Shown here one piece after another: positions 1-64,000 of a stretch of DNA of 64,000 nt (the first letter of the stretch is position 1; each line of letters opens with the position of its first letter). Made by a program: the position numbers and the translations under genes. The stretch covers positions 868,001 to 932,000 of the forward strand of contig NZ_CP053452.2 in assembly GCF_013128195.2 (NCBI RefSeq), given 5' to 3'. The stretch comes from Frigoriglobus tundricola (GTDB lineage Bacteria > Planctomycetota > Planctomycetia > Gemmatales > Gemmataceae). A model generated the notes under the pieces. It saw nothing but the letters and a program-made list of their open reading frames with translations. It had not been told where the DNA came from and did not search any database.

Positions 1-564
1 TCCGGCATCGTGAAGACGCGCGCCGGGTCGGTGACCTTCGACGGCCACGACCTCACCCGCGTGGCCGCGCACAACATCGTGAAGCTCGGCCTCGCGCAGT
101 CGCCGGAGGGCCGGAAGATCTTCCCGCGCCTGACCGTGCGCGAGAACCTGGAGATGGGGGCGTTCACCCGCACCGATCCCGACGGCGTGAGGGCCGACAT
201 CCAGAAGGCCTACACGATGTTCCCGATCCTGGAGAAGCGCCAGGCGCAGGCCGGCGGGCTGCTCTCCGGCGGCGAACAACAGATGCTCGCCATCGCCCGC
301 GCGCTCATGTCGCGGCCGAAATTGCTGCTGCTCGACGAGCCCTCGCTCGGCCTCGCGCCGCAGATCGTGGTGCAGATCTTCGACATCGTCAAGGAGCTGA
401 ACAAGCAGGGCGTGTCGGTGCTGCTGGTGGAACAGAACGCGCGGATGGCGCTGAAGGTCGCCCACCGCGGCTACGTGCTCGAAACCGGCCGCATCACCTG
501 CACCGACCGGGCCGACGTCCTCCTCCACGACCCGCGCATCCGCGAGGCGTACCTGGGGGAGTAA
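1..564 (+). CDS. livF: Branched-chain amino acid ABC transporter ATP-binding protein LivF (5' end outside window)
   Basis: The frame is open from base 1 and ends at TAA 562-564, giving 187 codons against about 235 for the family, so the start and the Walker A motif lie upstream. Visible are the family segment SPEGRKIFPRLTVREN, the ABC signature LSGGEQQML, Walker B LLLLDEPSLGLAP and the switch region VEQNARMAL. In the Liv/Urt systems this subunit powers uptake of branched-chain amino acids or urea from the cytoplasmic face. The partner genes should lie before the window. LivF is preferred over UrtE on general similarity only; the substrate is not proven here. Confidence 0.9.
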   Translation, partial: SGIVKTRAGSVTFDGHDLTRVAAHNIVKLGLAQSPEGRKIFPRLTVRENLEMGAFTRTDPDGVRADIQKAYTMFPILEKRQAQAGGLLSGGEQQMLAIARALMSRPKLLLLDEPSLGLAPQIVVQIFDIVKELNKQGVSVLLVEQNARMALKVAHRGYVLETGRITCTDRADVLLHDPRIREAYLGE

Positions 565-736
565 ATCCGCGGGCAGTGGACGGTGAAGAGTGGGCAGTGA
601 AGAGTGGGCAGTGGGCAGTGGACTGCTATCATCGGCACTCTGATCCGAACAAGTCACGTAGTGATACAACGATCAATACTACCCACTGCTCACTCTTCAC
701 TGCCCACTGCCCACTCCTTACTGCCCACTAACGAAG
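565..736. repeat. Palindromic repeat, family 'gggcagtggg'
   Basis: Left arm 571-623 is built of gggcagtgg and gtgaagagtg units. The right arm 681-729 carries their reverse complements (cactcttcac, cactgcccac), with a unique spacer of about 57 bases. The element starts seven bases after the livF stop and ends eight bases before the next ATG, so no Shine-Dalgarno sequence is left in front of that gene. A related copy is at 2644-2764. Confidence 0.85.
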
Positions 737-1843
737 ATGAAGCTCTCCCGCCTCACCACCGATCACCTGCGCGTGCCGCTCGGCAAGCCGACGCGCGTGT
801 CGCTCACCGACCCGAAACCGGCCGCGCCCGACGTGGTCGATGTCGTTGTCGTTCGGCTCGAAACGGACACCGGCGTCACCGGCCTCGGCTTCACGTACAC
901 GCTCGGCGCGGGCGGCGCCGCTCTACGGGCGCTCATCGACACCGAACTGGGGCACGTGGTCGCGGGCGAAGACCCGCGCGACACCGACCGCCTGCTCGCG
1001 CGGGCGGAAGCCCGGTTCCGGGCGGTCGGCTTCGGCGGGCTCGCGGCGCGGGCGTACTGCGCCATCGACATCGCACTCTGGGACGCGAAGGCGCGGGCCG
1101 CCGGCGTGCCACTCGCGAAGTTGCTCGGCGGCGCGAAGCCGGCCGCGGCGTTCGTGGTCTCCGACGCGGCAACTATCGGGCGCGACTCCGGCGAAGCCCT
1201 CAAGGCCGCGAAGCCGCTGCTGAAACAAGGGGCCGTCGGCGTGCGCGTCGAGGTGGGTGTGGGTGACGTTCAGGCCGATGCAGAACGGGTGCGCGAGATT
1301 CAGGACGGGCTCGGTGAAGACGGGTGGATCGCCGTGACCGCCGACGGCCGCTTCGACCTGAGTACGGCGCTCGCGCTAACGCACTTCTTCGAGGACGTGG
1401 GCGTCGATGTGTTCGAAGACCCGATCCCGGCGGCGGACGCGGTCGGGTACGAGAAGCTCGCCCGACTCGCGGAGGTGCCGATCGCGGTCGGCGCGACGTT
1501 CGACACCCGCGACGCGTTCTTCCGCGTCATCCGCGAGGGCACCATCCGCACGATCCGCCCGGACGTGTGCCGTCTGGGCGGCATCACGCCGCTCTTGAAG
1601 GTGGCCGCGGTGGCGGAGGCCTATCACGTCGCGGTTTCGCCGGTGCGGCTGCCGGAAGTGGGCGTCCATCTCGCGTGCGGTCTGGCGTCGGTGCCGCACG
1701 TCGATTCGGTGTCGTGGTTCCGCGACGTGTTCACCGGCGGTCCCGGCATCGACGGCGGGAAGATGTCACCGAGCGGTCAGCCGGGGCTGGGGCTCACGTT
1801 GAATGAGGAAGTCGCGGGGAAGTACCGGGTGTTACCGGGGTAA
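737..1843 (+). CDS. Enolase-superfamily (mandelate racemase/muconate lactonizing enzyme-like) protein with altered active site
   Basis: This 368-residue protein has the capping domain and (beta/alpha)7-beta barrel layout of the family, including ALWDAKARA, VFEDPI (217) and RPDVCRLGGITPLL. Several residues that normally do catalysis look replaced. The Lys-x-Lys pair after the barrel entry reads Arg160-Val-Glu162, the third metal ligand after the VG of VGATFD is Ala243 rather than Glu, and the usual SPH histidine is SPV (Val283). Asp193 and Glu217, two metal-ligand positions, remain. The fold assignment is firm, but the substrate is unknown and ordinary racemase/dehydratase chemistry is doubtful. 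No Shine-Dalgarno is visible because a repeat abuts the start. Confidence 0.8.
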   Translation: MKLSRLTTDHLRVPLGKPTRVSLTDPKPAAPDVVDVVVVRLETDTGVTGLGFTYTLGAGGAALRALIDTELGHVVAGEDPRDTDRLLARAEARFRAVGFGGLAARAYCAIDIALWDAKARAAGVPLAKLLGGAKPAAAFVVSDAATIGRDSGEALKAAKPLLKQGAVGVRVEVGVGDVQADAERVREIQDGLGEDGWIAVTADGRFDLSTALALTHFFEDVGVDVFEDPIPAADAVGYEKLARLAEVPIAVGATFDTRDAFFRVIREGTIRTIRPDVCRLGGITPLLKVAAVAEAYHVAVSPVRLPEVGVHLACGLASVPHVDSVSWFRDVFTGGPGIDGGKMSPSGQPGLGLTLNEEVAGKYRVLPG

Positions 1844-1878
1844 CACCTTCTCCCTCCGGATCGCCGCCCACGCGAAGA

Positions 1879-2093
1879 AGACCCACCCCCCGGCCCCCCT
1901 CCTCTCTCTCCCCGGCCCTGTCAGCAGAGCTTCTCGCGGGTCGGGGAAGGGAGGGGGGTGAACGCGCGCAAAGCCTCCTGCGATCCTCTGGAGGTACCGA
2001 GACTTCGAAGGTCTTGCTCCCCTGCCTTCCCCGACCCGCGAGAAGCTCTGCTGACAGGGCCGGGGAGAGAGAGGGAGGGGTTGGGGGTGGGTT
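1879..2093. repeat. Long palindrome with 49-bp perfect arms
   Basis: Bases 1902-1950 and 2025-2073 are perfect reverse complements (core cagcagagcttctcgcgggt). Imperfect complementarity extends outward to about 1879 and 2093 through C-rich and G-rich tracts. The 74-base loop contains a smaller imperfect dyad. It fills most of the 331-base gap between the enolase-family gene and the RidA gene; no gene is seen there. It resembles a MITE or a large cruciform, with no transposase. Confidence 0.9.
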
Positions 2094-2174
2094 CTTTGCT
2101 CGGTTGCTTGCCCCCGCGCCGCCGTCGGATTATCACTATGCCAGTGTCGCGAGCATCATAACCGGAGAAGCACC

Positions 2175-2639
2175 ATGAGCACCCCCGAGAAGCGGGTCCA
2201 GGAACTGCACCTCACACTCCCCCCGGCGCCCAAGCCGGTCGCGGTGTACAAGACCGCCGTCAAGTTCGGCACGCTGTTGTACGTCTCCGGGCACGGCCCG
2301 CTGAAAGCCGACAAGTCACTCATCACCGGCCGGCTCGGTCAGGACATGACTTTGGAGCAGGGTAAGGAAGCCGCCCGGCAGACCGGGCTCGCCATCCTCG
2401 CCACCGTCAAGGACACGCTCGGCTCGCTCGACAAGGTGAAGCGGCTCATCAAGACGTTCGGCATGGTCAACTGCACCGACGACTTCCTCGACCAGCCGAA
2501 GGTCATCAACGGGTTCTCGGAGCTGATGAAGGACGTGTTCGGCGACGACGGCATCGGTGCCCGCAGCGCGGTCGGTCACAACTCGCTGCCGGGCAACATT
2601 GCGGTCGAGATCGAGTGCATCTTTGAAGTCGAAGGGTGA
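2175..2639 (+). CDS. RidA/YjgF/UK114 family protein
   Basis: This 154-residue protein has the family core: LLYVSGHGPL near the N terminus, EAARQTGLAILATVKDTLG in the middle, and a C-terminal segment with ARSAVGHNSLPGNIAVEIE that holds the conserved Arg of the substrate pocket. Classic RidA enzymes deaminate reactive enamine/imine intermediates released by PLP enzymes. This copy is longer than the 128-residue archetype and belongs to a broader subfamily, so the exact substrate is uncertain. The start is supported by GGAG in cataaccggagaagcacc just upstream. It is probably cytoplasmic and monocistronic. Confidence 0.88.
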   Translation: MSTPEKRVQELHLTLPPAPKPVAVYKTAVKFGTLLYVSGHGPLKADKSLITGRLGQDMTLEQGKEAARQTGLAILATVKDTLGSLDKVKRLIKTFGMVNCTDDFLDQPKVINGFSELMKDVFGDDGIGARSAVGHNSLPGNIAVEIECIFEVEG

Positions 2640-2643
2640 GAAG

Positions 2644-2764
2644 CGGGCAGTGAGTTGTGGGCAGTGGGCAGTGGGCAAAAAGACAGAGGGCAGAGAGGAC
2701 AGATTGCTCCGTCTTCTCTGCCCTCTGCCCACTCTCCACTGCCCACTGCCCACTGCCCACTACT
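2644..2764. repeat. Composite palindromic repeat between convergent genes
   Basis: The outer arms repeat gggcagtggg on the left and cccactgccc on the right, as at 565-736. Nested inside is a second dyad made of cagagggcagagaggac and ctctgccctctgccc, the same unit found inside bioF at 7668-7791. The element runs from just after the RidA stop almost to the stop of the convergent gene at 2769, so it may double as a bidirectional terminator. Confidence 0.85.
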
Positions 2765-2768
2765 CACT

Positions 2769-3212
2769 TCAGAACGCCGCTTTCACCAGTCCGTCCACGT
2801 CGTCCTCGGTGGCGAAGGTGCCGCCGACGAACTCAGCGAACCGCTCGCGTTCCGGCGTCCACTTGCTCCCCACAACAACCACCTTCAGCTCTGGTTGCGT
2901 GTGGCGGAGTTTGGCGCACGCGAGGTACCCGCTCTCGTCGCCCGCGGTTTCGGACAACAGGATCGCGTGCGGGTCGGTTTCGGCAGCGGCGGCGTGAACG
3001 TCGTGTTCGCCCGTGACGGTGTGGACCTCCCAGCCCAACCGGCGGAACTGGTCGGCGACCTTCGCGCCGAGTTTGAAGCCGCCGGCCATCACCACGCGCC
3101 GGTTGCCGCGCGACGGGGTCGCGACCGCTCCGGCGCAACGGAACGCTTCGAGCCGGCAGGGCTTACCGGCGGCTGTCGCGGTCGTGTTGCGTGCGTTCAC
3201 TTTAATGCTCAT
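2769..3212 (-). CDS. Response-regulator receiver-like protein, probably degenerate
   Basis: This is a 147-residue protein. After a basic, low-complexity N terminus of about 38 residues comes an alternating beta/alpha stretch. It includes VVMAGGFKLGAKVADQFRRL, a strand HAILLSETAGDESG at the place of the phospho-acceptor strand, KVVVVGSKW, and a closing FATEDDVDGLVKAAF. The shape resembles a CheY-type receiver, but the acidic cluster and the phosphorylatable Asp in a typical LxDxxMP context are not clear. The start was chosen at ATG 3212 because GAGAGG lies a few bases upstream; reading further upstream gives implausible Arg-rich sequence. Function is unknown. Confidence 0.6.
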   Translation of the reverse strand: MSIKVNARNTTATAAGKPCRLEAFRCAGAVATPSRGNRRVVMAGGFKLGAKVADQFRRLGWEVHTVTGEHDVHAAAAETDPHAILLSETAGDESGYLACAKLRHTQPELKVVVVGSKWTPERERFAEFVGGTFATEDDVDGLVKAAF

Positions 3213-3583
3213 GGTCCTCTCGTCCTTTCCTACCGACGCAAACCAGACACGGCAGTTTCCCTTTAGTTCGCACCCCGAAGGACGAACTTGCGCGCTCAAA
3301 GAAAAAATCGAACGGATCGCACGCAGTCGACGCGGCAGCGCCGCGGTCGGTGGGAGATCGGCTGGTCGGACGCCGGTGTACTCCATGCCTCCGCCGGAAC
3401 TCACGGTTGGAACCGATCTTCCGACGATTCCACCCCCGAGGTGGTAAACACCGCGAGGGGGAGATAGGAAGATACGGGACGCCGAGCGCACCGTCGAGGT
3501 CGGATGTTGTAAGTCGCACTCTCTACAATCCAATACAAGCAGTACCCGTTCCACTTTCTCCCAATTTTCTCCGAGGTCCGAAT
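3213..3583. other. Divergent intergenic region
   Basis: No gene is seen in this 371-base gap. It separates the minus-strand receiver-like gene from the plus-strand sugar isomerase, so both promoters should lie here. A TACAAT at 3524-3529, about 55 bases before ATG 3584, is a possible -10 box, but no convincing -35 element accompanies it. Confidence 0.4.
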
Positions 3584-4528
3584 ATGGCTAAAGCCCGCAT
3601 CTCCATCGGCACCTGGGCGTACCTGTTCAACCAGGAACAGCCGACGACCGATTTCCACGTGATTCTGCACAAGTTGCAGGACCTGGGCTACGACGGTGTG
3701 GAACTGGGTAGCTTCGGCCCGCACCCCAGCCCGGTGTCGCACCCGACGAAGGCCAGCCGCCAGAAGCTCCGCAAGACCATCGCCGACCACGGCCTCGCGT
3801 TGTCCGGCATCGCGGTGGACCTGTGGGCGTTCAAGAACCCCGGTACGTCCATAATGGACGAGAACCCGGCCGCGTATCTCACGGCGTTCCTCGGATGGTG
3901 CCAGTTCGCCGCCGACCTCGATGTTAAGACGATCCGCGTGGACACGGTGATTGCCCCGAATTATTTCGAGGTCGATCCGGAGGGCCAGAAGCTCGGCGCG
4001 CAAGCGGGTCTGGAACGGATCGCCGCGGCCTGGGACAAAGCGAGCAAGATGGCCGCCGATTACGGCATGAACATTTGCTGGGAGTTCGAGCCGGGGTTCG
4101 CCTTCAACAAGCCCTCGGACATCCTCCAACTGGTGGACGCGGTGCGGGCCAAGGGGAACAGCAACTTCGGCGTGCTGTACGACACCTGCCACGCGCACAT
4201 GTGCGCCGTGATCGGCGCGAACCAGACCGGCGCGAAGGAAACGCTCGCGGGCGGCGAACTCGAGCTGTTGGAGAAGCTCAAGGGGAAGATCACGCACGTC
4301 CACGTGATCGACAGCGACGGCAGCCTGAACGAACACAACACAAGCACCCACAACCCGTTCGGCACGGGCAACCTGGACTTCGACAAACTCGCCCCGGCGC
4401 TCCTGAACGCCGGCGTGCCGCACGACTGGTGGTGCGTCGATCTGTGCTTCTGGCCGCACGCGTGGGACGTGACCGCGCAGAGCAAGAAGTACCTCGACAA
4501 GCTCCGCGAGAAGTACGCTGCGGCGTAA
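3584..4528 (+). CDS. Sugar phosphate isomerase/epimerase (xylose isomerase-like TIM barrel)
   Basis: This 314-residue protein belongs to the AP-endonuclease family 2/xylose isomerase-like TIM-barrel superfamily. The N terminus ISIGTWAYLF forms the first strand. DLGYDGVELGSFGPHP follows, and the usual metal-binding residues sit in WEFEPG, LYDTCHAHM and HVHVIDSDG, with DWWCVDLCFWP near the C terminus. Such enzymes interconvert keto and aldo sugars or epimerise them with a divalent metal; the substrate cannot be read from sequence. ATG 3584 starts directly at the barrel. The longer frame upstream is Arg-rich and not family-like. It is cytoplasmic, and no operon partner is seen. Confidence 0.85.
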   Translation: MAKARISIGTWAYLFNQEQPTTDFHVILHKLQDLGYDGVELGSFGPHPSPVSHPTKASRQKLRKTIADHGLALSGIAVDLWAFKNPGTSIMDENPAAYLTAFLGWCQFAADLDVKTIRVDTVIAPNYFEVDPEGQKLGAQAGLERIAAAWDKASKMAADYGMNICWEFEPGFAFNKPSDILQLVDAVRAKGNSNFGVLYDTCHAHMCAVIGANQTGAKETLAGGELELLEKLKGKITHVHVIDSDGSLNEHNTSTHNPFGTGNLDFDKLAPALLNAGVPHDWWCVDLCFWPHAWDVTAQSKKYLDKLREKYAAA

Positions 4529-4547
4529 CACAGACCGAAAGCAGAAA

Positions 4548-4580
4548 CCTCGGCGAGCGGGGGGCGTGAGCCCCCCGAGG
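4548..4580 (+). terminator. Hairpin after sugar isomerase gene
   Basis: A run of six G (4559-4564) pairs with six C (4571-4576) across the loop cgtgag, and cctcg/cgagg can extend the stem. It lies 20 bases after the stop codon and between convergent genes, so termination is likely, though there is no T tract. The sequence reads like a dispersed G/C palindrome. Confidence 0.55.
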
Positions 4581-4756
4581 CGACCGATCCCCATACGCGG
4601 TTCGGTTGCGCGTGCGTGACGTTGGCGGTACGGTCCCGCAATACGAACCGGTTCGGTCGTCGCCAACGGCACCTTCGGCACGGGTTCCGCGCCCGCCAGC
4701 GGACGCGCTGACGCTGACCGAGGCGGACGCGTCCGAGATGCTCCCGCACTTCCGAT

Positions 4757-5530
4757 TCAGGCCGGACGGTGACCGACGGCCCACACCCACGCCTGAGCGA
4801 ACAGCGCACCCGGTGCGTCCGCCCATGCTCTCAGGCCGTCACCCAGACCGGAGAAAGCGGTGTCCGTTTCCCGGTCCAGCCGGGCGGCGAGATACTCGGC
4901 GATCCGCTTCCGATCCGGGTAACACTCGTACCACGCTCCGGTCGTCACGCGTGTGAACCCGGCCCCCAGCAGCCACCCGGCCAGTTTCCGTCCCGCCCCG
5001 GTGTCCCCGCCGGCCCGGGTCTGCACCGTCCGGTAGGCGGCAACGGCCGCGTCCGCTCGCGGATCGGCGGGCGCGAGCAAGAACCCGTCCCAGTCCGGAG
5101 AGCACACCCCGACCACTCCGCTCGGGGCGAGTACCCGGTACGCCTCGCGAGCGACCGCCAGCGGGTCCGGCAGGTGCTCGAAGAGGGCGTGCGCGAAGAC
5201 CGCGTCGAACGCGCCCGGCCCGAACCGGAGCGCGGCCGCGTCCCCGGACTCGAACTCGACGTTCCCCGCGCCGCACCGCTCGGCGTGCGCGCGGGCGGTT
5301 TCGGCCTGCCCGGCGGCCGCATCCACTCCCACCACGCGGCCGGGCGCGACAACTTCTGCCAAACCGACGGTGACGGTCCCCGGCCCGCACCCGAGGTCCA
5401 ACAACCGCGTTCCGGTCGTGAGGTGCGGGAGCAGAAAATGGGCGTGGGTAGCGGCCGTCCGTCGGGCCATGAAGCGAACGGCGCCCGGAGAGTAGCCGGG
5501 CGTGTAGGTGGGCACCGGGTGCGTGGACAT
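4757..5530 (-). CDS. SAM-dependent class I methyltransferase
   Basis: This 257-residue protein shows motif I LLDLGCGPGTVTVGLAE, the acidic end of strand 2 (VVGVDAAAGQ), FESGDAAALRFGPGAFD and FAHALFEHLPDP, the classic Rossmann order of small-molecule methyltransferases of the UbiE/COQ5-like group. It transfers a methyl group from S-adenosylmethionine; the acceptor is unknown. ATG 5530 is preceded by GGAGAACC. It is divergently transcribed from the IlvY-like regulator over a 121-base gap, so it is a candidate target of that regulator, which is inference from layout. Confidence 0.85.
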   Translation of the reverse strand: MSTHPVPTYTPGYSPGAVRFMARRTAATHAHFLLPHLTTGTRLLDLGCGPGTVTVGLAEVVAPGRVVGVDAAAGQAETARAHAERCGAGNVEFESGDAAALRFGPGAFDAVFAHALFEHLPDPLAVAREAYRVLAPSGVVGVCSPDWDGFLLAPADPRADAAVAAYRTVQTRAGGDTGAGRKLAGWLLGAGFTRVTTGAWYECYPDRKRIAEYLAARLDRETDTAFSGLGDGLRAWADAPGALFAQAWVWAVGHRPA

Positions 5531-5651
5531 GCTGGTTCTCCTGTCGGGCGACTCCGGACAGAGTACCTCCTGGGCACCCGTTGCGTCGAACGACATCCGG
5601 GCACTACATTGTTGCTTGAAACGCAACGCCGGCACCTGCCCCCACGCCACC
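5531..5651. promoter_or_regulatory. Divergent promoter with dyads suited to a LysR-type regulator
   Basis: A 17-base dyad gttgcttgaaacgcaac lies at 5611-5627, 25 bases before the ilvY-like ATG. A weaker dyad, cgtt-gcgtcg-aacg, is at 5579-5592. Paired dyads between divergent genes are the usual arrangement for LysR regulators that repress themselves and activate the neighbour. No binding data are implied. Confidence 0.5.
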
Positions 5652-6527
5652 ATGCACCTGGACGATCTGCGCCTGTTCCTGGACCTGGCCGATTCGCTCC
5701 ATTTCGGCCGCGCCGCCGCCGCCGGGCACCGTACCCCTTCGGCCGTCAGCCGCGCGGTGGCCCGGTTGGAACGTGCGGTCGGCCGCCGCCTGTTCGAGCG
5801 GGGCCGCGGCGGCGTGCGCCTGACCCCGGCCGGCGAGACGTTCCGCCGGTTCGCGGCCGATACCCTGGGCAACTACGCCGATCTGAGATCCGGACTGGGG
5901 GGATCGGGCGGCGGGCTGACGGGCACGCTGACCGTCTACGGTACAACCACGGCCGCCGTGGCCGTATTGGCTCCCGTGCTGAGGCGGTTCCGCGACCGGC
6001 ACCCGGCCGCAGCGCTCACCCTTCAGACCGGTGACGTGGAGGGCGCCTGGGACCGGGTCCGGTCCGGAGCGGCGGACGTGGCGGTGGCGATCCGTCCCGC
6101 ACGGCCGGTCGCGGGGCTGCACTTCACCCCCGTGACCTCCACGGCGGTCCGAATGTACGCGCCAGCGGACCCCGGTCCGGTTCGCACCGCCCTGGCCCGG
6201 AGACCGGTGAAGTGGGCCGAAGTGCCGGTCGTCGCCCCGCCTCCGGGACCGCTGCGGGACCGGTTGGACCGGTGGTTTCGGAACAAAAAGGTGAACCCGA
6301 AGGTGATCGCGACCGTGGCCGGGAGCGAAGCGCTGGTCGGGATGATCGGGCTCGGGTTCGGCATCGGGGTCGCGGCCGAACTGGTGGTATCGGGAACGGC
6401 CGGGCGCCTGGTGGAACCGGTGGCGAGCGGACCGCCCCTGCCCCCGCTCACGATCGGGCTGTGTTGCCGCGCCGAGCGCGTGCGCGTCCCCGAAGTCCGC
6501 GCGCTGCTGGAAGCCTCCAGCGGGTGA
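5652..6527 (+). CDS. ilvY: LysR-family regulator resembling IlvY
   Basis: This 291-residue protein has an N-terminal winged helix-turn-helix (LRLFLDLADSLHFGRAAA, then SAVSRAVARLE and LTPAGE) and a periplasmic-binding-protein-like effector domain. The order of segments follows E. coli IlvY closely, including HFGR, the LTGTLTVY region and DRWFRNKKVNPKVIATVAG, where IlvY has ELWFRRNKI. IlvY activates ilvC in response to acetolactate or acetohydroxybutyrate. Here no ilvC is adjacent; the divergent gene encodes a methyltransferase, so target and effector may differ. The start ATG 5652 lacks a strong Shine-Dalgarno but matches the family N terminus exactly. Confidence 0.75.
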   Translation: MHLDDLRLFLDLADSLHFGRAAAAGHRTPSAVSRAVARLERAVGRRLFERGRGGVRLTPAGETFRRFAADTLGNYADLRSGLGGSGGGLTGTLTVYGTTTAAVAVLAPVLRRFRDRHPAAALTLQTGDVEGAWDRVRSGAADVAVAIRPARPVAGLHFTPVTSTAVRMYAPADPGPVRTALARRPVKWAEVPVVAPPPGPLRDRLDRWFRNKKVNPKVIATVAGSEALVGMIGLGFGIGVAAELVVSGTAGRLVEPVASGPPLPPLTIGLCCRAERVRVPEVRALLEASSG

Positions 6528-6602
6528 CGGGTCGAATGTCGGGTGCGTCCGACCCCTGCGAGGAGGCTACTCGCGGGCCGTCGTGTACGTACAATTTCCG
6601 GG

Positions 6603-7550
6603 ATGAAAACACTCGACGAGTTCCGGTCCGCGTACCGACTCCCCCTGCCCGAACTGATCCTGCGAGCGGCGGAGGTTCACCGCACGCACCGCAACTATGC
6701 CGACGTGCAGCGGTGCGCGCTCCTTAGTATCAAAACCGGCGGCTGCCCCGAGGACTGCTCGTACTGTAGCCAGTCGGCGCACTACGACACGCCGGTCGGG
6801 CGCGCCCCGCTCATGACGGTCGACGAGGTCCGCGACCGCGCGGAGCAGGCGAGGGCCGCCGGCGCGACGCGGTTCTGCATGGGCGCCGCGTGGCGCGCCC
6901 CGAAGGACGGACCCGAGTTCGATCGCGTTCTCGAGATGGTGCGCACGGTGCGCGGGCTCGGGATGGAAGCCTGCGTCACGCTCGGGATGCTCACGGCGGA
7001 CCAGGCCCGCCGGTTGAGCGAGGCCGGGCTGACCGCGTACAACCACAACCTCGACACATCCCGCGAGTTCTACCCCCAGATCGTCACCACCCGGACCTAC
7101 GACGACCGGCTGGACACGCTCCGGGCCGTCGCGGCGGCCGGCATTTCGGTGTGTTCCGGCGGCATCATCGGAATGGGCGAGACCGAGGACGACCGGCTCC
7201 GGATGCTGGTCGAACTGGCGGCCCTGGCCACGCCCCCGGAGAGCGTGCCCATCAACTGTCTGATGCCGTCCAAGGGCACGCCGCTGGAAATGGCGCCGGC
7301 GGTCGATTCGATCGAACTCGTGCGCCTGATCGCGGTCGCCCGGATCGCCTTCCCGCGGGCGCGCGTCCGCCTCAGCGCCGGCCGCGACCGCATGAGCCGC
7401 GAACTGCAAATCCTCTGCTTCCTCGCCGGCGCCGACTCGGTGTTCTTCGGCGAGAAGCTCCTCACGGCCCCGAACCCGGACGAAACGGCCGACGCCGAAC
7501 TCTTCCGGGCAATGGGGCTGCCCGCGTCCGTGCCCGCGCACTGCTCATGA
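6603..7550 (+). CDS. bioB: Biotin synthase
   Basis: This 315-residue radical SAM enzyme inserts sulfur into dethiobiotin, the last step of biotin synthesis. The CxxxCxxC cluster motif is in [13 protein letters not shown] near residue 45. Other family marks are RFCMGAAWR, the [14 protein letters not shown] stretch and [10 protein letters not shown], and the auxiliary-cluster Arg region RVRLSAGRD is present. The length is normal. Its TGA overlaps the bioF ATG (ATGA at 7547-7550), so the two are probably translationally coupled. The start ATG 6603 lies beside weak upstream sequence; the upstream in-frame extension is not family-like. Confidence 0.97.
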
Positions 7551-8746
7551 GCCTCTTCTCGCGCTGGACCGAAACGCTCACCGGCCTGAAGGCACAGGGC
7601 CGGTTCCGCGCGCTGAAACCGCCGCGCGGCCTCGATTTCACGTCCAACGATTACCTCGGGTACGCGACCAGAGGACAGAGGACCGAGGGGCAGAGGACAG
7701 AGAACAGAAGTCAGGGGTCGGAGGACACCCCTGCTCTGCCCTCTGGTTCTCTGCCCTCTGCCCTCTGCCCCTCTGCCACTCTGACCTCTGGCCTGGCGTC
7801 CCGCCTGCTCCGCGGACACCATCCGGTTTGGGACGAGGTCGAGCAGGCGCTCGCAGCCTGGCACGGGGCGGAATCCGTTCTCGTGATGAACAGCGGCTTC
7901 ACCGCGAACGAGGGGCTGATTTCGACCGCGGTCGAACCGGGCGACTGGGTCGCGACCGACGAGTTGAACCACGCGTGCATCGCCGAAGGGCTGCGCGTGT
8001 GCCGGCCGCGCAAGTTCGCCTTCCGGCACAACGACCTCGCCCACCTCGAAGAGGGCCTGAAGGCGGAAGCCGCGAAGCGCCCGCCGGGGCGCGAGATGTT
8101 CGTCGTCACCGAATCGCTGTTCAGCATGGACGGCGACCTCTCCCCCCTGCCCGAGATCGTTGACCTCGCGGAGCGCTACGGCGCCCATGTGATCGTGGAC
8201 GAAGCCCACAGCACCGGGTGCTTCGGCCCCGCGGGGTCCGGAGTCGTGGACGCGCTCGGGCTCCGGTCGCGCGTACTGGCGACCGTTCACACCGGCGGAA
8301 AAGCACTCGGCGTGACCGGCGCGTACGTTTGTGGGTCGAACCTGCTCCGCGACTATCTCGTGAACCGCTGTCGGCACCTGATCTTCACCACGGCGCTGCC
8401 CGCGGTGATCGGATCTTGGTGGCTGAACATGCTGCCGAAGGTGAAGGCCGACGACGCGGGCCGGCAGCAACTGCACACGAACTCCGCACGCTTCCGCGCC
8501 GCGCTCACGGCCCGCGGGGTGCCGGCTCTGGGCAGTACGTATGTCGTGCCGGTCGTGCTGGGGGACGACCCGCGGGGCGTGCGCGTCGCCACGCACTTGC
8601 AAGAGGTCGGTTACGACATCCGCGCCATTCGCCCGCCGAGCGTTCCCCAGGGCACCGCGCGGGTGCGTATTTCGGTTCACGCCGACCACGCGCCGGAACT
8701 GCTCGACCGGCTCGCGGACGATATCGCGGAGGCGGTCCGGGAATGA
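7547..8746 (+). CDS. bioF: 8-Amino-7-oxononanoate synthase with in-frame repeat insertion
   Basis: This 399-residue PLP enzyme condenses pimeloyl-ACP/CoA with alanine. Family marks are the [12 protein letters not shown] start, [40 protein letters not shown] and the PLP lysine in [13 protein letters not shown]. Residues about 41-82 come from a palindromic repeat and read as low-complexity [10 protein letters not shown]-like peptide. The usual helix between DYLGLA and GSRLLSG is missing and the protein is about 20 residues longer there, then resumes at [14 protein letters not shown]. The frame is kept, so activity is plausible but untested. ATGA overlaps at both ends tie it to bioB and bioDA. 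Confidence 0.93.
7668..7791. repeat. Palindromic repeat inserted in frame within bioF
   Basis: The left arm is made of cagaggacagag units and the right arm of ctctgccctctgccctctg units, meeting at aggggt/acccct around 7713-7732. The outer ends are ccagagg (7668) and cctctgg (7791). The same unit forms the inner dyad of the intergenic repeat at 2644-2764. Translation is open in the bioF frame across all 124 bases. Confidence 0.9.
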
Positions 8747-10755
8747 CCGGCATCGTCGTCACCGGGACCGACACGGACGCCGGCAAGACCGCGTTCGCGC
8801 TCCTCTTCCTCACCGCCTTCGCCGACCGGTTCGACTACTGGAAACCGGTGGAGACCGGCGACCCGGACTCGCTCCGCCTGCGGCGCCTGGTTCCGACCGC
8901 GACCGTCCACGAACCACTCGCACGCTTTCGAGACCCCGTCGCGCCGGCCCTCGCGGCGAGGCGCGAGGCGCGCGTCATGCCCGGCGCGGCCGAAATCTGC
9001 GCGGCGCGCCCGAACACGGCGAAACCGCTCGTCATCGAGACGTTCGGGAGCCCGTTTTCGCCGCTCACGGGCGACACGCTCCAGGTCGAGTTGCTTCGTG
9101 CGTTGCAGGCGCCGGCTGTACTGGTCACGCCCTCGAAGGTGGGCGCAGTCGGCCGAACACTCACCGCCGTCCGGGCGATGACTGGTGCTGGCGTGCGGCC
9201 GGTCGCGGTCGCGCTGATGGGACCGCCCGACGACTACGCTGCGGCCCAGATCGCGCGGCACACGGACGGTCTGTCGGTGATCTCGCTCCAACTCCCGGAG
9301 GGGGAATGGACGCCGGAATCGCTGCGTGCGGCTGCGGAGCGGCAGAGAGCGGAACTGACGCGGCTTGTTGAGGGGATTGGGGGCGAAGAACCTACCCCCC
9401 GGTCTGGAGCGCGGAGCGCGGAACGCGGAGTGCGGAACGAAGACCCGGAACCGGGTGGTCCTGGTCTTCCACTCCGCGCTCCGCGCTCCGCGCTCCGCGC
9501 TCCAGACGACTGGCCCGCACGCGACCGGGCCGTGGTCTGGCACCCGTACACCGCACTCGCCGGCGCCGCCGACCCGCTACCGGTGGTGGCCGCGGAACGC
9601 GAGTTCCTGCACCTCGCCGACGGCCGCACGCTCATTGATGCGGTGTCGTCGTGGTGGACGATCCTCCACGGGCACCGCCACCCGCCGCTCGTTGAGGCGC
9701 TCACTGCGGCGGCCGGGCGCCTCGATCACGTCCTCTTCGCGGGCGTCACGCACCCCGCCGCCGTGGAACTCGCGGAACTGATACTCGGGTCGGTGCCGTG
9801 GACCGGCGGCCGCGTGTTCTACTCGGACAACGGCAGCACTGCGGTCGAAGTCGCGCTGAAGATGGCGTACCAGTTCTGGTGCCACCGCGGGGAACCGAAC
9901 CGCACGCTCTTCGTGGGGTTCGAGGGCGGCTACCACGGGGACACGTTCGGCGCAATGGCCGTCGGCCGCGACCCGCTCTTCTTTGGTCCGTTTGAGCCGC
10001 TCCTGTTCCGCGCCCTTCAGGTGCCCGTTTCGGCCGAACGGCTCGACGCCGCACTCGGCGCGAATGCCGGGCGGGTGGCGGCCGTCATTCTCGAACCACT
10101 CGTCCAGGGCGCGGGCGGGATGCGGATGCACACGCCGCAGGAGCTGCGAGCCATCGTTGAGGTCACGCAGCGGCACGGCGTTTTGTTCATCGCCGATGAA
10201 GTGATGACCGGGTGCCGCACGGGCCGCCTCTGGGCGCACTCGCACTCCGGAATCGTGCCCGATCTGATCTGCTCCGCGAAAACACTGGCGGGCGGGATGC
10301 TGCCCCTCGCCGTCACGCTCGCGTCGCCCGGGATCGTCGCGGCGTTCGACACCCCGGACCGGGCGAAGACGTTCTTCCACGGGCACTCGTTCACCGCGAA
10401 CCCGCTGGCGTGCGCCGTCGCGGTCAAGAACTGGCAGTTGCTGGCGAGTCAGGAGTGGCTCGCCGCCGCGCAGCGGATCGAGACGTTCTGGCGCACCCGT
10501 CTCGAACCCCTGCGCGGGCGGCCCGGGGTGACCGACGTGCGCGTCTGCGGAACGATTGCGGCCGTCGAACTCGACGCACCGGGCGGTTACCTCGCGGACA
10601 TAGGGCAGCGGGTTCGGCAGCTCGCGATCAATCGGGGCGTCCTGCTCCGGCCGCTCGGCCCGGTGGTGTACGCCATGCCGCCCCTCTGCACGTCGGACGA
10701 ATCACTCGTCCGTCTCGCGGACGCGATTCGCGCTGCGGTAACCGGTACAGATTGA
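8743..10755 (+). CDS. bioDA: Fused dethiobiotin synthetase-DAPA aminotransferase (BioD-BioA)
   Basis: This 670-residue bifunctional protein carries BioD at about 1-218 and BioA at about 258-670. BioD shows the P-loop GTDTDAGKTAF, WKPVETG and VIETFGSPFSPL. BioA shows WHPYTAL, YSDNGSTAVEVALKMA, EGGYHGDTFGAMAVG, the DEVMTGCRTG region, the PLP lysine in SAKTLAGGMLPLA and FFHGHSFTANPLACA. BioA makes 7,8-diaminopelargonate from the BioF product and BioD closes the ureido ring, so the fusion joins consecutive steps. Residues 221-255, the linker, are encoded by a palindromic repeat. The ATG overlaps the bioF stop as ATGA. Fused BioD/BioA proteins are known in plants and fungi. Confidence 0.93.
   Translation: MTGIVVTGTDTDAGKTAFALLFLTAFADRFDYWKPVETGDPDSLRLRRLVPTATVHEPLARFRDPVAPALAARREARVMPGAAEICAARPNTAKPLVIETFGSPFSPLTGDTLQVELLRALQAPAVLVTPSKVGAVGRTLTAVRAMTGAGVRPVAVALMGPPDDYAAAQIARHTDGLSVISLQLPEGEWTPESLRAAAERQRAELTRLVEGIGGEEPTPRSGARSAERGVRNEDPEPGGPGLPLRAPRSALRAPDDWPARDRAVVWHPYTALAGAADPLPVVAAEREFLHLADGRTLIDAVSSWWTILHGHRHPPLVEALTAAAGRLDHVLFAGVTHPAAVELAELILGSVPWTGGRVFYSDNGSTAVEVALKMAYQFWCHRGEPNRTLFVGFEGGYHGDTFGAMAVGRDPLFFGPFEPLLFRALQVPVSAERLDAALGANAGRVAAVILEPLVQGAGGMRMHTPQELRAIVEVTQRHGVLFIADEVMTGCRTGRLWAHSHSGIVPDLICSAKTLAGGMLPLAVTLASPGIVAAFDTPDRAKTFFHGHSFTANPLACAVAVKNWQLLASQEWLAAAQRIETFWRTRLEPLRGRPGVTDVRVCGTIAAVELDAPGGYLADIGQRVRQLAINRGVLLRPLGPVVYAMPPLCTSDESLVRLADAIRAAVTGTD
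9403..9506. repeat. Palindromic repeat forming the BioD-BioA linker
   Basis: Left arm 9403-9444 (tctggagcgcggagcgcgga and onward) and right arm 9464-9506 are near-perfect reverse complements across a 19-base loop. The unit gcggagcgcggaacgcggag recurs in degenerate form inside hisF at 18524-18617. It lies exactly between the two enzyme domains. Confidence 0.92.
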
Positions 10756-10779
10756 CCAGAACAATCGGCCGCTCACCGC

Positions 10780-13700
10780 TCACGCGGGTGCGTCGAGCAC
10801 CGCACGCACCTTCCGGGCCAGACCCAATGGGGTGAACGGTTTCTGTAAGAACGCGTCGGTGCCCTCGACGATCCCGTGCTGAACGACCGCGTCGTCCGTG
10901 TAGCCGCTGATGTAGAGGACCCGCGTCCCCGGCCGGCGCGCCCGCACGGCCTCGGCCACCTTCCGCCCCCCCATCTCCGGCATCACCACGTCGGTGACCA
11001 GCAGGTGAATCGTGCCCGAGTGTCCCTCGGCCAATCGGATCGCGGCCCCACCAGAAGCGGCGTCCAGCACCTTGTACCCCTGCGTTTCCAGGGCGGTCCG
11101 GGCGATCGCGCGAACGGGGGCGTCGTCCTCGACCAGGAGGACCGTTTCGGTGCCGCGGGCGGCGGCCCAGGTGATGCCCGACGCCCCGGGGCCGCTCGCT
11201 TCGGCAACGACCGGGAAGAGGAGGTTGAACGTGGTCCCGGCGCCCACGGCGCTGGTCACCGTAATGTGGCCGCCGCACTGTTCGACCACGCCGTGCACCA
11301 CCGCCAGCCCGAGCCCCGTGCCCTTCCCGGGCTCCTTCGTCGTGAAGAAGGGCTCGAAGATCTTGCTCTTCACCTCATCGGTCATCCCCGTACCGCTGTC
11401 CGTGACGGTGAGCTGGGCGTACCGGCCCGGTTCCGGCCCGGAGCCCCCGGCCCGGGCGTCGGGACCGACCGCGACGTCGCGGGTCTGGATCAGGAGCCGG
11501 CCGCCGGTGGGCATGGCGTCGCGGGCGTTCACCGCCAGGTTCATCAGCACCTGTTCGAGCTGGCCCGGGTCGGCCTTGATGCGCGCGAGGGCCGGGTCGG
11601 CGACGACGACGAGCGAAACGTCCTCGCCGATCAGCCGGCCCAGCAGTTTCGCGGAGGTCGTGACCAGTTCGTTCAGATCGAGCACCTTCGGCTCGACGAT
11701 CGCCTTGCGGCTGAACGCCAGCAACTGTTGCGTCAGCCGGGCGGCCCGTTCGCCCGCGTCGCGGACGGTCGCGACCGCGTCCCGCCGCGGGTCCCCGACC
11801 GGCAGTTCCAGCAGCATAAAGTCGGTGTACCCGTTAATGACCGTGAGCAGGTTGTTGAAGTCGTGTGCCACCCCGCCGGCGAGGCGGCCGATTGCCTCCA
11901 TCTTCTGGGCCTGCTGGAACTGGGCCTCGAGCCGCTTCCGGGCGGTGATGTCTCGGACGACGCCGGTGAAGTGGCGCTCGCCGTCCAGCCGGAACTCGGT
12001 GACGGTCAGTTCCAGGGGGAACGTGGTCCCGTCCTTGCGGCGCCCGGTGGCCTCGCGCCCGATGCCGATGACCTTCGCGACCCCGGTCCGGAGGTAGTCG
12101 GCGTTGTACCGGTCGGACCCGATGCTGTACTGGTCCGGCATCAGCTTCTTGACGCTCCCGCCGATCAGCTCGGCCTCCGGGTACCCGAAGGTCCGCTCGG
12201 TGGCCGGGTTGGCCGACTGGACGGTGCCCCGTTCGTCGATGGTGAGGATGGGGTCGTTGACGCTCGCCAGCACCGCGCGGAGCAGGTCCGCCGACCGCTC
12301 GCGCTCGGTCAGGTCGGAGAGGGCGACGAGGACGGCCGGCGGGTGCGAACCGGTCACCGGCGTGGCCGCGGTCTGGACGGGGACCGAGCGCCCGTCGAGC
12401 CGGACGACCCGCATCTCGACCCCTGTCGTCGCCTCGCCCGACTCCAGCATGGCCGCGACCCGCGTGCGAACGAACTCGCGAAAGTCCGGGTGCGGCACGC
12501 CGTACGGGTCCCGCCCCAACAGCTCCGCGGGGCCGGAGGCGCCCATCAGCTGGACGAACGCCGGGTTGCAGAACACGATCTCGTCCCGGGTGTGGATGAA
12601 CAGGGCGGTGGGGAGCACGTCCACCAGCCGCCGGTACCGCTCCTCGCTCTCCCGGATCGCCGCCTCCGCCCGCTTCTGTTCGGTGATCTCCATGATCACG
12701 AACACGACCGTCGGGCCCGTGTCCGCCCCCCGTGGCTCGTACATCGCCCGGAACCAGCGCGGCCCGGGCGCGCCCGGTGCGGTGGGCCAGGCCAGCTCGA
12801 AGCTCACCCGCTCGCCGGCCAGTGCCCGATCGAGTTGCGGCCGGACGCGGTCCCAACTGGTCGCGAGCAGGTCGGGCGTGCGCCGCCCGACCACGTCGGT
12901 CACGGCCAGCCCGAACAGGTCGGCGTAGGCCTCGTTGGCGAACAGGTACTCGTACCGGGCGTTCACGACCGCCAAACCCACACGCGCGGAGCCGGTCACG
13001 ATCCCGAGCATGCGCTCGCGGTCCCGGAGGGTTTGCTCGGCCCGCTTGCGCGCCGTGATGTCGCGGGTGACGGTCGCGAAACTGCTCGGCCCGCCCGCCG
13101 GATCGGGGATGAGGAAAATCGTCCGGGCGACGTCGATGAGCCGGCCCGTGCGCATGTGCCGCCACTGCATCTCCCCCTCCCAGAGCCCGGTCTCGCGCAC
13201 CGTCCGGAGGGCCGTTTCGTGAAAGAAGTCCTGCCATTCCGGGGGCACGTAGGCCGTGAAGTGGAGCCCGCTCACGTCCTCGTCCTCGCCCAGGCCGATC
13301 ATGCGGCGCGCGCCCGCGTTCAGGAAGGTGATCCGCCCGTCGAGGTCCGCCAGCCCGATGAAGTCCTTACTGTGCTGAACGAGCGCGATCAGCTTCTGCT
13401 GTTCGGACTCGGCCCGCATCCGGTCGGTGACGTCCTGGGCGAACCCGATCACCCCGACGGTCCGCCCGCCCTCGTCCCGGAGGGGGAACTTGTCCGTCCG
13501 GAGCCAGCGGACCCCGGTCGCGGTGGCGATGGGTTCGAGGAGCCCGCGTTTGGGCCGCCCGGTGGCCACCACCTCGTCCTCGTCCCGGTAGTACTGGTCC
13601 GCGTGGGGCGAGCCGAGCTCCGCGTCCGTGCGCCCCTCAATGCGCGCGCGGGGGAGCCCGCTCAGCCGGACCAGTTCCTGGTTCACGCGCACCAGCCGGT

Positions 13701-16065
13701 GATCGAGGTCCTTGTAGAAGATGAGGGCCGGGACCGCGTCGAAGATGAGTTGCAGCTCGCGCCCCTGCCGGTCCCGTTCGGCCTCGGCCCGTTTCCGGTC
13801 GGTGATGTCCCGGAAGAACCAGACGCGGCCCAGCACCTCCCCGGCGGCGCCCCGGATCGGGCTGCTATACCGCTCGAGCGTCCGCCCGTCCGCGAGGGCC
13901 ACCTCGTCGCGGCTGTGGATGTCCGGGTCGGCGTAAATGGCCGCGACGCGGGCGGAAAACGCCTCCGGGTCGGCCGCCCGGCTGCGGGCCTGCGCGAGAA
14001 CGAGGGCGTCGTGGCCCGGGGCGGCCGCGTCCTCGGGCATCCCCCACACGGCGAAGAACCGGTGGTTGTGGGACAGCACCCGGCCGTCCGAACTGACGAC
14101 CAGGACGCCGTCCGGGGACGCTTCGGTCTGGGACGTGAGGAGGGCGTTCTGGAAGCGCAGCACCGCCTCGTCGCGCTTGCGCCCGGTGATGTCCGAGAGG
14201 ATCCCGTACCACAGCGTGCCGCCGTCCGGCTCGCGAACGGGGGCGGACTGGACCTCGACCCAGATTTCGCCACCGGGGCGGCAGAGGCGGTACGCTTCTT
14301 TCCACGGCGTCAGGGTCCGTGCGGATTCGGCGATCAAAGCGAGGACGCGCTCGCGGTCCTCCGGGTGCAGCATTTCTAACGCCGAAGCCGCATCGGCCGC
14401 GAGGACCTCCGGGCGCAGTCCGTAAATCGTCGCGATGCCCGGGCTGGCGTAGGGGAAAGAGGCCGCGCCGTCCGGACCGAGCCGGAAGCAGTGGAGCACC
14501 CCCGGTACGCTGACCGCGAGGCGGGCGAGCCGGTCGCGCTCCTCCCGCAGCGCCTCCTCGGCCGCCCTCCGGTCGGTGACGTCCTGGACGGTCCCAATCA
14601 TCCGCACCGGGCGGCCGTCGGCCGCGTACGTGCCGCGGGCCAGATCGGAGATCCAGCGCACCGTCCCGTCCGGGCGCACGATCCGGAACTCGGCGCTGAA
14701 CCCCGTGCGGTTTTCTAGCGCCGAGTGGGCCAGCGCCATGACCCGATCGCGGTCGTCCGGGTGAACCAGCGCGAGGAAGTCCTCGATCGATCGCCCCGGC
14801 TTGTCCACGCCGTAAATCGTCAGGCACTCCGGGGACCAGTGGATCGCGTCCGTCCGGAGGTCCCACTCCCACACCCCCATCCGGGCGGCCATCAGAGCGT
14901 GTTTCAGCCGCTCCTGGCTCTCGGCCAGCGCCTGCTCCCGCTCCTTCCGCTGCTGCACGTTCCGGTCGATCGCGACGAGCCCGACGACGGCGCCGGCGGG
15001 GTCCATCACCGGTACCTTGCTGACCGCGCGCCAGCCGGCCCCGGCGCGCACCACCCGCTCGTGTTCGTATATGGTCTCGCCGCGCGCGAGTACGCGGGCG
15101 TCTTCTTCCTGGTACACGCGCGCCTCGTCGGCGGGGAACAGGTCGAGCGCCGTCCGGCCGAGGAGCTCGGCCTCCGCGGTCGCCCCGGCGTACGCCACAA
15201 GCGCCCGGTTACAAACCGTGTACCGGCCGGCGGCGTCCTTGACGGCGATCAGGTCGGGGAGCGCGTCGATCAGCGTGCGCAACAGGGTCCGCTCGTCGCG
15301 CAGGGCGGCCTCGGCCCGCTTCAGGTCCTCGACGTCGGTGGCCGTCCCGTACCACTGCACAACCGCCCCGCCCGTGTTCCGCGCCGGTACTTGCCGGCAG
15401 ATGTGCCACCGGTACGCGCCGTCCGCACGGCGGAGGCGGAACTCCAGAACCCGCGGCACGCCGGTCCGGACGATCTCGGTCCACGCGGCGACCGTCCGGG
15501 GCAGGTCGTCCGGGTAAAACATCTTGTCCCAGGCCCAACCGGTCAGTTCGTCACACGTGAACCCGGTGTATTCGACCGTTCGGGCGTTGAAGTAGGTCAC
15601 CCCGCCGTCGGCACCCGTGACCCAGACGATCTGCGGGATCGCGTCGGCCAGTTCCCGGAACCGCCGCTCGCTGGCCCGGAGCGCGTCGCGCACGAGCGCC
15701 TGTTCGGTGCCGTCCGGACCGATCCGGTCCTTCACACGCCCCACATCCGCGGTGCTCTCGGTAACGGCGGCCAGCAGCGCGGACGGGCGCGCGGCGGTCC
15801 GGAACTCGTGTCGGGAGAGCCAGAAGACGAGCAGCGCGGAAAGGGCGACGAATACGGCACTCCGGCCGGCCGCGGCCCAGAACCCGGTGGTCGGAACTCC
15901 TGCCCCCCCCTGCACGAGTTCCGTGAGCCCGATCCAGAGCAGGGCGAACACGAGGTACCCCCCTGTAATTCGAACGGGCGCGTTCACCGATCGCGTGCGT
16001 GCCCGCTGCGTACCGCCGTCCGAGGTCGGCGGCGCCGGGGGACCGGTCGGTAGGCGATTGGACAT
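10780..16065 (-). CDS. Membrane-anchored multi-PAS hybrid sensor histidine kinase
   Basis: This 1761-residue protein, counted from ATG 16065, has two membrane segments (about 35-51 and 62-84). Roughly ten consecutive PAS domains with PAC tails then run from about 133 to 1390. A HisKA domain follows with the phospho-acceptor in GGVAHDFNNLL, then an HATPase (NLAVNARDAMPTGG, then DSGTGM, FEPFFTTKEPGKGTGLGLA). The C-terminal receiver has its phospho-Asp in LLVTDVVMPEMGG and KPF near the end. It should sense several signals and pass phosphate to its own receiver. No output regulator is adjacent. The frame extends 123 codons further upstream, but that stretch is Arg/Pro-rich and not family-like. 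No clear Shine-Dalgarno was found, so the start is tentative. Confidence 0.9.
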   Translation of the reverse strand: MSNRLPTGPPAPPTSDGGTQRARTRSVNAPVRITGGYLVFALLWIGLTELVQGGAGVPTTGFWAAAGRSAVFVALSALLVFWLSRHEFRTAARPSALLAAVTESTADVGRVKDRIGPDGTEQALVRDALRASERRFRELADAIPQIVWVTGADGGVTYFNARTVEYTGFTCDELTGWAWDKMFYPDDLPRTVAAWTEIVRTGVPRVLEFRLRRADGAYRWHICRQVPARNTGGAVVQWYGTATDVEDLKRAEAALRDERTLLRTLIDALPDLIAVKDAAGRYTVCNRALVAYAGATAEAELLGRTALDLFPADEARVYQEEDARVLARGETIYEHERVVRAGAGWRAVSKVPVMDPAGAVVGLVAIDRNVQQRKEREQALAESQERLKHALMAARMGVWEWDLRTDAIHWSPECLTIYGVDKPGRSIEDFLALVHPDDRDRVMALAHSALENRTGFSAEFRIVRPDGTVRWISDLARGTYAADGRPVRMIGTVQDVTDRRAAEEALREERDRLARLAVSVPGVLHCFRLGPDGAASFPYASPGIATIYGLRPEVLAADAASALEMLHPEDRERVLALIAESARTLTPWKEAYRLCRPGGEIWVEVQSAPVREPDGGTLWYGILSDITGRKRDEAVLRFQNALLTSQTEASPDGVLVVSSDGRVLSHNHRFFAVWGMPEDAAAPGHDALVLAQARSRAADPEAFSARVAAIYADPDIHSRDEVALADGRTLERYSSPIRGAAGEVLGRVWFFRDITDRKRAEAERDRQGRELQLIFDAVPALIFYKDLDHRLVRVNQELVRLSGLPRARIEGRTDAELGSPHADQYYRDEDEVVATGRPKRGLLEPIATATGVRWLRTDKFPLRDEGGRTVGVIGFAQDVTDRMRAESEQQKLIALVQHSKDFIGLADLDGRITFLNAGARRMIGLGEDEDVSGLHFTAYVPPEWQDFFHETALRTVRETGLWEGEMQWRHMRTGRLIDVARTIFLIPDPAGGPSSFATVTRDITARKRAEQTLRDRERMLGIVTGSARVGLAVVNARYEYLFANEAYADLFGLAVTDVVGRRTPDLLATSWDRVRPQLDRALAGERVSFELAWPTAPGAPGPRWFRAMYEPRGADTGPTVVFVIMEITEQKRAEAAIRESEERYRRLVDVLPTALFIHTRDEIVFCNPAFVQLMGASGPAELLGRDPYGVPHPDFREFVRTRVAAMLESGEATTGVEMRVVRLDGRSVPVQTAATPVTGSHPPAVLVALSDLTERERSADLLRAVLASVNDPILTIDERGTVQSANPATERTFGYPEAELIGGSVKKLMPDQYSIGSDRYNADYLRTGVAKVIGIGREATGRRKDGTTFPLELTVTEFRLDGERHFTGVVRDITARKRLEAQFQQAQKMEAIGRLAGGVAHDFNNLLTVINGYTDFMLLELPVGDPRRDAVATVRDAGERAARLTQQLLAFSRKAIVEPKVLDLNELVTTSAKLLGRLIGEDVSLVVVADPALARIKADPGQLEQVLMNLAVNARDAMPTGGRLLIQTRDVAVGPDARAGGSGPEPGRYAQLTVTDSGTGMTDEVKSKIFEPFFTTKEPGKGTGLGLAVVHGVVEQCGGHITVTSAVGAGTTFNLLFPVVAEASGPGASGITWAAARGTETVLLVEDDAPVRAIARTALETQGYKVLDAASGGAAIRLAEGHSGTIHLLVTDVVMPEMGGRKVAEAVRARRPGTRVLYISGYTDDAVVQHGIVEGTDAFLQKPFTPLGLARKVRAVLDAPA

Positions 16066-16598
16066 GAGAGAGAGCTCGGAGAGATCGGGAAGAGAATCGG
16101 CTCCGAACGTCCGAACGTGTATCGGCCGGTGCCCCGACACGGGCCAGAAAGATGATCGCGGAAGGTGTCGGGGGGACCGAGTCAGAGAACACGGACGAAC
16201 GCGCCGGACGGGCGCCCCCTGACAAGCGAGATGCCGGGGGGGACCGCTCTCGGAAGCGAACGAAGTGGGACGGATGAGCCGCGGAACGAGGGCGGCGGTC
16301 ACACCGACCACCTCGCACCGATGCGGGTTGAACGAGCCCAATCGACCGGGAGCCCCATTCCTATGGGCACTCGCTCTCACCGCACCGACGGTAGTGTGAA
16401 TTCTCCCCGGTTCGGCCCGGCGGAGCAAGCGCATTTATGAGAACCCGCGGCGCGCGATTCACCCCGACACGCTTCAACTGGGGAAGTAGCGACTCGCTCG
16501 GCGAGTCGCGCCCGTGCTTTCGGTAGAGCTGGCTACTGTTTGGGGATCGGTGACTCATGTCACTCGCTCCGCGAGTGACCGACTTTCTCCAGCGTCTC
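16066..16598. other. Gene-poor region upstream of the kinase, with hairpins
   Basis: No convincing gene was found. The stretch includes the kinase promoter and two short G/C hairpins. A perfect 9-bp stem lies at 16489-16509 (gcgactcgc, loop tcg, gcgagtcgc). A related 8-bp stem lies at 16560-16578 (tcactcgc, loop tcc, gcgagtga). The first is nearly identical to the hairpin at 38038-38058. Confidence 0.5.
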
Positions 16599-16778
16599 TC
16601 ACTGATCCGCCGGCCTCTGGTGCGCCGCCCGGACCTCCGATCCAACGAACGTGGCCCGGCGCTCCAGTTCATCGACGGCCGCGTTGAGGAACCGGCGCAA
16701 GCACCGGGTGGAGCAGAACGCGATGGAGACGAGGTTTCCGTTGGGGTTCTCGTCCTCACGCCGGGCCGCAGTGCGTGA
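16599..16778 (-). pseudogene. Possible gene remnant
   Basis: The minus strand between a TAG at 16779-16781 and the TGA at 16599-16601 reads about 59 codons of protein-like sequence. It includes ENPNGNLVSIAFCSTRCL followed by RRFLNAAVDELERR, with a CxxxC pair and an amphipathic helix. There is no usable start codon, and the frame upstream is closed. It looks like the 3' end of a lost or frameshifted gene. The family was not recognised, and chance coding cannot be excluded. Confidence 0.3.
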
Positions 16779-16834
16779 CTACGGCGTCCGAGGTGGAGCA
16801 CGAACTGAACCACCTGACCCGCACCAGCGGGCCG

Positions 16835-17473
16835 TTACTCTGCGAGTTGCAGTTGCGATGCGATGTCGGGATCGGCCGGGCGGTACACCCGCTCGCGGGG
16901 CGTGATGAGTGCCGAGACCCCGCCGGACGAGAGCCGCGCCCGCTGCTCCGCGACGAATTCCGAGAGGTCGATGACCTCGACCAGCTCCCGCCGCCCGAAC
17001 GCCTCCAGTCGTTCTCCCCGAAGCCCCAACTGGATGGCCCGCCGCTCCAATTTGGCCCCGGAGGGGTGGTGGTCGGGATCCCACTGCACGCGCACCGACG
17101 AGCGGCCGACCCCGCGCGACCAATCCTCATGGGTCGCGAACTGCTTCCGGTCCCACGACGACGGCACGGCCGACGCGAGCAGGGAGTCGAAGAACGCCCG
17201 CCGGAGTCGCAGGGCGAGCGTGATTTCCTGCTCTTCTTTGGTGCCCCATCCGGAGCGGTACATCATCCACAGGAAGTTCGGCTTCACCCAGCTCATCCGG
17301 GAATAGCTGAAGTCGCCACCGAACGCCCCATGTTCAGCAGCGAACCGGCCGATACTCGGGCGGTACCCCTGGTACACGATAATCGTCTCGCTATCGAACT
17401 GGGCGAGGATGTGGCGCCCCTCCTTCGGCCACACTTTTACTTGCTCAGAGTACGGCTCCGTGATCAGTTCCAC
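16835..17473 (-). CDS. DUF4291 domain protein
   Basis: This 212-residue protein matches the uncharacterised DUF4291 family. It shows ILAQFDSETIIVYQGYRPSI near the N terminus, then SYSRMSWVKPNFLWMMYRSG, WGTKEEQEITLALRLRRAFF, VRVQWDPDHHP and a closing region rich in Arg and acidic residues. The biochemical role of the family is unknown to me. The start is GTG 17473, chosen because GGAGG stands eight bases before it. It lies downstream of another minus-strand small gene with a 94-base gap, so the two may be cotranscribed. Confidence 0.85.
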   Translation of the reverse strand: MELITEPYSEQVKVWPKEGRHILAQFDSETIIVYQGYRPSIGRFAAEHGAFGGDFSYSRMSWVKPNFLWMMYRSGWGTKEEQEITLALRLRRAFFDSLLASAVPSSWDRKQFATHEDWSRGVGRSSVRVQWDPDHHPSGAKLERRAIQLGLRGERLEAFGRRELVEVIDLSEFVAEQRARLSSGGVSALITPRERVYRPADPDIASQLQLAE

Positions 17474-17567
17474 CCAAAAGTCCTCCGGTTGAAGAATGAA
17501 CCTGGCTCACCAACCCCACTACGACATCCGAGTACTGCCGATCTGACAGGTGAGTAGGGGGAATGAA

Positions 17568-17975
17568 TCAGGTCACCCAGTCTGGTGCCGTTCCGCGTTC
17601 AGCCCGACGCATGTGACTGGCAACCACACGCGCCAGTTCCTCGAACGACACCCCGGAGCCTCGGCCCGCTAGTTCGTTGCGCGACTCGCTACTCACAGGC
17701 GGAGGCAGTTCCAACTCGTAACCAAAACGACCGGGCGGCTCGGCATAGGTGCTGATGTAGACCAGCACACCAGGGACACTGGGGCTGGAGATGCCTACCG
17801 CCCAAGGGTCGGCTTCCCAGTGATCAGTGAGAACGAACGCCTCGGGACCGAGCCGTGACCACAACCGGTCAAGGACCTCGAGGATGGACGAGTTCTTGTC
17901 GGGCCCCGCAATCACCGGAAGTGCTCCGAGTTCGAACCAACACCCACGTTCGCAACGCAAGATGCCTTTCTCCAC
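17568..17975 (-). CDS. Conserved-looking hypothetical protein
   Basis: This is a 135-residue protein of unrecognised family. It has an N-terminal Cys pair (LRCERGC), an alternating hydrophobic middle ([18 protein letters not shown], then [20 protein letters not shown]) and a C-terminal helix. It has no signal peptide or membrane segment. Codon use resembles its neighbours. The size, mixed strands and position near DUF4291 would suit a cytoplasmic accessory or immunity-type protein, but nothing proves that. The only start in frame is GTG 17975, without a strong Shine-Dalgarno, so the N terminus is uncertain. Confidence 0.55.
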
Positions 17976-18127
17976 TACCGTCCCACGGCCCGTTCAGACT
18001 GTCAAGGCGGTCGATTCCCCTGCAACCGCCTCATGGAAGCCCCGCGCCGATTGACCACTTCCGTTGTGGCCGGTACGATCACATCTGTAACCTTGATGAC
18101 ACGTTCCGAATAGCGCTCGCGGTGACA

Positions 18128-18985
18128 ATGTTCACAAAGCGGATCATCCCTTGCCTCGATGTGGACCGCGGGCGGGTGGTAAAAGGCACGAATTTCGTAG
18201 GCTTGCGCGACGCCGGCGACCCGGTCGAGGTCGCCCGCCGCTACGACGAGCAGGGCGCCGACGAACTGGTGTTCCTCGACATCTCGGCCAGCCACGAGGG
18301 CCGGGCGATCATGCTCGAGATGGTGCGCCGCGTGGCCGAACAGGTCTTCATGCCGTTCACCGTCGGCGGCGGCATCCGCACGATCGAGGACGCGACGCAA
18401 CTGATTCAGGCCGGCGCGGAAAAGGTGAGTCTCAACTCGGCCGCCGTGAAAACGCCCGAACTGATCGCTGAAGTGTCGCGCAAGTTCGGCACCTGTGCCA
18501 CGGTGGTGAACATCGACCCCAAACGAGTTCGGCGCGCGGAGTTCGCAGCGCGGAGTGAGCAAGCCCGCGGCCTCTTGCCTTTGCACTCCGGGTTCCGCGC
18601 TCCGGGTTCCGAGTCCGACGAGGTGTGGGAGGTCCACATCAACGGCGGCCGCGTGCCGACGGGGCTGGACGCGGTCGCCTGGGCGCGGCGGGTGGTCGAA
18701 CTCGGGGCCGGCGAAATCGTCCTCACATCGATGGACGCCGACGGCACGAAGAACGGGTACGACCTGCCGATGCTCGAGGCCGTGAGCCGGGCGGTGAACG
18801 TGCCGGTGGTCGCCAGCGGCGGGGCCGGGCACCCCGAGCACCTGCGGCGCGCCTTCGAGGCGGGCGCCGACGCGGCCCTCGCCGCCAGCATCTTCCACTA
18901 CAACGAGTTTTCGATCCCGGACACGAAAGCGTACCTGGCCGCGAAAGGGGTTCCCGTTCGCGTCGTCCCTTCCACACGCGCTTAG
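18128..18985 (+). CDS. hisF: Imidazole glycerol phosphate synthase cyclase subunit with in-frame insertion
   Basis: This is a 285-residue TIM barrel; HisF is usually about 255. It closes the imidazole ring in histidine synthesis using ammonia from HisH. Both catalytic aspartates fall at their standard numbers: Asp11 in [10 protein letters not shown] and Asp130 in VVNIDPKRV. Phosphate-binding stretches [26 protein letters not shown] and [13 protein letters not shown] are intact. Residues 133-164, directly after the catalytic Asp130, derive from a palindromic repeat and read as low-complexity [11 protein letters not shown]-like sequence. Normal HisF sequence resumes at [10 protein letters not shown]. 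No other his gene is adjacent. ATG 18128 matches the conserved [11 protein letters not shown] start. Confidence 0.95.
18524..18617. repeat. Palindromic repeat inserted in frame within hisF
   Basis: Left arm 18524-18562 and right arm 18580-18617 are imperfect reverse complements sharing the gcggagttcgcagcgcggag type unit. They are related to the bioDA linker repeat at 9403-9506 but more diverged. The reading frame is open throughout. Confidence 0.82.
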
Positions 18986-19033
18986 TCCGGTGCCACGAGT
19001 TCGCCACAGCACCCAACCGAGGAGTTGACGTTC

Positions 19034-20227
19034 ATGCCGCCCCCCGCTTCGCCGCCGCCGCCCCCGGCCCCGTATGTGCCCATTTCGATCAACTCGCCGG
19101 AACCGGGGCTGAAGGTCGCCGCGCTCCCGCCGGGCGAGCCGCAGATCAACCAGTTGTTCCGCACGGTGATGCTGCACAAGGGCTCCGACCTGCACCTGAA
19201 GTCCGGCCTGCCGGGCATGATGCGGCTCCGCGGCGTCATCCAGAAGATGAACACGCCGGTCCTCACGCAGGAGACGCTCGAAAAGCTCATCTTCCCCATA
19301 CTGCGCGAGAAGGACAAAAAGGTTCTGGAGGACACCGGCGGGGCCGACTTCGCCCACGTGATCGGTAACGACGAGGCCCGCTACCGCGTGAACCTGCTGA
19401 AGCAGCGCGGCCGGTTCGCGATGGTCGCCCGGCTCGTGAACCAGACCATCCCGACGTTCGAGAAGCTCGGCCTGCCGGCGACCATCGAAAAACTGTGCCA
19501 CTACGAACAGGGCATGGTGCTGCTCGCCGGCGTGACCGGGTCGGGCAAATCGACCACCATCGCGTCGATGCTCGACTACATGAACCAGACCGAGGCGCTG
19601 CACATCCTCACGATCGAGGACCCGATCGAGTTCGTGTTCACGGACAAGATGTCCATCGTGAACCAGCGCGAGGTGTACATCGACGTGTGCGACTGGCACA
19701 CCGCCCTCAAGCACGCGGTCCGCGAGGACCCGGACGTGATCCTCGTGGGCGAGATGCGGGACTCCGAAACGTTCGAGTCGGCGGTCCACGCGGCCGAAAC
19801 CGGGCACGTCGTGTTCGGGACGATTCACGCCTCGAACGCGTACAGCACGGTGGACCGCATCCTGGGCCTGTTTCCGCCGAGCCAGCACGGGGCCGTGCGC
19901 CAGTCGCTCGTGTTCAACCTGCGGGCGGTGGTGGCCCAGAAGCTCGTGCCGTCGTGCATCCCGGGCGTGTCGCGGGTGCCCACGAACGAGATCATGATCG
20001 TTAACCCGACGATCCGCGAGATCATCCTGAAGGCCCAGGACGCGAAGCTCCTGGACGCGATCCGCGCGTTCTACAACGAAGGCATGATGGACTTCAACAA
20101 GAACCTGGAAGACCTGTGCCTCGGCGGGCGCATCGATAAGGCGACGGCGCTGGAGTTCTCGCCGAACCCCGAGCAGCTCCGCATGGCCCTCAAGGGCATC
20201 AAGGTGGCCGCGAGCGGTCTGGTGTAA
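19034..20227 (+). CDS. pilT: PilT-like type IV pilus retraction ATPase
   Basis: This 397-residue secretion ATPase opens with a proline-rich segment of about 20 residues. An N-terminal domain follows with KGSDLHLKSGLPGMMRLRG. The core carries Walker A GVTGSGKSTTIASML, the Asp box ILTIEDPIEFVF, Walker B region DPDVILVGEMRDSET, and the His box TGHVVFGTIHAS. PilT hexamers disassemble pili and drive twitching motility or DNA uptake. No pilin or other pil gene is in the window. ATG 19034 was chosen over an in-frame TTG at 19025 because GAGGAG lies just upstream at normal spacing. Confidence 0.9.
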   Translation: MPPPASPPPPPAPYVPISINSPEPGLKVAALPPGEPQINQLFRTVMLHKGSDLHLKSGLPGMMRLRGVIQKMNTPVLTQETLEKLIFPILREKDKKVLEDTGGADFAHVIGNDEARYRVNLLKQRGRFAMVARLVNQTIPTFEKLGLPATIEKLCHYEQGMVLLAGVTGSGKSTTIASMLDYMNQTEALHILTIEDPIEFVFTDKMSIVNQREVYIDVCDWHTALKHAVREDPDVILVGEMRDSETFESAVHAAETGHVVFGTIHASNAYSTVDRILGLFPPSQHGAVRQSLVFNLRAVVAQKLVPSCIPGVSRVPTNEIMIVNPTIREIILKAQDAKLLDAIRAFYNEGMMDFNKNLEDLCLGGRIDKATALEFSPNPEQLRMALKGIKVAASGLV

Positions 20228-20260
20228 ACCTGGACCGATCGCTCAACCTCGGAGCGACTC

Positions 20261-22138
20261 ATGGCAACGGCGGTCCGGCTCGTCGCGTCTCTGGCCGCCG
20301 CGCTGTTCGCGAGCGCTCCCGCTGTCGCGCAGCCGACCGCCCCGCCACCACACCCCGTGCTCGCGGATGTAGCGAAGGAATACAAGCGGCTCGGCCTCCC
20401 GCTCCCGCCGGCGCACGCGGAACTGGTGCGGATCAACCGGGATCGGTACAGCGCGTTCCACCCAGAAGATCTGCCCGAGGAGCGGTACGACGTTGCCTAT
20501 CGCGTCCCTGCTGCGAAGTCGGGAGGCCGCGTCCGTTACTGGGAAGTCGAATACCGCGGAGTCGGCCTGCGGGAGCGGGAATACGTCGAACCGGCCGCCG
20601 TGGAAGGCGCCGAGTCCACGTCCGACGTCATGCGTGCGGTCGCTTTTCGCGATGGCGACTATTTGCTCGCCTTCGCGGTGCAGTGCCAGGAACGCGGGCG
20701 ATTCGATCTCGCGACTCGACTCTATGCCCAGGCGCGTGAGGAGTTCGGCGAAGACGAAAAGCCGCTCACGGTGTTCGAGAACCTCCACCTCATTGCTTGG
20801 GTGTACTGGCGCAAGCAGACGACGGAGCGCGGTACGGACCGGGCGCAAGACCTTCGTCGTCTGCTGGAGCTGGCGGAGGAAGATCCGAGCCTGCGGACGC
20901 CGTCCAACGATCGTTTCCTCCGCCGCCTCGAACGGACCGTCGCCCCCCGCAAGTCGAAGCCCGGGACGGTCGAGGCGCTGATCGACGAGCTGACCGAATA
21001 CTGGGACGATCCGTTGGGGTTTCCACAGAAGCCCGCCGAACGTGCCAGCTACTGGAAACTGGCCGAACTCGGGTTCGACGCCGTTCCCGCGCTCATCGAA
21101 CACCTCGGCGACGACCGGCTGACGCGGACGTACATCCCAGGCGCCCTACCGTTCGGAGGGGACGACCTGACGGTCGGGCACCTGTGTAGCCAGTTGCTCT
21201 TCGACCTCTCCGCCCGGACGATCGGGGGTAAATACTCGGAACTGGTCGACGACCGGCTCGACCCGGTCGAAGTTCGGAAGTGGTTCGAGAAGGCGAAGCA
21301 GGTCGGCGAAGAGAAATGGCTGCTGGACCATGCGCTTCCGTCGGACACGAGTAAGGCGATCGTGTATGACCGGGGCCGGGCGGTCATCTTCGGCAAGGCA
21401 TTCGAGAACCCGAGTTATTTCGAGCCCCACTTCGTTCGGGCGATCGGCGCGAAGTACCCGGCCCGGCTCGCGACAGTATACCGGGCGATGCTCAAAACCT
21501 CGGTCGCGGGCGGCCTGTTCAACGATTTCGTCACCGAGATCGTCGCGAGCAAGCTCCCGCGGGAGCAGACGTGCGCCCTTCTGGAGGAAGGGGCCGCGAG
21601 CGACGATCTCGATCACCGGCTCTTCGCGCTGAAGGGGCTCGCGCGACTCGATCGGGCGCTCCTTCGCAAACACCTGCGGGCCACGTTGAATCGCATCTGG
21701 CTCCTGGCCTGGCTCGGGCACTCGGATGTGCAGGGCGCATACGAGTTCGCCCGCTTGACCGAAGCGGCCGACGACCGCGCGTGCTGGGACGCGCTGGCAT
21801 TGGTGACCAAGAACGTTTCCGTGGAGTCGCGGATGAAGCTGATCTGGGGCATCGAACCGGAAGGACCGCCCGATCGGAAGGACCCTCGGCGGCTCCATCG
21901 CATCCGGTTTCTGGTGCAATTTCTCGGCGACCGAATTGTCGAAGTCGATGAAGAAGGAACCCGGACCGAGGTGCGCGATTACGCCGCGACCCAGCTCGCG
22001 GGTGTACTCGGGTTCACAATGAAGCGACGGGAGTTTAATTACACCCCTGTACATGACGGAAGTCGGGGGGTGTTCTCGCGCTCGTACTTCCGGGCGGCGG
22101 TATGGGAGGCCGCCGTGCGGGAACTCGACGAAAAATGA
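20261..22138 (+). CDS. Large exported helical protein, unknown function
   Basis: This 625-residue protein begins with a clear signal peptide (LVASLAAALFASAPAVAQ, cleavage likely after AVA). The remainder is largely alpha-helical. A TPR-like pair is at about 125-175 (DYLLAFAVQCQERGRFDLAT), and HEAT-like repeats run from about 255 to 520, including LGFDAVPALIEHLGDDRL, a segment typical of planctomycete HEAT proteins. It has no catalytic motif. It probably acts as a periplasmic scaffold, which is inference. A GGAG precedes the ATG. It follows pilT by 33 bases and could be cotranscribed. Confidence 0.7.
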   Translation: MATAVRLVASLAAALFASAPAVAQPTAPPPHPVLADVAKEYKRLGLPLPPAHAELVRINRDRYSAFHPEDLPEERYDVAYRVPAAKSGGRVRYWEVEYRGVGLREREYVEPAAVEGAESTSDVMRAVAFRDGDYLLAFAVQCQERGRFDLATRLYAQAREEFGEDEKPLTVFENLHLIAWVYWRKQTTERGTDRAQDLRRLLELAEEDPSLRTPSNDRFLRRLERTVAPRKSKPGTVEALIDELTEYWDDPLGFPQKPAERASYWKLAELGFDAVPALIEHLGDDRLTRTYIPGALPFGGDDLTVGHLCSQLLFDLSARTIGGKYSELVDDRLDPVEVRKWFEKAKQVGEEKWLLDHALPSDTSKAIVYDRGRAVIFGKAFENPSYFEPHFVRAIGAKYPARLATVYRAMLKTSVAGGLFNDFVTEIVASKLPREQTCALLEEGAASDDLDHRLFALKGLARLDRALLRKHLRATLNRIWLLAWLGHSDVQGAYEFARLTEAADDRACWDALALVTKNVSVESRMKLIWGIEPEGPPDRKDPRRLHRIRFLVQFLGDRIVEVDEEGTRTEVRDYAATQLAGVLGFTMKRREFNYTPVHDGSRGVFSRSYFRAAVWEAAVRELDEK

Positions 22139-22288
22139 GCTGCGGCCGCTTGAGTCTGTACCGAACGATTCGGCACTTGTGTGCGCTGCCGACAAATCGC
22201 GTAGACAAATTCGTGGTCTTCGCTTTAAGATGGGTGAGAAAGAAGTGCCCCGCACGGCGCCCGTTGCGCCACCCGCACCCGCTTACTG

Positions 22289-23833
22289 ATGGAGCCTGTG
22301 TTGACCCCCCCAACAAACGGGGACGACTGGACTGTTCCCGAAACCGGATCGAAACACGTCCCGTCCGACGAGCCGGTTGACGAACTGCCCCCCGATTCGG
22401 AAGCCGCAGCCGACGGCGAAGAGACCGACGACCCCGAATCGGAACCCGGCGACCCGGCGGACGACCCCGACCACGAATCGGCCCCGCCACCGGAAGTCGA
22501 TCCGGCCATGACGTTTGCGGATCTGAAGCTCATTCGGCCGCTGATGGACGCGATCACCCACGCCGGGTACACGCACCCCACGCCGATCCAGGAAGCCGTC
22601 ATCCCGCCGGCCCTCCGCGGCAAGGACGTGATCGGCCAGGCCCAGACCGGCACCGGGAAGACGGCCGCGTTCCTCATCCCCTTCCTCAACCGCTGGCGCC
22701 CGCACACCCTCAAGGGGCCGATCGGCCTCGTGATGACCCCCACCCGCGAACTCGCGCTCCAGATCGCCACCGAGGCCGACCGGCTCGCGCCGAGCACGAG
22801 GTTCCGGACCGTGCCCGTGTACGGCGGCACCGGGATGCAGCGCCAGCTCACCGGGCTGGCCCGCGGCTGCGACCTCGTGGCCGGGACGCCCGGCCGGGTC
22901 CTCGACCACCTCCAGCGCGGCTCGCTGTCGCTGTCCCAGGTCCGCTACGCGGTGCTAGACGAGGCCGACCGGATGCTGGACATCGGCTTCCGCGACGACA
23001 TCGAGCGCATCCTGAAGCGGTGCCCGACCGAGCGCCAGACGCTGCTCATGTCGGCCACCGTCCCGGACGCGATCAAGCGCCTCGTGAACCGGTACATGCG
23101 CGACCCGGTCCACCTGAACATGACGCCGGACACGCCCACGGTAGACAAGATCCGGCAGAGCTACTTCACCGTGGACGCGGACCGTAAGTTCGAGCTGCTC
23201 AAGCGCGTCGTCGAGCGCGAGAAGCCCCGCCAGTGCCTGATCTTCGTCGAACGGAAGCGCTGGGCCGACAACCTGTACCGCGACCTCAAGCGGGCGGTCC
23301 CGAAGGCCGCGGTGATCCACGGCGACCTGCCGCAGACGCAGCGCGAAAAGATCATGGCCGCGTTCCGCACCGGCGACATCAAGTACCTCATCGCGACCGA
23401 CGTGATGAGCCGCGGCATCGACGTGTCCGACCTGTCGCACGTCATCAACTACGACCTCCCGATGGACATCGAGAACTACGTCCACCGGATCGGCCGCACC
23501 GGGCGCATCGGCAAGGACGGGATCGCCATCTCGTTCGTGCTGCCGGAGCAGGGCGAGCTGCTGACCAACATCGAGATGATGATCAACCGCCTGATCGAGG
23601 CCGACCGGATCGAGGGGTTCGAGGCGGCCGCCCCGCGGGCGAACCGCCCGCCGGCGGAGGTGAAGGTGGTCTTCTCCGGCCTGGACTCCGTCAAGCCCCC
23701 CCCGAAACCCGACGGCGAGGACGACGGCTGGGGCGACGACGCGCCCCCGGCCGCACCGGCCGCCGGGGACGGCGATCAACCGAAGAAACCCGTATTCGGC
23801 CGCCGCAACAAGCGTTACAGCCAGCGGCTGTAA
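22289..23833 (+). CDS. DEAD-box ATP-dependent RNA helicase
   Basis: This 514-residue protein opens with an acidic, disordered N-terminal tail of about 70 residues rich in Asp, Glu and Pro. The helicase core then follows in order: F and Q-motif region HPTPIQEAVIPPALRGKDV, AQTGTGKT (I), PTRELALQ (Ia), TPGRVLDH (Ib), DEAD (II), SAT (III), TDVMSRGIDV (V) and HRIGRTGR (VI). The C-terminal tail is rich in Pro, Gly and Lys. It should unwind RNA duplexes in ribosome assembly or mRNA turnover, as RhlE-type helicases do. No strong Shine-Dalgarno is seen before the ATG, so the tail start is less certain than the core. Confidence 0.93.
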   Translation: MEPVLTPPTNGDDWTVPETGSKHVPSDEPVDELPPDSEAAADGEETDDPESEPGDPADDPDHESAPPPEVDPAMTFADLKLIRPLMDAITHAGYTHPTPIQEAVIPPALRGKDVIGQAQTGTGKTAAFLIPFLNRWRPHTLKGPIGLVMTPTRELALQIATEADRLAPSTRFRTVPVYGGTGMQRQLTGLARGCDLVAGTPGRVLDHLQRGSLSLSQVRYAVLDEADRMLDIGFRDDIERILKRCPTERQTLLMSATVPDAIKRLVNRYMRDPVHLNMTPDTPTVDKIRQSYFTVDADRKFELLKRVVEREKPRQCLIFVERKRWADNLYRDLKRAVPKAAVIHGDLPQTQREKIMAAFRTGDIKYLIATDVMSRGIDVSDLSHVINYDLPMDIENYVHRIGRTGRIGKDGIAISFVLPEQGELLTNIEMMINRLIEADRIEGFEAAAPRANRPPAEVKVVFSGLDSVKPPPKPDGEDDGWGDDAPPAAPAAGDGDQPKKPVFGRRNKRYSQRL

Positions 23834-23858
23834 CGCCGGATACGAAGAGCGCGCACCA

Positions 23859-23895
23859 GTGACCCGCCGGCGGAATCGAACCACCGGCGGGTCAC
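23859..23895 (+). terminator. Hairpin downstream of the DEAD-box gene
   Basis: A perfect 12-bp stem (gtgacccgccgg with ccggcgggtcac) encloses a 13-base loop, 26 bases after the stop codon. There is no T tract, so factor-independent termination is plausible but not certain. Confidence 0.6.
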
Positions 23896-23924
23896 AGGTG
23901 CGCATGTCACGCGAGCGGCGCGGC

Positions 23925-23969
23925 GTGAGCCCGTCGGTGATTGGTGACTCGTACCACCGGCGGGCTCAC
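23925..23969. terminator. Second related hairpin
   Basis: The stem gtgagcccgtcggtg (23925-23939) pairs with caccggcgggctcac (23955-23969) with one mismatch. It repeats the theme of the hairpin 30 bases upstream, suggesting a tandem terminator or a duplicated palindrome. The rest of the 23834-24212 gap shows no gene. Confidence 0.5.
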
Positions 23970-24148
23970 ACCGTGCCGCTGGCTTCTCGGGTCCGGCTCC
24001 TCACGGCATTTCGCTTTTGGCTCAATCATGTTTGTTAGAGGCTGGCCCGGTACGAAACGGTTGGGGTGAATTCCGGCCGGGCCGGGTGCGTCTAAATCTA
24101 CGAGAGGCGGTCGGCGCGGGCACGGTGTTCGGGGTTTCCGGAATCCCT

Positions 24149-24178
24149 TGGATGCGGCCCGGTCGGTGCGTGTAAAAT
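24149..24178 (+). promoter_or_regulatory. Possible sigma-70 type promoter of the ECF sigma gene
   Basis: TTGGAT at 24149-24154 and TAAAAT at 24173-24178 are spaced by 18 bases and end 34 bases before the ATG. They stand out in an otherwise GC-rich stretch. This is a pattern match only. Confidence 0.35.
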
Positions 24179-24212
24179 GAGCTGGTGAAGTCCGCCCGAC
24201 GGGTTCCGTTTC

Positions 24213-24797
24213 ATGCCGCTTGCCGCACCGCCCGCCGCCCCGTCGGACGCCGCGCTCCTGACGCGGTTCGCGGCCGGGGACCGCACGGCGCTCGACGACC
24301 TGTTCCGGCGCTACCGGAGCGTCGCGTACCGGGTCGCCTACCGCCTCCTCGGCCGCGAGGCCGACGCCCTCGACGCCGTTCAGGACGGGTTCGTGAACGC
24401 CCTGAAGCACCTGGACCGATTCGGCGGCCGCAGTTCGTTCAAGACGTGGCTGCTCCGGGTGGTTTGCAACGCGGCCCTCGATATCGGGCGGCAGCGGAAA
24501 CGGGCCGAGCGCGTGTCCCAGGCGCCACGCGACGCCGCGCCCGATCGTTTCGGGCCGGACGACCGGGCGCCCGCCGACGCCGGACTCGTGCGGGCCGACC
24601 TGCGGCGTATGATCGATGAGGCGCTCGCGCGGCTGCCCGAGCCCCAGCGCGAGACGTTCGTCTTGCACGTCGAGGGCGATCTGACCTACCGTGAGGTCGC
24701 CGACGCGCTAGGAATCTCGATCGGAACGGTAATGAGCCGCCTATTTTACGCCCGACAAAAACTCAAAGACCTCCTGGCCCACTGTCACCAGCCATGA
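24213..24797 (+). CDS. ECF-type RNA polymerase sigma factor
   Basis: This 194-residue protein has region 2 (LLTRFAAGDRTALDDLFRRY, then AYRLLGREADALDAVQDGF and SSFKTWLLRVVCNAALD) and region 4 (ALARLPEPQRETFVLHVEGD, then the helix-turn-helix YREVADALGISIGTVMSRLF). It should direct polymerase to a stress- or signal-specific regulon. The linker is rich in Arg, Pro and Asp. Its stop overlaps the next ATG as ATGA at 24794-24797, the common layout for an ECF sigma and its membrane partner. The Shine-Dalgarno is weak. Confidence 0.93.
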   Translation: MPLAAPPAAPSDAALLTRFAAGDRTALDDLFRRYRSVAYRVAYRLLGREADALDAVQDGFVNALKHLDRFGGRSSFKTWLLRVVCNAALDIGRQRKRAERVSQAPRDAAPDRFGPDDRAPADAGLVRADLRRMIDEALARLPEPQRETFVLHVEGDLTYREVADALGISIGTVMSRLFYARQKLKDLLAHCHQP

Positions 24798-25370
24798 CCG
24801 CTCCCCGCGAACCGGACGACCACGACCCGCTCGCCGCCTATGCCGACGGCGACCCGGACGCGGTTCGCGCTGCCGCACCGCCCGAACCGACCGAGGCGGA
24901 GTGGGATGCGGCCTGTTGGCGCATCGGCACGCGCCTCGGCGCGCCGCCGACGCCCGTACTCGCGGCGCGCCCTCGGCTTCGTACTCGCGGGCGCCGGGTC
25001 CGTGGCCGCCGCGGTCGCGTGGGCGGTCCTCGTCCCGGCGAGTCCGCCGGCCCCGCCGGTCAACCAACCGGGGCCGGAAGTGGTCGAGGTCGCTCCGCCG
25101 CCGAAGGCGCCGGTCGCGCCCCTCCCCCACGAATCCGCCCCCGATCCGCTCGCGGAGTTCGCCGTTCTCCCCGTCGCGCACGCGGACGAAGTCGTACTCA
25201 GCCGCGTCCCGGGCGACGGCTGGCTCCCGGTCGGCGCGGACCCCCTGCCCGGCACCCTCCCACTGGCGACCGTCGCCGACGTGCGCGTCGAGGACGCCGA
25301 AGCGACCTTTCCGAAGGTCGCTCCCGCCCCCGGTTACGCTCCGATGATCTTCGCCATCAAGCCCCGGTGA
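24794..25370 (+). pseudogene. Sigma-factor partner (anti-sigma-like membrane protein), split by a frame change
   Basis: Translation from ATG 24794 gives an acidic N-terminal domain (DPLAAYADGDPDAV, then PTEAEWDAACWRIGTRL), as in planctomycete proteins encoded after ECF sigma genes. After about 55 codons that frame turns Arg-rich. One base further on, the +1 frame continues sensibly with ALGFVLAGAGSVAAAVAWAV, a membrane segment, then a Pro-rich periplasmic region ending APMIFAIKPR and TGA 25370. The switch lies near 24956-24976, where third-position G/C bias moves from one frame to the other. The intact product would be about 191 residues. This could be a true mutation, an assembly error or recoding. 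Its role as anti-sigma is inferred from position. Confidence 0.7.
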
Positions 25371-25373
25371 GCC

Positions 25374-25814
25374 ATGTCCGCCTTTTTCCTCGCCGCCCTG
25401 CTCGTGCCGTGTTGTGGCGACGAGAAGCCGGTACACGTCACGGTCGTGATCGTCCTCGCCACCGACAAAAACGCCTCCGTCGATCCCAAATTGAAGGAAC
25501 TGGCAAAAGAGGTGCAGAAGCGCGACCCGAAGCTGACCGGCTTCAAGCTGGTCGCGACCGAGTGCAAGTCGATCCCCGTCGGCGACACGGCGACGATCAA
25601 CTTGACCGACAAGCAGGTGCTGAAACTGACCGTGGACCAGCAGAAGGACAAGGACGGGCGGATCAGCCTGACGCTCAACCCGCCGGGCATGGACGCGGTG
25701 ACCTACGCGTGCGCGTGCGACAAGTTCTTCCCCGTCGTCACGCCCCACCGCACCAAGTCCGGCGAGCAGCTCCTCATCGCCGTGATGGCGAAACCGTGTA
25801 CCGCCAAGAAGTGA
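25374..25814 (+). CDS. Small exported hypothetical protein
   Basis: This 146-residue protein starts three bases after the previous stop. It has a short hydrophobic N terminus with two cysteines (FFLAALLVPCCGDEK) that could be a signal peptide, though the lipobox is imperfect because Pro precedes Cys. The rest alternates strands and charged loops (VTVVIVLATDKNASVD, then FKLVATECKSIPVGDTA) and ends with a CACDKFFPV pair of cysteines. It was not recognised. The first part recalls periplasmic proteins that report on sigma partners, but that is only position-based. It is likely in one transcript with the sigma gene. Confidence 0.7.
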   Translation: MSAFFLAALLVPCCGDEKPVHVTVVIVLATDKNASVDPKLKELAKEVQKRDPKLTGFKLVATECKSIPVGDTATINLTDKQVLKLTVDQQKDKDGRISLTLNPPGMDAVTYACACDKFFPVVTPHRTKSGEQLLIAVMAKPCTAKK

Positions 25815-25832
25815 CGGGCGCCCGCCGCCGGG

Positions 25833-27398
25833 TCACTTCTTCGGTCCGCCACCGCCGCCACCGCCGTTGAACTGGCTGCCGAAGCTGCGGTTCACTTTGA
25901 TGTCACCGGTCGATTTGTCGTAGATGATCTGCTCTCCGATCTCTTGGCTCCCGGAGTTGAACCGGTTCGTGATCTGGGCCGGGAGCCCCTTGCTGCCGGT
26001 CAGGATCATCTTCTTCCCGTCGTGGTTGATCGTTTCCCCCAGCCCCTCGTGTTCGTCCGACCGGAAGTACGCGTTGCCGAAGGCGTCCATCCGTTGCACC
26101 GGCGGGGCGGCGTCCTTCTTGTGGGTCCACACGATGAGTTCCTTGGAGCACTTGAGCCACACCGTTCGCAGCGGGGGCCGGAAGTTCGCCATGTCGACGT
26201 CGTCGCGGTCGGACGGAAAATTGACGGCGTCGACGGTGTCTTCGAACGTCGCCTTCTGGAACACCTTGCCCTTGTCGATGGCGGTCATGCGCCCGTTGAA
26301 TTTGACCACCGTGAGTTTCAGTTCCTGGTCCTCGCCCTCCGCGGGTTTCGTGCGCGGTGGGGCGGGCGCCTTGGCCGGGCCGCCGGCCGACTTGGGCGCG
26401 GGGTCCTTCTTGCCCTCGGCCCCCGGGCCGGTGGAGTCCTTGTCGCCCAGTTGCCAGATGCGGAGCTCGCCAGGCCCGAACGCCTTCATGCGCTGGTAGG
26501 GCTGCCCGCCTGTGGCGTCGCGCGCCTGCGCGTCCACCTGGAACTCCTGTGCCCGCAGCTGCTGCGTTTTGATCACCCGGCCGGTCGTGTCGAACTCGAC
26601 CTGTTTGAACCGGACGATCCAATCTTCTCGGTCCTCCGTCGAGTCGGCCGGGGCCGGGTAGCAGCTCACGGTTTCGATCTTGGGGTTCTCGTCCGGGTTC
26701 GCACCTTTCGGGTCGGCCCTGCCCTTCGGATCGCCGGCCCCTTTCGGGGCGGGGGGCTTCGCCCCCGGCTCGGGCTTCTTCTGCATCTGGTTGAAGTACA
26801 CGGGCCGGTCGAACAGCACGTTCATCTGGTGGCACAGGATCCACGACTCGCCCTGCTTGGCGAACACCTTGCCCTCGAACTGCGCCGACCGCTTGGCGCC
26901 CTCGAATTTCATCGAGTCGCGCCAGTGGACGACGATCTCCTGGGGCTGGGCCAGTTCGCCGCCCGAGAGGTCGCTGTTCGCCGGCATCTTGAGCGCCCCG
27001 CGCCCCCGCACCGACGACGCGTTGTGGACCTGATCGAGAACGACCTCGGGACCGAGCAGCGACATGTCTTCGCGGTGCACCTCGCCCGGGCGGGCGTCGA
27101 TTTTGCCCGGCGCCACGGGCCAGCCGAACACCCTCATTACGTTCCCGAACGGGGAGCCGTCGATGATGAGCACCCGGCCGAGGATGTCCACGCCGCGCGG
27201 CTTGGTCGGGTCGGTCGGGTCCTGGTGGACGACGACCTCGGTGTCGTCCTCGCAGTGCGCGCGGTCGAGCTGGTACTTCACCCCGGGCGCGGGCGGCTCG
27301 CCGGGCTTGCCCGGTGCCTTGTCGCCCGGCTTGAGCGGCTCGGGCGGCACGGGCGTCCGGGTCACCCAGGTGTCGATGGTCTTGGCGTAGATCTTCAT
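25833..27398 (-). CDS. C-terminal part of LptA/OstA-like envelope protein
   Basis: This frame gives 521 residues from ATG 27398. It contains repeated beta-strand blocks typical of LptA/LptC/OstA proteins: VLIIDGSPFGNVMRVFGWPV, FEGKVFAKQGESWILCHQMN, YFRSDEHEGLGETINHDGKK and IIYDKSTGDIKVNRSFGSQF. They are broken by Pro/Lys-rich linkers, and it ends in a Gly tail. The coding pattern (G/C at third positions) continues 15 codons upstream of ATG 27398 (reading NPDPALPKEPEKPKPP). It probably forms one polypeptide with the gene before it, joined by a frame change near 27445. The ATG overlaps that gene's TGA as ATGA, so a coupled two-gene reading is also possible. The role in lipopolysaccharide transport is inferred from fold and neighbours. 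Confidence 0.7.
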   Translation of the reverse strand: MKIYAKTIDTWVTRTPVPPEPLKPGDKAPGKPGEPPAPGVKYQLDRAHCEDDTEVVVHQDPTDPTKPRGVDILGRVLIIDGSPFGNVMRVFGWPVAPGKIDARPGEVHREDMSLLGPEVVLDQVHNASSVRGRGALKMPANSDLSGGELAQPQEIVVHWRDSMKFEGAKRSAQFEGKVFAKQGESWILCHQMNVLFDRPVYFNQMQKKPEPGAKPPAPKGAGDPKGRADPKGANPDENPKIETVSCYPAPADSTEDREDWIVRFKQVEFDTTGRVIKTQQLRAQEFQVDAQARDATGGQPYQRMKAFGPGELRIWQLGDKDSTGPGAEGKKDPAPKSAGGPAKAPAPPRTKPAEGEDQELKLTVVKFNGRMTAIDKGKVFQKATFEDTVDAVNFPSDRDDVDMANFRPPLRTVWLKCSKELIVWTHKKDAAPPVQRMDAFGNAYFRSDEHEGLGETINHDGKKMILTGSKGLPAQITNRFNSGSQEIGEQIIYDKSTGDIKVNRSFGSQFNGGGGGGGPKK

Positions 27399-29605
27399 CG
27401 GCGGCTTGGGCTTCTCCGGCTCCTTCGGGAGGGCCGGGTCCGGGTTGGCGCGACGGCCACCGCGGGCGCGCCCGAGGCGGCGGGCTTGGCCGCGACCGGG
27501 GCGCTTTCGGGCGCGGGCGGCCCCGCGGGTCCGGCGGGACCGGGCCGGGGTTGCGACGGCGAAACCGGGGCCGCAACCGCCGCGTGCGCCGCCGGCTTCG
27601 GATCGGAAATGAAGACGTTGAGCTGCTCGGCCCGTTCGATGTCGTAGTCCGACGAGTGGCTCGTCACGTGGCCGATGGCGTGAACGCGGGCCGGCTTCGG
27701 TTGGGCGCTCGCGGCCCGCTGTCTGTCCGCGCGCGCGCCCGCGGCCGGGGTCGGTTTGGCCCCCGCCTCGGCCGGGTCCGGCTGCGCTTCGAGCCAGAGC
27801 TTGAGAATGTCGCCCTTGAGCCAGTACTCCGCGCGGGTGTCCTCGAATTTCGCGTCGCCACTGAGTGTGAAGAGGTCCTGCTCGCGCTCGCCGATCGGGT
27901 CCTTAATCAGTTCCTTCGTCTGCACCATCGAGAGCTGCCACGTCGCGGTCATCGTGGTCGCGTTGCTCGCCTGGTCGAACAGGTCCACCCGCCCGGGACC
28001 TTGAACAGTGGTTTTCGTCTTGCGGGCCGGCCCCGATCCCGGTCCGGGTTCGCTCGTGAGGGTCGCGGGGCGCTGCGCCGCTCCGGCGGTAAGGACATTC
28101 TGGTCGCGGACGACGATCAGCGGCGCGCCTTTCAGAATCGTGCGGCTCTCCGCCTGGTCGTGAACGAGGTCCTGTCCGTACGCCTCCATCGCCTCGTCCT
28201 GCGCCGCGGCCGTGAGGAACCGGCCGGGCGTGTACGTCCAGGCGTGGACGCGCTTGAACGGGGGCGCGGCGTCGGACCGGCCCGCCGCGGTCGGGCCGCC
28301 GTTCAGTTCGAGTTCGAGCACCTCGCTGAACAGGCTGGTCGCACCGGCGCGCGCCGGCACCTTGGTCACCTGAACGTCGTTGGGCAGGTTCGGATCGGAG
28401 TGCGGGACCACGTCGAACCGGGCGAGCGACTTCTCGGCGTCGTAAGCGAACGGGCCGCGGGTATCGACCTGGAGGAGCGCGCGGCTCATCAGCCGGGCGG
28501 TGTACCCGGCCGGGCCCATGCCCCCGGTGACCGCGGCGACCGCGGCCGGCGGCGGGGTGAGGGCCAGCGCGCTCGGGGGCGGGTCCTGGGGGCCGGCTGG
28601 GGCCGGGGGCACGGTCGCAGGGCCGCCGATCGACTGGTTGCCGTCGACCCACAGGTGAACCACGACCTGTTCGAGGAACTCGAGCTTCCGGATGCCCTGC
28701 ATGGGGCCGTTGCCCTTTGCCGGTTTCGGCTGGCCGGGGGGCGGCTCCGGCTCCAGATAGACGCGCATGCCGACGGCCGTCACGGTCGGGGGCGGCGCCC
28801 GGCGGCCCGAGAGGATCTCGCCGACGGCCGCACTCGTCCGCGTTTCCGCCGCGTTCGCCGGTACGGTGATCGGGGCGCCGACGCCGATCGGCCGCGGGAG
28901 GTTCTGCTTGTCCACGATCTCGACGGGGCCGTCGGTCCACAGGTCCGGCCCCTGCGCTTCGGGCCTGCCGGCGACCACCTTCGGGTCGCGGTAGAACACC
29001 GGGCCGGGGGTGCGGAGGACCAACTGTCGGTTCTCGTCGGCGACCTTCTGGTTGTTGGTGATGACGACGTACCCGCGGCGCTTGTCGTCCAGGGCGTTGA
29101 AGTCGCTCACCAGTTCCAGCCGCACCAGCTTGGCGGTCTGCATGTCGTTCGGGCTGCGGATCACCTGGTCGAACTCGAGGATCGCGCGGTCGGCGTGGAT
29201 GGTCGTGATCTCGGTCACCTCGCCGGGCTGGCACAGGTGCGGCGGTTTGGGCTTGCCGAAGACGGCGAGGCTGAACGGCGAGAGGGGAACGCGTTTGGAG
29301 TCCGGCTTGGCGGGGACCGGGCCGGACGCGAGGACGACGGACGACCCGGGGAACTCCAGTTGGGTGGGGTAGAGCGCGTAATTGGTTTCGGGGCACTGGG
29401 GGCCGAACGCCAGTGCCAGCTTCCGCTGGGCCGGTGACACACTGGTGTCCGGCGGCAGGAAGATCGGCCGACCGGGAACAGTGAACTTTGCGGGCAGTTG
29501 CGGGAGCCCGTCCAGCCAGCCGAGGAGCTGGGCGTAGCCCGCGTAGGCGCACCCACAGCAGATGAAGCCCGCGAGCAACAACATGGTCCGCCGCGGCGTC
29601 AGCAC
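27395..29605 (-). CDS. LptC/LptA-like membrane-anchored envelope protein, N-terminal part
   Basis: This 736-residue protein has one N-terminal membrane segment (MLLLAGFICCGCAYAGYAQL), as LptC does, then a long periplasmic region. Strand-rich blocks appear at ITTIHADRAILEFDQVIRS, LLQVDTRGPFAYDAEKSLAR and FTLSGDAKFEDTRAEYWLKG, the last followed by DILKLWLEA as in OstA domains. The C terminus becomes Ala/Pro-rich and finally an Arg/Ser tail whose codons lose G/C3 bias, marking a frame slip near 27445. It follows kdsD-kdsC by 15 bases, the order seen in E. coli kdsD-kdsC-lptC-lptA. The start is GTG 29605 with GGGAGCG upstream; ATG 29584 is an alternative. Confidence 0.7.
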   Translation of the reverse strand: MLTPRRTMLLLAGFICCGCAYAGYAQLLGWLDGLPQLPAKFTVPGRPIFLPPDTSVSPAQRKLALAFGPQCPETNYALYPTQLEFPGSSVVLASGPVPAKPDSKRVPLSPFSLAVFGKPKPPHLCQPGEVTEITTIHADRAILEFDQVIRSPNDMQTAKLVRLELVSDFNALDDKRRGYVVITNNQKVADENRQLVLRTPGPVFYRDPKVVAGRPEAQGPDLWTDGPVEIVDKQNLPRPIGVGAPITVPANAAETRTSAAVGEILSGRRAPPPTVTAVGMRVYLEPEPPPGQPKPAKGNGPMQGIRKLEFLEQVVVHLWVDGNQSIGGPATVPPAPAGPQDPPPSALALTPPPAAVAAVTGGMGPAGYTARLMSRALLQVDTRGPFAYDAEKSLARFDVVPHSDPNLPNDVQVTKVPARAGATSLFSEVLELELNGGPTAAGRSDAAPPFKRVHAWTYTPGRFLTAAAQDEAMEAYGQDLVHDQAESRTILKGAPLIVVRDQNVLTAGAAQRPATLTSEPGPGSGPARKTKTTVQGPGRVDLFDQASNATTMTATWQLSMVQTKELIKDPIGEREQDLFTLSGDAKFEDTRAEYWLKGDILKLWLEAQPDPAEAGAKPTPAAGARADRQRAASAQPKPARVHAIGHVTSHSSDYDIERAEQLNVFISDPKPAAHAAVAAPVSPSQPRPGPAGPAGPPAPESAPVAAKPAASGAPAVAVAPTRTRPSRRSRRSPSRR

Positions 29606-29620
29606 GGTTTCGCTCCCGCG

Positions 29621-30157
29621 TTACCCGCCCGTGTACCGGGCGGTCAGTTCGGTCCACCGGCCCTGTGCCTTCAACAGCCACTCGATCGCCGCCCGGACCG
29701 CCCCGCGCCCGCCCGGCGCGTCGGTCACAAAGTGGGCCGCGGCCCGCACCTCCGGGCACGCGTCCGCGACGGCGACCGCCAGCCCGCACTGTCGCAAGAG
29801 CGGCAGGTCGGGGAGGTCGTCGCCGATCGCGCAGACCTGGGCCGGGGTCAGCCCGGTCGCGGCCAGCACGTCCGCGAGGGCGGCGGACTTGTCGTCGCGC
29901 CCCTGAAGGACCGGGGCGGTGCCCAGTTCCGCCGCCCGGCGCGTGACGGCCGCCGACGTTCGCCCCGAAACGATGGCCGACCGCTTACCCGCGGTGTGCC
30001 ACAACTTCAACCCCGACCCGTCGCGGACGTGGAACCGTTTCAGCTCGGCCCCGTCGTCCGCGTAGATGACGCTGCCGTCGGTGAGTACGCCGTCCACGTC
30101 GAGTAGGAGCAGTTCAATGGCGGCGGCGCGGGCGGACCGATCGTCGAGGTCATTCAC
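29621..30157 (-). CDS. kdsC: 3-Deoxy-D-manno-octulosonate 8-phosphate phosphatase (KdsC-like HAD)
   Basis: This 178-residue HAD phosphatase has the nucleophile motif LLLLDVDGVLTDG, and YADDGAELKRFHVRDGSGL is characteristic of KdsC. Motif II is IVSGR, the Lys region is QGRDDKSAAL and motif III is AIGDDLPDLPLL. It releases phosphate from Kdo-8-phosphate in the route to lipopolysaccharide core sugar. The sequence lacks a cap insertion, as in tetrameric KdsC. The start is GTG 30157, one base after the kdsD stop, so it is translated from the same message. A NeuA-linked sialic acid phosphatase is less likely given kdsD next door. Confidence 0.9.
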   Translation of the reverse strand: MNDLDDRSARAAAIELLLLDVDGVLTDGSVIYADDGAELKRFHVRDGSGLKLWHTAGKRSAIVSGRTSAAVTRRAAELGTAPVLQGRDDKSAALADVLAATGLTPAQVCAIGDDLPDLPLLRQCGLAVAVADACPEVRAAAHFVTDAPGGRGAVRAAIEWLLKAQGRWTELTARYTGG

Positions 30158-30158
30158 T

Positions 30159-31205
30159 TTACGCGCTCTTGCGTCCGAGAATGCGCAGCGGCGGGCGCGA
30201 TTCGGCCCCCGCGGCGGGCGGTTCGAGTCCGATCACATCGGTGATATCGAGCATGCCGATCGGGCGCCCGTCCGCGTCCACCACCGGCAGTTCACTAAAC
30301 TTCCGCGTCCTCAGCACGTCCAGCGCGACCGACACCCGCGCGTCCGGTGCAACCACCACGGGGGTGCGCGTCATCACGCCGGCGATCGGCGCGTCGATCG
30401 CACCATCCTGACGGTTCTCGAACAGCCGGGCGAGGTCGCTGTCGGTGAACAGGCCCGCGAGCCGGCCGTCCGCGTCCACGAGCATGATCGCCCCGGTCCG
30501 CCGGCCGCTGTGCCTCACACGGGCGAACACCGCGCGGACGGTATCCGTTTCCGGCGCGACGCGCAGCTCGTCGCCCTGCCGCATGTGGTCCGCAACGACC
30601 GCGAGCTTGCGGCCGAGCGTGCCGGCCGGGTGGAAGCGGGCGAACTCGTCGGCGGTGAACTGCCGCTGTTCGAGCAGTGCGAACGCGAGCGCGTCGCCGA
30701 GGGCCATCATGACCGTCGTACTGGTGCTCGGGGCGAGCGCCAACGGGCACGCTTCCTTGACCGGCCCGTACACGATGGCCGCGTCCGCGGCCCGGGCGAG
30801 CGTCCCGTCGGCGTTCCCGGTGATCGCGACGAGGGCCGTCACGAGCCGCTTCAACGGGGCCAGCAGGCGGAGCAGTTCTTCGGACTCGCCGCTGTGGGAG
30901 AGGAGCAGCGCCACGTCGTCCGGGTGAACGGCGCCGAGGTCGCCGTGAACGGCCCGGGTGGCGTCGAGGGTGTACGCGCGGGTGCCGGTGGAGTTGAAGG
31001 TGCCGACGGTTTTTTGCCCGACGTCGGCGGATTTGCCCACGCCGATCACCGCGACCCGCCCGCGGCACGTCAAGAGCGCTTCGGCGACGCGCTCGAACCC
31101 GTCGTCGAGGCGGCCCGCGACGACATCGAGCGACGCGGCTTCGGCGCGCAAAACGCCGCGGGCGAACGCCAACCGATCAAACGAGCGGGCGGTGGTGTCG
31201 GTCAT
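30159..31205 (-). CDS. kdsD: D-arabinose 5-phosphate isomerase (KdsD/KpsF/GutQ family)
   Basis: This 348-residue protein has an N-terminal SIS domain (GRVAVIGVGKSADVGQK, then LLLSHSGESEELLRLL and the HPAGTLGRKL motif) and two C-terminal CBS domains (VFARVRHSGRRTGAIMLVD, then VVVAPDARVSVALDVLR). It turns ribulose-5-phosphate into arabinose-5-phosphate, the first committed step to Kdo. The active-site His-Pro-Ala-Gly segment is intact. The start is ATG 31205, where the family N terminus begins; the longer frame to 31277 is not family-like. With kdsC and the LptC/A-like gene it makes a Kdo/envelope operon. Confidence 0.92.
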   Translation of the reverse strand: MTDTTARSFDRLAFARGVLRAEAASLDVVAGRLDDGFERVAEALLTCRGRVAVIGVGKSADVGQKTVGTFNSTGTRAYTLDATRAVHGDLGAVHPDDVALLLSHSGESEELLRLLAPLKRLVTALVAITGNADGTLARAADAAIVYGPVKEACPLALAPSTSTTVMMALGDALAFALLEQRQFTADEFARFHPAGTLGRKLAVVADHMRQGDELRVAPETDTVRAVFARVRHSGRRTGAIMLVDADGRLAGLFTDSDLARLFENRQDGAIDAPIAGVMTRTPVVVAPDARVSVALDVLRTRKFSELPVVDADGRPIGMLDITDVIGLEPPAAGAESRPPLRILGRKSA

Positions 31206-31320
31206 CTGGCACGTCCCAGTAGCCCGGCAGGAAGTCTCAAAGCGGGAGTAATAGCCGACCGGCGGGCAGAAATGCAAGGCGATTGTGGGCGTGCAGCAAC
31301 CCTTCGGATTGCTGCGGGCG

Positions 31321-31563
31321 TCAATCCGGTACGGCGACGAACGACTCGCCGGCGTGAACGATAACGGGCTCCGGCAGTTCCACCCAACCGTCCGCGCCCG
31401 TGACGGCCGTCGCCAGCAACTTCCAGCGTTCGCCGCTGACGGGATCGCTTTGGTAGACCGACACCCGCCGCCCCGGCTCCACGCCTTCGAGATGAATCCG
31501 CGGAACGATGCGGCTCTCCGCGAAGCGGAATGTGAAGTACGGATCGCGGTACAGTGGCAGCAT
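31321..31563 (-). CDS. Small hypothetical protein
   Basis: This is an 80-residue protein of unrecognised family, strongly beta in character. It reads YFTFRFAESRIVPRIHLEGV, then VSVYQSDPVSGERWKLLATA and ADGWVELPEPVIVHAGESF, like a single small beta-sandwich or barrel. It has no signal peptide and no cysteines. Codon bias fits a real gene. It lies 43 bases upstream of the longest kdsD frame and 115 bases upstream of the chosen kdsD start on the same strand, so it may be the first gene of the kdsD operon. The function is unknown. Confidence 0.6.
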   Translation of the reverse strand: MLPLYRDPYFTFRFAESRIVPRIHLEGVEPGRRVSVYQSDPVSGERWKLLATAVTGADGWVELPEPVIVHAGESFVAVPD

Positions 31564-31624
31564 CAGAGGCTCGGAAGAGTGCTCGGGTCCGATGGGGCGG
31601 ACCCGATCGCGGTCCGCGCCGCAG

Positions 31625-32728
31625 TCACGGCTTGGGCGGCACGGGAAGCGGTTCGGTCGGTAGTCGGGCGGGTGGGATACGATTATCCTCCGCGTTCTGT
31701 TTCGTTGGAACAGGAGCCTGGCCCGCTTTCGGTTTCACCCGACTCGGCGGCTGCTTCAGTGACGTCATCCACGCCTCTTCCAGTTCGTCGATCGAGTTGA
31801 AGCCGTACACGTCCTTCGCCGCCTTCGACCACGACTCGACCGTGTTGTCCCGTGTTCCCAGTTGAACAAAGGCGATCAACCGGCGGTGGCGGTCCTCGCC
31901 CGTGATCGGGAACATTGTTCCGACGGTCGGGAAATCCTGCAGAACGGTTGCTACGGCGGGTCGACTCGCCAGGAACCGGGCCAGCGAGTGCCCTTCCGCG
32001 TACAGCACGATCATATCTCGCGGATATTCGGTCATAGGAAGTAGCGCGCGGAGCCGTATGCCGCGCCCGGCGTTCAGGAGTTCGCGAACGCGGACATCGT
32101 GGTTGAACTGTTCCTCGTCCGATTCGGCCGTGACTGCTATACCCTCATCCGCCCAGCGCGGCAGTTGCTTGCCGAAGTGCGAGGCAAGAACCGTGTGCAT
32201 GATCTCGTGCGGGAGTGTGCTGTTCAGCGCCTGGACGAAACTGTCCCGCAGTTCCATGCTGGCCGATGTCAGGACCGGCTCACCGGCCGGGTTCTTGCCG
32301 AACGTGAACGTGGTGGCACCGCCGCTCGCGCCGTGATTGACCGTGAAGCGGACCACACACGGCTTCGACCACGCGGGCAGCTCCTGCCCCAGCCACTTGA
32401 GGGCGAGCGCGCGACGGTGGAACTCGGCCTCAGAGGCGATCACGCGGGCCATCATTGGGGTGGGCGCGTGAACGACGAAGTTCGGCGAACGGAACTGGCT
32501 GCCGACCTCATCCGCTCGTGCGTCCGCACCCGTCGCTGTTGGCTTGTTGGAGGGCCAATCGTTCACCACGGTTGAAGGAACGAGTTGTCTTTCGCCCGAA
32601 GTGCCCTGGGGAGGATGAGCGGGACCCGGCGGTTCGGTCGGAGCACCCTCGTTCGACCAGCCGACACCGAGGTAAAACAGGACGGCGGCCCCCGCCGCGA
32701 CCAGCGCCGACACTTTGAATCGGACCAT
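31625..32728 (-). CDS. Membrane-anchored HExxH metallopeptidase-like protein
   Basis: This 367-residue protein, read from ATG 32728, has an N-terminal membrane anchor (FKVSALVAAGAAVLFYLGVG), a Pro-rich linker, and a domain starting near FRSPNFVVHAPTPMMARVIA. The zinc motif HEIMH sits in LNSTLPHEIMHTVLASHFG, followed by PRWADEGIAVTAE, where Glu may be the third ligand as in gluzincins. The C terminus is Pro/Lys-rich. The same frame is open and coding-like upstream of the ATG to about 32890, inside the sigma gene, and the anchor matches that of the intact sigma gene at 33548. It is therefore either the tail of a frameshifted sigma-anchor-peptidase fusion or a separate gene. GGAGG at 32739-32743 supports independent starting. 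Confidence 0.75.
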   Translation of the reverse strand: MVRFKVSALVAAGAAVLFYLGVGWSNEGAPTEPPGPAHPPQGTSGERQLVPSTVVNDWPSNKPTATGADARADEVGSQFRSPNFVVHAPTPMMARVIASEAEFHRRALALKWLGQELPAWSKPCVVRFTVNHGASGGATTFTFGKNPAGEPVLTSASMELRDSFVQALNSTLPHEIMHTVLASHFGKQLPRWADEGIAVTAESDEEQFNHDVRVRELLNAGRGIRLRALLPMTEYPRDMIVLYAEGHSLARFLASRPAVATVLQDFPTVGTMFPITGEDRHRRLIAFVQLGTRDNTVESWSKAAKDVYGFNSIDELEEAWMTSLKQPPSRVKPKAGQAPVPTKQNAEDNRIPPARLPTEPLPVPPKP

Positions 32729-32733
32729 GCTAT

Positions 32734-33459
32734 TCACACCTCCATGTACGGCGACGAGCGCTCGCGGGAGCGCCCCGCCTTCGGGGAACTGCGACACCAC
32801 CGATACCGTGAGCCGGACCAATTCCAGGGAGACCGATCGCCCCGGGGCGCCGGTGCCGGCGACCAGCGCCGCCGCGACCGCCGGCGCGATCCGCGGCGCG
32901 CGAGCCGGGCGCGGAGGACCGACTTGGCCCGTTCGAGGCGCCGGCGCAATGTGCGGGTGCTGCCGCCCAGTTCGGCGGCCGCCTGTTCGTGCGTTTGCCC
33001 CAAAACGAGGCACAGAACGATCGGATCGCGGAGCCGGTCCGGCAACCGGGTCAGTTCATCGTCGAGCGCGGCGGCCAGATCCGTGTGTTCGGTGCGGTCG
33101 GGCGGTTCCACAGCGAGGGGTCGGGCGCCGGCTTCGCGCAGGCGGTTGGTCCGGAGTTGTTCGGCGGTCCGCATTTGCCGGGCGATGCGGCCGGCGACGC
33201 CAACGAGCCACCCCGCGAGCGCGCCCGGCGCGCGGACCGAACCGGCCCGACACGCCAGGGCGAGGAACACGGACTGAAACGCGTCGTCCGCGACGGCCGG
33301 AGACAGCCGCCGGCAGATGCGCTGGACGAGCGGCCCGTGTCGGCGGACGAGTTCGGCGAACGCGCGTTCGTCCCGGTGCGTGGTGAAGCGATCGAGGAGT
33401 TCGGCGTCCGGCGCGACCGCGTCGGCGGTGGGACAGAGCTTGTGAAGGGGAACGGGCAT
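32734..33459 (-). CDS. ECF sigma factor, C-terminal part frameshifted
   Basis: The first about 188 residues are a normal ECF sigma: region 2 (ELLDRFTTHRDERAFAELVR, then DAFQSVFLALACRA and APGALAGWLVGVAGRIA) and region 4 (LTRLPDRLRDPIVLCLVLG, then THEQAAAELGGSTRTLRRRL). After RARLARRG the frame degenerates into an Arg/Ser/Pro tail of about 50 residues. In the neighbouring frame the expected continuation appears at once (APAVAAALVAGTG and onward), leading through a membrane anchor into the peptidase. The switch is near 32885-32896. The gene is likely a broken sigma-anchor fusion, still able to make a soluble sigma. The start is ATG 33459. Confidence 0.85.
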   Translation of the reverse strand: MPVPLHKLCPTADAVAPDAELLDRFTTHRDERAFAELVRRHGPLVQRICRRLSPAVADDAFQSVFLALACRAGSVRAPGALAGWLVGVAGRIARQMRTAEQLRTNRLREAGARPLAVEPPDRTEHTDLAAALDDELTRLPDRLRDPIVLCLVLGQTHEQAAAELGGSTRTLRRRLERAKSVLRARLARRGSRRRSRRRWSPAPAPRGDRSPWNWSGSRYRWCRSSPKAGRSRERSSPYMEV

Positions 33460-33547
33460 CCGTGGCTCCGTGGTGCGGGCTGTTCCGCTACCACGGTAGT
33501 GTGATCCCGTCCGCTCGGGCGGCCAACTTTTTCTTCGCCCTTTTACG

Positions 33548-35263
33548 TTACTTCTTGGCGGGCGTTTTCTGCCCGCGGAGCAGGACCAGGAGTTCGCTCA
33601 CCTGATCGTGCGCCTCCGCCGTCTGGCGAACCACCAGCACCTTGCGCCCCGGCAGGTACTCGACCCCGGCGTCGGCGCCCCAGGACTTCGGCTCAACAAC
33701 CGCTCGCAGCACCTTGACCAGCGCGTCGCCCTCCTTGTCGTCAGAGGCCAACTCGCTCACCGAGTAAACCCGCACAACGGCTTTCACTTTCGCCTGCGTA
33801 CCGCCCGTGCGATTCGGCTGGTTCGCAGAGGAGTTAGGTGTCGGAACGGGTTCCGGTTGGGCGGAATTGATCGGCTCCGGTTGGGGGAGTACGAGGGGCG
33901 GAAGCGGAGCCAGGGGTGGTTTCGGGGCGGGTTCGGGGCGGGGAGGCGCGATCGCCCCTTCACGGTTGGGGAGCGCGAGAGGCGGGAGCGTGACATCAGG
34001 CACCGGCGGAGCGGGCGGGCTCGTCACCGGAGGCTTCACGGCCGGCGGAGGGAGAGCACTATTCCCCCGCGGAGGTGTGGGCGGCGCAGGCGGTACAGGA
34101 GCGACCGGCGGCGTTGGAGGAGTCCGAGGTGTCCGCAGTTGCTCGGCTATACTACGTAAGCGCTCCTGTTCGATCACAAGATGAGCCTTCAGTTGCTCTT
34201 CTGCCATGCGTTTCGCATCGGCTTCTTTTGCGACGGCTTCGAGCTTGGCCAACCGGTCGTGGAGTTTGGCCAACTCTGCCAGCAGGATCTCTCGTTCCCG
34301 TTCCAGTTCGGCGATCCGTTCCTTATCCGCGTTCCGAGCGACCCGCGGTTGCTTTTCCGCTTTTGGCGCGGTCGGCTTCGGCGCTTCCGCCACCTTCCCG
34401 GGTTCCTGTGGCGTGGGGTCTGCGGTGCCGCCCTCCTCGGCCCGCCACCCGGCGACGGCAGTCACCGAGACGGCGCACCCGACCACCACGGCGGCGGCCA
34501 GGGCTTTGAACTTGGCCAGAAACATCGTCTTCATCGTCCCCTCCATCAGCGCGGCCACCGGGGCGGCGACCGCCGCCTCTCCGACTGCCACCAGTTTTCC
34601 AAATCGAATCGTCGGTTCGAGCAACTCACCTGCCACCGCGGCCGGCGCGACAATCGCGGCGAGCCCGGCGGCCGGGACCACGAGCCCGTACCGTGCCAGC
34701 CGCCGGGTGAGGAGCGCACGGGCTCGTGCGAGGCGGCTGGACAGCGTGCCCTCGGTCCACCCGAGCCGAACGGCCGCGTCGCGCCGGTGCAGCCCTTCCA
34801 GGTCGCACGCCACCACGGCCGCCCGGTACGCGTCCGGGAGCGCCGCGAGTTCCCGGTCAAGGGCTTCGCGCAGTTCGGCCGCGAGACCGTCGTCGGGTAA
34901 CTCCTCTCCGGTACGCAGCGCTGCGGCCCGTGCCTCACGCACGCGGCGGGCGGCGGTCACCCGCCGGGCACCGAGCGCCGTCCGGTACGCGACGCCGTAC
35001 AGCCAGTTGCCAAGGAGAGATTGAGGCTTGATCGTTTCCGCGCGGCGGGCCAGGACGAGGAACGTGGCCTGGAAGGCGTCTTCGGCGTCCTGGCGGTGGC
35101 GCAACACGCGCCGACACACGGCCAGCACCATCGGCCCGTGCCGGTGAACGAGCGCGGCGAACGCCGGCCCGTCCCGGTCGGCCACGAACCGATCGAGGAG
35201 GTCCGCATCGGAGGCGGCGGCGGTCGTAGCGACCAGTTGCCGCAGGCGAGCGAGGTCAGTCAT
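33548..35263 (-). CDS. Membrane-anchored ECF sigma factor with periplasmic C-terminal domain
   Basis: This 571-residue protein carries ECF sigma regions 2 and 4 at 1-190 (DAEDAFQATFLVLARRAETI; ALPDAYRAAVVACDLEGLHR; GWTEGTLSSRLARAR). Two hydrophobic stretches follow, one at about 195-212 (VVPAAGLAAIVAPAAVAGEL) and a main anchor at about 250-270 (ALAAAVVVGCAVSVTAVAGW). Next come a coiled coil of about 60 residues (ELEREREILLAELAKLHDRL and onward) and a Pro-rich spacer. A C-terminal domain reading SWGADAGVEYLPGRKVLVV resembles secretin-type short domains. Signals outside could thus act directly on a tethered sigma. It is tandem with the sigma gene at 32734. An internal ATG (34535) with GGAGGGG before it could also produce the anchor part alone. 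Confidence 0.88.
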   Translation of the reverse strand: MTDLARLRQLVATTAAASDADLLDRFVADRDGPAFAALVHRHGPMVLAVCRRVLRHRQDAEDAFQATFLVLARRAETIKPQSLLGNWLYGVAYRTALGARRVTAARRVREARAAALRTGEELPDDGLAAELREALDRELAALPDAYRAAVVACDLEGLHRRDAAVRLGWTEGTLSSRLARARALLTRRLARYGLVVPAAGLAAIVAPAAVAGELLEPTIRFGKLVAVGEAAVAAPVAALMEGTMKTMFLAKFKALAAAVVVGCAVSVTAVAGWRAEEGGTADPTPQEPGKVAEAPKPTAPKAEKQPRVARNADKERIAELEREREILLAELAKLHDRLAKLEAVAKEADAKRMAEEQLKAHLVIEQERLRSIAEQLRTPRTPPTPPVAPVPPAPPTPPRGNSALPPPAVKPPVTSPPAPPVPDVTLPPLALPNREGAIAPPRPEPAPKPPLAPLPPLVLPQPEPINSAQPEPVPTPNSSANQPNRTGGTQAKVKAVVRVYSVSELASDDKEGDALVKVLRAVVEPKSWGADAGVEYLPGRKVLVVRQTAEAHDQVSELLVLLRGQKTPAKK

Positions 35264-35348
35264 TCTGTGTTTCTCTCCCGGACGCAGTCTATTGTCAGCC
35301 GACGTCCCGGCGCGTCCGCGAGTTTTTCGCGCTTGAAATGGCTTTGCT

Positions 35349-35444
35349 CATGAACCCGGCGTTGCCCTGGGCTGACATCTGCCGGAAGCTCGGCACCCCA
35401 AATGGGGTGAGATTTCTCAGCCCAGGGCTGCGCCGGGGTTCATG
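35349..35444. repeat. Palindromic repeat, family 'ccctgggctga'
   Basis: Left arm 35349-35375 (catgaacccggcgttgccct and onward) and right arm 35417-35444 (tcagcccagggctgcgccgg and onward) are reverse complements with few mismatches, separated by 41 bases. This is a different sequence family from the bio/his repeats. Confidence 0.8.
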
Positions 35445-35655
35445 GGCACGCGGGCTTATGAAACGACGGAGGAGTGTTGTTGAAGGGCGTGCTGAGCTAG
35501 CGAGAAAGAGAAGTGATCAAATCAGCGCATTTGCTCGTTGACAGCAGTTTTCTCGCAGAGCATACTACATTTCTTCTTACCCGAGCGACCCCTCTCATCG
35601 AGCGCGGAACTGGGCGAGGAGCAGCGGTCCGGTCACTCTCTCACCGGCACACCGC

Positions 35656-35719
35656 AAAAACACGCCACCCGGGTTTGTGACAGCTCTCCCTCTGTCACAG
35701 ACACGGGTGGTGGTGTTTT
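35656..35719. repeat. Inverted repeat
   Basis: Arms 35656-35683 and 35692-35719 pair over about 24 of 28 bases (gtgacag with ctgtcac at the centre, ccaccc with gggtgg further out) around an 8-base loop. The outer ends are A-rich and T-rich, so on either strand it could act as a terminator-like hairpin. Confidence 0.7.
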
Positions 35720-36052
35720 GAAAACCCTCGGAGAACAAACCGTCAGTCTGAGCCGCCTCTCCCCTCGGCTCGTCCTGAACAGCCCGTCTCGTTTGGGTTG
35801 TTAGTAACAAAAGCACGCGCCGCGCCAAATCGTAAGTAACCCCGAATAAAAATCGCAAAACCTTACGTACCATGCATTTCCGGATACGGTATATTCCAGC
35901 CCTCCGACCGTCTTGGGTATCACCCGGACTCGACATTAGGCAATAACCTTTCTCCGTGCCCGGAATCGAGGCAGTACCGACTACCCTATGTAATGAAAAG
36001 TTGCTGGACCCACCGGGCGAAGGCCCAAACACCTGGATCGGGAGGACCGATA

Positions 36053-36322
36053 ATGGCCAAAGTTGTGTACTATTCCGGTGATGTGCAGGGCGTTGGGTTC
36101 CGTGCAACCACCGTATGGATCGCCCGTCTCCATCCCGACGTGCACGGATGGGTGAGGAACCTTGCTGACGGCCGCGTCGAGTTGCTCGCGCACGGAGTTG
36201 CCGACGCCATTGAGGCGTTTCTGGCCGACGTCCGCAAACAGATGGCCGAGCACATCGCGACCGAAGACGTGATGGAGCGCGATCTGGGTGAGCCGCTGAA
36301 CGGGTTCCGGATCGTCTCGTGA
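36053..36322 (+). CDS. acyP: Acylphosphatase
   Basis: This 89-residue protein has the two catalytic signatures: Arg in SGDVQGVGFRAT and Asn in GWVRNLADGRVELL. Acylphosphatases hydrolyse acyl phosphates such as acetyl phosphate and 1,3-bisphosphoglycerate in the cytoplasm. The length fits the family exactly. The start is ATG 36053 because GGAGG stands eight bases before it; an upstream frame of 20 codons is not family-like. It is convergent with the HAD gene, with only seven bases between stops. Confidence 0.93.
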   Translation: MAKVVYYSGDVQGVGFRATTVWIARLHPDVHGWVRNLADGRVELLAHGVADAIEAFLADVRKQMAEHIATEDVMERDLGEPLNGFRIVS

Positions 36323-36329
36323 CCGCAAT

Positions 36330-37019
36330 TCAGTTGACCGTGCCGGCACCACCGACCAGCGCCGCGATTTGCGCGACGGTCACCTCTTCCAGAGACGCCA
36401 CGACGAGATCCGCCCCCGCTGCCCGCAACTTCTCGGCCGAGTGGTGCCCCACGAACGTTACGGCGACGCACCCCATCGCGCCGGCTTTTGCCGCTTCCAC
36501 GCCCGCCACGGCGTCCTCGAAGACCACGCACCGCAGCGGGTCGGCTCCGAGCTTTGCGGCCGCAGTCAGAAACACTTCGGGGTCCGGCTTCCCGCGGCGG
36601 ACGTCGTCGCCCGACACCACGGCCGCGAAGTACCGCCGCGTGTCCGTCAGCCCGAGCAACAGCTCAAGGTTGCCCGGCGGGGCCGACGAACCGACCGCCT
36701 GCGAGTACCCCGCGGCCGCGAACTCGCTCAGGAGCCGACCCACGCCGGGGAGCAGTTGCGTGCCCTCTTCGCGGACCGAAGCGCGGTACAGGTCTTCCTT
36801 CCGCGCCCCGAGTTCCTGGCACCGCGGGTCGGCGGCGTCGGGGAAGAACAGTTTGCGGATGATCTCCGGGTTCCGCATCCCGAACGTTGCCGCGAAGTCG
36901 GCCCGCGTGAACGGGTGACCGATCTCGGCCGCGAACTTGGCCCACGCCCGGAAGTGCTGCTCGGCCGTATCGACCAGCGTGCCGTCCACGTCCCAAATGA
37001 TCGCGGGGTTGTGTGTCAT
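36330..37019 (-). CDS. HAD-superfamily phosphatase, beta-phosphoglucomutase-like
   Basis: This 229-residue protein has motif I IIWDVDGTLVDTAEQHFRAW, a helical cap (RADFAATFGMRNPEIIRKLF), motif II VGSSAPPGN, the Lys motif RRGKPDPEVFLTAAAKLGAD and motif III CVVFEDAVAGVEAAKAGAM. The second Asp after the nucleophile and the FEDA-AG-AK pattern are typical of phosphoglucomutase/phosphatase-type HADs. Substrates of these enzymes vary widely and cannot be read here. The start is ATG 37019. Confidence 0.88.
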   Translation of the reverse strand: MTHNPAIIWDVDGTLVDTAEQHFRAWAKFAAEIGHPFTRADFAATFGMRNPEIIRKLFFPDAADPRCQELGARKEDLYRASVREEGTQLLPGVGRLLSEFAAAGYSQAVGSSAPPGNLELLLGLTDTRRYFAAVVSGDDVRRGKPDPEVFLTAAAKLGADPLRCVVFEDAVAGVEAAKAGAMGCVAVTFVGHHSAEKLRAAGADLVVASLEEVTVAQIAALVGGAGTVN

Positions 37020-37103
37020 GGTGTTGTTGTACGGAAGGAGGACGGGCCGCCCGTTTGATATGATGCCAGTAGCACTCCCCCCATCCCCGACGAGGGCACT
37101 TCC

Positions 37104-38003
37104 GTGCTTCGGCACTACTTCGCGGCCTACCCGGCAATCGTTATCGCGCTCGCCGTCGTCACCCTGGCACCGGCCATGAACGAACCCGCTGGACTCGCAC
37201 TCCACCTGCGTTCCCGCACCGCGGCGCCGGGGAAGGAGCCCGTCGCACCGACGGAACGCAAGGTCGATTGGGACCCCAAGAAGACGGCGATCATCGTGTG
37301 TGACATGTGGGACCACCACTGGTGCAAGTCGGCCGAGGCCCGCGTCGGTGAACTGGCCGGCCCGATGAACGACATGCTCAAGACCGCCCGCGCGCGGGGC
37401 GTGTTCGTGATTCACGCCCCGAGTACCTGCACCGCGTTCTACAAGGACACGCCCCAACGGGAGCGCGCCCGGACCGCACCGGCCGCGAAGACGCCGGTTC
37501 CACTGGCCACCTCCGAGCGCTGGGGCACGGCCTGGAACTGGCCCGACGGGAAGCGCGAGGGCGTGTTGCCCGTCGATGACTCCGACATGGGCTGCGATTG
37601 CAAGGTGAAGTGCGAGATCCGCTCGCCGTGGACGCGCCAGACCGCGGCCATCGAGATCGCCGAGGGCGACGCCGTCACCGACGACGGGCAGGAAACCTGG
37701 AACCTGCTCACCGCGCGCGGCACCGAGAACGTGATCCTGTGCGGCGTGCACCTGAACATGTGCGTGCTGGGTCGGCCCTTCGCGATCCGGCAGATGGTGA
37801 AGCTCGGGAAGAACGTGGCACTCGTCCGCGACATGACCGATACGATGTACAACCCGGACCACCCGCCGGGCGTCAGCCACTTCGAGGGCACCGACCGCGT
37901 CGTCGCGCACGTCGAACGGTACTGGTGCCCGAGCTTTACGAGCAGCGACATCACGGGCCAGCCCGCGTTTCACTTTAAGGCCGATCCGCGAGCGAAGAAG
38001 TGA
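37104..38003 (+). CDS. Exported isochorismatase-family cysteine hydrolase
   Basis: This 299-residue protein opens with an N-terminal signal-like hydrophobic segment (AIVIALAVVTLAPA). Its core has the family Asp in AIIVCDMWDHHWC, a cis-peptide region, and the catalytic Cys in VILCGVHLNMCVLGRPF, which follows the usual pattern of G-x-x-x-x-x-C. An insertion with several cysteines (DMGCDCKVKCEI) in the middle is unusual. The family hydrolyses amides or vinyl ethers; the substrate is unknown. The start is GTG 37104 with GAGGG before it. It is divergent from the HAD gene over 84 bases. Confidence 0.8.
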   Translation: MLRHYFAAYPAIVIALAVVTLAPAMNEPAGLALHLRSRTAAPGKEPVAPTERKVDWDPKKTAIIVCDMWDHHWCKSAEARVGELAGPMNDMLKTARARGVFVIHAPSTCTAFYKDTPQRERARTAPAAKTPVPLATSERWGTAWNWPDGKREGVLPVDDSDMGCDCKVKCEIRSPWTRQTAAIEIAEGDAVTDDGQETWNLLTARGTENVILCGVHLNMCVLGRPFAIRQMVKLGKNVALVRDMTDTMYNPDHPPGVSHFEGTDRVVAHVERYWCPSFTSSDITGQPAFHFKADPRAKK

Positions 38004-38037
38004 GGGTGTTGCGCGGAACGAGTGTCCCGAGAGGAGG

Positions 38038-38058
38038 CGACTCGCTCCGCGAGTCGCA
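38038..38058. repeat. Short G/C hairpin repeat
   Basis: Stem gcgactcgc, loop tcc, stem gcgagtcgc, perfect over 9 bp. It is the same stem as 16489-16509 with a one-base loop difference and is followed by further related half-sites to about 38160. It lies in the convergent gap after the hydrolase gene and may help terminate transcription. Confidence 0.7.
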
Positions 38059-38164
38059 CGCTGGGCGGTGAGGAGTCGGAGCGGGCGTTGCCGCTCCCGA
38101 GACTCGCTCACCTGCCGTTTGGAGTCGGTGGCTGGTGTCACCGACTTTCAAGCCGACAGAAAGG

Positions 38165-38698
38165 TCACGCGAGCAGTTTCGCGAACGCCCGGCGCACGCC
38201 GGCGTGGCCCTCGTACTGGTCCAGCCAATCGGCGTGGGCATCGATCTCCAGGCGCAACCCGCTCTCCCCGCGGTCCCCGGCCCGCGCCAGGTATTCCGCA
38301 ACGGGAATGTAGTACGCCACCTGTTCGTCCCCGTCGTCCACCAGGAACGCCAGCACCCCGCCCGCCGCAACCAGCGGCGTCGTCTCTTCGCGCTTGATGT
38401 CCAGCTCCGACTTACACGCGGACACTTTTACCGGCACGAACAGGGTGTGCGGCCGGTTGGCCGCAACCAGGTTCACGCCCTTGTTCACCACCGACAGGTA
38501 GGCCCGCAGGCCGTTCACGATCAGGGCGCTGGCGACCGCACCGCCGTGCCCCTCCATGTCGAGAATCATTCCGGTGTCGACGGCCCGACGCACCGGCTCG
38601 ATCACTTCGATTGGCTCGATCAGCTCCGGCAGTTCCGGGATTGGGACTTCGTCCTCGTCATCTTCAATGCGCAGCTTCTTGCTTTTCGTCTTCGGCAT
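38165..38698 (-). CDS. Hypothetical acidic protein
   Basis: This is a 177-residue protein of unrecognised family. A basic start (PKTKSKKLRI) leads into a Glu/Pro-rich segment (DEVPIPELPELIEPIEVIEP) and then a compact alpha/beta domain with GHGGAVASALIVNGLRAYLS, LVAAGGVLAFLVDDGDEQVA and a C-terminal helix. No signal peptide or membrane segment is seen. ATG 38698 was preferred over GTG 38704 because GAGG stands ten bases before it. The function is unknown. Confidence 0.65.
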   Translation of the reverse strand: MPKTKSKKLRIEDDEDEVPIPELPELIEPIEVIEPVRRAVDTGMILDMEGHGGAVASALIVNGLRAYLSVVNKGVNLVAANRPHTLFVPVKVSACKSELDIKREETTPLVAAGGVLAFLVDDGDEQVAYYIPVAEYLARAGDRGESGLRLEIDAHADWLDQYEGHAGVRRAFAKLLA

Positions 38699-39465
38699 GT
38701 TCACCTAACCTCGTTCGGAAAAAAGTAACATAAAGGATGGCCCCAACTAATCCAGGCGACTTTGTCTGGATTTTCGGCAACCGCCGCTCAGGAATTGAGC
38801 CGCTCCCCGAGTTCCGGGACCGGCTCGCAGCATCTTCCGTTCGGGCCAGTCGTTACGCCGCGCGGCGTGCGACCGCCCCAACCCGGTCCCGACGGACCGA
38901 CGCGCGTTTGGCCGGCCGTGCCGTGATTAACTGATAGGCAACACCGATCGCGAACAGCGCGACGTGAGTGAGGCGGGCCGGACTCATCCCGGGATCAGCC
39001 GGCCCGATTCAAACGGGAAACCGACTGTAAATCGCGAAAGAAAACAAGAGTGAATGGCTAAATATTGCAACCAAATTGCACATTTGGCCCTCTGATACCT
39101 AATGAGTTTTGTGGCGTGGGACAAGGCGTTGTTTTGCGCCCCCACCGGCGCGTCGAGAAGACCGGGGGGCCTCTGTAGGGTGGGACGAGGCTCGGCGCTG
39201 TCCCACCCGTGCGCACAGGAGAGAGTGGGATGGCGCAAAGCCTCGTCCCGCCCTACCAAATTACGAAAACCATCCACGACGAGCGGCTGGAAAGGAAAGA
39301 AGTTCGCTCAACAAAAATGCGATTCTAGAGACATCAACCAATCCGGCCCAAACGCGCGCGGATCGATTGGGCGAAATGAGGGGAGATGTTGGGTTCGGGC
39401 TGTTCCCGCCGCCGGCGTTTACGGCGGGACTTCAGTCGTTCTTTTCAATCCGTGATTTGGAACTC
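38699..39465. other. 767-base gap
   Basis: I see no convincing gene. Short frames here lack family features and a normal codon bias. The stretch holds the palindromic repeat at 39175-39256 and an AT-richer patch around 39030-39110. Confidence 0.4.
39175..39256. repeat. Palindromic repeat, family 'gtgggacgaggc'
   Basis: Left arm 39175-39207 (gtagggtgggacgaggctcg and onward) and right arm 39224-39256 (ending gcctcgtcccgccctac) pair over about 27 of 33 bases around a 16-base loop. It is yet another repeat family in this window. Confidence 0.8.
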
Positions 39466-39609
39466 TTACCCGACCGCTCGGTCATCCTTACCAAGTGCGG
39501 CCCAGAAGTCAGACAGATCGTGCGTGTTGGTGTCGCGATCCGGGACGTGGGGGCAACCATCATCCGCCAGCCGGTACAGATCGGTGCGGTCGAGGTAATC
39601 GCTCTGCAT
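39466..39609 (-). CDS. Possible small acidic protein
   Basis: This 47-residue frame starts at ATG 39609 with GGAGACC eight bases before it and reads SDYLDRTDLYRLADDGCPHV, then DRDTNTHDLSDFWAALG. The strong acidic bias, proper start and codon use suggest a real small protein rather than chance. There is no recognised family, signal or membrane segment. It is upstream of cysI's 3' end on the same strand sense, but separated by 338 bases with no other gene. Confidence 0.4.
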   Translation of the reverse strand: MQSDYLDRTDLYRLADDGCPHVPDRDTNTHDLSDFWAALGKDDRAVG

Positions 39610-39947
39610 CTTTCGGTCTCCGGGAGGTTCGTTCCCCGGGCAGCGTGTCCTTGCGTGCCCGGCGGGCGAAGGAGTTCGCAACCGGCGTGCCGCAATGTCA
39701 GTGAATCGCAAATGCGGAAATTCGCGCCGCTCACCAACCGATTGGATCGCACAAGACAACCCGATCGCGTCTCCCGGCGCCGTCGGCGCGGTTTGCGCCA
39801 CGTGCCCAACGTCACCCGGCCGATGGCAAGCGGATGGGCGGAACAGGCGAGGAGGAACCGGGTCGATGCGATGTCCGCCGACGAATTGTTGAAGTGCCGG
39901 GCAGACGAGAGGCGCTCTCGCCCACACGGGCGAGAGCGCAACTGCGA
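39610..39947. other. 338-base gap before cysI 3' end
   Basis: No gene was recognised. A small dyad with gcgctctcgcccacacgggc at about 39909-39928 could form a hairpin just past the cysI stop codon and serve as its terminator. Confidence 0.4.
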
Positions 39948-41657
39948 TCACGGCGCGCCGACCAGCTCTTTGAGCTTCGTCAGTCCCACCCGCGTGCAGT
40001 AGTCGCCGAAGAGTTCGGCGTTCGCGCGCTCCGCCGCGAACGCCGAAAACACTTTCGCCAGCTTCGGCACGATCTGGTCGATGGGAACGCTGTCCTGCAC
40101 CTCGGTGTTGAGGCGCCGACCGTAGCTATCGCCGCCGATGTACAGCGTGTACTTGGTGCCCCCGCGGCCGACGATCCCGACCTCGCTCTGGTACGGCCGG
40201 GCGCAGCCGTTCGGGCAGCCGGTCATCCGCACGCTGATCGGCTCGCTCCCCAGACCGAGGTCCGTCAGCACGGTTTCGAGCTGATCGACCACGCCCGGCA
40301 GCGCGCGCTCGCTTTCGGTCAGCGCCAGCGGGCACGTCGGCACTGCCGGGCACGCCATGCTCCAGCGCTGCACCTGGGAGAGGGTTTCGGGCCGCGGGAT
40401 GCCGTGGTCGTTCAGCAGCGTGTCGACGCCCGCACGGTCGTCCATCGTGAGCCCGCACAGCATGATGTCCTGCTGCGCGGTGACCCGCACCTCCGGCTTG
40501 TATTTGGCGATGATGGCGCGGAGCCCGCTCCGCAGCCGGAGCGCACCGTCGTCTTTGATCCGGCCGTTCTCGACGGACAGGCCGAGGAAGTATTTGCCCG
40601 CCCCCATGCTCTGCCAGCCGTGGTGCAGGTCGAGCCCGGTGATCGGGGCGTCCTTCGGCGCGCGGCGCGGGCCGGTGAAGTAGTCGCGGTAGAACACGTC
40701 GCGGAACTTCTCGACGCCCCAGTCGTTCATCACGTACTTCAGCCGCGCCCGCTTGCGGTTGGTGCGGTCGCCGTGGTCGCGGAACAGCTTGATCACGCCC
40801 TCCGCCCCGGCGAGCACTTCGTCCGGCGTGATGAACCCGACCGGTTGCGCCGTCAGCGGGTAGGTGTCGGGGTTGGAGTTCGTCTGCCCCTGTCCGCCGC
40901 CGGCGTAGAGGTTGTAGCCGACCAACTGCCCGCCTTCGGTGACCGCGAGGAACCCGAGGCACTGCGCGAGCACGTCGGTGCAGTTGTCGTGCGGCAGCGA
41001 GAACGCCACCTTGAACTTCCGCGGCAGGTACGTCTTGCCGTAGATCGGCTCCTCCGCGCCGGCGTCGTCCCCGAACCGGGCTGGCTCGCCGTTCAGCCAG
41101 ATCTCGTGGTACGTCTGCTTGCCGGCCCTCGGGGTGAGGTGCGCCGCGACCGCTTCGCAGTCGCGCAGCATGCGCGCGCGGACCGGGTCCGGCAGCGGCG
41201 CCGGGCACGCCATCACGTTGCGGTTCACGTCGCCGCAGCCGCCGAGCGTGGTGACGAGGCTCGCGTTGATCGCGGCCATCGTCGCCTTCAGGTCGCCCTT
41301 CAGGACGCCGTGGTACTGGATGCTCTGCCGCGTCGTGAGGCGGAGCGTGCCGTTCGCGTACTGCCCGGCGATGTCGTCGAGCGCGAGCCACTGGTCCGCG
41401 GTCAGCTTCCCGCCCGGCATCTTCAACCGGATCATGAACATGTACGCCTTACCGACGCCGGCCTTCGCACGGTTCTTGCGGGCGTCACGGTCCTCTTGCT
41501 CGTAACTGCCGTGGAACTTGATGAGGCTCTTGTTGGCGTCGCTGAGGTGGTCGAGCGCCGGGTCGGCGAGTTCTTCGGGGAGCGTGCCACGCAGGTAGCG
41601 GCTCTCGGTCTTGTGCGTTTCGACCGGGGAGAGTTTGGGAGCGTTCGCGTCAGACAT
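39948..41657 (-). CDS. cysI: Sulfite reductase hemoprotein subunit
   Basis: This 569-residue enzyme reduces sulfite to sulfide in assimilation, using siroheme and a 4Fe-4S cluster. Cluster cysteines are in CPAVPTCPLA and GCPNGCARPY. The siroheme-contacting Arg/Lys-rich stretches TTRQSIQYHG and GGCGDVNRNVMACP are present, and both ferredoxin-like half domains are intact. Length equals E. coli CysI. No flavoprotein CysJ or cysH is adjacent, so the electron donor may be ferredoxin or encoded elsewhere. The start is ATG 41657, divergent from the gene at 41982. Confidence 0.95.
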   Translation of the reverse strand: MSDANAPKLSPVETHKTESRYLRGTLPEELADPALDHLSDANKSLIKFHGSYEQEDRDARKNRAKAGVGKAYMFMIRLKMPGGKLTADQWLALDDIAGQYANGTLRLTTRQSIQYHGVLKGDLKATMAAINASLVTTLGGCGDVNRNVMACPAPLPDPVRARMLRDCEAVAAHLTPRAGKQTYHEIWLNGEPARFGDDAGAEEPIYGKTYLPRKFKVAFSLPHDNCTDVLAQCLGFLAVTEGGQLVGYNLYAGGGQGQTNSNPDTYPLTAQPVGFITPDEVLAGAEGVIKLFRDHGDRTNRKRARLKYVMNDWGVEKFRDVFYRDYFTGPRRAPKDAPITGLDLHHGWQSMGAGKYFLGLSVENGRIKDDGALRLRSGLRAIIAKYKPEVRVTAQQDIMLCGLTMDDRAGVDTLLNDHGIPRPETLSQVQRWSMACPAVPTCPLALTESERALPGVVDQLETVLTDLGLGSEPISVRMTGCPNGCARPYQSEVGIVGRGGTKYTLYIGGDSYGRRLNTEVQDSVPIDQIVPKLAKVFSAFAAERANAELFGDYCTRVGLTKLKELVGAP

Positions 41658-41981
41658 CGGAAATCCGTGTGAGGGAGACTCGCGCAGTATTCGTTCGGGA
41701 TTTCAATCCCTGCCTTTTGTTTTATCTCTCATCGGCCGTTTCGGAAGGGCACTTCTCCCGCAACAATCATTCACGAAGTAACGAATCAGCGGATTTCGAA
41801 AATCACCTCATTTCAACGCTCATCTGGGCGGGCTTGAGAAGCTGGGCAAGCGGTTCCGGCTACCGCGCCCACATGTTCCCCCAATTACCGCGCCGGTCCG
41901 AACCCGCTGAAGCGCCCGGGCGCGGCGGGACGATGGGGGTTGTGCTGCACGAGACTCCATACCTGTCGGGGATCGCTCGCC
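41658..41981. other. Divergent gap between cysI and the next gene
   Basis: No gene is seen in 324 bases. An AT-rich patch near 41699-41800 is where the cysI promoter could lie. No clear operator was identified. Confidence 0.4.
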
Positions 41982-42530
41982 GTGACCATTCAGGCTGTTC
42001 CCTCTCCGAAACCGAACGGACCGCTGGCCCTGGCTTTTCTCGCTGTGCTGCAAGATTCGACCGGCTGGCTCGGCGGGTACCTGGTGACCAACGGCTGGGG
42101 CCGCCCGCTCGAATTTCGGCTCACCACCGCGGTTCAGCCCAACCGCGTGCAATCCGTTCTTTACGGCCCCACGCTTGTGGAGTACCTCCACGCCGATGTG
42201 ATCGGCAAAACCCTTGTCGAGAAGACCGCCACAAAACCCGATCTAATCGTTACCGACGGGCCGCCCGCGCTGGCGCTCCGGGCACGAATCGAAGTTCCGG
42301 TGGTCGCCCTCGCCCCGCCGACCGGCACACTGGCGGAGACGGTGCCGTTCAGCCACGCGCGGTCGTCCGCGGGGCTGCTCCTGCCCGCGCGGTTCGCCGC
42401 CGACCGCGACGCCGTACTGGAACTGCTCGAGCGCGTGGACCCGGCCGTCGATCTGGCGGAGCCGTTCGCCCGCATCCGTGAGGCGGTCGGCGAAGCCCGC
42501 AAGATGGGAGTGACCAAAAGTGCGGCTTGA
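41982..42530 (+). CDS. Hypothetical protein upstream of SNF2 helicase
   Basis: This 182-residue alpha/beta protein of unrecognised family starts with LALAFLAVLQDSTGWLGGYL, then PLEFRLTTAVQPNRVQSVLY and GPTLVEYLHADVIGKTLVEK. It ends with a helix (VDLAEPFARIREAVGEARKM). It has no signal peptide. The start is taken at GTG 41982. Its stop overlaps the helicase GTG by 11 bases, so the two genes are almost certainly one transcript and may work together, for example as a companion of the helicase. That is inference from overlap only. Confidence 0.7.
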   Translation: MTIQAVPSPKPNGPLALAFLAVLQDSTGWLGGYLVTNGWGRPLEFRLTTAVQPNRVQSVLYGPTLVEYLHADVIGKTLVEKTATKPDLIVTDGPPALALRARIEVPVVALAPPTGTLAETVPFSHARSSAGLLLPARFAADRDAVLELLERVDPAVDLAEPFARIREAVGEARKMGVTKSAA

Positions 42531-44490
42531 CGTGGAAGAAAGCCAACCTACCCCCCCGGCCCCCCTCTCTGAAGGGAGGGGGGAGTTATCTTTGCCCTCT
42601 CCCCTCGCGGGAGAGGGTGGCGGCGCTTCGCCGCCGGATGAGGGGGCGCTGAGCAATGGGGCAACCGGTGTAACGTCTTCAGGGCGGCTCGGTTCACCCC
42701 TCACCCGGTCTTCAGACTCGCCTCCCTCTCCCGCAAGGGGAGAGGGTAAAAACAACTCCCTCTCCCATCAAGAAGGGGGTTGGGAGATCAGCGTTCTCGA
42801 CCTCCCGAAACTCGACCACCCGCTCGATCCGACCGTGCGGGAGGCGCGCCTGCTGAACGACGCGCCGTGGGTCCGGTCGCTCGGTCGGCTGGACCTGAGC
42901 GTCACCACCGAGGGGTGGAAGTTCCCGGCGCCGCCGGCGGAATACACTCCGCCCCCGCGCCCCGCGACCGAGCCCCAGGCCGGGCGCCACGTGGTGAAGC
43001 TGCCCGCCCCCGCCCTGCCCGATCAGGAGGCCGCGAAGGCGCGCATCCGCTCGAAGCCGACCGCGGACACCGTTCTCTTCAAGGACCGCCTGCTGTACCT
43101 GCTGCAACCGCCGCTCGACGGCCTGTTCGACGGGCGCCAGCTCGAGGTTCCGTTCGCGCCGTTCCCGTACCAGCTCGAAGGCATCGCGTTCCTCATGCCG
43201 CGGCACGGCGCCATGCTCGCCGACGAGATGGGGCTCGGGAAGACCTGCCAGGCGATTCTGGCGCTGCGCCTGCTGTTCCACCAGGGGCAGATCAAACAGG
43301 CGCTCGTGGTGTGCCCGAAGCCGCTCGTCCACAACTGGTCGCGCGAACTGAAAATGTGGGCGCCGGACATCCCCTTCGAGACGTTCGAGGGCGACCCGGA
43401 CGCCCGGCGGAGCACGTGGTTCGTCTCCAACTGCCCGCTCAAGCTCATCAACTACGAGACGCTCACCCGCGACATCGACCTCGCGAGCGACGCGCGCGTC
43501 TATTTCGATGTGGTGGTGCTGGACGAGGCCCAGCGGATCAAGAACAAGGACTCGAAGACCGCCCAGGCGGTCCGGGCGCTCAAGCGCGGCCGCAGTTGGG
43601 CGCTCACCGGCACGCCGATCGAGAACCACCCGGACGACCTCGTGAACATCTTCTCGTTCGTGGACGAGAACCGCATCCCGAGCGGCACCCCGCCGCGGCA
43701 GCTCCCGCGGTACACGTCCGACAGCATCCTCCGGCGCACGAAAGACATCGTGATGACGGACATGCCGCCGAAGACGATCCGCGACCTCGAAGTGGACCTC
43801 ACCCCGGCGCAGCGCGCGGCCTACCTGCGCGCCGAGGAGGACGGTGTCGTCCACCTGAACGAACTGGGCGAGACCGTCACCATCCAGCACGTGTTCCAAC
43901 TGGTAATGAAGCTGAAGCAGATCTGCAACTTCGACCCGGCGACCGGTGAGAGCGCCAAAATGGAGCGCCTGCTCACCGACATGGAGGAGGTGGCGGAGAG
44001 CGGGCGCAAGGCGATCGTGTTCTCGCAGTGGGTGGAACCGCTCGAGGTGCTCGCCAAGGCGCTGGAACGCTACGGGGCGCTCCAGTACCACGGCAAGATC
44101 CCGCAACAACTGCGAACGCCGATCCTCGACCGGTTCAAGGCCGATCCGCACGCGCACGTGCTCCTCATGAGCTACGGCACGGGCAGCGTGGGGCTGAACC
44201 TCCAGTTCACGAACTACGTGTTCCTGTTCGACCGCTGGTGGAACCCGGCCATCGAGGACCAGGCCATCAACCGCGCCCACCGGCTCGGCCAGAAGCACCC
44301 GGTCACGGTCACCCGGTTCCTCTCCGGCGACACCATCGAGCGGCGGATCGCGGACATCCTCGAAGTGAAGCGGCAACTGTTCAACGACCTGATCGCGCAG
44401 TCGGACAAGCCCGAGTCCCGCGGCCTCACCGAGGACGAGATCTTCGGCCTGTTCGACATCAAGGCCCGCCCCAAACGCGAGAAGCACTGA
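42520..44490 (+). CDS. SNF2-family ATP-dependent helicase with repeat-derived N terminus
   Basis: This 656-residue protein shows SNF2 core motifs in order: DEMGLGKT (I), LVVCPKPLVHNW (Ia), VLDEAQRIKN (II), ALTGTPIENH (III), then GLNLQFTNYVFLFDRWWNP (V) and NRAHRLGQ (VI). Such ATPases move along double-stranded DNA and remodel bound proteins. After eight ordinary residues, about residues 9-88 are encoded by a long palindromic repeat (PSPLAGEGGG and SPPSPARGEG type peptide), before the normal sequence starts at ISVLDLPKLDHPLD. No SWIM zinc finger is seen. The start is GTG 42520, inside the end of the previous gene. Confidence 0.9.
   Translation: MRLDVEESQPTPPAPLSEGRGELSLPSPLAGEGGGASPPDEGALSNGATGVTSSGRLGSPLTRSSDSPPSPARGEGKNNSLSHQEGGWEISVLDLPKLDHPLDPTVREARLLNDAPWVRSLGRLDLSVTTEGWKFPAPPAEYTPPPRPATEPQAGRHVVKLPAPALPDQEAAKARIRSKPTADTVLFKDRLLYLLQPPLDGLFDGRQLEVPFAPFPYQLEGIAFLMPRHGAMLADEMGLGKTCQAILALRLLFHQGQIKQALVVCPKPLVHNWSRELKMWAPDIPFETFEGDPDARRSTWFVSNCPLKLINYETLTRDIDLASDARVYFDVVVLDEAQRIKNKDSKTAQAVRALKRGRSWALTGTPIENHPDDLVNIFSFVDENRIPSGTPPRQLPRYTSDSILRRTKDIVMTDMPPKTIRDLEVDLTPAQRAAYLRAEEDGVVHLNELGETVTIQHVFQLVMKLKQICNFDPATGESAKMERLLTDMEEVAESGRKAIVFSQWVEPLEVLAKALERYGALQYHGKIPQQLRTPILDRFKADPHAHVLLMSYGTGSVGLNLQFTNYVFLFDRWWNPAIEDQAINRAHRLGQKHPVTVTRFLSGDTIERRIADILEVKRQLFNDLIAQSDKPESRGLTEDEIFGLFDIKARPKREKH
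42543..42784. repeat. Long palindromic repeat inside the SNF2 gene
   Basis: The outer arms are ccaacctacccccc (42543) and gggggttggg (42784). Inner arms carry ccctctcccctcgcgggaga on the left and cccgcaaggggagagggt on the right, around a central G/C segment. It is 242 bases long and open in the helicase frame. The outer C-rich and G-rich ends resemble those of the repeat at 1879-2093. Confidence 0.88.
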
Positions 44491-44508
44491 AAAAGACGGC
44501 AGAGCCGA

Positions 44509-44616
44509 TCCGCAGATTACGCAGAGAACACAGATTAAAAATAACAAACAGAGACACTTTAATTAAGTCCGCTCTGTTTCTCGTCTTGAATTGGCGTCTT
44601 CTGTGTAATCTGCGGA
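44509..44616. repeat. Inverted repeat, family 'cgcagattac'
   Basis: Left arm 44509-44528 (tccgcagattacgcagagaa) and right arm 44597-44616 (tcttctgtgtaatctgcgga) pair over about 17 of 20 bases. The interior is AT-rich with a TTTAATTAA-like stretch, unlike its surroundings. It sits between convergent genes, 18 bases after one stop and 4 before the other. Confidence 0.8.
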
Positions 44617-44619
44617 TAA

Positions 44620-45426
44620 CTACTTCTTCTCTTCTCCCCCTCGCAAGAACGCCTCCAGTTCTTTCAGCTTGTCGGTGTTGAGAAAGTCCACGTCCGCGGC
44701 GAGCAGTTCCTTCCACACTTCGACCTTCTCCGGCGCCGCCCAGAACCGCACCTTCCGGCCCTGCTTGTGCGCCCTCGCGACGAGTTCGCGCAGCGCCTTC
44801 CGCTCGCCCTCGGGCATCGCGCCCGTGCCGGTCCACTCGAACAGCGCGTCCCATCCGGTGCTCACCCACGGCACCAGGGTCGCGGGCGCGTCGCCGTCGA
44901 GATCGGAGGGGCGGCCGTCGAGGGCAGCGTAGCGCACCTTCTGATCGGCGAGTGATTTCGGGTCGCGGTTCCCGCTGATGACGACCGTGACCGCTTTCGG
45001 CTCGACCTTCCCCTCGCGGGTGACGGTGAGGACGTCCGCGTAGCCCTCCAGCACCTTCGCGAGCGCCGCGTAGGTGTCCTTCGCCTCGGTCTTCACGTCG
45101 ATCATCAGGTAAAAGGCGCCGCCGCCGTTATAGATCTTGCCGCCGTTGGCCTTCGCACGGGCACGGAGCGGATCGAGGTACAGCTTCTCCAGCGTGCGGT
45201 CCTTGTTCCACGCGACGGGCGTGTGCGCCACGAGGAGCTGCCCCTTCACGAGCCAGATGTCGGCCTCCACGCTGCAAAAGCCGCAATCGAGCGCGTCGAG
45301 AAGCGGGCGCTCGTGTTCGTAGTCGTTGTGCGCGAACGCCCGGGGCAACGGTTTCTTCGGCCCGTCGGCCCGGAGCGCTCCGGCGACGAGGAGCGCCGCG
45401 AGTGACAGAAAGAGGCGTTCGATCAT
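44620..45426 (-). CDS. Exported glycerophosphodiesterase/PI-PLC-like protein
   Basis: This 268-residue protein has a signal peptide ([18 protein letters not shown]). The mature part starts with the family core [20 protein letters not shown], then [20 protein letters not shown], which carries the catalytic His and metal-binding Glu/Asp pattern of the PLC-like phosphodiesterase superfamily. It ends [16 protein letters not shown]. It belongs to the subgroup that includes yeast Aim6. Substrate is not known; cleavage of phospholipid head groups in the periplasm is the general expectation. The start is ATG 45426 at the signal peptide. Confidence 0.8.
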
Positions 45427-45493
45427 ATCGGCTCCGGTACCGGGCGATGACGTTTCGTACAATCCTATCGCCCGACGAACCACGAGGCACGCC

Positions 45494-47617
45494 ATGTCCG
45501 CGCACGCACCGAACCGACTCGCGACCGAAACGAGCCTGTACCTGAAGCAGCACGCGCAGAACCCGGTGGACTGGTACCCGTGGGGGCCGGAAGCGCTCGC
45601 CCGCGCCAAGGAGCTGGACCGCCCGATCTTCCTCTCCGTCGGCTACTCGGCGTGCCACTGGTGTCACGTCATGGAACACGAGAGCTTCGAGGACGAGGCC
45701 ACCGCCGCACTCATGAACCAGCACTTCGTGTGCATCAAGGTGGACCGCGAGGAGCGGCCGGACATCGACACGATTTACATGAACGCGCTGCACGTCCTCA
45801 CGCGCGAGGGCGGCGGGTGGCCGCTCAGCGTGTTCCTCACGCCGGACCGCACGCCGTTCTTCGCCGGCACGTACTACCCGCCGGACGACCGCTACGCCGC
45901 CCACGGCCGGCCGAGCTTCCGCCGCCTGCTCGCGGAGATCCACAACGCCTGGGTGAACCGCCGCGACCGCGTCACGGAAATCGGCCGCACCGTCGCGGAA
46001 CACCTGCAGGGCATGAGCGACCTGGCCGTGAGCGCCACCGAAGTGTCGCCCGAGTTGTTGTTCGGCGCACTCAACAGCCTCCGCCGCAGCTACGACCCGA
46101 AGTACGGCGGGTTCGGCTCCGCGCCCAAGTTCCCGCACGCACTCGAACTGCGGTTGCTCCTGCGGTTGAGCGCGCGGTTCAACGACCCGGTGGCTCTGGA
46201 CATGGTGAAGCACACGCTCACCATGATGGCCCGTGGCGGGATGTACGATCAGGTCGGCGGCGGGTTCGCGCGGTACAGCGTGGACGCCCACTGGCTCGTC
46301 CCCCACTTCGAGAAGATGCTCTACGACAACGCGCTCCTCACCTCGGCCTACGTGGAAGCGTACCAGAAGACCCGCGAGCCGTTTTTCGAACAGATCGCCC
46401 GCGAAACGCTCGATTACGTCGAACGCGAGATGAAAATCCCCTCCGCGGAAGACCCGACCTCGAAGCAAGTGGCCGGAGGGGCCTTCTACTCCACCCAGGA
46501 CGCCGACAGCGAGGGCGAGGAGGGGAAGTTCTATGTCTGGAGCATGGGCGAACTGGGGACCGTACTGGGAACCGAAAACGCGGAGTTCGCGTGCAAGGTC
46601 TGGGGCGTCACGCGGGGCGGGAACTTCGAGGGGCACAACATCCTGTTCCGCACCCTCGCAGACGAGGACGAGGCGAAGTCGCACGGGATGTCGGTCACAG
46701 ACTTACAGCCCCGGTTGAAGGACGTGAAGGCGAAGCTCTACGAGGCTCGTTCCCGGCGCGTGTGGCCGGGCCGCGACGAAAAAATTCTCACGGCGTGGAA
46801 CGGGCTGATGATCAGCGCGTTTGCTCACGCCGGCGCGGCGTTCGATCACCTGCCTCCCGGCGGACGCTACCGACAGACGGCCTGCGACGCAGCCGATTTC
46901 CTGCTCGCGCGGATGCGCACTCCGGACGGTCGGCTCTACCGCACGGCGGGTCTGGGCCAGCCCCCGAAGCTGAACGGCTACCTCGAAGATTATGCGTTCC
47001 TGGCGGACGCGCTCGTCACGCTGTACGAAGCGACGTTCAATCCGCAGTGGCTTCGGGCGTCCATCGAACTCGCGGAGGCCATGCTGAAGCACTTCGCGGA
47101 CCCGAACGGGCCGGGCTTCTTCTTCACCGCGGACGACCACGAGGAACTCATCACCCGCACGAAAGACTTGCACGACGGCTCCACGCCGAGCGGCAACGCG
47201 ATGGCCGTGACCGTCCTGCTGCGCCTCGCGGCGCTGACCGGCCGACGCGACCTCGCGGAGCCGGCCGAACGCGCCCTCCGCGGCTACCGCGAAACGATGG
47301 CCGAACACCCGGCCGCTTCGGGGCAAATGCTCATCGCGCTGGACTTCTATCTCGGGCCGGTTCAGCAGATCGTCATCGTCGGCCCGGCTGCGGAAGTCGA
47401 CACCCAAAGGGCGCGCACAGCGATCGCTCGCGCGTTCCGACCGAACCGGGTGATCGCGTTCCACGACCCGGCCGACGGCGCACCGCCCGCTGAATTGGCG
47501 TCACTGTTCGCTGGCAAAGAACCCGTTGGCGGCGTTGTGACCATTTATGTGTGCGAAAATTTCGCCTGCCAGGCGCCGATAGTGGGTGCGGATGCGATCG
47601 AAAATTTTTTCGCGTGA
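45494..47617 (+). CDS. Thioredoxin-domain/DUF255 protein (YyaL/SPATA20 family)
   Basis: This 707-residue protein starts [20 protein letters not shown] as the family does. An N-terminal thioredoxin-like domain carries the Cys pair in [21 protein letters not shown] long (alpha/alpha)6 barrel of the glycosidase/epimerase type follows, with [29 protein letters not shown] and [14 protein letters not shown]. The biochemical role of the family is unclear, and both redox and sugar-epimerase activities have been suggested. Length is normal. ATG 45494 is divergent from the phosphodiesterase gene over 67 bases. Confidence 0.9.
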
Positions 47618-48171
47618 CAGTTGAATCGCCCCGACCACCGGTGCCTTCGCCCCATATAGGACGCGTTCCGACGGAATGTGCCAGTTGCTGTTAGGAATCT
47701 CTCAAGTCGCGCCTTCCACGCATACGATTTGTAAACTTTTGGATGCGCCGTGTTAATCTGTCGCTAAGGGATGGAATTCCGTACTTAAGAAAGATCAGGA
47801 CCGGCAAGAACGTAATTCTTATGCTGCGGCTCAACGATTCCGCCAAGTCTTGTACCGGTTGCAACTTGCGATCGCCCCGCAGCACCGTACTGGGATTGGC
47901 GCGTTTGGCACCGCCCTTGCTGTGAGTTCGGTGGATTCTTGTTGGAATCGGGTTGACAGTACGGGTACTGACCCGCTTTGCTAGCAGTACCCGTGTAAGA
48001 ACCCTCGCGATGTGCCGTGCCGGGCGCCCGCCTTTACCCGGTCAGTCGTGCCAGGACGTGTGCCTCAACACGCGTCCTGTCGCGGCTCGCGGCCCGAGAT
48101 CGGGCTGGTCTGGTGATCGTGAGGGCACTATTACTCGTTCCGCCCCTAGTCTCCCTCCGGAGCGATCCGTC
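47618..48171. promoter_or_regulatory. Upstream region of the PEP-CTERM-type gene with a dyad
   Basis: No gene is seen in 554 bases. A perfect dyad acgggtactg (47961-47970) / cagtacccgt (47985-47994) overlaps a TTGACA at 47953-47958, which may be a -35 element. The rest is less GC-rich than average. The dyad is a candidate operator for the exported protein at 48172. Confidence 0.45.
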
Positions 48172-48960
48172 ATGTTCTTGCGTTACGCGCGGTGGTCGGT
48201 CGCGAGCCTTGCAGCCGTCGCCGCCATCTGTTTCTCGCCGACGGTGTCCCGGGCGGACACTCAGATCCTGGTCGAAGAAATCAACAGCAGCGGGAACGTG
48301 ATCGCCGGGACGACACAAATCTTTGCGTCGTCCACGAACATCACGACCTCGCTGTCGAACTTTCAGTCCGTCACGATCACCGCGAACTCGAACTCCGGTG
48401 CGGTCAGCTCGCTCACGACGACCGTGAACGCGATCCCGATCGCCTCCGGCTTCGACGCGGCCATCGGCATCCGCGTGATCGTCACGAGCGACGGGTTCTT
48501 CACCCCGAACGCCGGCGGCACCGCGACCGTCTCGAACAACGCCTCGGCCTCCTCGGCCATCAGCGGCGGCCAGAACATGCTGACCGCGAACACCCAACTG
48601 CTGAACGACCCGCTCACCACCCCGACCAGTTCCGGCACCGCGCAAGCGACCGGGACGAACCTGGGCAGCGCGACGGGCGCGGCGTCCGACATCCGCCCGA
48701 GCGGCGGCGTCTCCCCGACCACGACCTCGACGATCAATTCGTTCCCGAACTCGTTCGCCATCCAGCAGGAAGTTGACGTGCGGGCGGTGAACGTCGGGGC
48801 CAACGGGGTCGCCAGCGGCTCGACCCTCGGCGGCTCGGCCAGCTCGCTCGTGGCCACCTCGCCCGCCCCGGTGCCGGCGCCCGGCGGGCTCGTTCTGGCC
48901 CTGGCCGCCGTCCCGGCGTTCGGCCTCCGCCGCGTGCTCCGCAAGCGAGCGGCCGTCTGA
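48172..48960 (+). CDS. Exported protein with PEP-CTERM-like sorting tail
   Basis: This 262-residue protein has an N-terminal signal peptide (WSVASLAAVAAICFSPTVSR, cut after RA), then a mature part very rich in Ser, Thr, Asn and Ala (SSTNITTSLSNFQSVTITAN), poor in charge. The C terminus has the tripartite shape of exosortase substrates: motif VPAPGG, a hydrophobic stretch LVLALAAVPAFGL, then basic RRVLRKR. Exosortases cut such tails during export to the surface. The motif is Pro-Ala-Pro rather than Pro-Glu-Pro. GGAG precedes ATG 48172. The protein is probably a secreted or surface-bound component. Confidence 0.8.
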   Translation: MFLRYARWSVASLAAVAAICFSPTVSRADTQILVEEINSSGNVIAGTTQIFASSTNITTSLSNFQSVTITANSNSGAVSSLTTTVNAIPIASGFDAAIGIRVIVTSDGFFTPNAGGTATVSNNASASSAISGGQNMLTANTQLLNDPLTTPTSSGTAQATGTNLGSATGAASDIRPSGGVSPTTTSTINSFPNSFAIQQEVDVRAVNVGANGVASGSTLGGSASSLVATSPAPVPAPGGLVLALAAVPAFGLRRVLRKRAAV

Positions 48961-49064
48961 CCCCGAACAGGGTTCCGGACCCTATCAGTTTGTGCTACGG
49001 TTGACGGGGGGCGACTGCGGTCGCCCCCCGTCGTCGTTTTTTCCGGCTTCCGCGAGGACTCTCC

Positions 49065-52000
49065 GTGCGCCGAACCCTGTACTGGAAGCGGCTCCTGATC
49101 GTCGTGGTCGCCACGCTGGGGCTGGTCGGGGGGGTGTTCGCCGTTCACCACCTGCAGGCGAAGTCCCAGTCGTCGGTCATCAAGGAGCGGGCGGAAAAGG
49201 CGGCGGCCGCCGCGGAGAAGGACCCCGCCGAACGGCCCGAAGCGATCCGGCTCTATGCCCAATACCTGAAGTTCAAACCCACCGACGAGGGCGCGTTCCA
49301 GGCGTACACCAACCTCCAGTTCGCCGAAGCGAAAGCCGACATGGCGAACTTCGCCCGCGTGGCGGACGGCGCGGAAGCGTTCCTCCGGGCGTTCCCCGCC
49401 CACACGGACGAGCGGAAGAAGCTGGTCGAGTTGTACCTGGCGACCAACCAGGCCGCCAAGCTCCCGCTCGCGAAGCAGCACATCGAGATGCTGTTCTCGG
49501 CGCCGCAGGGCGATTTCCGCCACAACATCGAAGTGCTGGAGATGGCGGCGGCGTGCGAGCGCGGCCAGGGGAACCTGGTCGCCGCCATCGACCACATCGA
49601 GAAGGCGATCGCGACCAACGCCGCGCCGGTGCGCGTCTACGTGTTGGCGATGCAGCTCCACTCTGCGAACAAGGAGGACCCGAAGCGGAACGTGAGCATC
49701 GACGGCCACCTCTACGCGCTGCGGCGCTCCGCCCGGTTCGAGAAGAACCTGGAAGCCCGCATCGCGGCCGCCCGGTTCGAGCTGGCGCTCAAAAACTACG
49801 GCCCCGCCCGCGACGACCTCGATAAAGCGTTCGGCCTCAAGGAGGGGTTCCCCGACCTGGGCGGGAGCGAGAACCCCGACGCGCTGCTCGCACTCGCGCA
49901 ACTGGAACTCGCCACGATCAAGTCCCCGGACCAGGTCGCCGGACAGCGGGCCAAAGCGGAAACCGCGCTCCGCAAAGCGTTCGGCCTGGACCCGAAGCAC
50001 GTGGCCGTCGGTACGCTCCTGGCCGAGGTGCTGACGGTCCAGGGCAAGCGGGACGAGGGCGTCAAGGTCCTCAAACAGACCGCGGAAGCCCTCGGCCCGC
50101 AGGACGACAAGTTGCTCACGGTCCTTGACCGCCTGATCGACCTGGGCGAGCACGAGTTCTCGGGGTCGGTTGTGGAAACCAAACTGGCGCCGGACCCGGG
50201 CAAGAAAATGCTCGTGACCTACTTCCGCGGCCGGCTCGCCACTCTTAAGGCGGACTGGCCCGCCGCTCTGCGGCAGCTCGAAGAGGTCGCTCCGGCGCTG
50301 GCCCCCGTGCCCGAGTTCCACAAAAAGGTGATGACCGGCCTGGCGGCGTGCTACGCCGCCATGCAGAACCCGGACAAGCACCTGGAATACAGCCGGCTGG
50401 CCCTCAAAGACGACCCCGAGTACGCCACGGCGATCGTGGGCGAGGCCGAGGCGCTGGCCCGGTTGGGGAAAAACGACGAGGCCCTGAATCGCTACCGGGC
50501 GATCGTGAACGCGTACCTGCTGACCGACTTCCGGCCCGAACTGGTGCGCCTGGAGCTCCTGGAGCTCCTGGCCCACCCCGGCGACCCGGCGTCGCGGAAC
50601 TGGAGCCGGTTCGAGGAGAGCCTCGGCGCGGCGCCGGCCCGCACGCCGGAGATCATCGTCTACCAGGCCGACGCGCTCGCCGCCCGCGGCCGGGGGGCCG
50701 AAGCGACCAAGGGGCTGGAGGAGTGGCTGGACGCGAACAAAAAAAACGCGCGGGCCGCGGGCGTCTGGGTGGCCCTGGCCCGCCTCAAGGACGGCGGCCG
50801 GGCCGAGAGCGCCGCGGCCGTACTCGACCGGGCGCAAAAGGAGATCGGCGACTCGGTCGACGTCCGGCTCGCACGGGCCGGGCTCCTGGTCGCGCGGGCG
50901 AAGCCGCCGACCCCGGACGAGTTCGCCGCGCTGGCGGCGGGCGCGGACCGGTTCCCCAAGCCGGACCAGTTCCGGCTGCTCTTCGGCCTCGGGCAGGCGA
51001 TCGCCCGCGTCGCCGACCGCGGCCCCGAAGGCGAACCCGTCAAGGCGCTCCGGGCCGAGGCGCTCCGGGTCCTGCGGGCCGCCGCCGACGCCTCGCCCAA
51101 GGACCTGTTCTGTCGCGCGGTGATGCTCGACCAGGGGCTCGCCGCCGGCCGCGCGGACGTGGTCGAGCAAGCGATCCGGGAAATGGCCGCCATCGAGGGC
51201 GAGAACGGTCCGGTCGGGACGCTCGCGCGCATCGCGGTCCGCTTCCCCGAACTCCAGCGGGTCACCGACCCGGCCGCGTTCGCGGCGGCCCTGAAGGAGC
51301 TGCGCGAGATGGCCGCCCGCGTCCGCGAACTGCGCCCGGGGTGGAGCCGCGCGTACATCGCCCTCGCACAACTGGACGAACTCGAAGGGCTGACCGACGC
51401 CGCCCTCGCGAACTACTCGGAGGCGATCGCGAAGGGCGACCGGCAGGAGTACGTGGTCCGGAAGGTGGTGGACCTGTACCGCGCCAAACAGCAGGACGAT
51501 AAAGCCGTCGGGCTCCTGGAAAAGCTCCGCACCGAGGTGCGCCTCCCGGACGATCTGGAACGGTACCGGGCGATCCGCCAACTGTTCCAATCGGCGGAGC
51601 TGCCCAAGAACGCCCGCCTGACGATCGACCGCAACGCCCCGGCCGACACCGGCGATTACCGGCTCATGCTGCTCCGCGGCGCGCTCCTGGCCACGATCCG
51701 CGACGACGACGACGCGCTGGCCGCGTTCCGCCGGGCCGTCGAACTGGCGGACAAGGTGCCGGACGTCTGGGGCGCGCTCGTCGCCCAGTTGATGCGCAAG
51801 GGCGAGGTGAGGCTGGCGCGGGAGGCCGTCAAAGAAGCCAAGGAGAAGCTGAAGCCGGGGCCGGCGGCCCGGGCCGACGAACGGGCCGAGTTGGAGCTGG
51901 CGCTGGCCGGTCTGGACGAACTGATCGGCGACCTGGAGGCCGCGTTCGGCCATTACTCCGCGGCCCGCGCGCTCGACCCCCGGGGGCTGAAACCGACCCA

Positions 52001-53483
52001 ACAGCTCGTCCTGTTCTTCCAGCGCCACGGCCAGATGGAGAAGGGCGCGGCGCTCCTCGAAGAGGCGCGGCGGACGACGGCCGCCCCGGACCTCGTGCGC
52101 TGGGCGCGGCGGCACCTGGCCCTCACCCTGGTGAGCCGCCCGGACGCGTACAACGCCCGGACCGATGCGCTGGCCCTGGTCGAGGAGAACCTGAAAGCGG
52201 CCCCGAAGGACACCGAGGACCTGAAAACCCAGGCGCGGATCTGGACCGTGGACCCGGTCACCCGCGAGATGGGCGTCGGCTACCTGCGCGAGCGCGCCAA
52301 GGCCGGCGACCTGACCCCGGACGAGTACTACCTGCTCGGGCGGCTCGCGTTCGACCAGGGCAAGTACCTGGAGGCCGAGCCGTACTTCAAACTGGCCGCG
52401 CGCCCGCACCCGAAGGTGACGGCCGAACACCAGGCGGCCCTCGTCCGCATTTACCTCGCGCTCCGGGCGGTCGGCGACGCCCAGGCCGCGCTCGAGCAAC
52501 TGAAGATCAACTTCCCGACGAACTGGGAAACGACCCGCGAAGAGGCGCGGGTCCTGGCCCGGCGGGCGCGTTTGAAGGGCGACGCGAGCGAATGGGAGGA
52601 CGAGAAGAAGCTGCTCGCAGCGGCGCGGGCGGCGGTGCTGAAGTTCCCCGGCTGGGACGCCGGCCCCAACCTCGCGACCCGGTCCGGCCCGCTGTTCGAG
52701 GAGCTGGGCCTGTTCGCGGACGCGGAAGCCGCTTACGCGAAGTACCTGGCGGGCAGCAAACAGCCGGACGCCCACGCCCCACTGGCGATCCACTACATCC
52801 GCCAGAAGCAACCGGACAAGGCGATTCAACTGGCCTGGGACCACGAGAAGACGGCGCCGGTCCTGCTCACCGCCCGGCTGCTGACCGGGGCGGTGCGGGC
52901 GAAGCGCCCCGGCGCGGCCGCCGAGGAGAAAATTGCCCGGTGGCTCGACGACGCGCTCCGCGCCGCAGCGGGCAAGCGGGAGCTGGAGGCCGGCCTGACC
53001 GGCACGCGGGCGGAACTGTTCGACGCCCTGGGCGAGTACGAAAAAGCCATCAAGGAGTACGAGCGGGCGATCGAGATTTCCAAGAGCGACCTGCTCGTGA
53101 ACAACCTGTGCATGTTGATCGCGCTGAAGACCCCCGGACAGGCCGACGATGCGGTGAAAAAGATCTCCGAGGTCATCGACATCCGCGGCCCGTATCCGGC
53201 GTACCTCGACACGCGGGCGGTCGCGTACCTGTGCAGCAGCCGCCCGGCCGAGGCGGTGAAGGATCTGGAGATGGCGCTCGTGCAGTACGAGCGGCCGGCG
53301 TACCGGTACCACCTGGCCTGGGCGATCGACCTGAACCCGGCCGAGGGCAAGCGGATCTTCGCCGTGGACGAGTTGAAGAGGGCCAAGGCGATCGGCCTGA
53401 CCGCCGCCGACCTCCACCCGCTCGAGTTCCAGCGGTACACCGAGCTGTTCGAAAAGTACAAGCTCTCGCGCAACGACAAGTGA
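49065..53483 (+). CDS. Very large membrane-anchored TPR protein
   Basis: This 1472-residue protein has one N-terminal membrane segment (LLIVVVATLGLVGGVFAVHH), followed by dozens of helix pairs of the tetratricopeptide type. Examples are PEAIRLYAQYLKFKPTDEGA, DPKHVAVGTLLAEVLTVQGK, GEYEKAIKEYERAIEISKSD and RPAEAVKDLEMALVQYERPA. It has no enzyme motif. It probably scaffolds other proteins in the periplasm. In exosortase gene clusters of other bacteria a TPR protein (PrsT) is common; the position beside a PEP-CTERM-type gene suggests a comparable role, but this protein is longer and not a lipoprotein. The start is GTG 49065 with GAGGAC upstream. Confidence 0.85.
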   Translation: MRRTLYWKRLLIVVVATLGLVGGVFAVHHLQAKSQSSVIKERAEKAAAAAEKDPAERPEAIRLYAQYLKFKPTDEGAFQAYTNLQFAEAKADMANFARVADGAEAFLRAFPAHTDERKKLVELYLATNQAAKLPLAKQHIEMLFSAPQGDFRHNIEVLEMAAACERGQGNLVAAIDHIEKAIATNAAPVRVYVLAMQLHSANKEDPKRNVSIDGHLYALRRSARFEKNLEARIAAARFELALKNYGPARDDLDKAFGLKEGFPDLGGSENPDALLALAQLELATIKSPDQVAGQRAKAETALRKAFGLDPKHVAVGTLLAEVLTVQGKRDEGVKVLKQTAEALGPQDDKLLTVLDRLIDLGEHEFSGSVVETKLAPDPGKKMLVTYFRGRLATLKADWPAALRQLEEVAPALAPVPEFHKKVMTGLAACYAAMQNPDKHLEYSRLALKDDPEYATAIVGEAEALARLGKNDEALNRYRAIVNAYLLTDFRPELVRLELLELLAHPGDPASRNWSRFEESLGAAPARTPEIIVYQADALAARGRGAEATKGLEEWLDANKKNARAAGVWVALARLKDGGRAESAAAVLDRAQKEIGDSVDVRLARAGLLVARAKPPTPDEFAALAAGADRFPKPDQFRLLFGLGQAIARVADRGPEGEPVKALRAEALRVLRAAADASPKDLFCRAVMLDQGLAAGRADVVEQAIREMAAIEGENGPVGTLARIAVRFPELQRVTDPAAFAAALKELREMAARVRELRPGWSRAYIALAQLDELEGLTDAALANYSEAIAKGDRQEYVVRKVVDLYRAKQQDDKAVGLLEKLRTEVRLPDDLERYRAIRQLFQSAELPKNARLTIDRNAPADTGDYRLMLLRGALLATIRDDDDALAAFRRAVELADKVPDVWGALVAQLMRKGEVRLAREAVKEAKEKLKPGPAARADERAELELALAGLDELIGDLEAAFGHYSAARALDPRGLKPTQQLVLFFQRHGQMEKGAALLEEARRTTAAPDLVRWARRHLALTLVSRPDAYNARTDALALVEENLKAAPKDTEDLKTQARIWTVDPVTREMGVGYLRERAKAGDLTPDEYYLLGRLAFDQGKYLEAEPYFKLAARPHPKVTAEHQAALVRIYLALRAVGDAQAALEQLKINFPTNWETTREEARVLARRARLKGDASEWEDEKKLLAAARAAVLKFPGWDAGPNLATRSGPLFEELGLFADAEAAYAKYLAGSKQPDAHAPLAIHYIRQKQPDKAIQLAWDHEKTAPVLLTARLLTGAVRAKRPGAAAEEKIARWLDDALRAAAGKRELEAGLTGTRAELFDALGEYEKAIKEYERAIEISKSDLLVNNLCMLIALKTPGQADDAVKKISEVIDIRGPYPAYLDTRAVAYLCSSRPAEAVKDLEMALVQYERPAYRYHLAWAIDLNPAEGKRIFAVDELKRAKAIGLTAADLHPLEFQRYTELFEKYKLSRNDK

Positions 53484-53532
53484 AGCACCCGGCGCAACCA
53501 CCGGCGAGCAGCCCGAAGGGCGTCCGGGCGTC

Positions 53533-53673
53533 GGTCGCGGTCGAGCGTGGCTTGGCACGCGAGGCCCGATGGCCCTGAGCCCATGCGGGTCTGCGAAGCG
53601 ACCGCAGCGCAGGCGGGACAGGCGGAGCCGAGGGGCGTCGGGCCTCGTCGCCAAGCCAGGCTCGACCGCGACC
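53533..53673. repeat. Palindromic repeat between TPR gene and epimerase
   Basis: Left arm 53533-53569 (ggtcgcggtcgagcgtggct and onward) and right arm 53638-53673 pair nearly perfectly over 35 bases, with a 68-base spacer. The right arm runs into the stop codon of the minus-strand epimerase, so this element lies between convergent genes. Confidence 0.85.
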
Positions 53674-54614
53674 TACTTCTGCCCGCGGTACCAGTCGAGC
53701 GTTCGCCGCAGGCCGTCGGCGAAGGTCACGGTCGGGGCGTACCCGAGATCGGCCCGGATGCGGTCGATCTTCGCCCGCGAGTGCCGCACGTCGCCGGCCC
53801 GCGGCGGGCCGTGGAGCGGCACCGCCGACGTGCCGAGCGCGGCGTTCAGCTCCGCAATCAGCTCCAACAGGTTCACGCTCCGCCCCGTGCCCACGTTGTA
53901 CACCCGCCCGCTCACGCCCGGCGTGTCCGCGGCGAGGACCAGCGCCCGCGCCACGTCCGCCACGTACACGAAGTCGCGTGACTGGAGCCCGTCGCCGTGA
54001 ACGGTCGGCGTGCGCCCGGCGGCGAGCAGCGCGGCGAAGATCGCGATCACACCGGAATAGGGACTGTCCGCGCGCTGCCTCGGGCCGAACACGTTGAAAA
54101 AGCGGAGCCGAACCGTTTCCAGGCCGTACGTGTGTGCGAACGCCTCCACGTACAGCTCGCCCGCGAGCTTCGCCGCCGCGTAGGGCGAGAGCGCGACCAG
54201 CGGCGTGTCTTCGTCCTGCCCGGCCGGGTCACTGGCCCCGCCGTAGGCGCTCGCGCTCGCCGCGTAAACGACGCGGCGCACCCCGGCCCGGCGCGCGGCG
54301 TCGAGGACCGTGAGGGCACCCGTGGCGCACGCCGCGTGGCTGGACAGCGGGTCTTCCACACTCTTCGCGACCGAGGCCAGCGCCGCGAGGTGGAACACCG
54401 TGTCGCACCCCGCAACCGCCCGCTCAACCGCCCCGGGGTCGGTCACGCTCCCTTGAACGAGTTCCGGTGCGGGGGAAATGTGCGCGAGGTTCGCGACCAG
54501 ACCGGTCGAAAGGTCGTCCAGTACGCGAACCGGGCGCCCGACGGCGGCCAGTGCCTCGACCAGGTGCGAGCCGATGAAGCCGGCGCCGCCCGTCACCAGT
54601 GCCGTTCCCCGCAT
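53673..54614 (-). CDS. NAD-dependent nucleotide-sugar epimerase/dehydratase
   Basis: This 313-residue short-chain dehydrogenase of the GalE/WbpP type has the NAD motif LVTGGAGFIGSHLVEAL, VLDDLSTGLVANL, FHLAALASVAKSVEDPLSSH, the catalytic YxxxK in SPYAAAKLAGELYVEAFAHT, and RLRFFNVFGPRQRADSPYSG. It likely epimerises a UDP-sugar for surface polymer synthesis. Members of this group work on UDP-glucose, UDP-GlcNAc or UDP-glucuronate, and the choice is not readable here. ATG 54614. It fits the surface-polysaccharide genes that follow. Confidence 0.9.
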   Translation of the reverse strand: MRGTALVTGGAGFIGSHLVEALAAVGRPVRVLDDLSTGLVANLAHISPAPELVQGSVTDPGAVERAVAGCDTVFHLAALASVAKSVEDPLSSHAACATGALTVLDAARRAGVRRVVYAASASAYGGASDPAGQDEDTPLVALSPYAAAKLAGELYVEAFAHTYGLETVRLRFFNVFGPRQRADSPYSGVIAIFAALLAAGRTPTVHGDGLQSRDFVYVADVARALVLAADTPGVSGRVYNVGTGRSVNLLELIAELNAALGTSAVPLHGPPRAGDVRHSRAKIDRIRADLGYAPTVTFADGLRRTLDWYRGQK

Positions 54615-54731
54615 AAGAGCCCCTCACGTACCCGATGCCCCGGGCAGCCGCCGTCCTGTGCGGCTTGAGATAGGGCCGGAGCCCCGGATGAGAAAACACA
54701 AAATTCGATCTTACCCCAACCGCGCCTCTGC

Positions 54732-54806
54732 ACGGGATAACGCCGCCGACCGCATTCGAGCCGCCACTTTATGGTGGCTCGAACGCGGTCGGCGGCATTA
54801 TCCCGT
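54732..54806 (-). terminator. Strong hairpin after the exported CxxC protein gene
   Basis: Arms acgggataacgccgccgacc (from 54732) and ggtcggcggcattatcccgt (to 54806), extended further inward, leave a short AT-rich centre (tttat). It lies nine bases downstream of the stop of the minus-strand gene at 54815. The stem is about 33 bp with few mismatches, longer than an ordinary terminator, so it may again be a repeat copy. Confidence 0.75.
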
Positions 54807-54814
54807 ACAGAGCA

Positions 54815-55333
54815 TCACGGAGCGAACTTGCCGGGAACCTGCGGGATCGGCGGCAGGTCGGAGCCGGTCTTCTTGGGCTCGACCGGGCGCGGCGGGTTGA
54901 GTTCGCCGCCGGTGCCCGGCGCCTTCGGGTTCAGCACGCCCGCCGGCGGCCGGGGCGCGTCGTTCACGCCGGTCCCCAGGTAAGGGTACGGGCAGACCTC
55001 GTCCCACTTCCGCCACTGCGTCTGGAAGTACCCGAAGCACGCGCCGGGGGCCAGATTGACCTGGTACATGCCCTTGGTGCGGTTCGCGTGGTTCCCCAGG
55101 ATCAGCGATTTGGAACACGTCGCGCACGAACTTTTGGTCGCCCCGTGCTGACAGGTCGCGCACCCGACGGGGTCCGCACTGACGCTCACCGGCGCGGCCC
55201 CGGGGTACGCCGCTCCGGCCGCCGGGACCGGGGCGGGCACATCGGCCGCGCGGACCGGGGAACCGGACCACGCGAGCGCCGCCGCCACGGCGGCGCCGGA
55301 CATAACACGGGTGAAGAAAGAACGAATGCTCAT
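54815..55333 (-). CDS. Exported protein with CxxC motifs
   Basis: This 172-residue protein has a signal peptide (GAAVAAALAWSGSPVRA). The mature part has CATCQHGATKSSCATC, two CxxC pairs that could bind a metal or form disulfides, then GACFGYFQTQWRKWDEVCPY, PYLGTGVNDAPRPP and a Pro-rich tail. I take it for a planctomycete-type secreted protein of unknown function. GGAG precedes the ATG. It is on the minus strand with the next gene and likely shares its envelope context. Confidence 0.7.
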   Translation of the reverse strand: MSIRSFFTRVMSGAAVAAALAWSGSPVRAADVPAPVPAAGAAYPGAAPVSVSADPVGCATCQHGATKSSCATCSKSLILGNHANRTKGMYQVNLAPGACFGYFQTQWRKWDEVCPYPYLGTGVNDAPRPPAGVLNPKAPGTGGELNPPRPVEPKKTGSDLPPIPQVPGKFAP

Positions 55334-55372
55334 ACCGAGACTCCTTTCACGGTTGAGAACGAAAATTCGCGA

Positions 55373-55951
55373 CTAGCGGCGCAACTGGTTGAGCGTCGCA
55401 CCGACGCCCAGAGCGGTGCCGCCGAGTGAATTGAGGCCGCCACCGGCCTGGATCGGACCGCCCGAGCCCCCCGCAAAGCCGCCACCGAACCCGCCCGACA
55501 TACCGTTCCCCAGCACCCCGCGGCCGTTCGTAATGCCGTTCGGGTACCAGTGACCGTAGTAGCCGCCGCCCCGCTGGCTGTACCAGTGGCCGTAGTTGTT
55601 GAACGTGCCAACGATACCGGAGCGCGGGAGCTGTGGGTTCGTTGTGAGGGCGCCGGGCAGCACCTGCGGGAGCGCCAACGAGCCGGGGTACCCGAGCCCG
55701 CCGAACGCCGTGAGCCCGGGGTTCCCGAACGCCGGCCCGATCAGCCCGCCCGGCCCGGCGAACCCGAGCCCGGCGTTCGCAATGAACTGCTGCTGCATCA
55801 ACTGCTGCTGTTGCAGCCCCGGCGTGAAGATGCTGGAGAAGGTCGAGGACCGCGGGCGGATCGGCGCCTGCGGTTGGGCCGACACCGGGGCGAAGGCCCC
55901 GAGCCCGAGAATCACAGCGGCGGACGCGAGCGCGGGCACGCGGAACGACAT
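55373..55951 (-). CDS. Exported Gly/Gln-rich protein
   Basis: This 192-residue protein has a signal peptide (RVPALASAAVILGLGAFAPV). It is low complexity, with a Gln block (GLQQQQLMQQQFIANAGL), repeated Gly-Pro-Ala segments (AGPGGLIGPAFGNPGLTAFG), aromatic GHWY repeats (NNYGHWYSQRGGGYYGHWYP) and a Gly-rich C terminus. It looks like a structural or adhesive secreted protein. AAGGAG precedes ATG 55951; upstream sequence in frame is not coding-like. No enzyme domain. Confidence 0.7.
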   Translation of the reverse strand: MSFRVPALASAAVILGLGAFAPVSAQPQAPIRPRSSTFSSIFTPGLQQQQLMQQQFIANAGLGFAGPGGLIGPAFGNPGLTAFGGLGYPGSLALPQVLPGALTTNPQLPRSGIVGTFNNYGHWYSQRGGGYYGHWYPNGITNGRGVLGNGMSGGFGGGFAGGSGGPIQAGGGLNSLGGTALGVGATLNQLRR

Positions 55952-56050
55952 CAATGGCTCCTTCACTTCGGCCCGCAGTTGCCGGGCGGGCGTGCGGCGG
56001 GCGACCCGCCCCATCCTACCACGTCCGCCCGGCCCGGTGTCTCCACAAAC

Positions 56051-56100
56051 GACATCGGCGGCGGGGACCCTGCCTGAGCAGGGTCCCCGCCGCCGGTGTC
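56051..56100 (-). terminator. Hairpin downstream of the Wza-like gene
   Basis: A 23-bp stem (56051-56073 with 56078-56100, one mismatch) encloses a four-base loop ctga, 62 bases past the stop of the minus-strand export gene. There is no T tract but the stem is very stable, so termination or mRNA 3'-end protection is likely. Confidence 0.7.
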
Positions 56101-56161
56101 CGAGTTCCCGGCGGCGGCGGCCGCACACCGGGAACAATCGGATTCTTCCGCACCCGGACCG

Positions 56162-57295
56162 TTACTGGATCGGGACCACCAGCCCGACGTTGCCGTTGTT
56201 GAAGCTGCCGTTGTTGTTGTTGTTGCTCAGGTTGCGGAACTGGGAGGCGACACTCGTACCGAGCAGCGTGACGCCGAGGGCTCGCTGGACCGGCGACAGC
56301 ACGCGGGCCATATAGGTGTCGAACTTCGTCAGCGGTTGCGACAGGATGTACACCCGGTCGGCCGGCATGATCTGGTAGTTGGTCTTCACCTGCCCCTTGC
56401 GGGTGATGCCGCACCAGTCCACCGGGAGGATCTGGTCGGCCCCGGCCTCCGTCGGGGCCGGCCGGGCCACCCAGATGTGCTTGCTCGACACCGCCGACAA
56501 CCCGCCGATGAGCGACACCGCATCGAGGACAGTCTCGTTGCCGGTGTGCGGCAGCCGTTGGACCTGTTCGCCGCTGCCCGCGAAGTCGGTGATGACGTAG
56601 TAAAATTTGCTGTTGTAGGCGTACACGTCCACCGACACCTCCGGCTTGTAGAGGTACTTGGCCAGGTGGGCCTCGATCGCCTGCTTGACCTGGGCCAGGC
56701 TCAGCCCGGCGACGTACACGCTCCCGTACCCGCCCAGCCCGACCGTGCCGTCCGGCCGCACGATGTGCTGGCCGCTGATCTGCTGGACCCCGCGCGACTG
56801 GGCCAGCGACACGGTCACGTTCGCGTTCTTGGCGTGCTGCCGCACCTTGTCCTGGACCAGCCGCTGCGCCTCGTCAGTGGTGAGGTCGGCGACGCGAACC
56901 GACCCGCCGTACCGCGGCCCGAGGTTGATCGTCCCGTCCGGGTCCACGGGGTAGAGGCCGGCGATCCGGGCCTGTTCGAAGTCGTTCTCGGCGCTCAGGT
57001 AGAGGACGTCGAGCGGTTCGAGCCGGTACGGGGGCAGCGGGATGACGCGAATGGCGTCGATCTGCAACACGTCCGGCGTCTCGACGATGTACGGCGGGAG
57101 GCTGACCTTGTTCAGCTCCTTGGGTACGGGCGTGTTGGGGATGTTGCAGCAGTTGAAGTCCGGCGGGCGGCAACAGTTGCGGTCGGCCTTGGTGTTGTTG
57201 AACGCGTGGCAGCCCGTGCCGCCCACGCCCCCCACCAATCCGGCCAGGACGGCAACGGCGAGCGAGGTCGGGTTCCAGATGCGCAGGCGCACCAT
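56162..57295 (-). CDS. Polysaccharide export lipoprotein (Wza-like, poly_export/SLBB)
   Basis: This 377-residue lipoprotein has lipobox GGVGGTGCHAF following a signal peptide. The mature part begins with a Cys-rich stretch (DRNCCRPPDFNCCNIPN) unlike E. coli Wza. A polysaccharide-export domain follows (YLSAENDFEQARIAGLYPV, then GTINLGPRYGGSVRVADLTT), then SLBB-type folds (YGSVYVAGLSLAQVKQAIEA) and a C-terminal segment with Asn repeats. Wza forms the outer-membrane channel for surface polymer. AGGAG stands before ATG 57295. It is divergent from the Wzc-like kinase, matching the usual pairing. Confidence 0.88.
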   Translation of the reverse strand: MVRLRIWNPTSLAVAVLAGLVGGVGGTGCHAFNNTKADRNCCRPPDFNCCNIPNTPVPKELNKVSLPPYIVETPDVLQIDAIRVIPLPPYRLEPLDVLYLSAENDFEQARIAGLYPVDPDGTINLGPRYGGSVRVADLTTDEAQRLVQDKVRQHAKNANVTVSLAQSRGVQQISGQHIVRPDGTVGLGGYGSVYVAGLSLAQVKQAIEAHLAKYLYKPEVSVDVYAYNSKFYYVITDFAGSGEQVQRLPHTGNETVLDAVSLIGGLSAVSSKHIWVARPAPTEAGADQILPVDWCGITRKGQVKTNYQIMPADRVYILSQPLTKFDTYMARVLSPVQRALGVTLLGTSVASQFRNLSNNNNNGSFNNGNVGLVVPIQ

Positions 57296-57959
57296 GACAG
57301 TTCTCCTTGTCCCAATCCTGGGGATTACGCATTCTCTGCGGATGGCCGCAACCGCTCCAAGGACCCGGCCTACCCGTGCTAGCCTGATTAATCGGCGTCT
57401 CCGGTTTCCCGATCCAATAAAAACTTCCCTCACTTCCCGAACTCGCCACCACCGGATTTCTTCCCGCATTCCTTGACAGGCACCGTTTGGCGCATTCCGA
57501 TGCGTCGATTCGTCACTGCGCTTTTGCGCCCGCAGGAATTGCCCTCACTCGCTTGACGAGTGGCCTTTTCTATCCTGTGTTGTAGTGGCTACACTGTGTG
57601 TACCGGTGCTACTGTAAACACCGGTTATCGGGTGTTAGCCGTCAGCGACAGTGAACGTCATCCGTCCTACCCGTGCTGAAGCACGCGGGGCGGTTGCGAT
57701 TCACTTTTTTGCGCCTATTGCTGACGCAAGTACAAACCCGGTCATAAGTTCGCTCCACACGAGCAAGAACGGCTCGGCGGCCGGTGTACAGCCGGCACGG
57801 AGTGTGCTTCCGTTCGGACCAACGGCGCCGTGACGGCTGATTTTCGGCCCATACGTGAACCTGTGGTCTCGACTCGGGAGCGATCCTGAGCCACTCACCC
57901 GCTGGCGGCGCGCCCGTTCCGCCAGACGATTCCGAGCCGACACCGCCGGAGACCCCACG
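57296..57959. promoter_or_regulatory. Divergent regulatory region between export protein and kinase genes
   Basis: No gene is seen in 664 bases. Features are a dyad accggtg (57602-57608) / caccggt (57619-57625) and a small hairpin cactcg/cgagtg (57546-57562). I looked for a sigma-54 type GG-N10-GC pair and found none with correct spacing. The region should carry both promoters of this polymer cluster. Confidence 0.45.
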
Positions 57960-60212
57960 ATGGCCCGTCCGATTGCCGGCGATCCCCCAGCCGGTTCGCC
58001 CCCCGCCCCGTTCCCGACCGGCTCCGGCGGGCTCCCTCCGGTCCAGGCGGGAGCGTCACCGTTCAACTACACCAACCAGCCGAGCCTCCCCGGGTCCGCG
58101 GTACAAACCACCCCAACCGCAATGGGGTTGTTCAACGCGTTCCGCCGCCGCTGGGTGCTGAGCACGTTCATCGGTGGTCTGGTCGCGGCGGCCGTGGCGG
58201 TGGGCGCCTGGGTCGCGCTCCCGGGTGGCAAGCACGAGGCCCGTGCGCTCGTTCAACTGCGGCCCAAGGCGATCGAATTCGTCAACCGCAACACGGAGAA
58301 CTTCGCCGAGTACCGGGGCCGACAGGTGTTTCTGCTGAAGTCCCGGGACCTGATCACCAAGACGCTCGCCGAACCGGCCGTCTCGAGCCTCGACTCGGTC
58401 AAGCAGACCCCTGACCCGGTCTCGATAGTCGAGGACCAGATCAAGGTCACCGTGGTCGCCGACGACATTCTTCAGGTGACGCTCACGGGTAACAACCTCG
58501 ATGACATGAAGGTGGTCCTCGATCACCTCGTCAAGCGGTACGTGGACGACGCGACCGCGTTCGACCGCGGCCAGCGGACGTCCGAGGTGACGAAGCTCGA
58601 GCAGTACGCCGAGACGCTCCGCACGGAGATCGAAGCGACGGAGAAGCACATCGAGCTCCTCGGCCGGGCGAACAACACGACCGGAAGCGAGGACAACTCG
58701 TTGCAAATCGGGCTGCTCCACCGCCAGCACGCGGAAGCGGAAGCGGACTACAACAAGACCACCCGCGAGATCAGCCGGCTCGAGTCGGAACTGAGCGTGC
58801 TCGAGAAGCAGCTCGCGGAAAAGGAGCCGAAGGCGCCGCCGTCGCCGGTCCTCGTGGATGAACAGGTGCGCACCGATGCGGGGGTCATCAAGGCCAAGGC
58901 GGCCTGGGAGTACACCAAGAGCGTGCTGGAGCGCGAGATCCTGAAGGCGGCCGACCCGGACGCCAACGCGTACATCAAGGAAATAAAGGGCGAGGTCGCG
59001 AAGCGCCTCAAGGAGTACGAGGACGCTCGGAAGTTCGCCACGGCCGAAGCGACCGTTCGCGCGCGGGAGACCGAGCGGGCCCAGAAGCAGGCCCAGGTGA
59101 CCGCACTGACGACCGCTCTCGACGTCAAGAAGCTGGACCGCGACAAGTTGAAGGACCTGCGCGAAGCCTACAAAAAGAGTATCAGCGCCGGCGTGGGCGG
59201 CGGGCTGAACATGAAGGCGCTCCAGGACGGGCTGAAGCCGCAGCGGGAGAACCTCGAGCGGGTCAACGCCCACCTCCTCCAGCTCCGCCTGGCGGTGAAG
59301 ATGGAGGGCCGGGTGAGCCCCCACGGGGTGACGGAGAAGATCCCCAACAACAACCAGAACCGCAAGCTCCTGATGTCGAGCGTCGGCGGCTTGGGCGCCT
59401 TCTTCGGGGTCGTGTTCCTGGTCTCGTTCCTGGAGTGGCGCACCCGCCGCGTGGACGGGGTCGATCAGGTCGTGAACGAACTCGGCATGCGGGTGATCGG
59501 CACCGTGCCGGCGTTCCCCAACCGGGCCAACCTGAAGGCCGCCGTCGAGGCCGGCGGGGCCAACTGGCGGTTCGTCCTCAACGAGTCGATCAACTCCACC
59601 CGCACGATGCTCCTGCACACCGCCCGCACCCAGTCGATGCAGGTGGTGATGGTGACCAGCGCCACCCAGGGCGAGGGCAAGACCTCGCTCACCAGCCAGC
59701 TCGCCACGAGCATGGCCACCGCGGGCATGCGGACGCTGATCGTGGACTGCGACCTCCGGAACCCGTCCGTCCAGAAGCTGTTCGAGCTGCCGCTCGGGCC
59801 GGGCGTGTCCGAGGTGCTGCGGCAGGAGGTGGACGTGAGCGACGCGGTCCAGGCCACCGCGGTCCCGAACCTGTGGGTCATCACCGCGGGCCAGTGCTCC
59901 AACGCCACCATCGCCGCGCTCGCCCAGGGGCACCCGATGGAGACGCTGTTCAACCGCCTCCGCGGGCAGTTCGACTTCATCATCGTGGACAGTTGCCCGG
60001 TGCTGCCGGTCGCCGACGCCCTCCTGATCGCCCAGCACGTGGACGGCGTGGTGTTCTCGATCATGCAGGACGTTAGCCAACTGCCGAAGGTGATGACCGC
60101 GACCGAGAAGCTGAACCAGTTGAACATCCCGCTCGTCGGGGCGGTGGTCAACGGGATCAAACAGGACGTGTACTCCTACGGCTACAACTACGTGAAGCAG
60201 TTGCCCGCCTGA
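57960..60212 (+). CDS. Chain-length determinant protein with tyrosine autokinase domain (Wzc-like)
   Basis: This 750-residue protein has a Pro-rich cytoplasmic start and then a Wzz domain between two membrane segments (FIGGLVAAAVAVGAWVALPG at about 80; GGLGAFFGVVFLVSFLEWRT at about 475). Long coiled coils lie in between (ETLRTEIEATEKHIELLGRA and onward). The C-terminal BY-kinase carries Walker A SATQGEGKTSLTSQLA, Walker A' LIVDCDLRNPS and Walker B FDFIIVDSCPVLPVADA. It ends in a tyrosine cluster YSYGYNY, the usual autophosphorylation tail. It controls polymer length and export. GGAG stands before ATG 57960. Confidence 0.9.
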   Translation: MARPIAGDPPAGSPPAPFPTGSGGLPPVQAGASPFNYTNQPSLPGSAVQTTPTAMGLFNAFRRRWVLSTFIGGLVAAAVAVGAWVALPGGKHEARALVQLRPKAIEFVNRNTENFAEYRGRQVFLLKSRDLITKTLAEPAVSSLDSVKQTPDPVSIVEDQIKVTVVADDILQVTLTGNNLDDMKVVLDHLVKRYVDDATAFDRGQRTSEVTKLEQYAETLRTEIEATEKHIELLGRANNTTGSEDNSLQIGLLHRQHAEAEADYNKTTREISRLESELSVLEKQLAEKEPKAPPSPVLVDEQVRTDAGVIKAKAAWEYTKSVLEREILKAADPDANAYIKEIKGEVAKRLKEYEDARKFATAEATVRARETERAQKQAQVTALTTALDVKKLDRDKLKDLREAYKKSISAGVGGGLNMKALQDGLKPQRENLERVNAHLLQLRLAVKMEGRVSPHGVTEKIPNNNQNRKLLMSSVGGLGAFFGVVFLVSFLEWRTRRVDGVDQVVNELGMRVIGTVPAFPNRANLKAAVEAGGANWRFVLNESINSTRTMLLHTARTQSMQVVMVTSATQGEGKTSLTSQLATSMATAGMRTLIVDCDLRNPSVQKLFELPLGPGVSEVLRQEVDVSDAVQATAVPNLWVITAGQCSNATIAALAQGHPMETLFNRLRGQFDFIIVDSCPVLPVADALLIAQHVDGVVFSIMQDVSQLPKVMTATEKLNQLNIPLVGAVVNGIKQDVYSYGYNYVKQLPA

Positions 60213-60381
60213 GAAAATGAGAACTGGCGAGTGGAGATTGATGAATCGAATGCGGCCGGAACGGACTCTATTCCTTCGTTAATCACCGCACCGCCACGAA
60301 GCGCACAGCCCCGCCTCGCCGGGGCCAACTACAGTCAGAAATCACGGCGATTCCGTACAATTTATTGCTCCCGGAGTCCGG

Positions 60382-61050
60382 ATGCCCCGCTGGCTGGTAA
60401 TCGGGTTGGCCGTTGTCGGGTTGATCGCGGCCGCGGTTCTGGAGGGCGTCACGTCGGGGCGCTGGCGCCCGTCCGAGGACGTGCGCGCCGCCGCCGCCAA
60501 GCTCGACGCCGTTCCGACCGCGTTCGGCGATTGGACGAGCGCCGAAGTGCCGATGAACGAAAAGGTGCTCGCGGTCGCCGAAGCGACCGGCCACGTGTCG
60601 CGTATGTATACCCACCGAAAGAATCGGACCCAGGTCGTCGTACTCCTCTTGTGCGGTGAGAGCGGTCCGATTGGGGCGCACACGCCGGAAGTGTGCTATT
60701 CCGGAAACGGACTGTCCATGACCGGCACCCCGCAGAAGAAAGCGGTCGGGCTGCCGACCGGCACGGCGACCTACTGGTCGGTGCTCTTCGACCGCCCCCC
60801 CGCCGCCCCCGAGCCCCCGCTGCGCGTGTGTTGGGCCTGGGGCACGGACGGCAACTGGCAAGCGTCCGAGAACCCCCGCGCCGACTTCGCCTTGCACGGG
60901 GCGCTGTACAAACTGTACGTTCAGCGGCCCGAGGCCCGGGCGCCCGAAAGCGCCCCCGCGGGGACAACGCCCGACGTGATCGCGGAGTTCCTGACGGACT
61001 TTTTGCCGGAAGTGAAAAAAGCGCTGGCCGCACCGAGCGCCCAGCCCTGA
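60382..61050 (+). CDS. EpsI-type exosortase-associated protein
   Basis: This 222-residue protein has an N-terminal membrane segment (LVIGLAVVGLIAAAVLEGVT) and an external domain with the signature IGAHTPEVCYSGNGLSMTGT. That matches the EpsI/DUF3485 family found with exosortases, where the HxPxxC region is conserved. RMYTHRKNRTQVVVLLLCGE precedes it. EpsI proteins accompany exosortase and help surface polymer production; the exact role is unknown. No exosortase gene is in the window. GGAG stands before the ATG. Confidence 0.85.
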   Translation: MPRWLVIGLAVVGLIAAAVLEGVTSGRWRPSEDVRAAAAKLDAVPTAFGDWTSAEVPMNEKVLAVAEATGHVSRMYTHRKNRTQVVVLLLCGESGPIGAHTPEVCYSGNGLSMTGTPQKKAVGLPTGTATYWSVLFDRPPAAPEPPLRVCWAWGTDGNWQASENPRADFALHGALYKLYVQRPEARAPESAPAGTTPDVIAEFLTDFLPEVKKALAAPSAQP

Positions 61051-61126
61051 CCGAACCCGCGCCGGACGCGCGGACGTGTGTGAGTGACAGACTTCGCTAG
61101 CCCCGCAGCCGGAGAACGGACTCGAT

Positions 61127-61945
61127 ATGAGCGCCGCGCCGAAACCGCCGACGCCGACCCCCGCCCCGCCCGACCGCGAGCCGTGGCCGGAAATCGACAC
61201 CCTGACGACGGACACGGTCCTCGACCTGCCCGCCGACCTGGGTTGGTACGCCGCCGCCAAACCCGCGTTCGACTACGCCGCGGCGCTCGCGATGCTCCCG
61301 TTCGCGCTCGCGCTGATCGCCTTCGCCGCGGTCGCCGTGAAGCTCACCTCGCCCGGCCCGGTGTTCTACACCCAGACCCGCGTCGGGCTGAACGGGCGCA
61401 AGTACAAGATCATCAAGATCCGCACCATGCGGGTCAACGTGGAGGCCGTTTCGGGCATCCAGTGGTCGCAGAAGGGCGACACCCGCATCACGCGGGTCGG
61501 GCGGTTCCTCCGCGCCACCCACATCGACGAGTTCCCGCAACTGTTCAACGTCCTGCTGGGCCACATGAGCCTCGTCGGCCCCCGCCCCGAGCGGCCCGAA
61601 GTGATCCAGGCCAAGGGGCTGAACCAGCTGGTCCCCGGCTACCGGCACCGGCTCCGGGTGAAGCCCGGCGTGACCGGGCTGGCGCAGTGCCAGCTCCCGG
61701 CCGACTCCGACGTGACGAGCGTGCGGTACAAGGTCGTGTACGACCTCTACTACGTCGAGAGCCAGAACCTCGCGCTCGACCTGCGGCTGATCGCGGCGAC
61801 GCTGTTCCGGGCCGTCGGCGCATCGCCGACCCTGCTCCGCCGGCTGTTCCTGCTGCCGAACCGGCGCCGGGTCGCGGCCGTGTTCCACAGCCGGATCGTC
61901 CCGCCCGCGGAACCGGCCCCCGTCGTCGCGCTGCAACCCGCATGA
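61127..61945 (+). CDS. Priming undecaprenyl-phosphate sugar transferase
   Basis: This 272-residue protein has one membrane segment (AALAMLPFALALIAFAAVAV) followed by the bacterial sugar transferase core: KLTSPGPVFYTQTRVGLNGR, KYKIIKIRTMRVNVE, DTRITRVGRFLRATHIDEFP and QLFNVLLGHMSLVGPRPERP. It ends VKPGVTGLAQCQLPADSD. It is of the PglC/WcaJ-like short type and should attach the first sugar phosphate to the lipid carrier. GGAGAACGGA stands upstream of the ATG. It is in line with the glycosyltransferases that follow. Confidence 0.92.
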   Translation: MSAAPKPPTPTPAPPDREPWPEIDTLTTDTVLDLPADLGWYAAAKPAFDYAAALAMLPFALALIAFAAVAVKLTSPGPVFYTQTRVGLNGRKYKIIKIRTMRVNVEAVSGIQWSQKGDTRITRVGRFLRATHIDEFPQLFNVLLGHMSLVGPRPERPEVIQAKGLNQLVPGYRHRLRVKPGVTGLAQCQLPADSDVTSVRYKVVYDLYYVESQNLALDLRLIAATLFRAVGASPTLLRRLFLLPNRRRVAAVFHSRIVPPAEPAPVVALQPA

Positions 61946-62096
61946 CGCGACCGGTGCGGCGCGAGCCCGCAGAAATGAGAACTGTTCGTCGGTGAGTCGA
62001 GCCGCACCACGGTGATCGGACCGGCGCCACACCGGCGGCCGCACCCCGCTCGCCAACGACCGCCGTCGGTTTTTCCTGGTTTCTGGTGGATCATTG

Positions 62097-63308
62097 GTGG
62101 GTCAGTCGCCACTCCCGCGGGTCCTCTACCTCACCCACCGCACTCCGTTTCCGCCGGACAAGGGCGACCGCATCCGCACCTTTCACCTGCTCCGGCAAAT
62201 GGCCAAGCACGGGCGCATCTGGCTCGGCTGCCCCGCAGACGAACCGGTCAGCGCCGACACCCACGCGGCCCTCAACGGCCTGTGCGAGCGGGTCGCGGCG
62301 GTACCCGTCGGGAGACGAGTGCGGTGGGCGAACGCCGCGCGGAGCCTTGCCGCCGGCGGCAGCCTCTCCGAAGGGCTGTTCGCCTCGAAGGCGCTGACGC
62401 GCGTGCTCCGGCGGTGGACGGCGGAGGTCCGGTTCGACGCGGTCGTGGCCTCGTCCTCCGCGCTCGTGCCGTACCTTCAAGACGCGGCACTCCGGGCGGT
62501 CCCCAAAGTGGTCGATCTGATCGACGTGGACAGCCAGAAGTGGCTCGATTTTGCCGCCGCGAGCCGCCCGCCGAAAAAGTGGCTCTACCGGCTCGAAGCC
62601 GCCCGCGTCCGCAACCTGGAACGGGCGCTGGCCGGGTCCGCGCGAGCGGTCGCGGTTGTCAGCCGCGCGGAAGCGGAGGTTTACGATTCGTTCACGCGCG
62701 TTGGCGCCGCGACCGTGGCCACGAACGGGGTCGATCTGGATTTTTTCGCACCGGTGGCGTGCGAGGAGCAACCGGCGCTTGCGTTTGTTGGCGCGCTCGA
62801 CTACCGACCGAACGAGGACGCGGCGGTGTGGTTCGCGCGGGAGGTGTGGCCCGCGATCCGTGCCCGCGTGCCGCACGCCGAGTTCCGGATCATCGGCCGC
62901 AACCCGACGCCGGCCGTCCGGGTGCTCGCTTCGGTGCCGGGCGTGAATCTGGTGGGTCCGGTGCCGGACGTACGGCCGTTTGTGGCGTCCGCGAGCGTGG
63001 CCGTCGTTCCGCTCCGACTGGCCCGAGGGGTTCAAAACAAGGTGCTGGAAGCAATGGCGATGGCGAAGGCCGTGATCGCCGCCCCTCCCGCACTGGCGGC
63101 GCTGGGGGCCGAACCGGGTGTGCACTTGCTGGCCGCCTCCACGCCACAGGAATGGGTGGATTCGGTATGCGGGCTGCTAGCCGACCCGGTGCGCCGGCAC
63201 CTGTTGGGTGTTGCGGCCCGACAATATGTTGAGCGTCACCACCATTGGGAACGCTGTTTGCAACCGCTGGTGGCCGCAATCTTTCCAACCCCGGTCGCAC
63301 CCGCGTGA
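62097..63308 (+). CDS. Glycosyltransferase family 4, PEP-CTERM-system type
   Basis: This 403-residue GT-B protein starts RVLYLTHRTPFPPDKGDRIR, a hallmark of the glycosyltransferases linked to exosortase/PEP-CTERM loci (TIGR03087 type). The donor-binding half shows VVSRAEAEVYDS, NGVDLDFFAPV, VGALDYRPNEDAAVWFAREV and VPLRLARGVQNKVLEAMAMA with the E-x7-E pattern. It adds a sugar to the growing polymer. The start was set at GTG 62097 because GGTGG lies seven bases before it; TTG 62094 is an alternative. Confidence 0.9.
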   Translation: MGQSPLPRVLYLTHRTPFPPDKGDRIRTFHLLRQMAKHGRIWLGCPADEPVSADTHAALNGLCERVAAVPVGRRVRWANAARSLAAGGSLSEGLFASKALTRVLRRWTAEVRFDAVVASSSALVPYLQDAALRAVPKVVDLIDVDSQKWLDFAAASRPPKKWLYRLEAARVRNLERALAGSARAVAVVSRAEAEVYDSFTRVGAATVATNGVDLDFFAPVACEEQPALAFVGALDYRPNEDAAVWFAREVWPAIRARVPHAEFRIIGRNPTPAVRVLASVPGVNLVGPVPDVRPFVASASVAVVPLRLARGVQNKVLEAMAMAKAVIAAPPALAALGAEPGVHLLAASTPQEWVDSVCGLLADPVRRHLLGVAARQYVERHHHWERCLQPLVAAIFPTPVAPA

Positions 63309-64000
63309 TCCCCTCAATCGCGCCCGCGACGCACCCCCTTACCACGCCCCACCCCGTGGACATTGCCGACTCTCTCACCCACGCGTTCCCTCCCGTGGCC
63401 GAATCGTTTTCGCTCGACCACCCGGAGGCGCCAGCCGGGGCCGCCGGTCCGGTCGTCCTGGACGCGCGCGTCGTGACCGGCGCCGGCGGCGGGCCGGACA
63501 AAACGATCCTCAATTCGCCGCGGTTCCTCGAACCGCTCGGGTACCGGATGGTGTGCGCGTACATGCACCCGCCCGGCGACCCCGGGTTCGAGGTGCTCCG
63601 CCAGAAGGCCGCGCAGTACGGCGCCCCGCTCGTCTCCATCCCCGACCGCGGCGCGTGGGACTGGCGCGTGGTGACCGAGGCGCTGGCCGTGTGCAAACGG
63701 GAACGGGTCACCGTCTGGCACGGCCACGACTACAAGACGAACGCCCTCGGGATCCTGCTCAAACGGCTGTGGCCGATGCGCCTGGTGACGACCGTTCACG
63801 GGTGGGTGCAGCACACCCGCCGCACGCCGCTGTACTATCGCATTGACCAGCTCTGCCTCCCACGGTACGAACGCGTCATCTGCGTCTCGGACGACCTGCT
63901 CGAATCGTGCCTCGCCGCCGGCGTGCCCGCTAAAAACTGCGTGCTGCTGGAAAACGGCATCGACGCACTCGAGTACGCGCGCTCGCGCCCCACGGCCGCG
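63305..64000 (+). CDS. Glycosyltransferase, GT-B type (3' end outside window)
   Basis: The frame from GTG 63305 overlaps the previous stop as GTGA and stays open to the window end (232 residues). The N-terminal half of a family-4 type fold is visible: VLDARVVTGAGGGPDKTILN, LGYRMVCAYMHPPGDPGFEV, VWHGHDYKTNALGILLKRLW, RLVTTVHGWVQHTRRTPLYY and VICVSDDLLE. The donor-binding half lies beyond the window. It is likely the next enzyme of the same polymer. The first about 50 residues are Pro/Thr-rich and a later start is possible. Confidence 0.85.
   Translation, partial: MIPSIAPATHPLTTPHPVDIADSLTHAFPPVAESFSLDHPEAPAGAAGPVVLDARVVTGAGGGPDKTILNSPRFLEPLGYRMVCAYMHPPGDPGFEVLRQKAAQYGAPLVSIPDRGAWDWRVVTEALAVCKRERVTVWHGHDYKTNALGILLKRLWPMRLVTTVHGWVQHTRRTPLYYRIDQLCLPRYERVICVSDDLLESCLAAGVPAKNCVLLENGIDALEYARSRPTAA

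Follow-up and report, generated by a model that had tools for sequence, protein, structure and literature searches.

A frame-broken ECF sigma factor-anchor-peptidase gene in Frigoriglobus tundricola, its intact fused relatives in Gemmata and a candidate internal translation start

Planctomycetes are rich in ECF sigma factors, and we know of few experimental studies of those that bear extensions. Among ECF57 sigma factors, WD40-type C-terminal extensions are prevalent, though not universal (PMC8999054, PMC8567305), and one conserved Cys in region 2 together with another in region 4 is a feature of the group (PMC8999054). In SCO4117 of Streptomyces coelicolor (ECF52), a transmembrane part at the C-terminus tethers the sigma factor, and the protein also has a Pro-rich stretch and an extracytoplasmic domain (PMC8999054). 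In IutY of Pseudomonas putida (ECF243), the sigma factor is fused to a membrane regulator and activated by proteolysis (PMC8999054).

Here we describe a sigma factor gene in the window, that is, the whole analyzed stretch of 64,000 nucleotides from the 9.86-Mb genome of Frigoriglobus tundricola (designated G000). Sigma70 region 2 scored over its cut-off at 150 places in this genome, many of them in open frames of 500-1600 aa. One minus-strand ORF of the window (32734-33459, 241 aa) was recognized as a sigma factor by Pfam search (Sigma70_r4_2, 7e-9; Sigma70_r2, 1e-5), with PF04542 and PF08281 (regions 2 and 4, respectively) both over cut-off. In another minus-strand frame (33013-31625), an Ala-rich segment and a hydrophobic anchor were found along with a domain bearing HEIMH followed by WADEG. 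The features of this gene and of its neighbor are as follows.

32890..33459, minus strand: ECF sigma domains (regions 2 and 4), assigned by Pfam; 65-67% identity to intact relatives
32885..32896, minus strand: frame break RARLARRG/IAPAV, where the window copy is a net one base short compared with the five intact orthologues (tblastn and codon comparison)
32729..32890, minus strand: Ala-rich linker between sigma and anchor, with homology in the peptidase frame only (alignment z)
32739..32743, minus strand: Shine-Dalgarno-like GGAGG, 10 nt upstream of the anchor ATG
32734..32736, minus strand: stop codon that ends the sigma ORF out of frame, 5 nt upstream of the anchor ATG
31625..32728, minus strand: anchor-peptidase ORF from its own ATG (32726-32728), 367 aa plus stop; 55-60% identical to the corresponding portion of the intact fused proteins
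32660..32713, minus strand: predicted hydrophobic membrane anchor VSALVAAGAAVLFYLGVG, from sequence and homology to the anchors of the family
31757..32488, minus strand: metallopeptidase-like domain, a weak Peptidase_MA_2 match (PF13485, under cut-off)
32195..32209, minus strand: HExxH motif (HEIMH); HE..H is invariant in 6 of 6 group A sequences
32144..32146, minus strand: Glu residue within WADEG, a possible third ligand for zinc; it does not vary in group A or among the separate paralogues
33548..35263, minus strand: intact neighboring sigma-anchor gene, 571 aa, with Pro-rich and Secretin_N-like C-terminal parts (Pfam and sequence)
34532..34544, minus strand: GGAGG and ATG inside the neighboring gene, at its anchor (sequence; family-wide test)

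When the window was compared by tblastn with an intact relative (L047), its reading frame switched exactly at position 32890, and the matching segments of L047 abutted in a single frame, one ending at 10561 and the next beginning at 10562. The stretch between break and anchor scored 87-103 in the peptidase frame against all five intact relatives (z of 10-15 against shuffles), and 11-15 in the sigma frame, with z below 0, which is the chance level. Codon comparison with the five orthologues indicated a net loss of one base in the window copy. These alignments show the window gene to be a frame-broken copy of an ancestral one-frame sigma-anchor-peptidase gene. The preliminary description of this locus had placed the loss of the sigma frame after RARLARRG, within 32885-32896, with linker, anchor and HExxH continuing in the other frame, and had taken the neighbor at 33548 for an intact one-frame sigma-anchor gene; both assignments agree with our results. 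In the neighbor, residues 498-559 form a weak Secretin_N-like domain (E-value of 0.026).

The sigma part fits an ECF57-like type, as judged by two conserved cysteines and by paralogues that bear WD40 domains. C78 and C181 reached 90% conservation or more among 63 paralogues of the same genome, C49 and C147 were invariant in the five orthologues, and both Cys residues were present in the window. About 13-15 of the 63 paralogues had matches to WD40 or related propellers; no WD40 match was detected by Pfam search in the fused proteins.

Intact one-frame sigma-anchor-peptidase proteins were identified in 5 of the 18 other Gemmata genomes searched, Gemmata sp. IIL30 being one species with the intact form. 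They range from 589 to 601 aa and share 58-73% identity with the first sequence in the alignment. A scan of a genome collection with the fused alignment had returned only two fused loci and one distant sigma factor, and a genome-by-genome search was used instead. These five proteins and the window copy constitute group A, which is carried by only 6 of 19 Gemmata genomes. Additional fused genes were assigned to group B (L035 and L036, which carry an additional part at the C-terminus) and group C (L037 and L038). Maximum-likelihood analysis placed all ten of the fused domains found in a single clade (96/100), apart from the separate Gemmata paralogues of the domain, so that one fusion event in Gemmata would be the simplest reading. 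The intact orthologues show that the ancestral gene encoded one predicted protein, in which an ECF57-like sigma factor is joined through an Ala-rich linker to a single membrane anchor and a domain of the peptidase-MA type. An ancestral one-frame sigma-anchor-HExxH protein had been proposed beforehand, with the absence of the fused form from all Gemmata-like genomes named as the contrary outcome; five congeners contained the fused form, and that outcome did not occur.

Several features of the fused loci were also observed. No synteny between the window and its relatives was found in the flanks past the gene itself. A conserved protein of about 175 aa was encoded directly downstream and on the same strand as the fused gene in three genomes (G008, G010 and G013; loci L161, L047 and L096) and was absent in the window. 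Group A contained an insert resembling a secretin signature (L047:10001-11776, plus strand, residues 484-517; Pfam Secretin, 25.2 bits, cut-off 27.5), and no such insert was seen in the separate paralogue. One group C gene, L038 (G000:C1:5690362), is interrupted by a TAG nonsense codon, and its catalytic motif is degenerate.

The peptidase-type domain shares HExxH and a WADEG-like motif with the Peptidase MA superfamily (PF13485), with a weak profile match: E-values were 0.03 for the window, 3e-4 for L047 and 3e-6 for a separate paralogue, and the bit scores of the latter two (21.1 and 27.6) were below the curated cut-off of 32.4. The gluzincin-type hallmark, HExxH with a downstream Glu ligand, was present in group A, where HE..H and WADEG were invariant. 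The domain differs from the superfamily in that its score is under the curated cut-off and the two other fused branches are catalytically degenerate (PPEVTH and PREVAR in group B, PQEMTR in group C). No relatives of the domain were found by sequence among solved structures, and AlphaFold2 confidence was too low to be used for the fold (pLDDT of 44 for the domain and 42 for the full protein). The separate paralogue, present in most genomes looked at, has a signal-peptide-like N-terminus, and in the fused proteins the anchor is followed by a Pro-rich linker; on these grounds, a location outside the cytoplasm, across the membrane from sigma, is predicted for the domain.

A candidate Shine-Dalgarno sequence and ATG precede the anchor not only in the window copy, which has retained them, but also in the intact genes. 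All five intact orthologues had the codons GCG AAA GGA/GGG GTC ... ATG at this place, spelling AAAGGAG or AAAGGGG. We define a combined test as a Shine-Dalgarno core shortly upstream of an in-frame ATG, compared with synonymous recodings. Such a site was found just before the anchor in 44 of 94 sigma-anchor genes, compared to approximately 11.5 expected. In G000 alone, there were 28 sites in 70 genes (null, 8.2; maximum of 16 in 200 recodings); other Gemmata had 11 in 14 (null, 2.0), and further loci, mostly of other genera, 5 in 10 (null, 1.3), whereas control windows shifted by 35-120 codons were near the null. Since the motif was first spotted in part of the tested sample, the loci of other genera offer the cleanest held-out test, which is a small one (n=10). 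One of the queries was a hand-written consensus, used for fetching loci only.

Within 49 Gemmata sigma-anchor genes, the Gly codon at the anchor site was GGA in 34 (13% expected), third-position GC fell to 0.37-0.39 at the two codons of the site, and GGAG occurred within 20 nt upstream of the anchor Met in 71%, versus 5.4% of 483 control Mets. With amino acids and Shine-Dalgarno codons held fixed, 44 of the 49 sites had mRNA around the anchor Met that was less folded than in synonymous recodings, with a mean z of +0.98 (controls, -0.03). Most of the 63 G000 members were only about 23-39% identical to the window neighbor (two were 62% identical), which makes common descent of the synonymous sites an improbable explanation. 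Two measures were less distinctive: Shine-Dalgarno duplex energy shifted only weakly relative to synonymous recoding, because Glu-Gly in itself gives a purine run, and in the codon profile of the five orthologues the anchor site was not among the most conserved synonymous windows, although GCG AAA GGA GTC was nearly fixed. By inspection, some of the genes that lack the anchor Met (L124, L063, L151 and L060) showed a purine run and then GTG at similar spacing.

Taken with the position of the motif, these data suggest that internal translation starts at the anchor and would yield a second, sigma-less anchor-domain protein. We tentatively extend this proposal, at somewhat under balanced confidence, to many sigma-anchor genes of Gemmata and relatives, which may each encode two products, a tethered sigma factor and a sigma-less membrane or exported sensor made from the hidden start. 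It had been considered earlier that orthologues of the peptidase might always start at the ATG behind their own ribosome site. This was borne out in one respect, as the fused orthologues keep both site and ATG there, and failed in the other, as the orthologues are fused.

How the window gene came to its present form can be read in several ways. That sigma and peptidase are ordinary neighboring genes that were never fused would explain the good ribosome site and ATG in front of the peptidase, 5 nt past the sigma stop; however, this reading is refuted by the single continuous frame in five congeners and by the window linker, which is homologous to the linkers of the congeners in the peptidase frame only, and we give it practically no credence. 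Programmed -1 ribosomal frameshifting could join the two window frames, which do differ by a net -1 shift, but no slippery heptamer was evident by inspection at CGCCGCGGATCG and the five orthologues, being in one frame, need no frameshift; this candidate was rejected as extremely improbable. Coding signal on both sides and a modest branch length indicate that the break is either recent or an artefact. A sequencing or assembly error, which would make the window gene an ordinary intact fused gene, is a serious possibility that falls somewhat short of probable: the frames on either side are coding-like (GC3 of 0.83 for sigma, 0.81 for the linker and 0.75 for the peptidase), no further damage was seen in the gene, its branch in the tree is modestly long (0.25 versus 0.15-0.18), and another conserved G000 gene (L065, near 12019, minus strand) has a clean frame break with 75% and 77% identity on its two sides. 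On the other hand, the break site is not within a long homopolymer, and conserved genes had 3 frame breaks per 103 covered units in a 464-kb sample of G000 versus 1 per 94 and 2 per 71 in 400-kb samples of two relatives, with no clear difference between these counts. In addition, no further sigma-peptidase gene was found in this genome except L038, which is likewise broken, by its nonsense codon, so that both of these genes are interrupted.

The role of the domain and the meaning of the anchor motif also have alternatives. The preliminary description envisaged a sigma factor carrying its own protease, and the invariant catalytic motif of group A would suit a peptidase that cuts its own tether to free its own sigma. 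This idea fares poorly and we consider it improbable, as the domain is predicted outside while sigma is inside, and the related fused branches have lost the motif and kept the fusion. The predicted location across the membrane from sigma, together with the loss of catalytic residues in two side branches, favors an extracytoplasmic sensor role instead. As for the motif, the conserved AAGGAG could be a signal for elongation pausing or membrane insertion and not a start. Its spacing to the ATG is often above the usual (internal sites are mostly at 11 or 8 nt, most commonly with GGAG ending 11 nt upstream, whereas ordinary starts peak at 5-8 nt with a mode of about 7), and the Met is missing from the site in 20 of 84 sigma-anchor genes. 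However, a pause would need no start codon, yet the other 64 genes have the Met; by inspection, some Met-less genes have a comparable purine run followed by GTG, the mRNA around the codon is open, as is typical where translation initiates, and the Shine-Dalgarno core occurs in differing codon phases and with differing amino acids. We regard a pause or insertion signal as rather unlikely.

The explanation that we consider moderately probable overall combines an ancestral fusion, a tethered sigma factor, an outside domain, an internal second start and a split window copy. According to this scheme, sigma would be kept on the cytoplasmic face of the membrane, and the metallopeptidase-type domain outside would act as a sensor or processing module. 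An outside signal may alter or free sigma, either by conformational change or through proteolysis by other enzymes. Internal initiation at the anchor, from its ribosome site and start codon, would additionally produce anchor and domain without sigma, which might serve as an exported enzyme, a competitor or a scaffold. The window copy would yield two separate halves, a soluble, untethered sigma factor and a membrane peptidase with a start of its own; should the break be due to a sequencing error, this copy would simply be intact.

Joining of a sigma factor to a predicted exported metallopeptidase-type domain, whose motif is intact in one branch and degenerate in others, offers a clear test case for transmembrane signaling by sigma itself. 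The internal start is perhaps the most interesting lead, as its conservation predicts one gene with two proteins for the wider family, and, if the two-product reading is true, the product ratio would set the amount of membrane-held sigma. The naturally split window copy, if real, would provide a ready comparison for the effect of the tether.

Our literature search, mostly of open-access sources, found neither a sigma-metallopeptidase fusion nor an internal start in such genes. The fused genes have common ground with ECF57 in the long C-terminal extension of an ECF sigma factor, the conserved Cys pair and the WD40-bearing paralogues; they differ in that the C-terminal module is of metallopeptidase type and an internal start is proposed. 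SCO4117 has a similar tether, Pro-rich stretch and outer domain, but its outer domain is carbohydrate-binding instead of peptidase-like, and its group has a zinc-finger anti-sigma-like part that was not among the Pfam hits here. IutY resembles the fused genes as a fusion of sigma with a membrane regulator; unlike here, its fused part is an anti-sigma factor and the proteases Prc and RseP are separate proteins. Tethered or membrane-fused ECF sigma factors with C-terminal extensions are already known from SCO4117 and IutY (PMC8999054).
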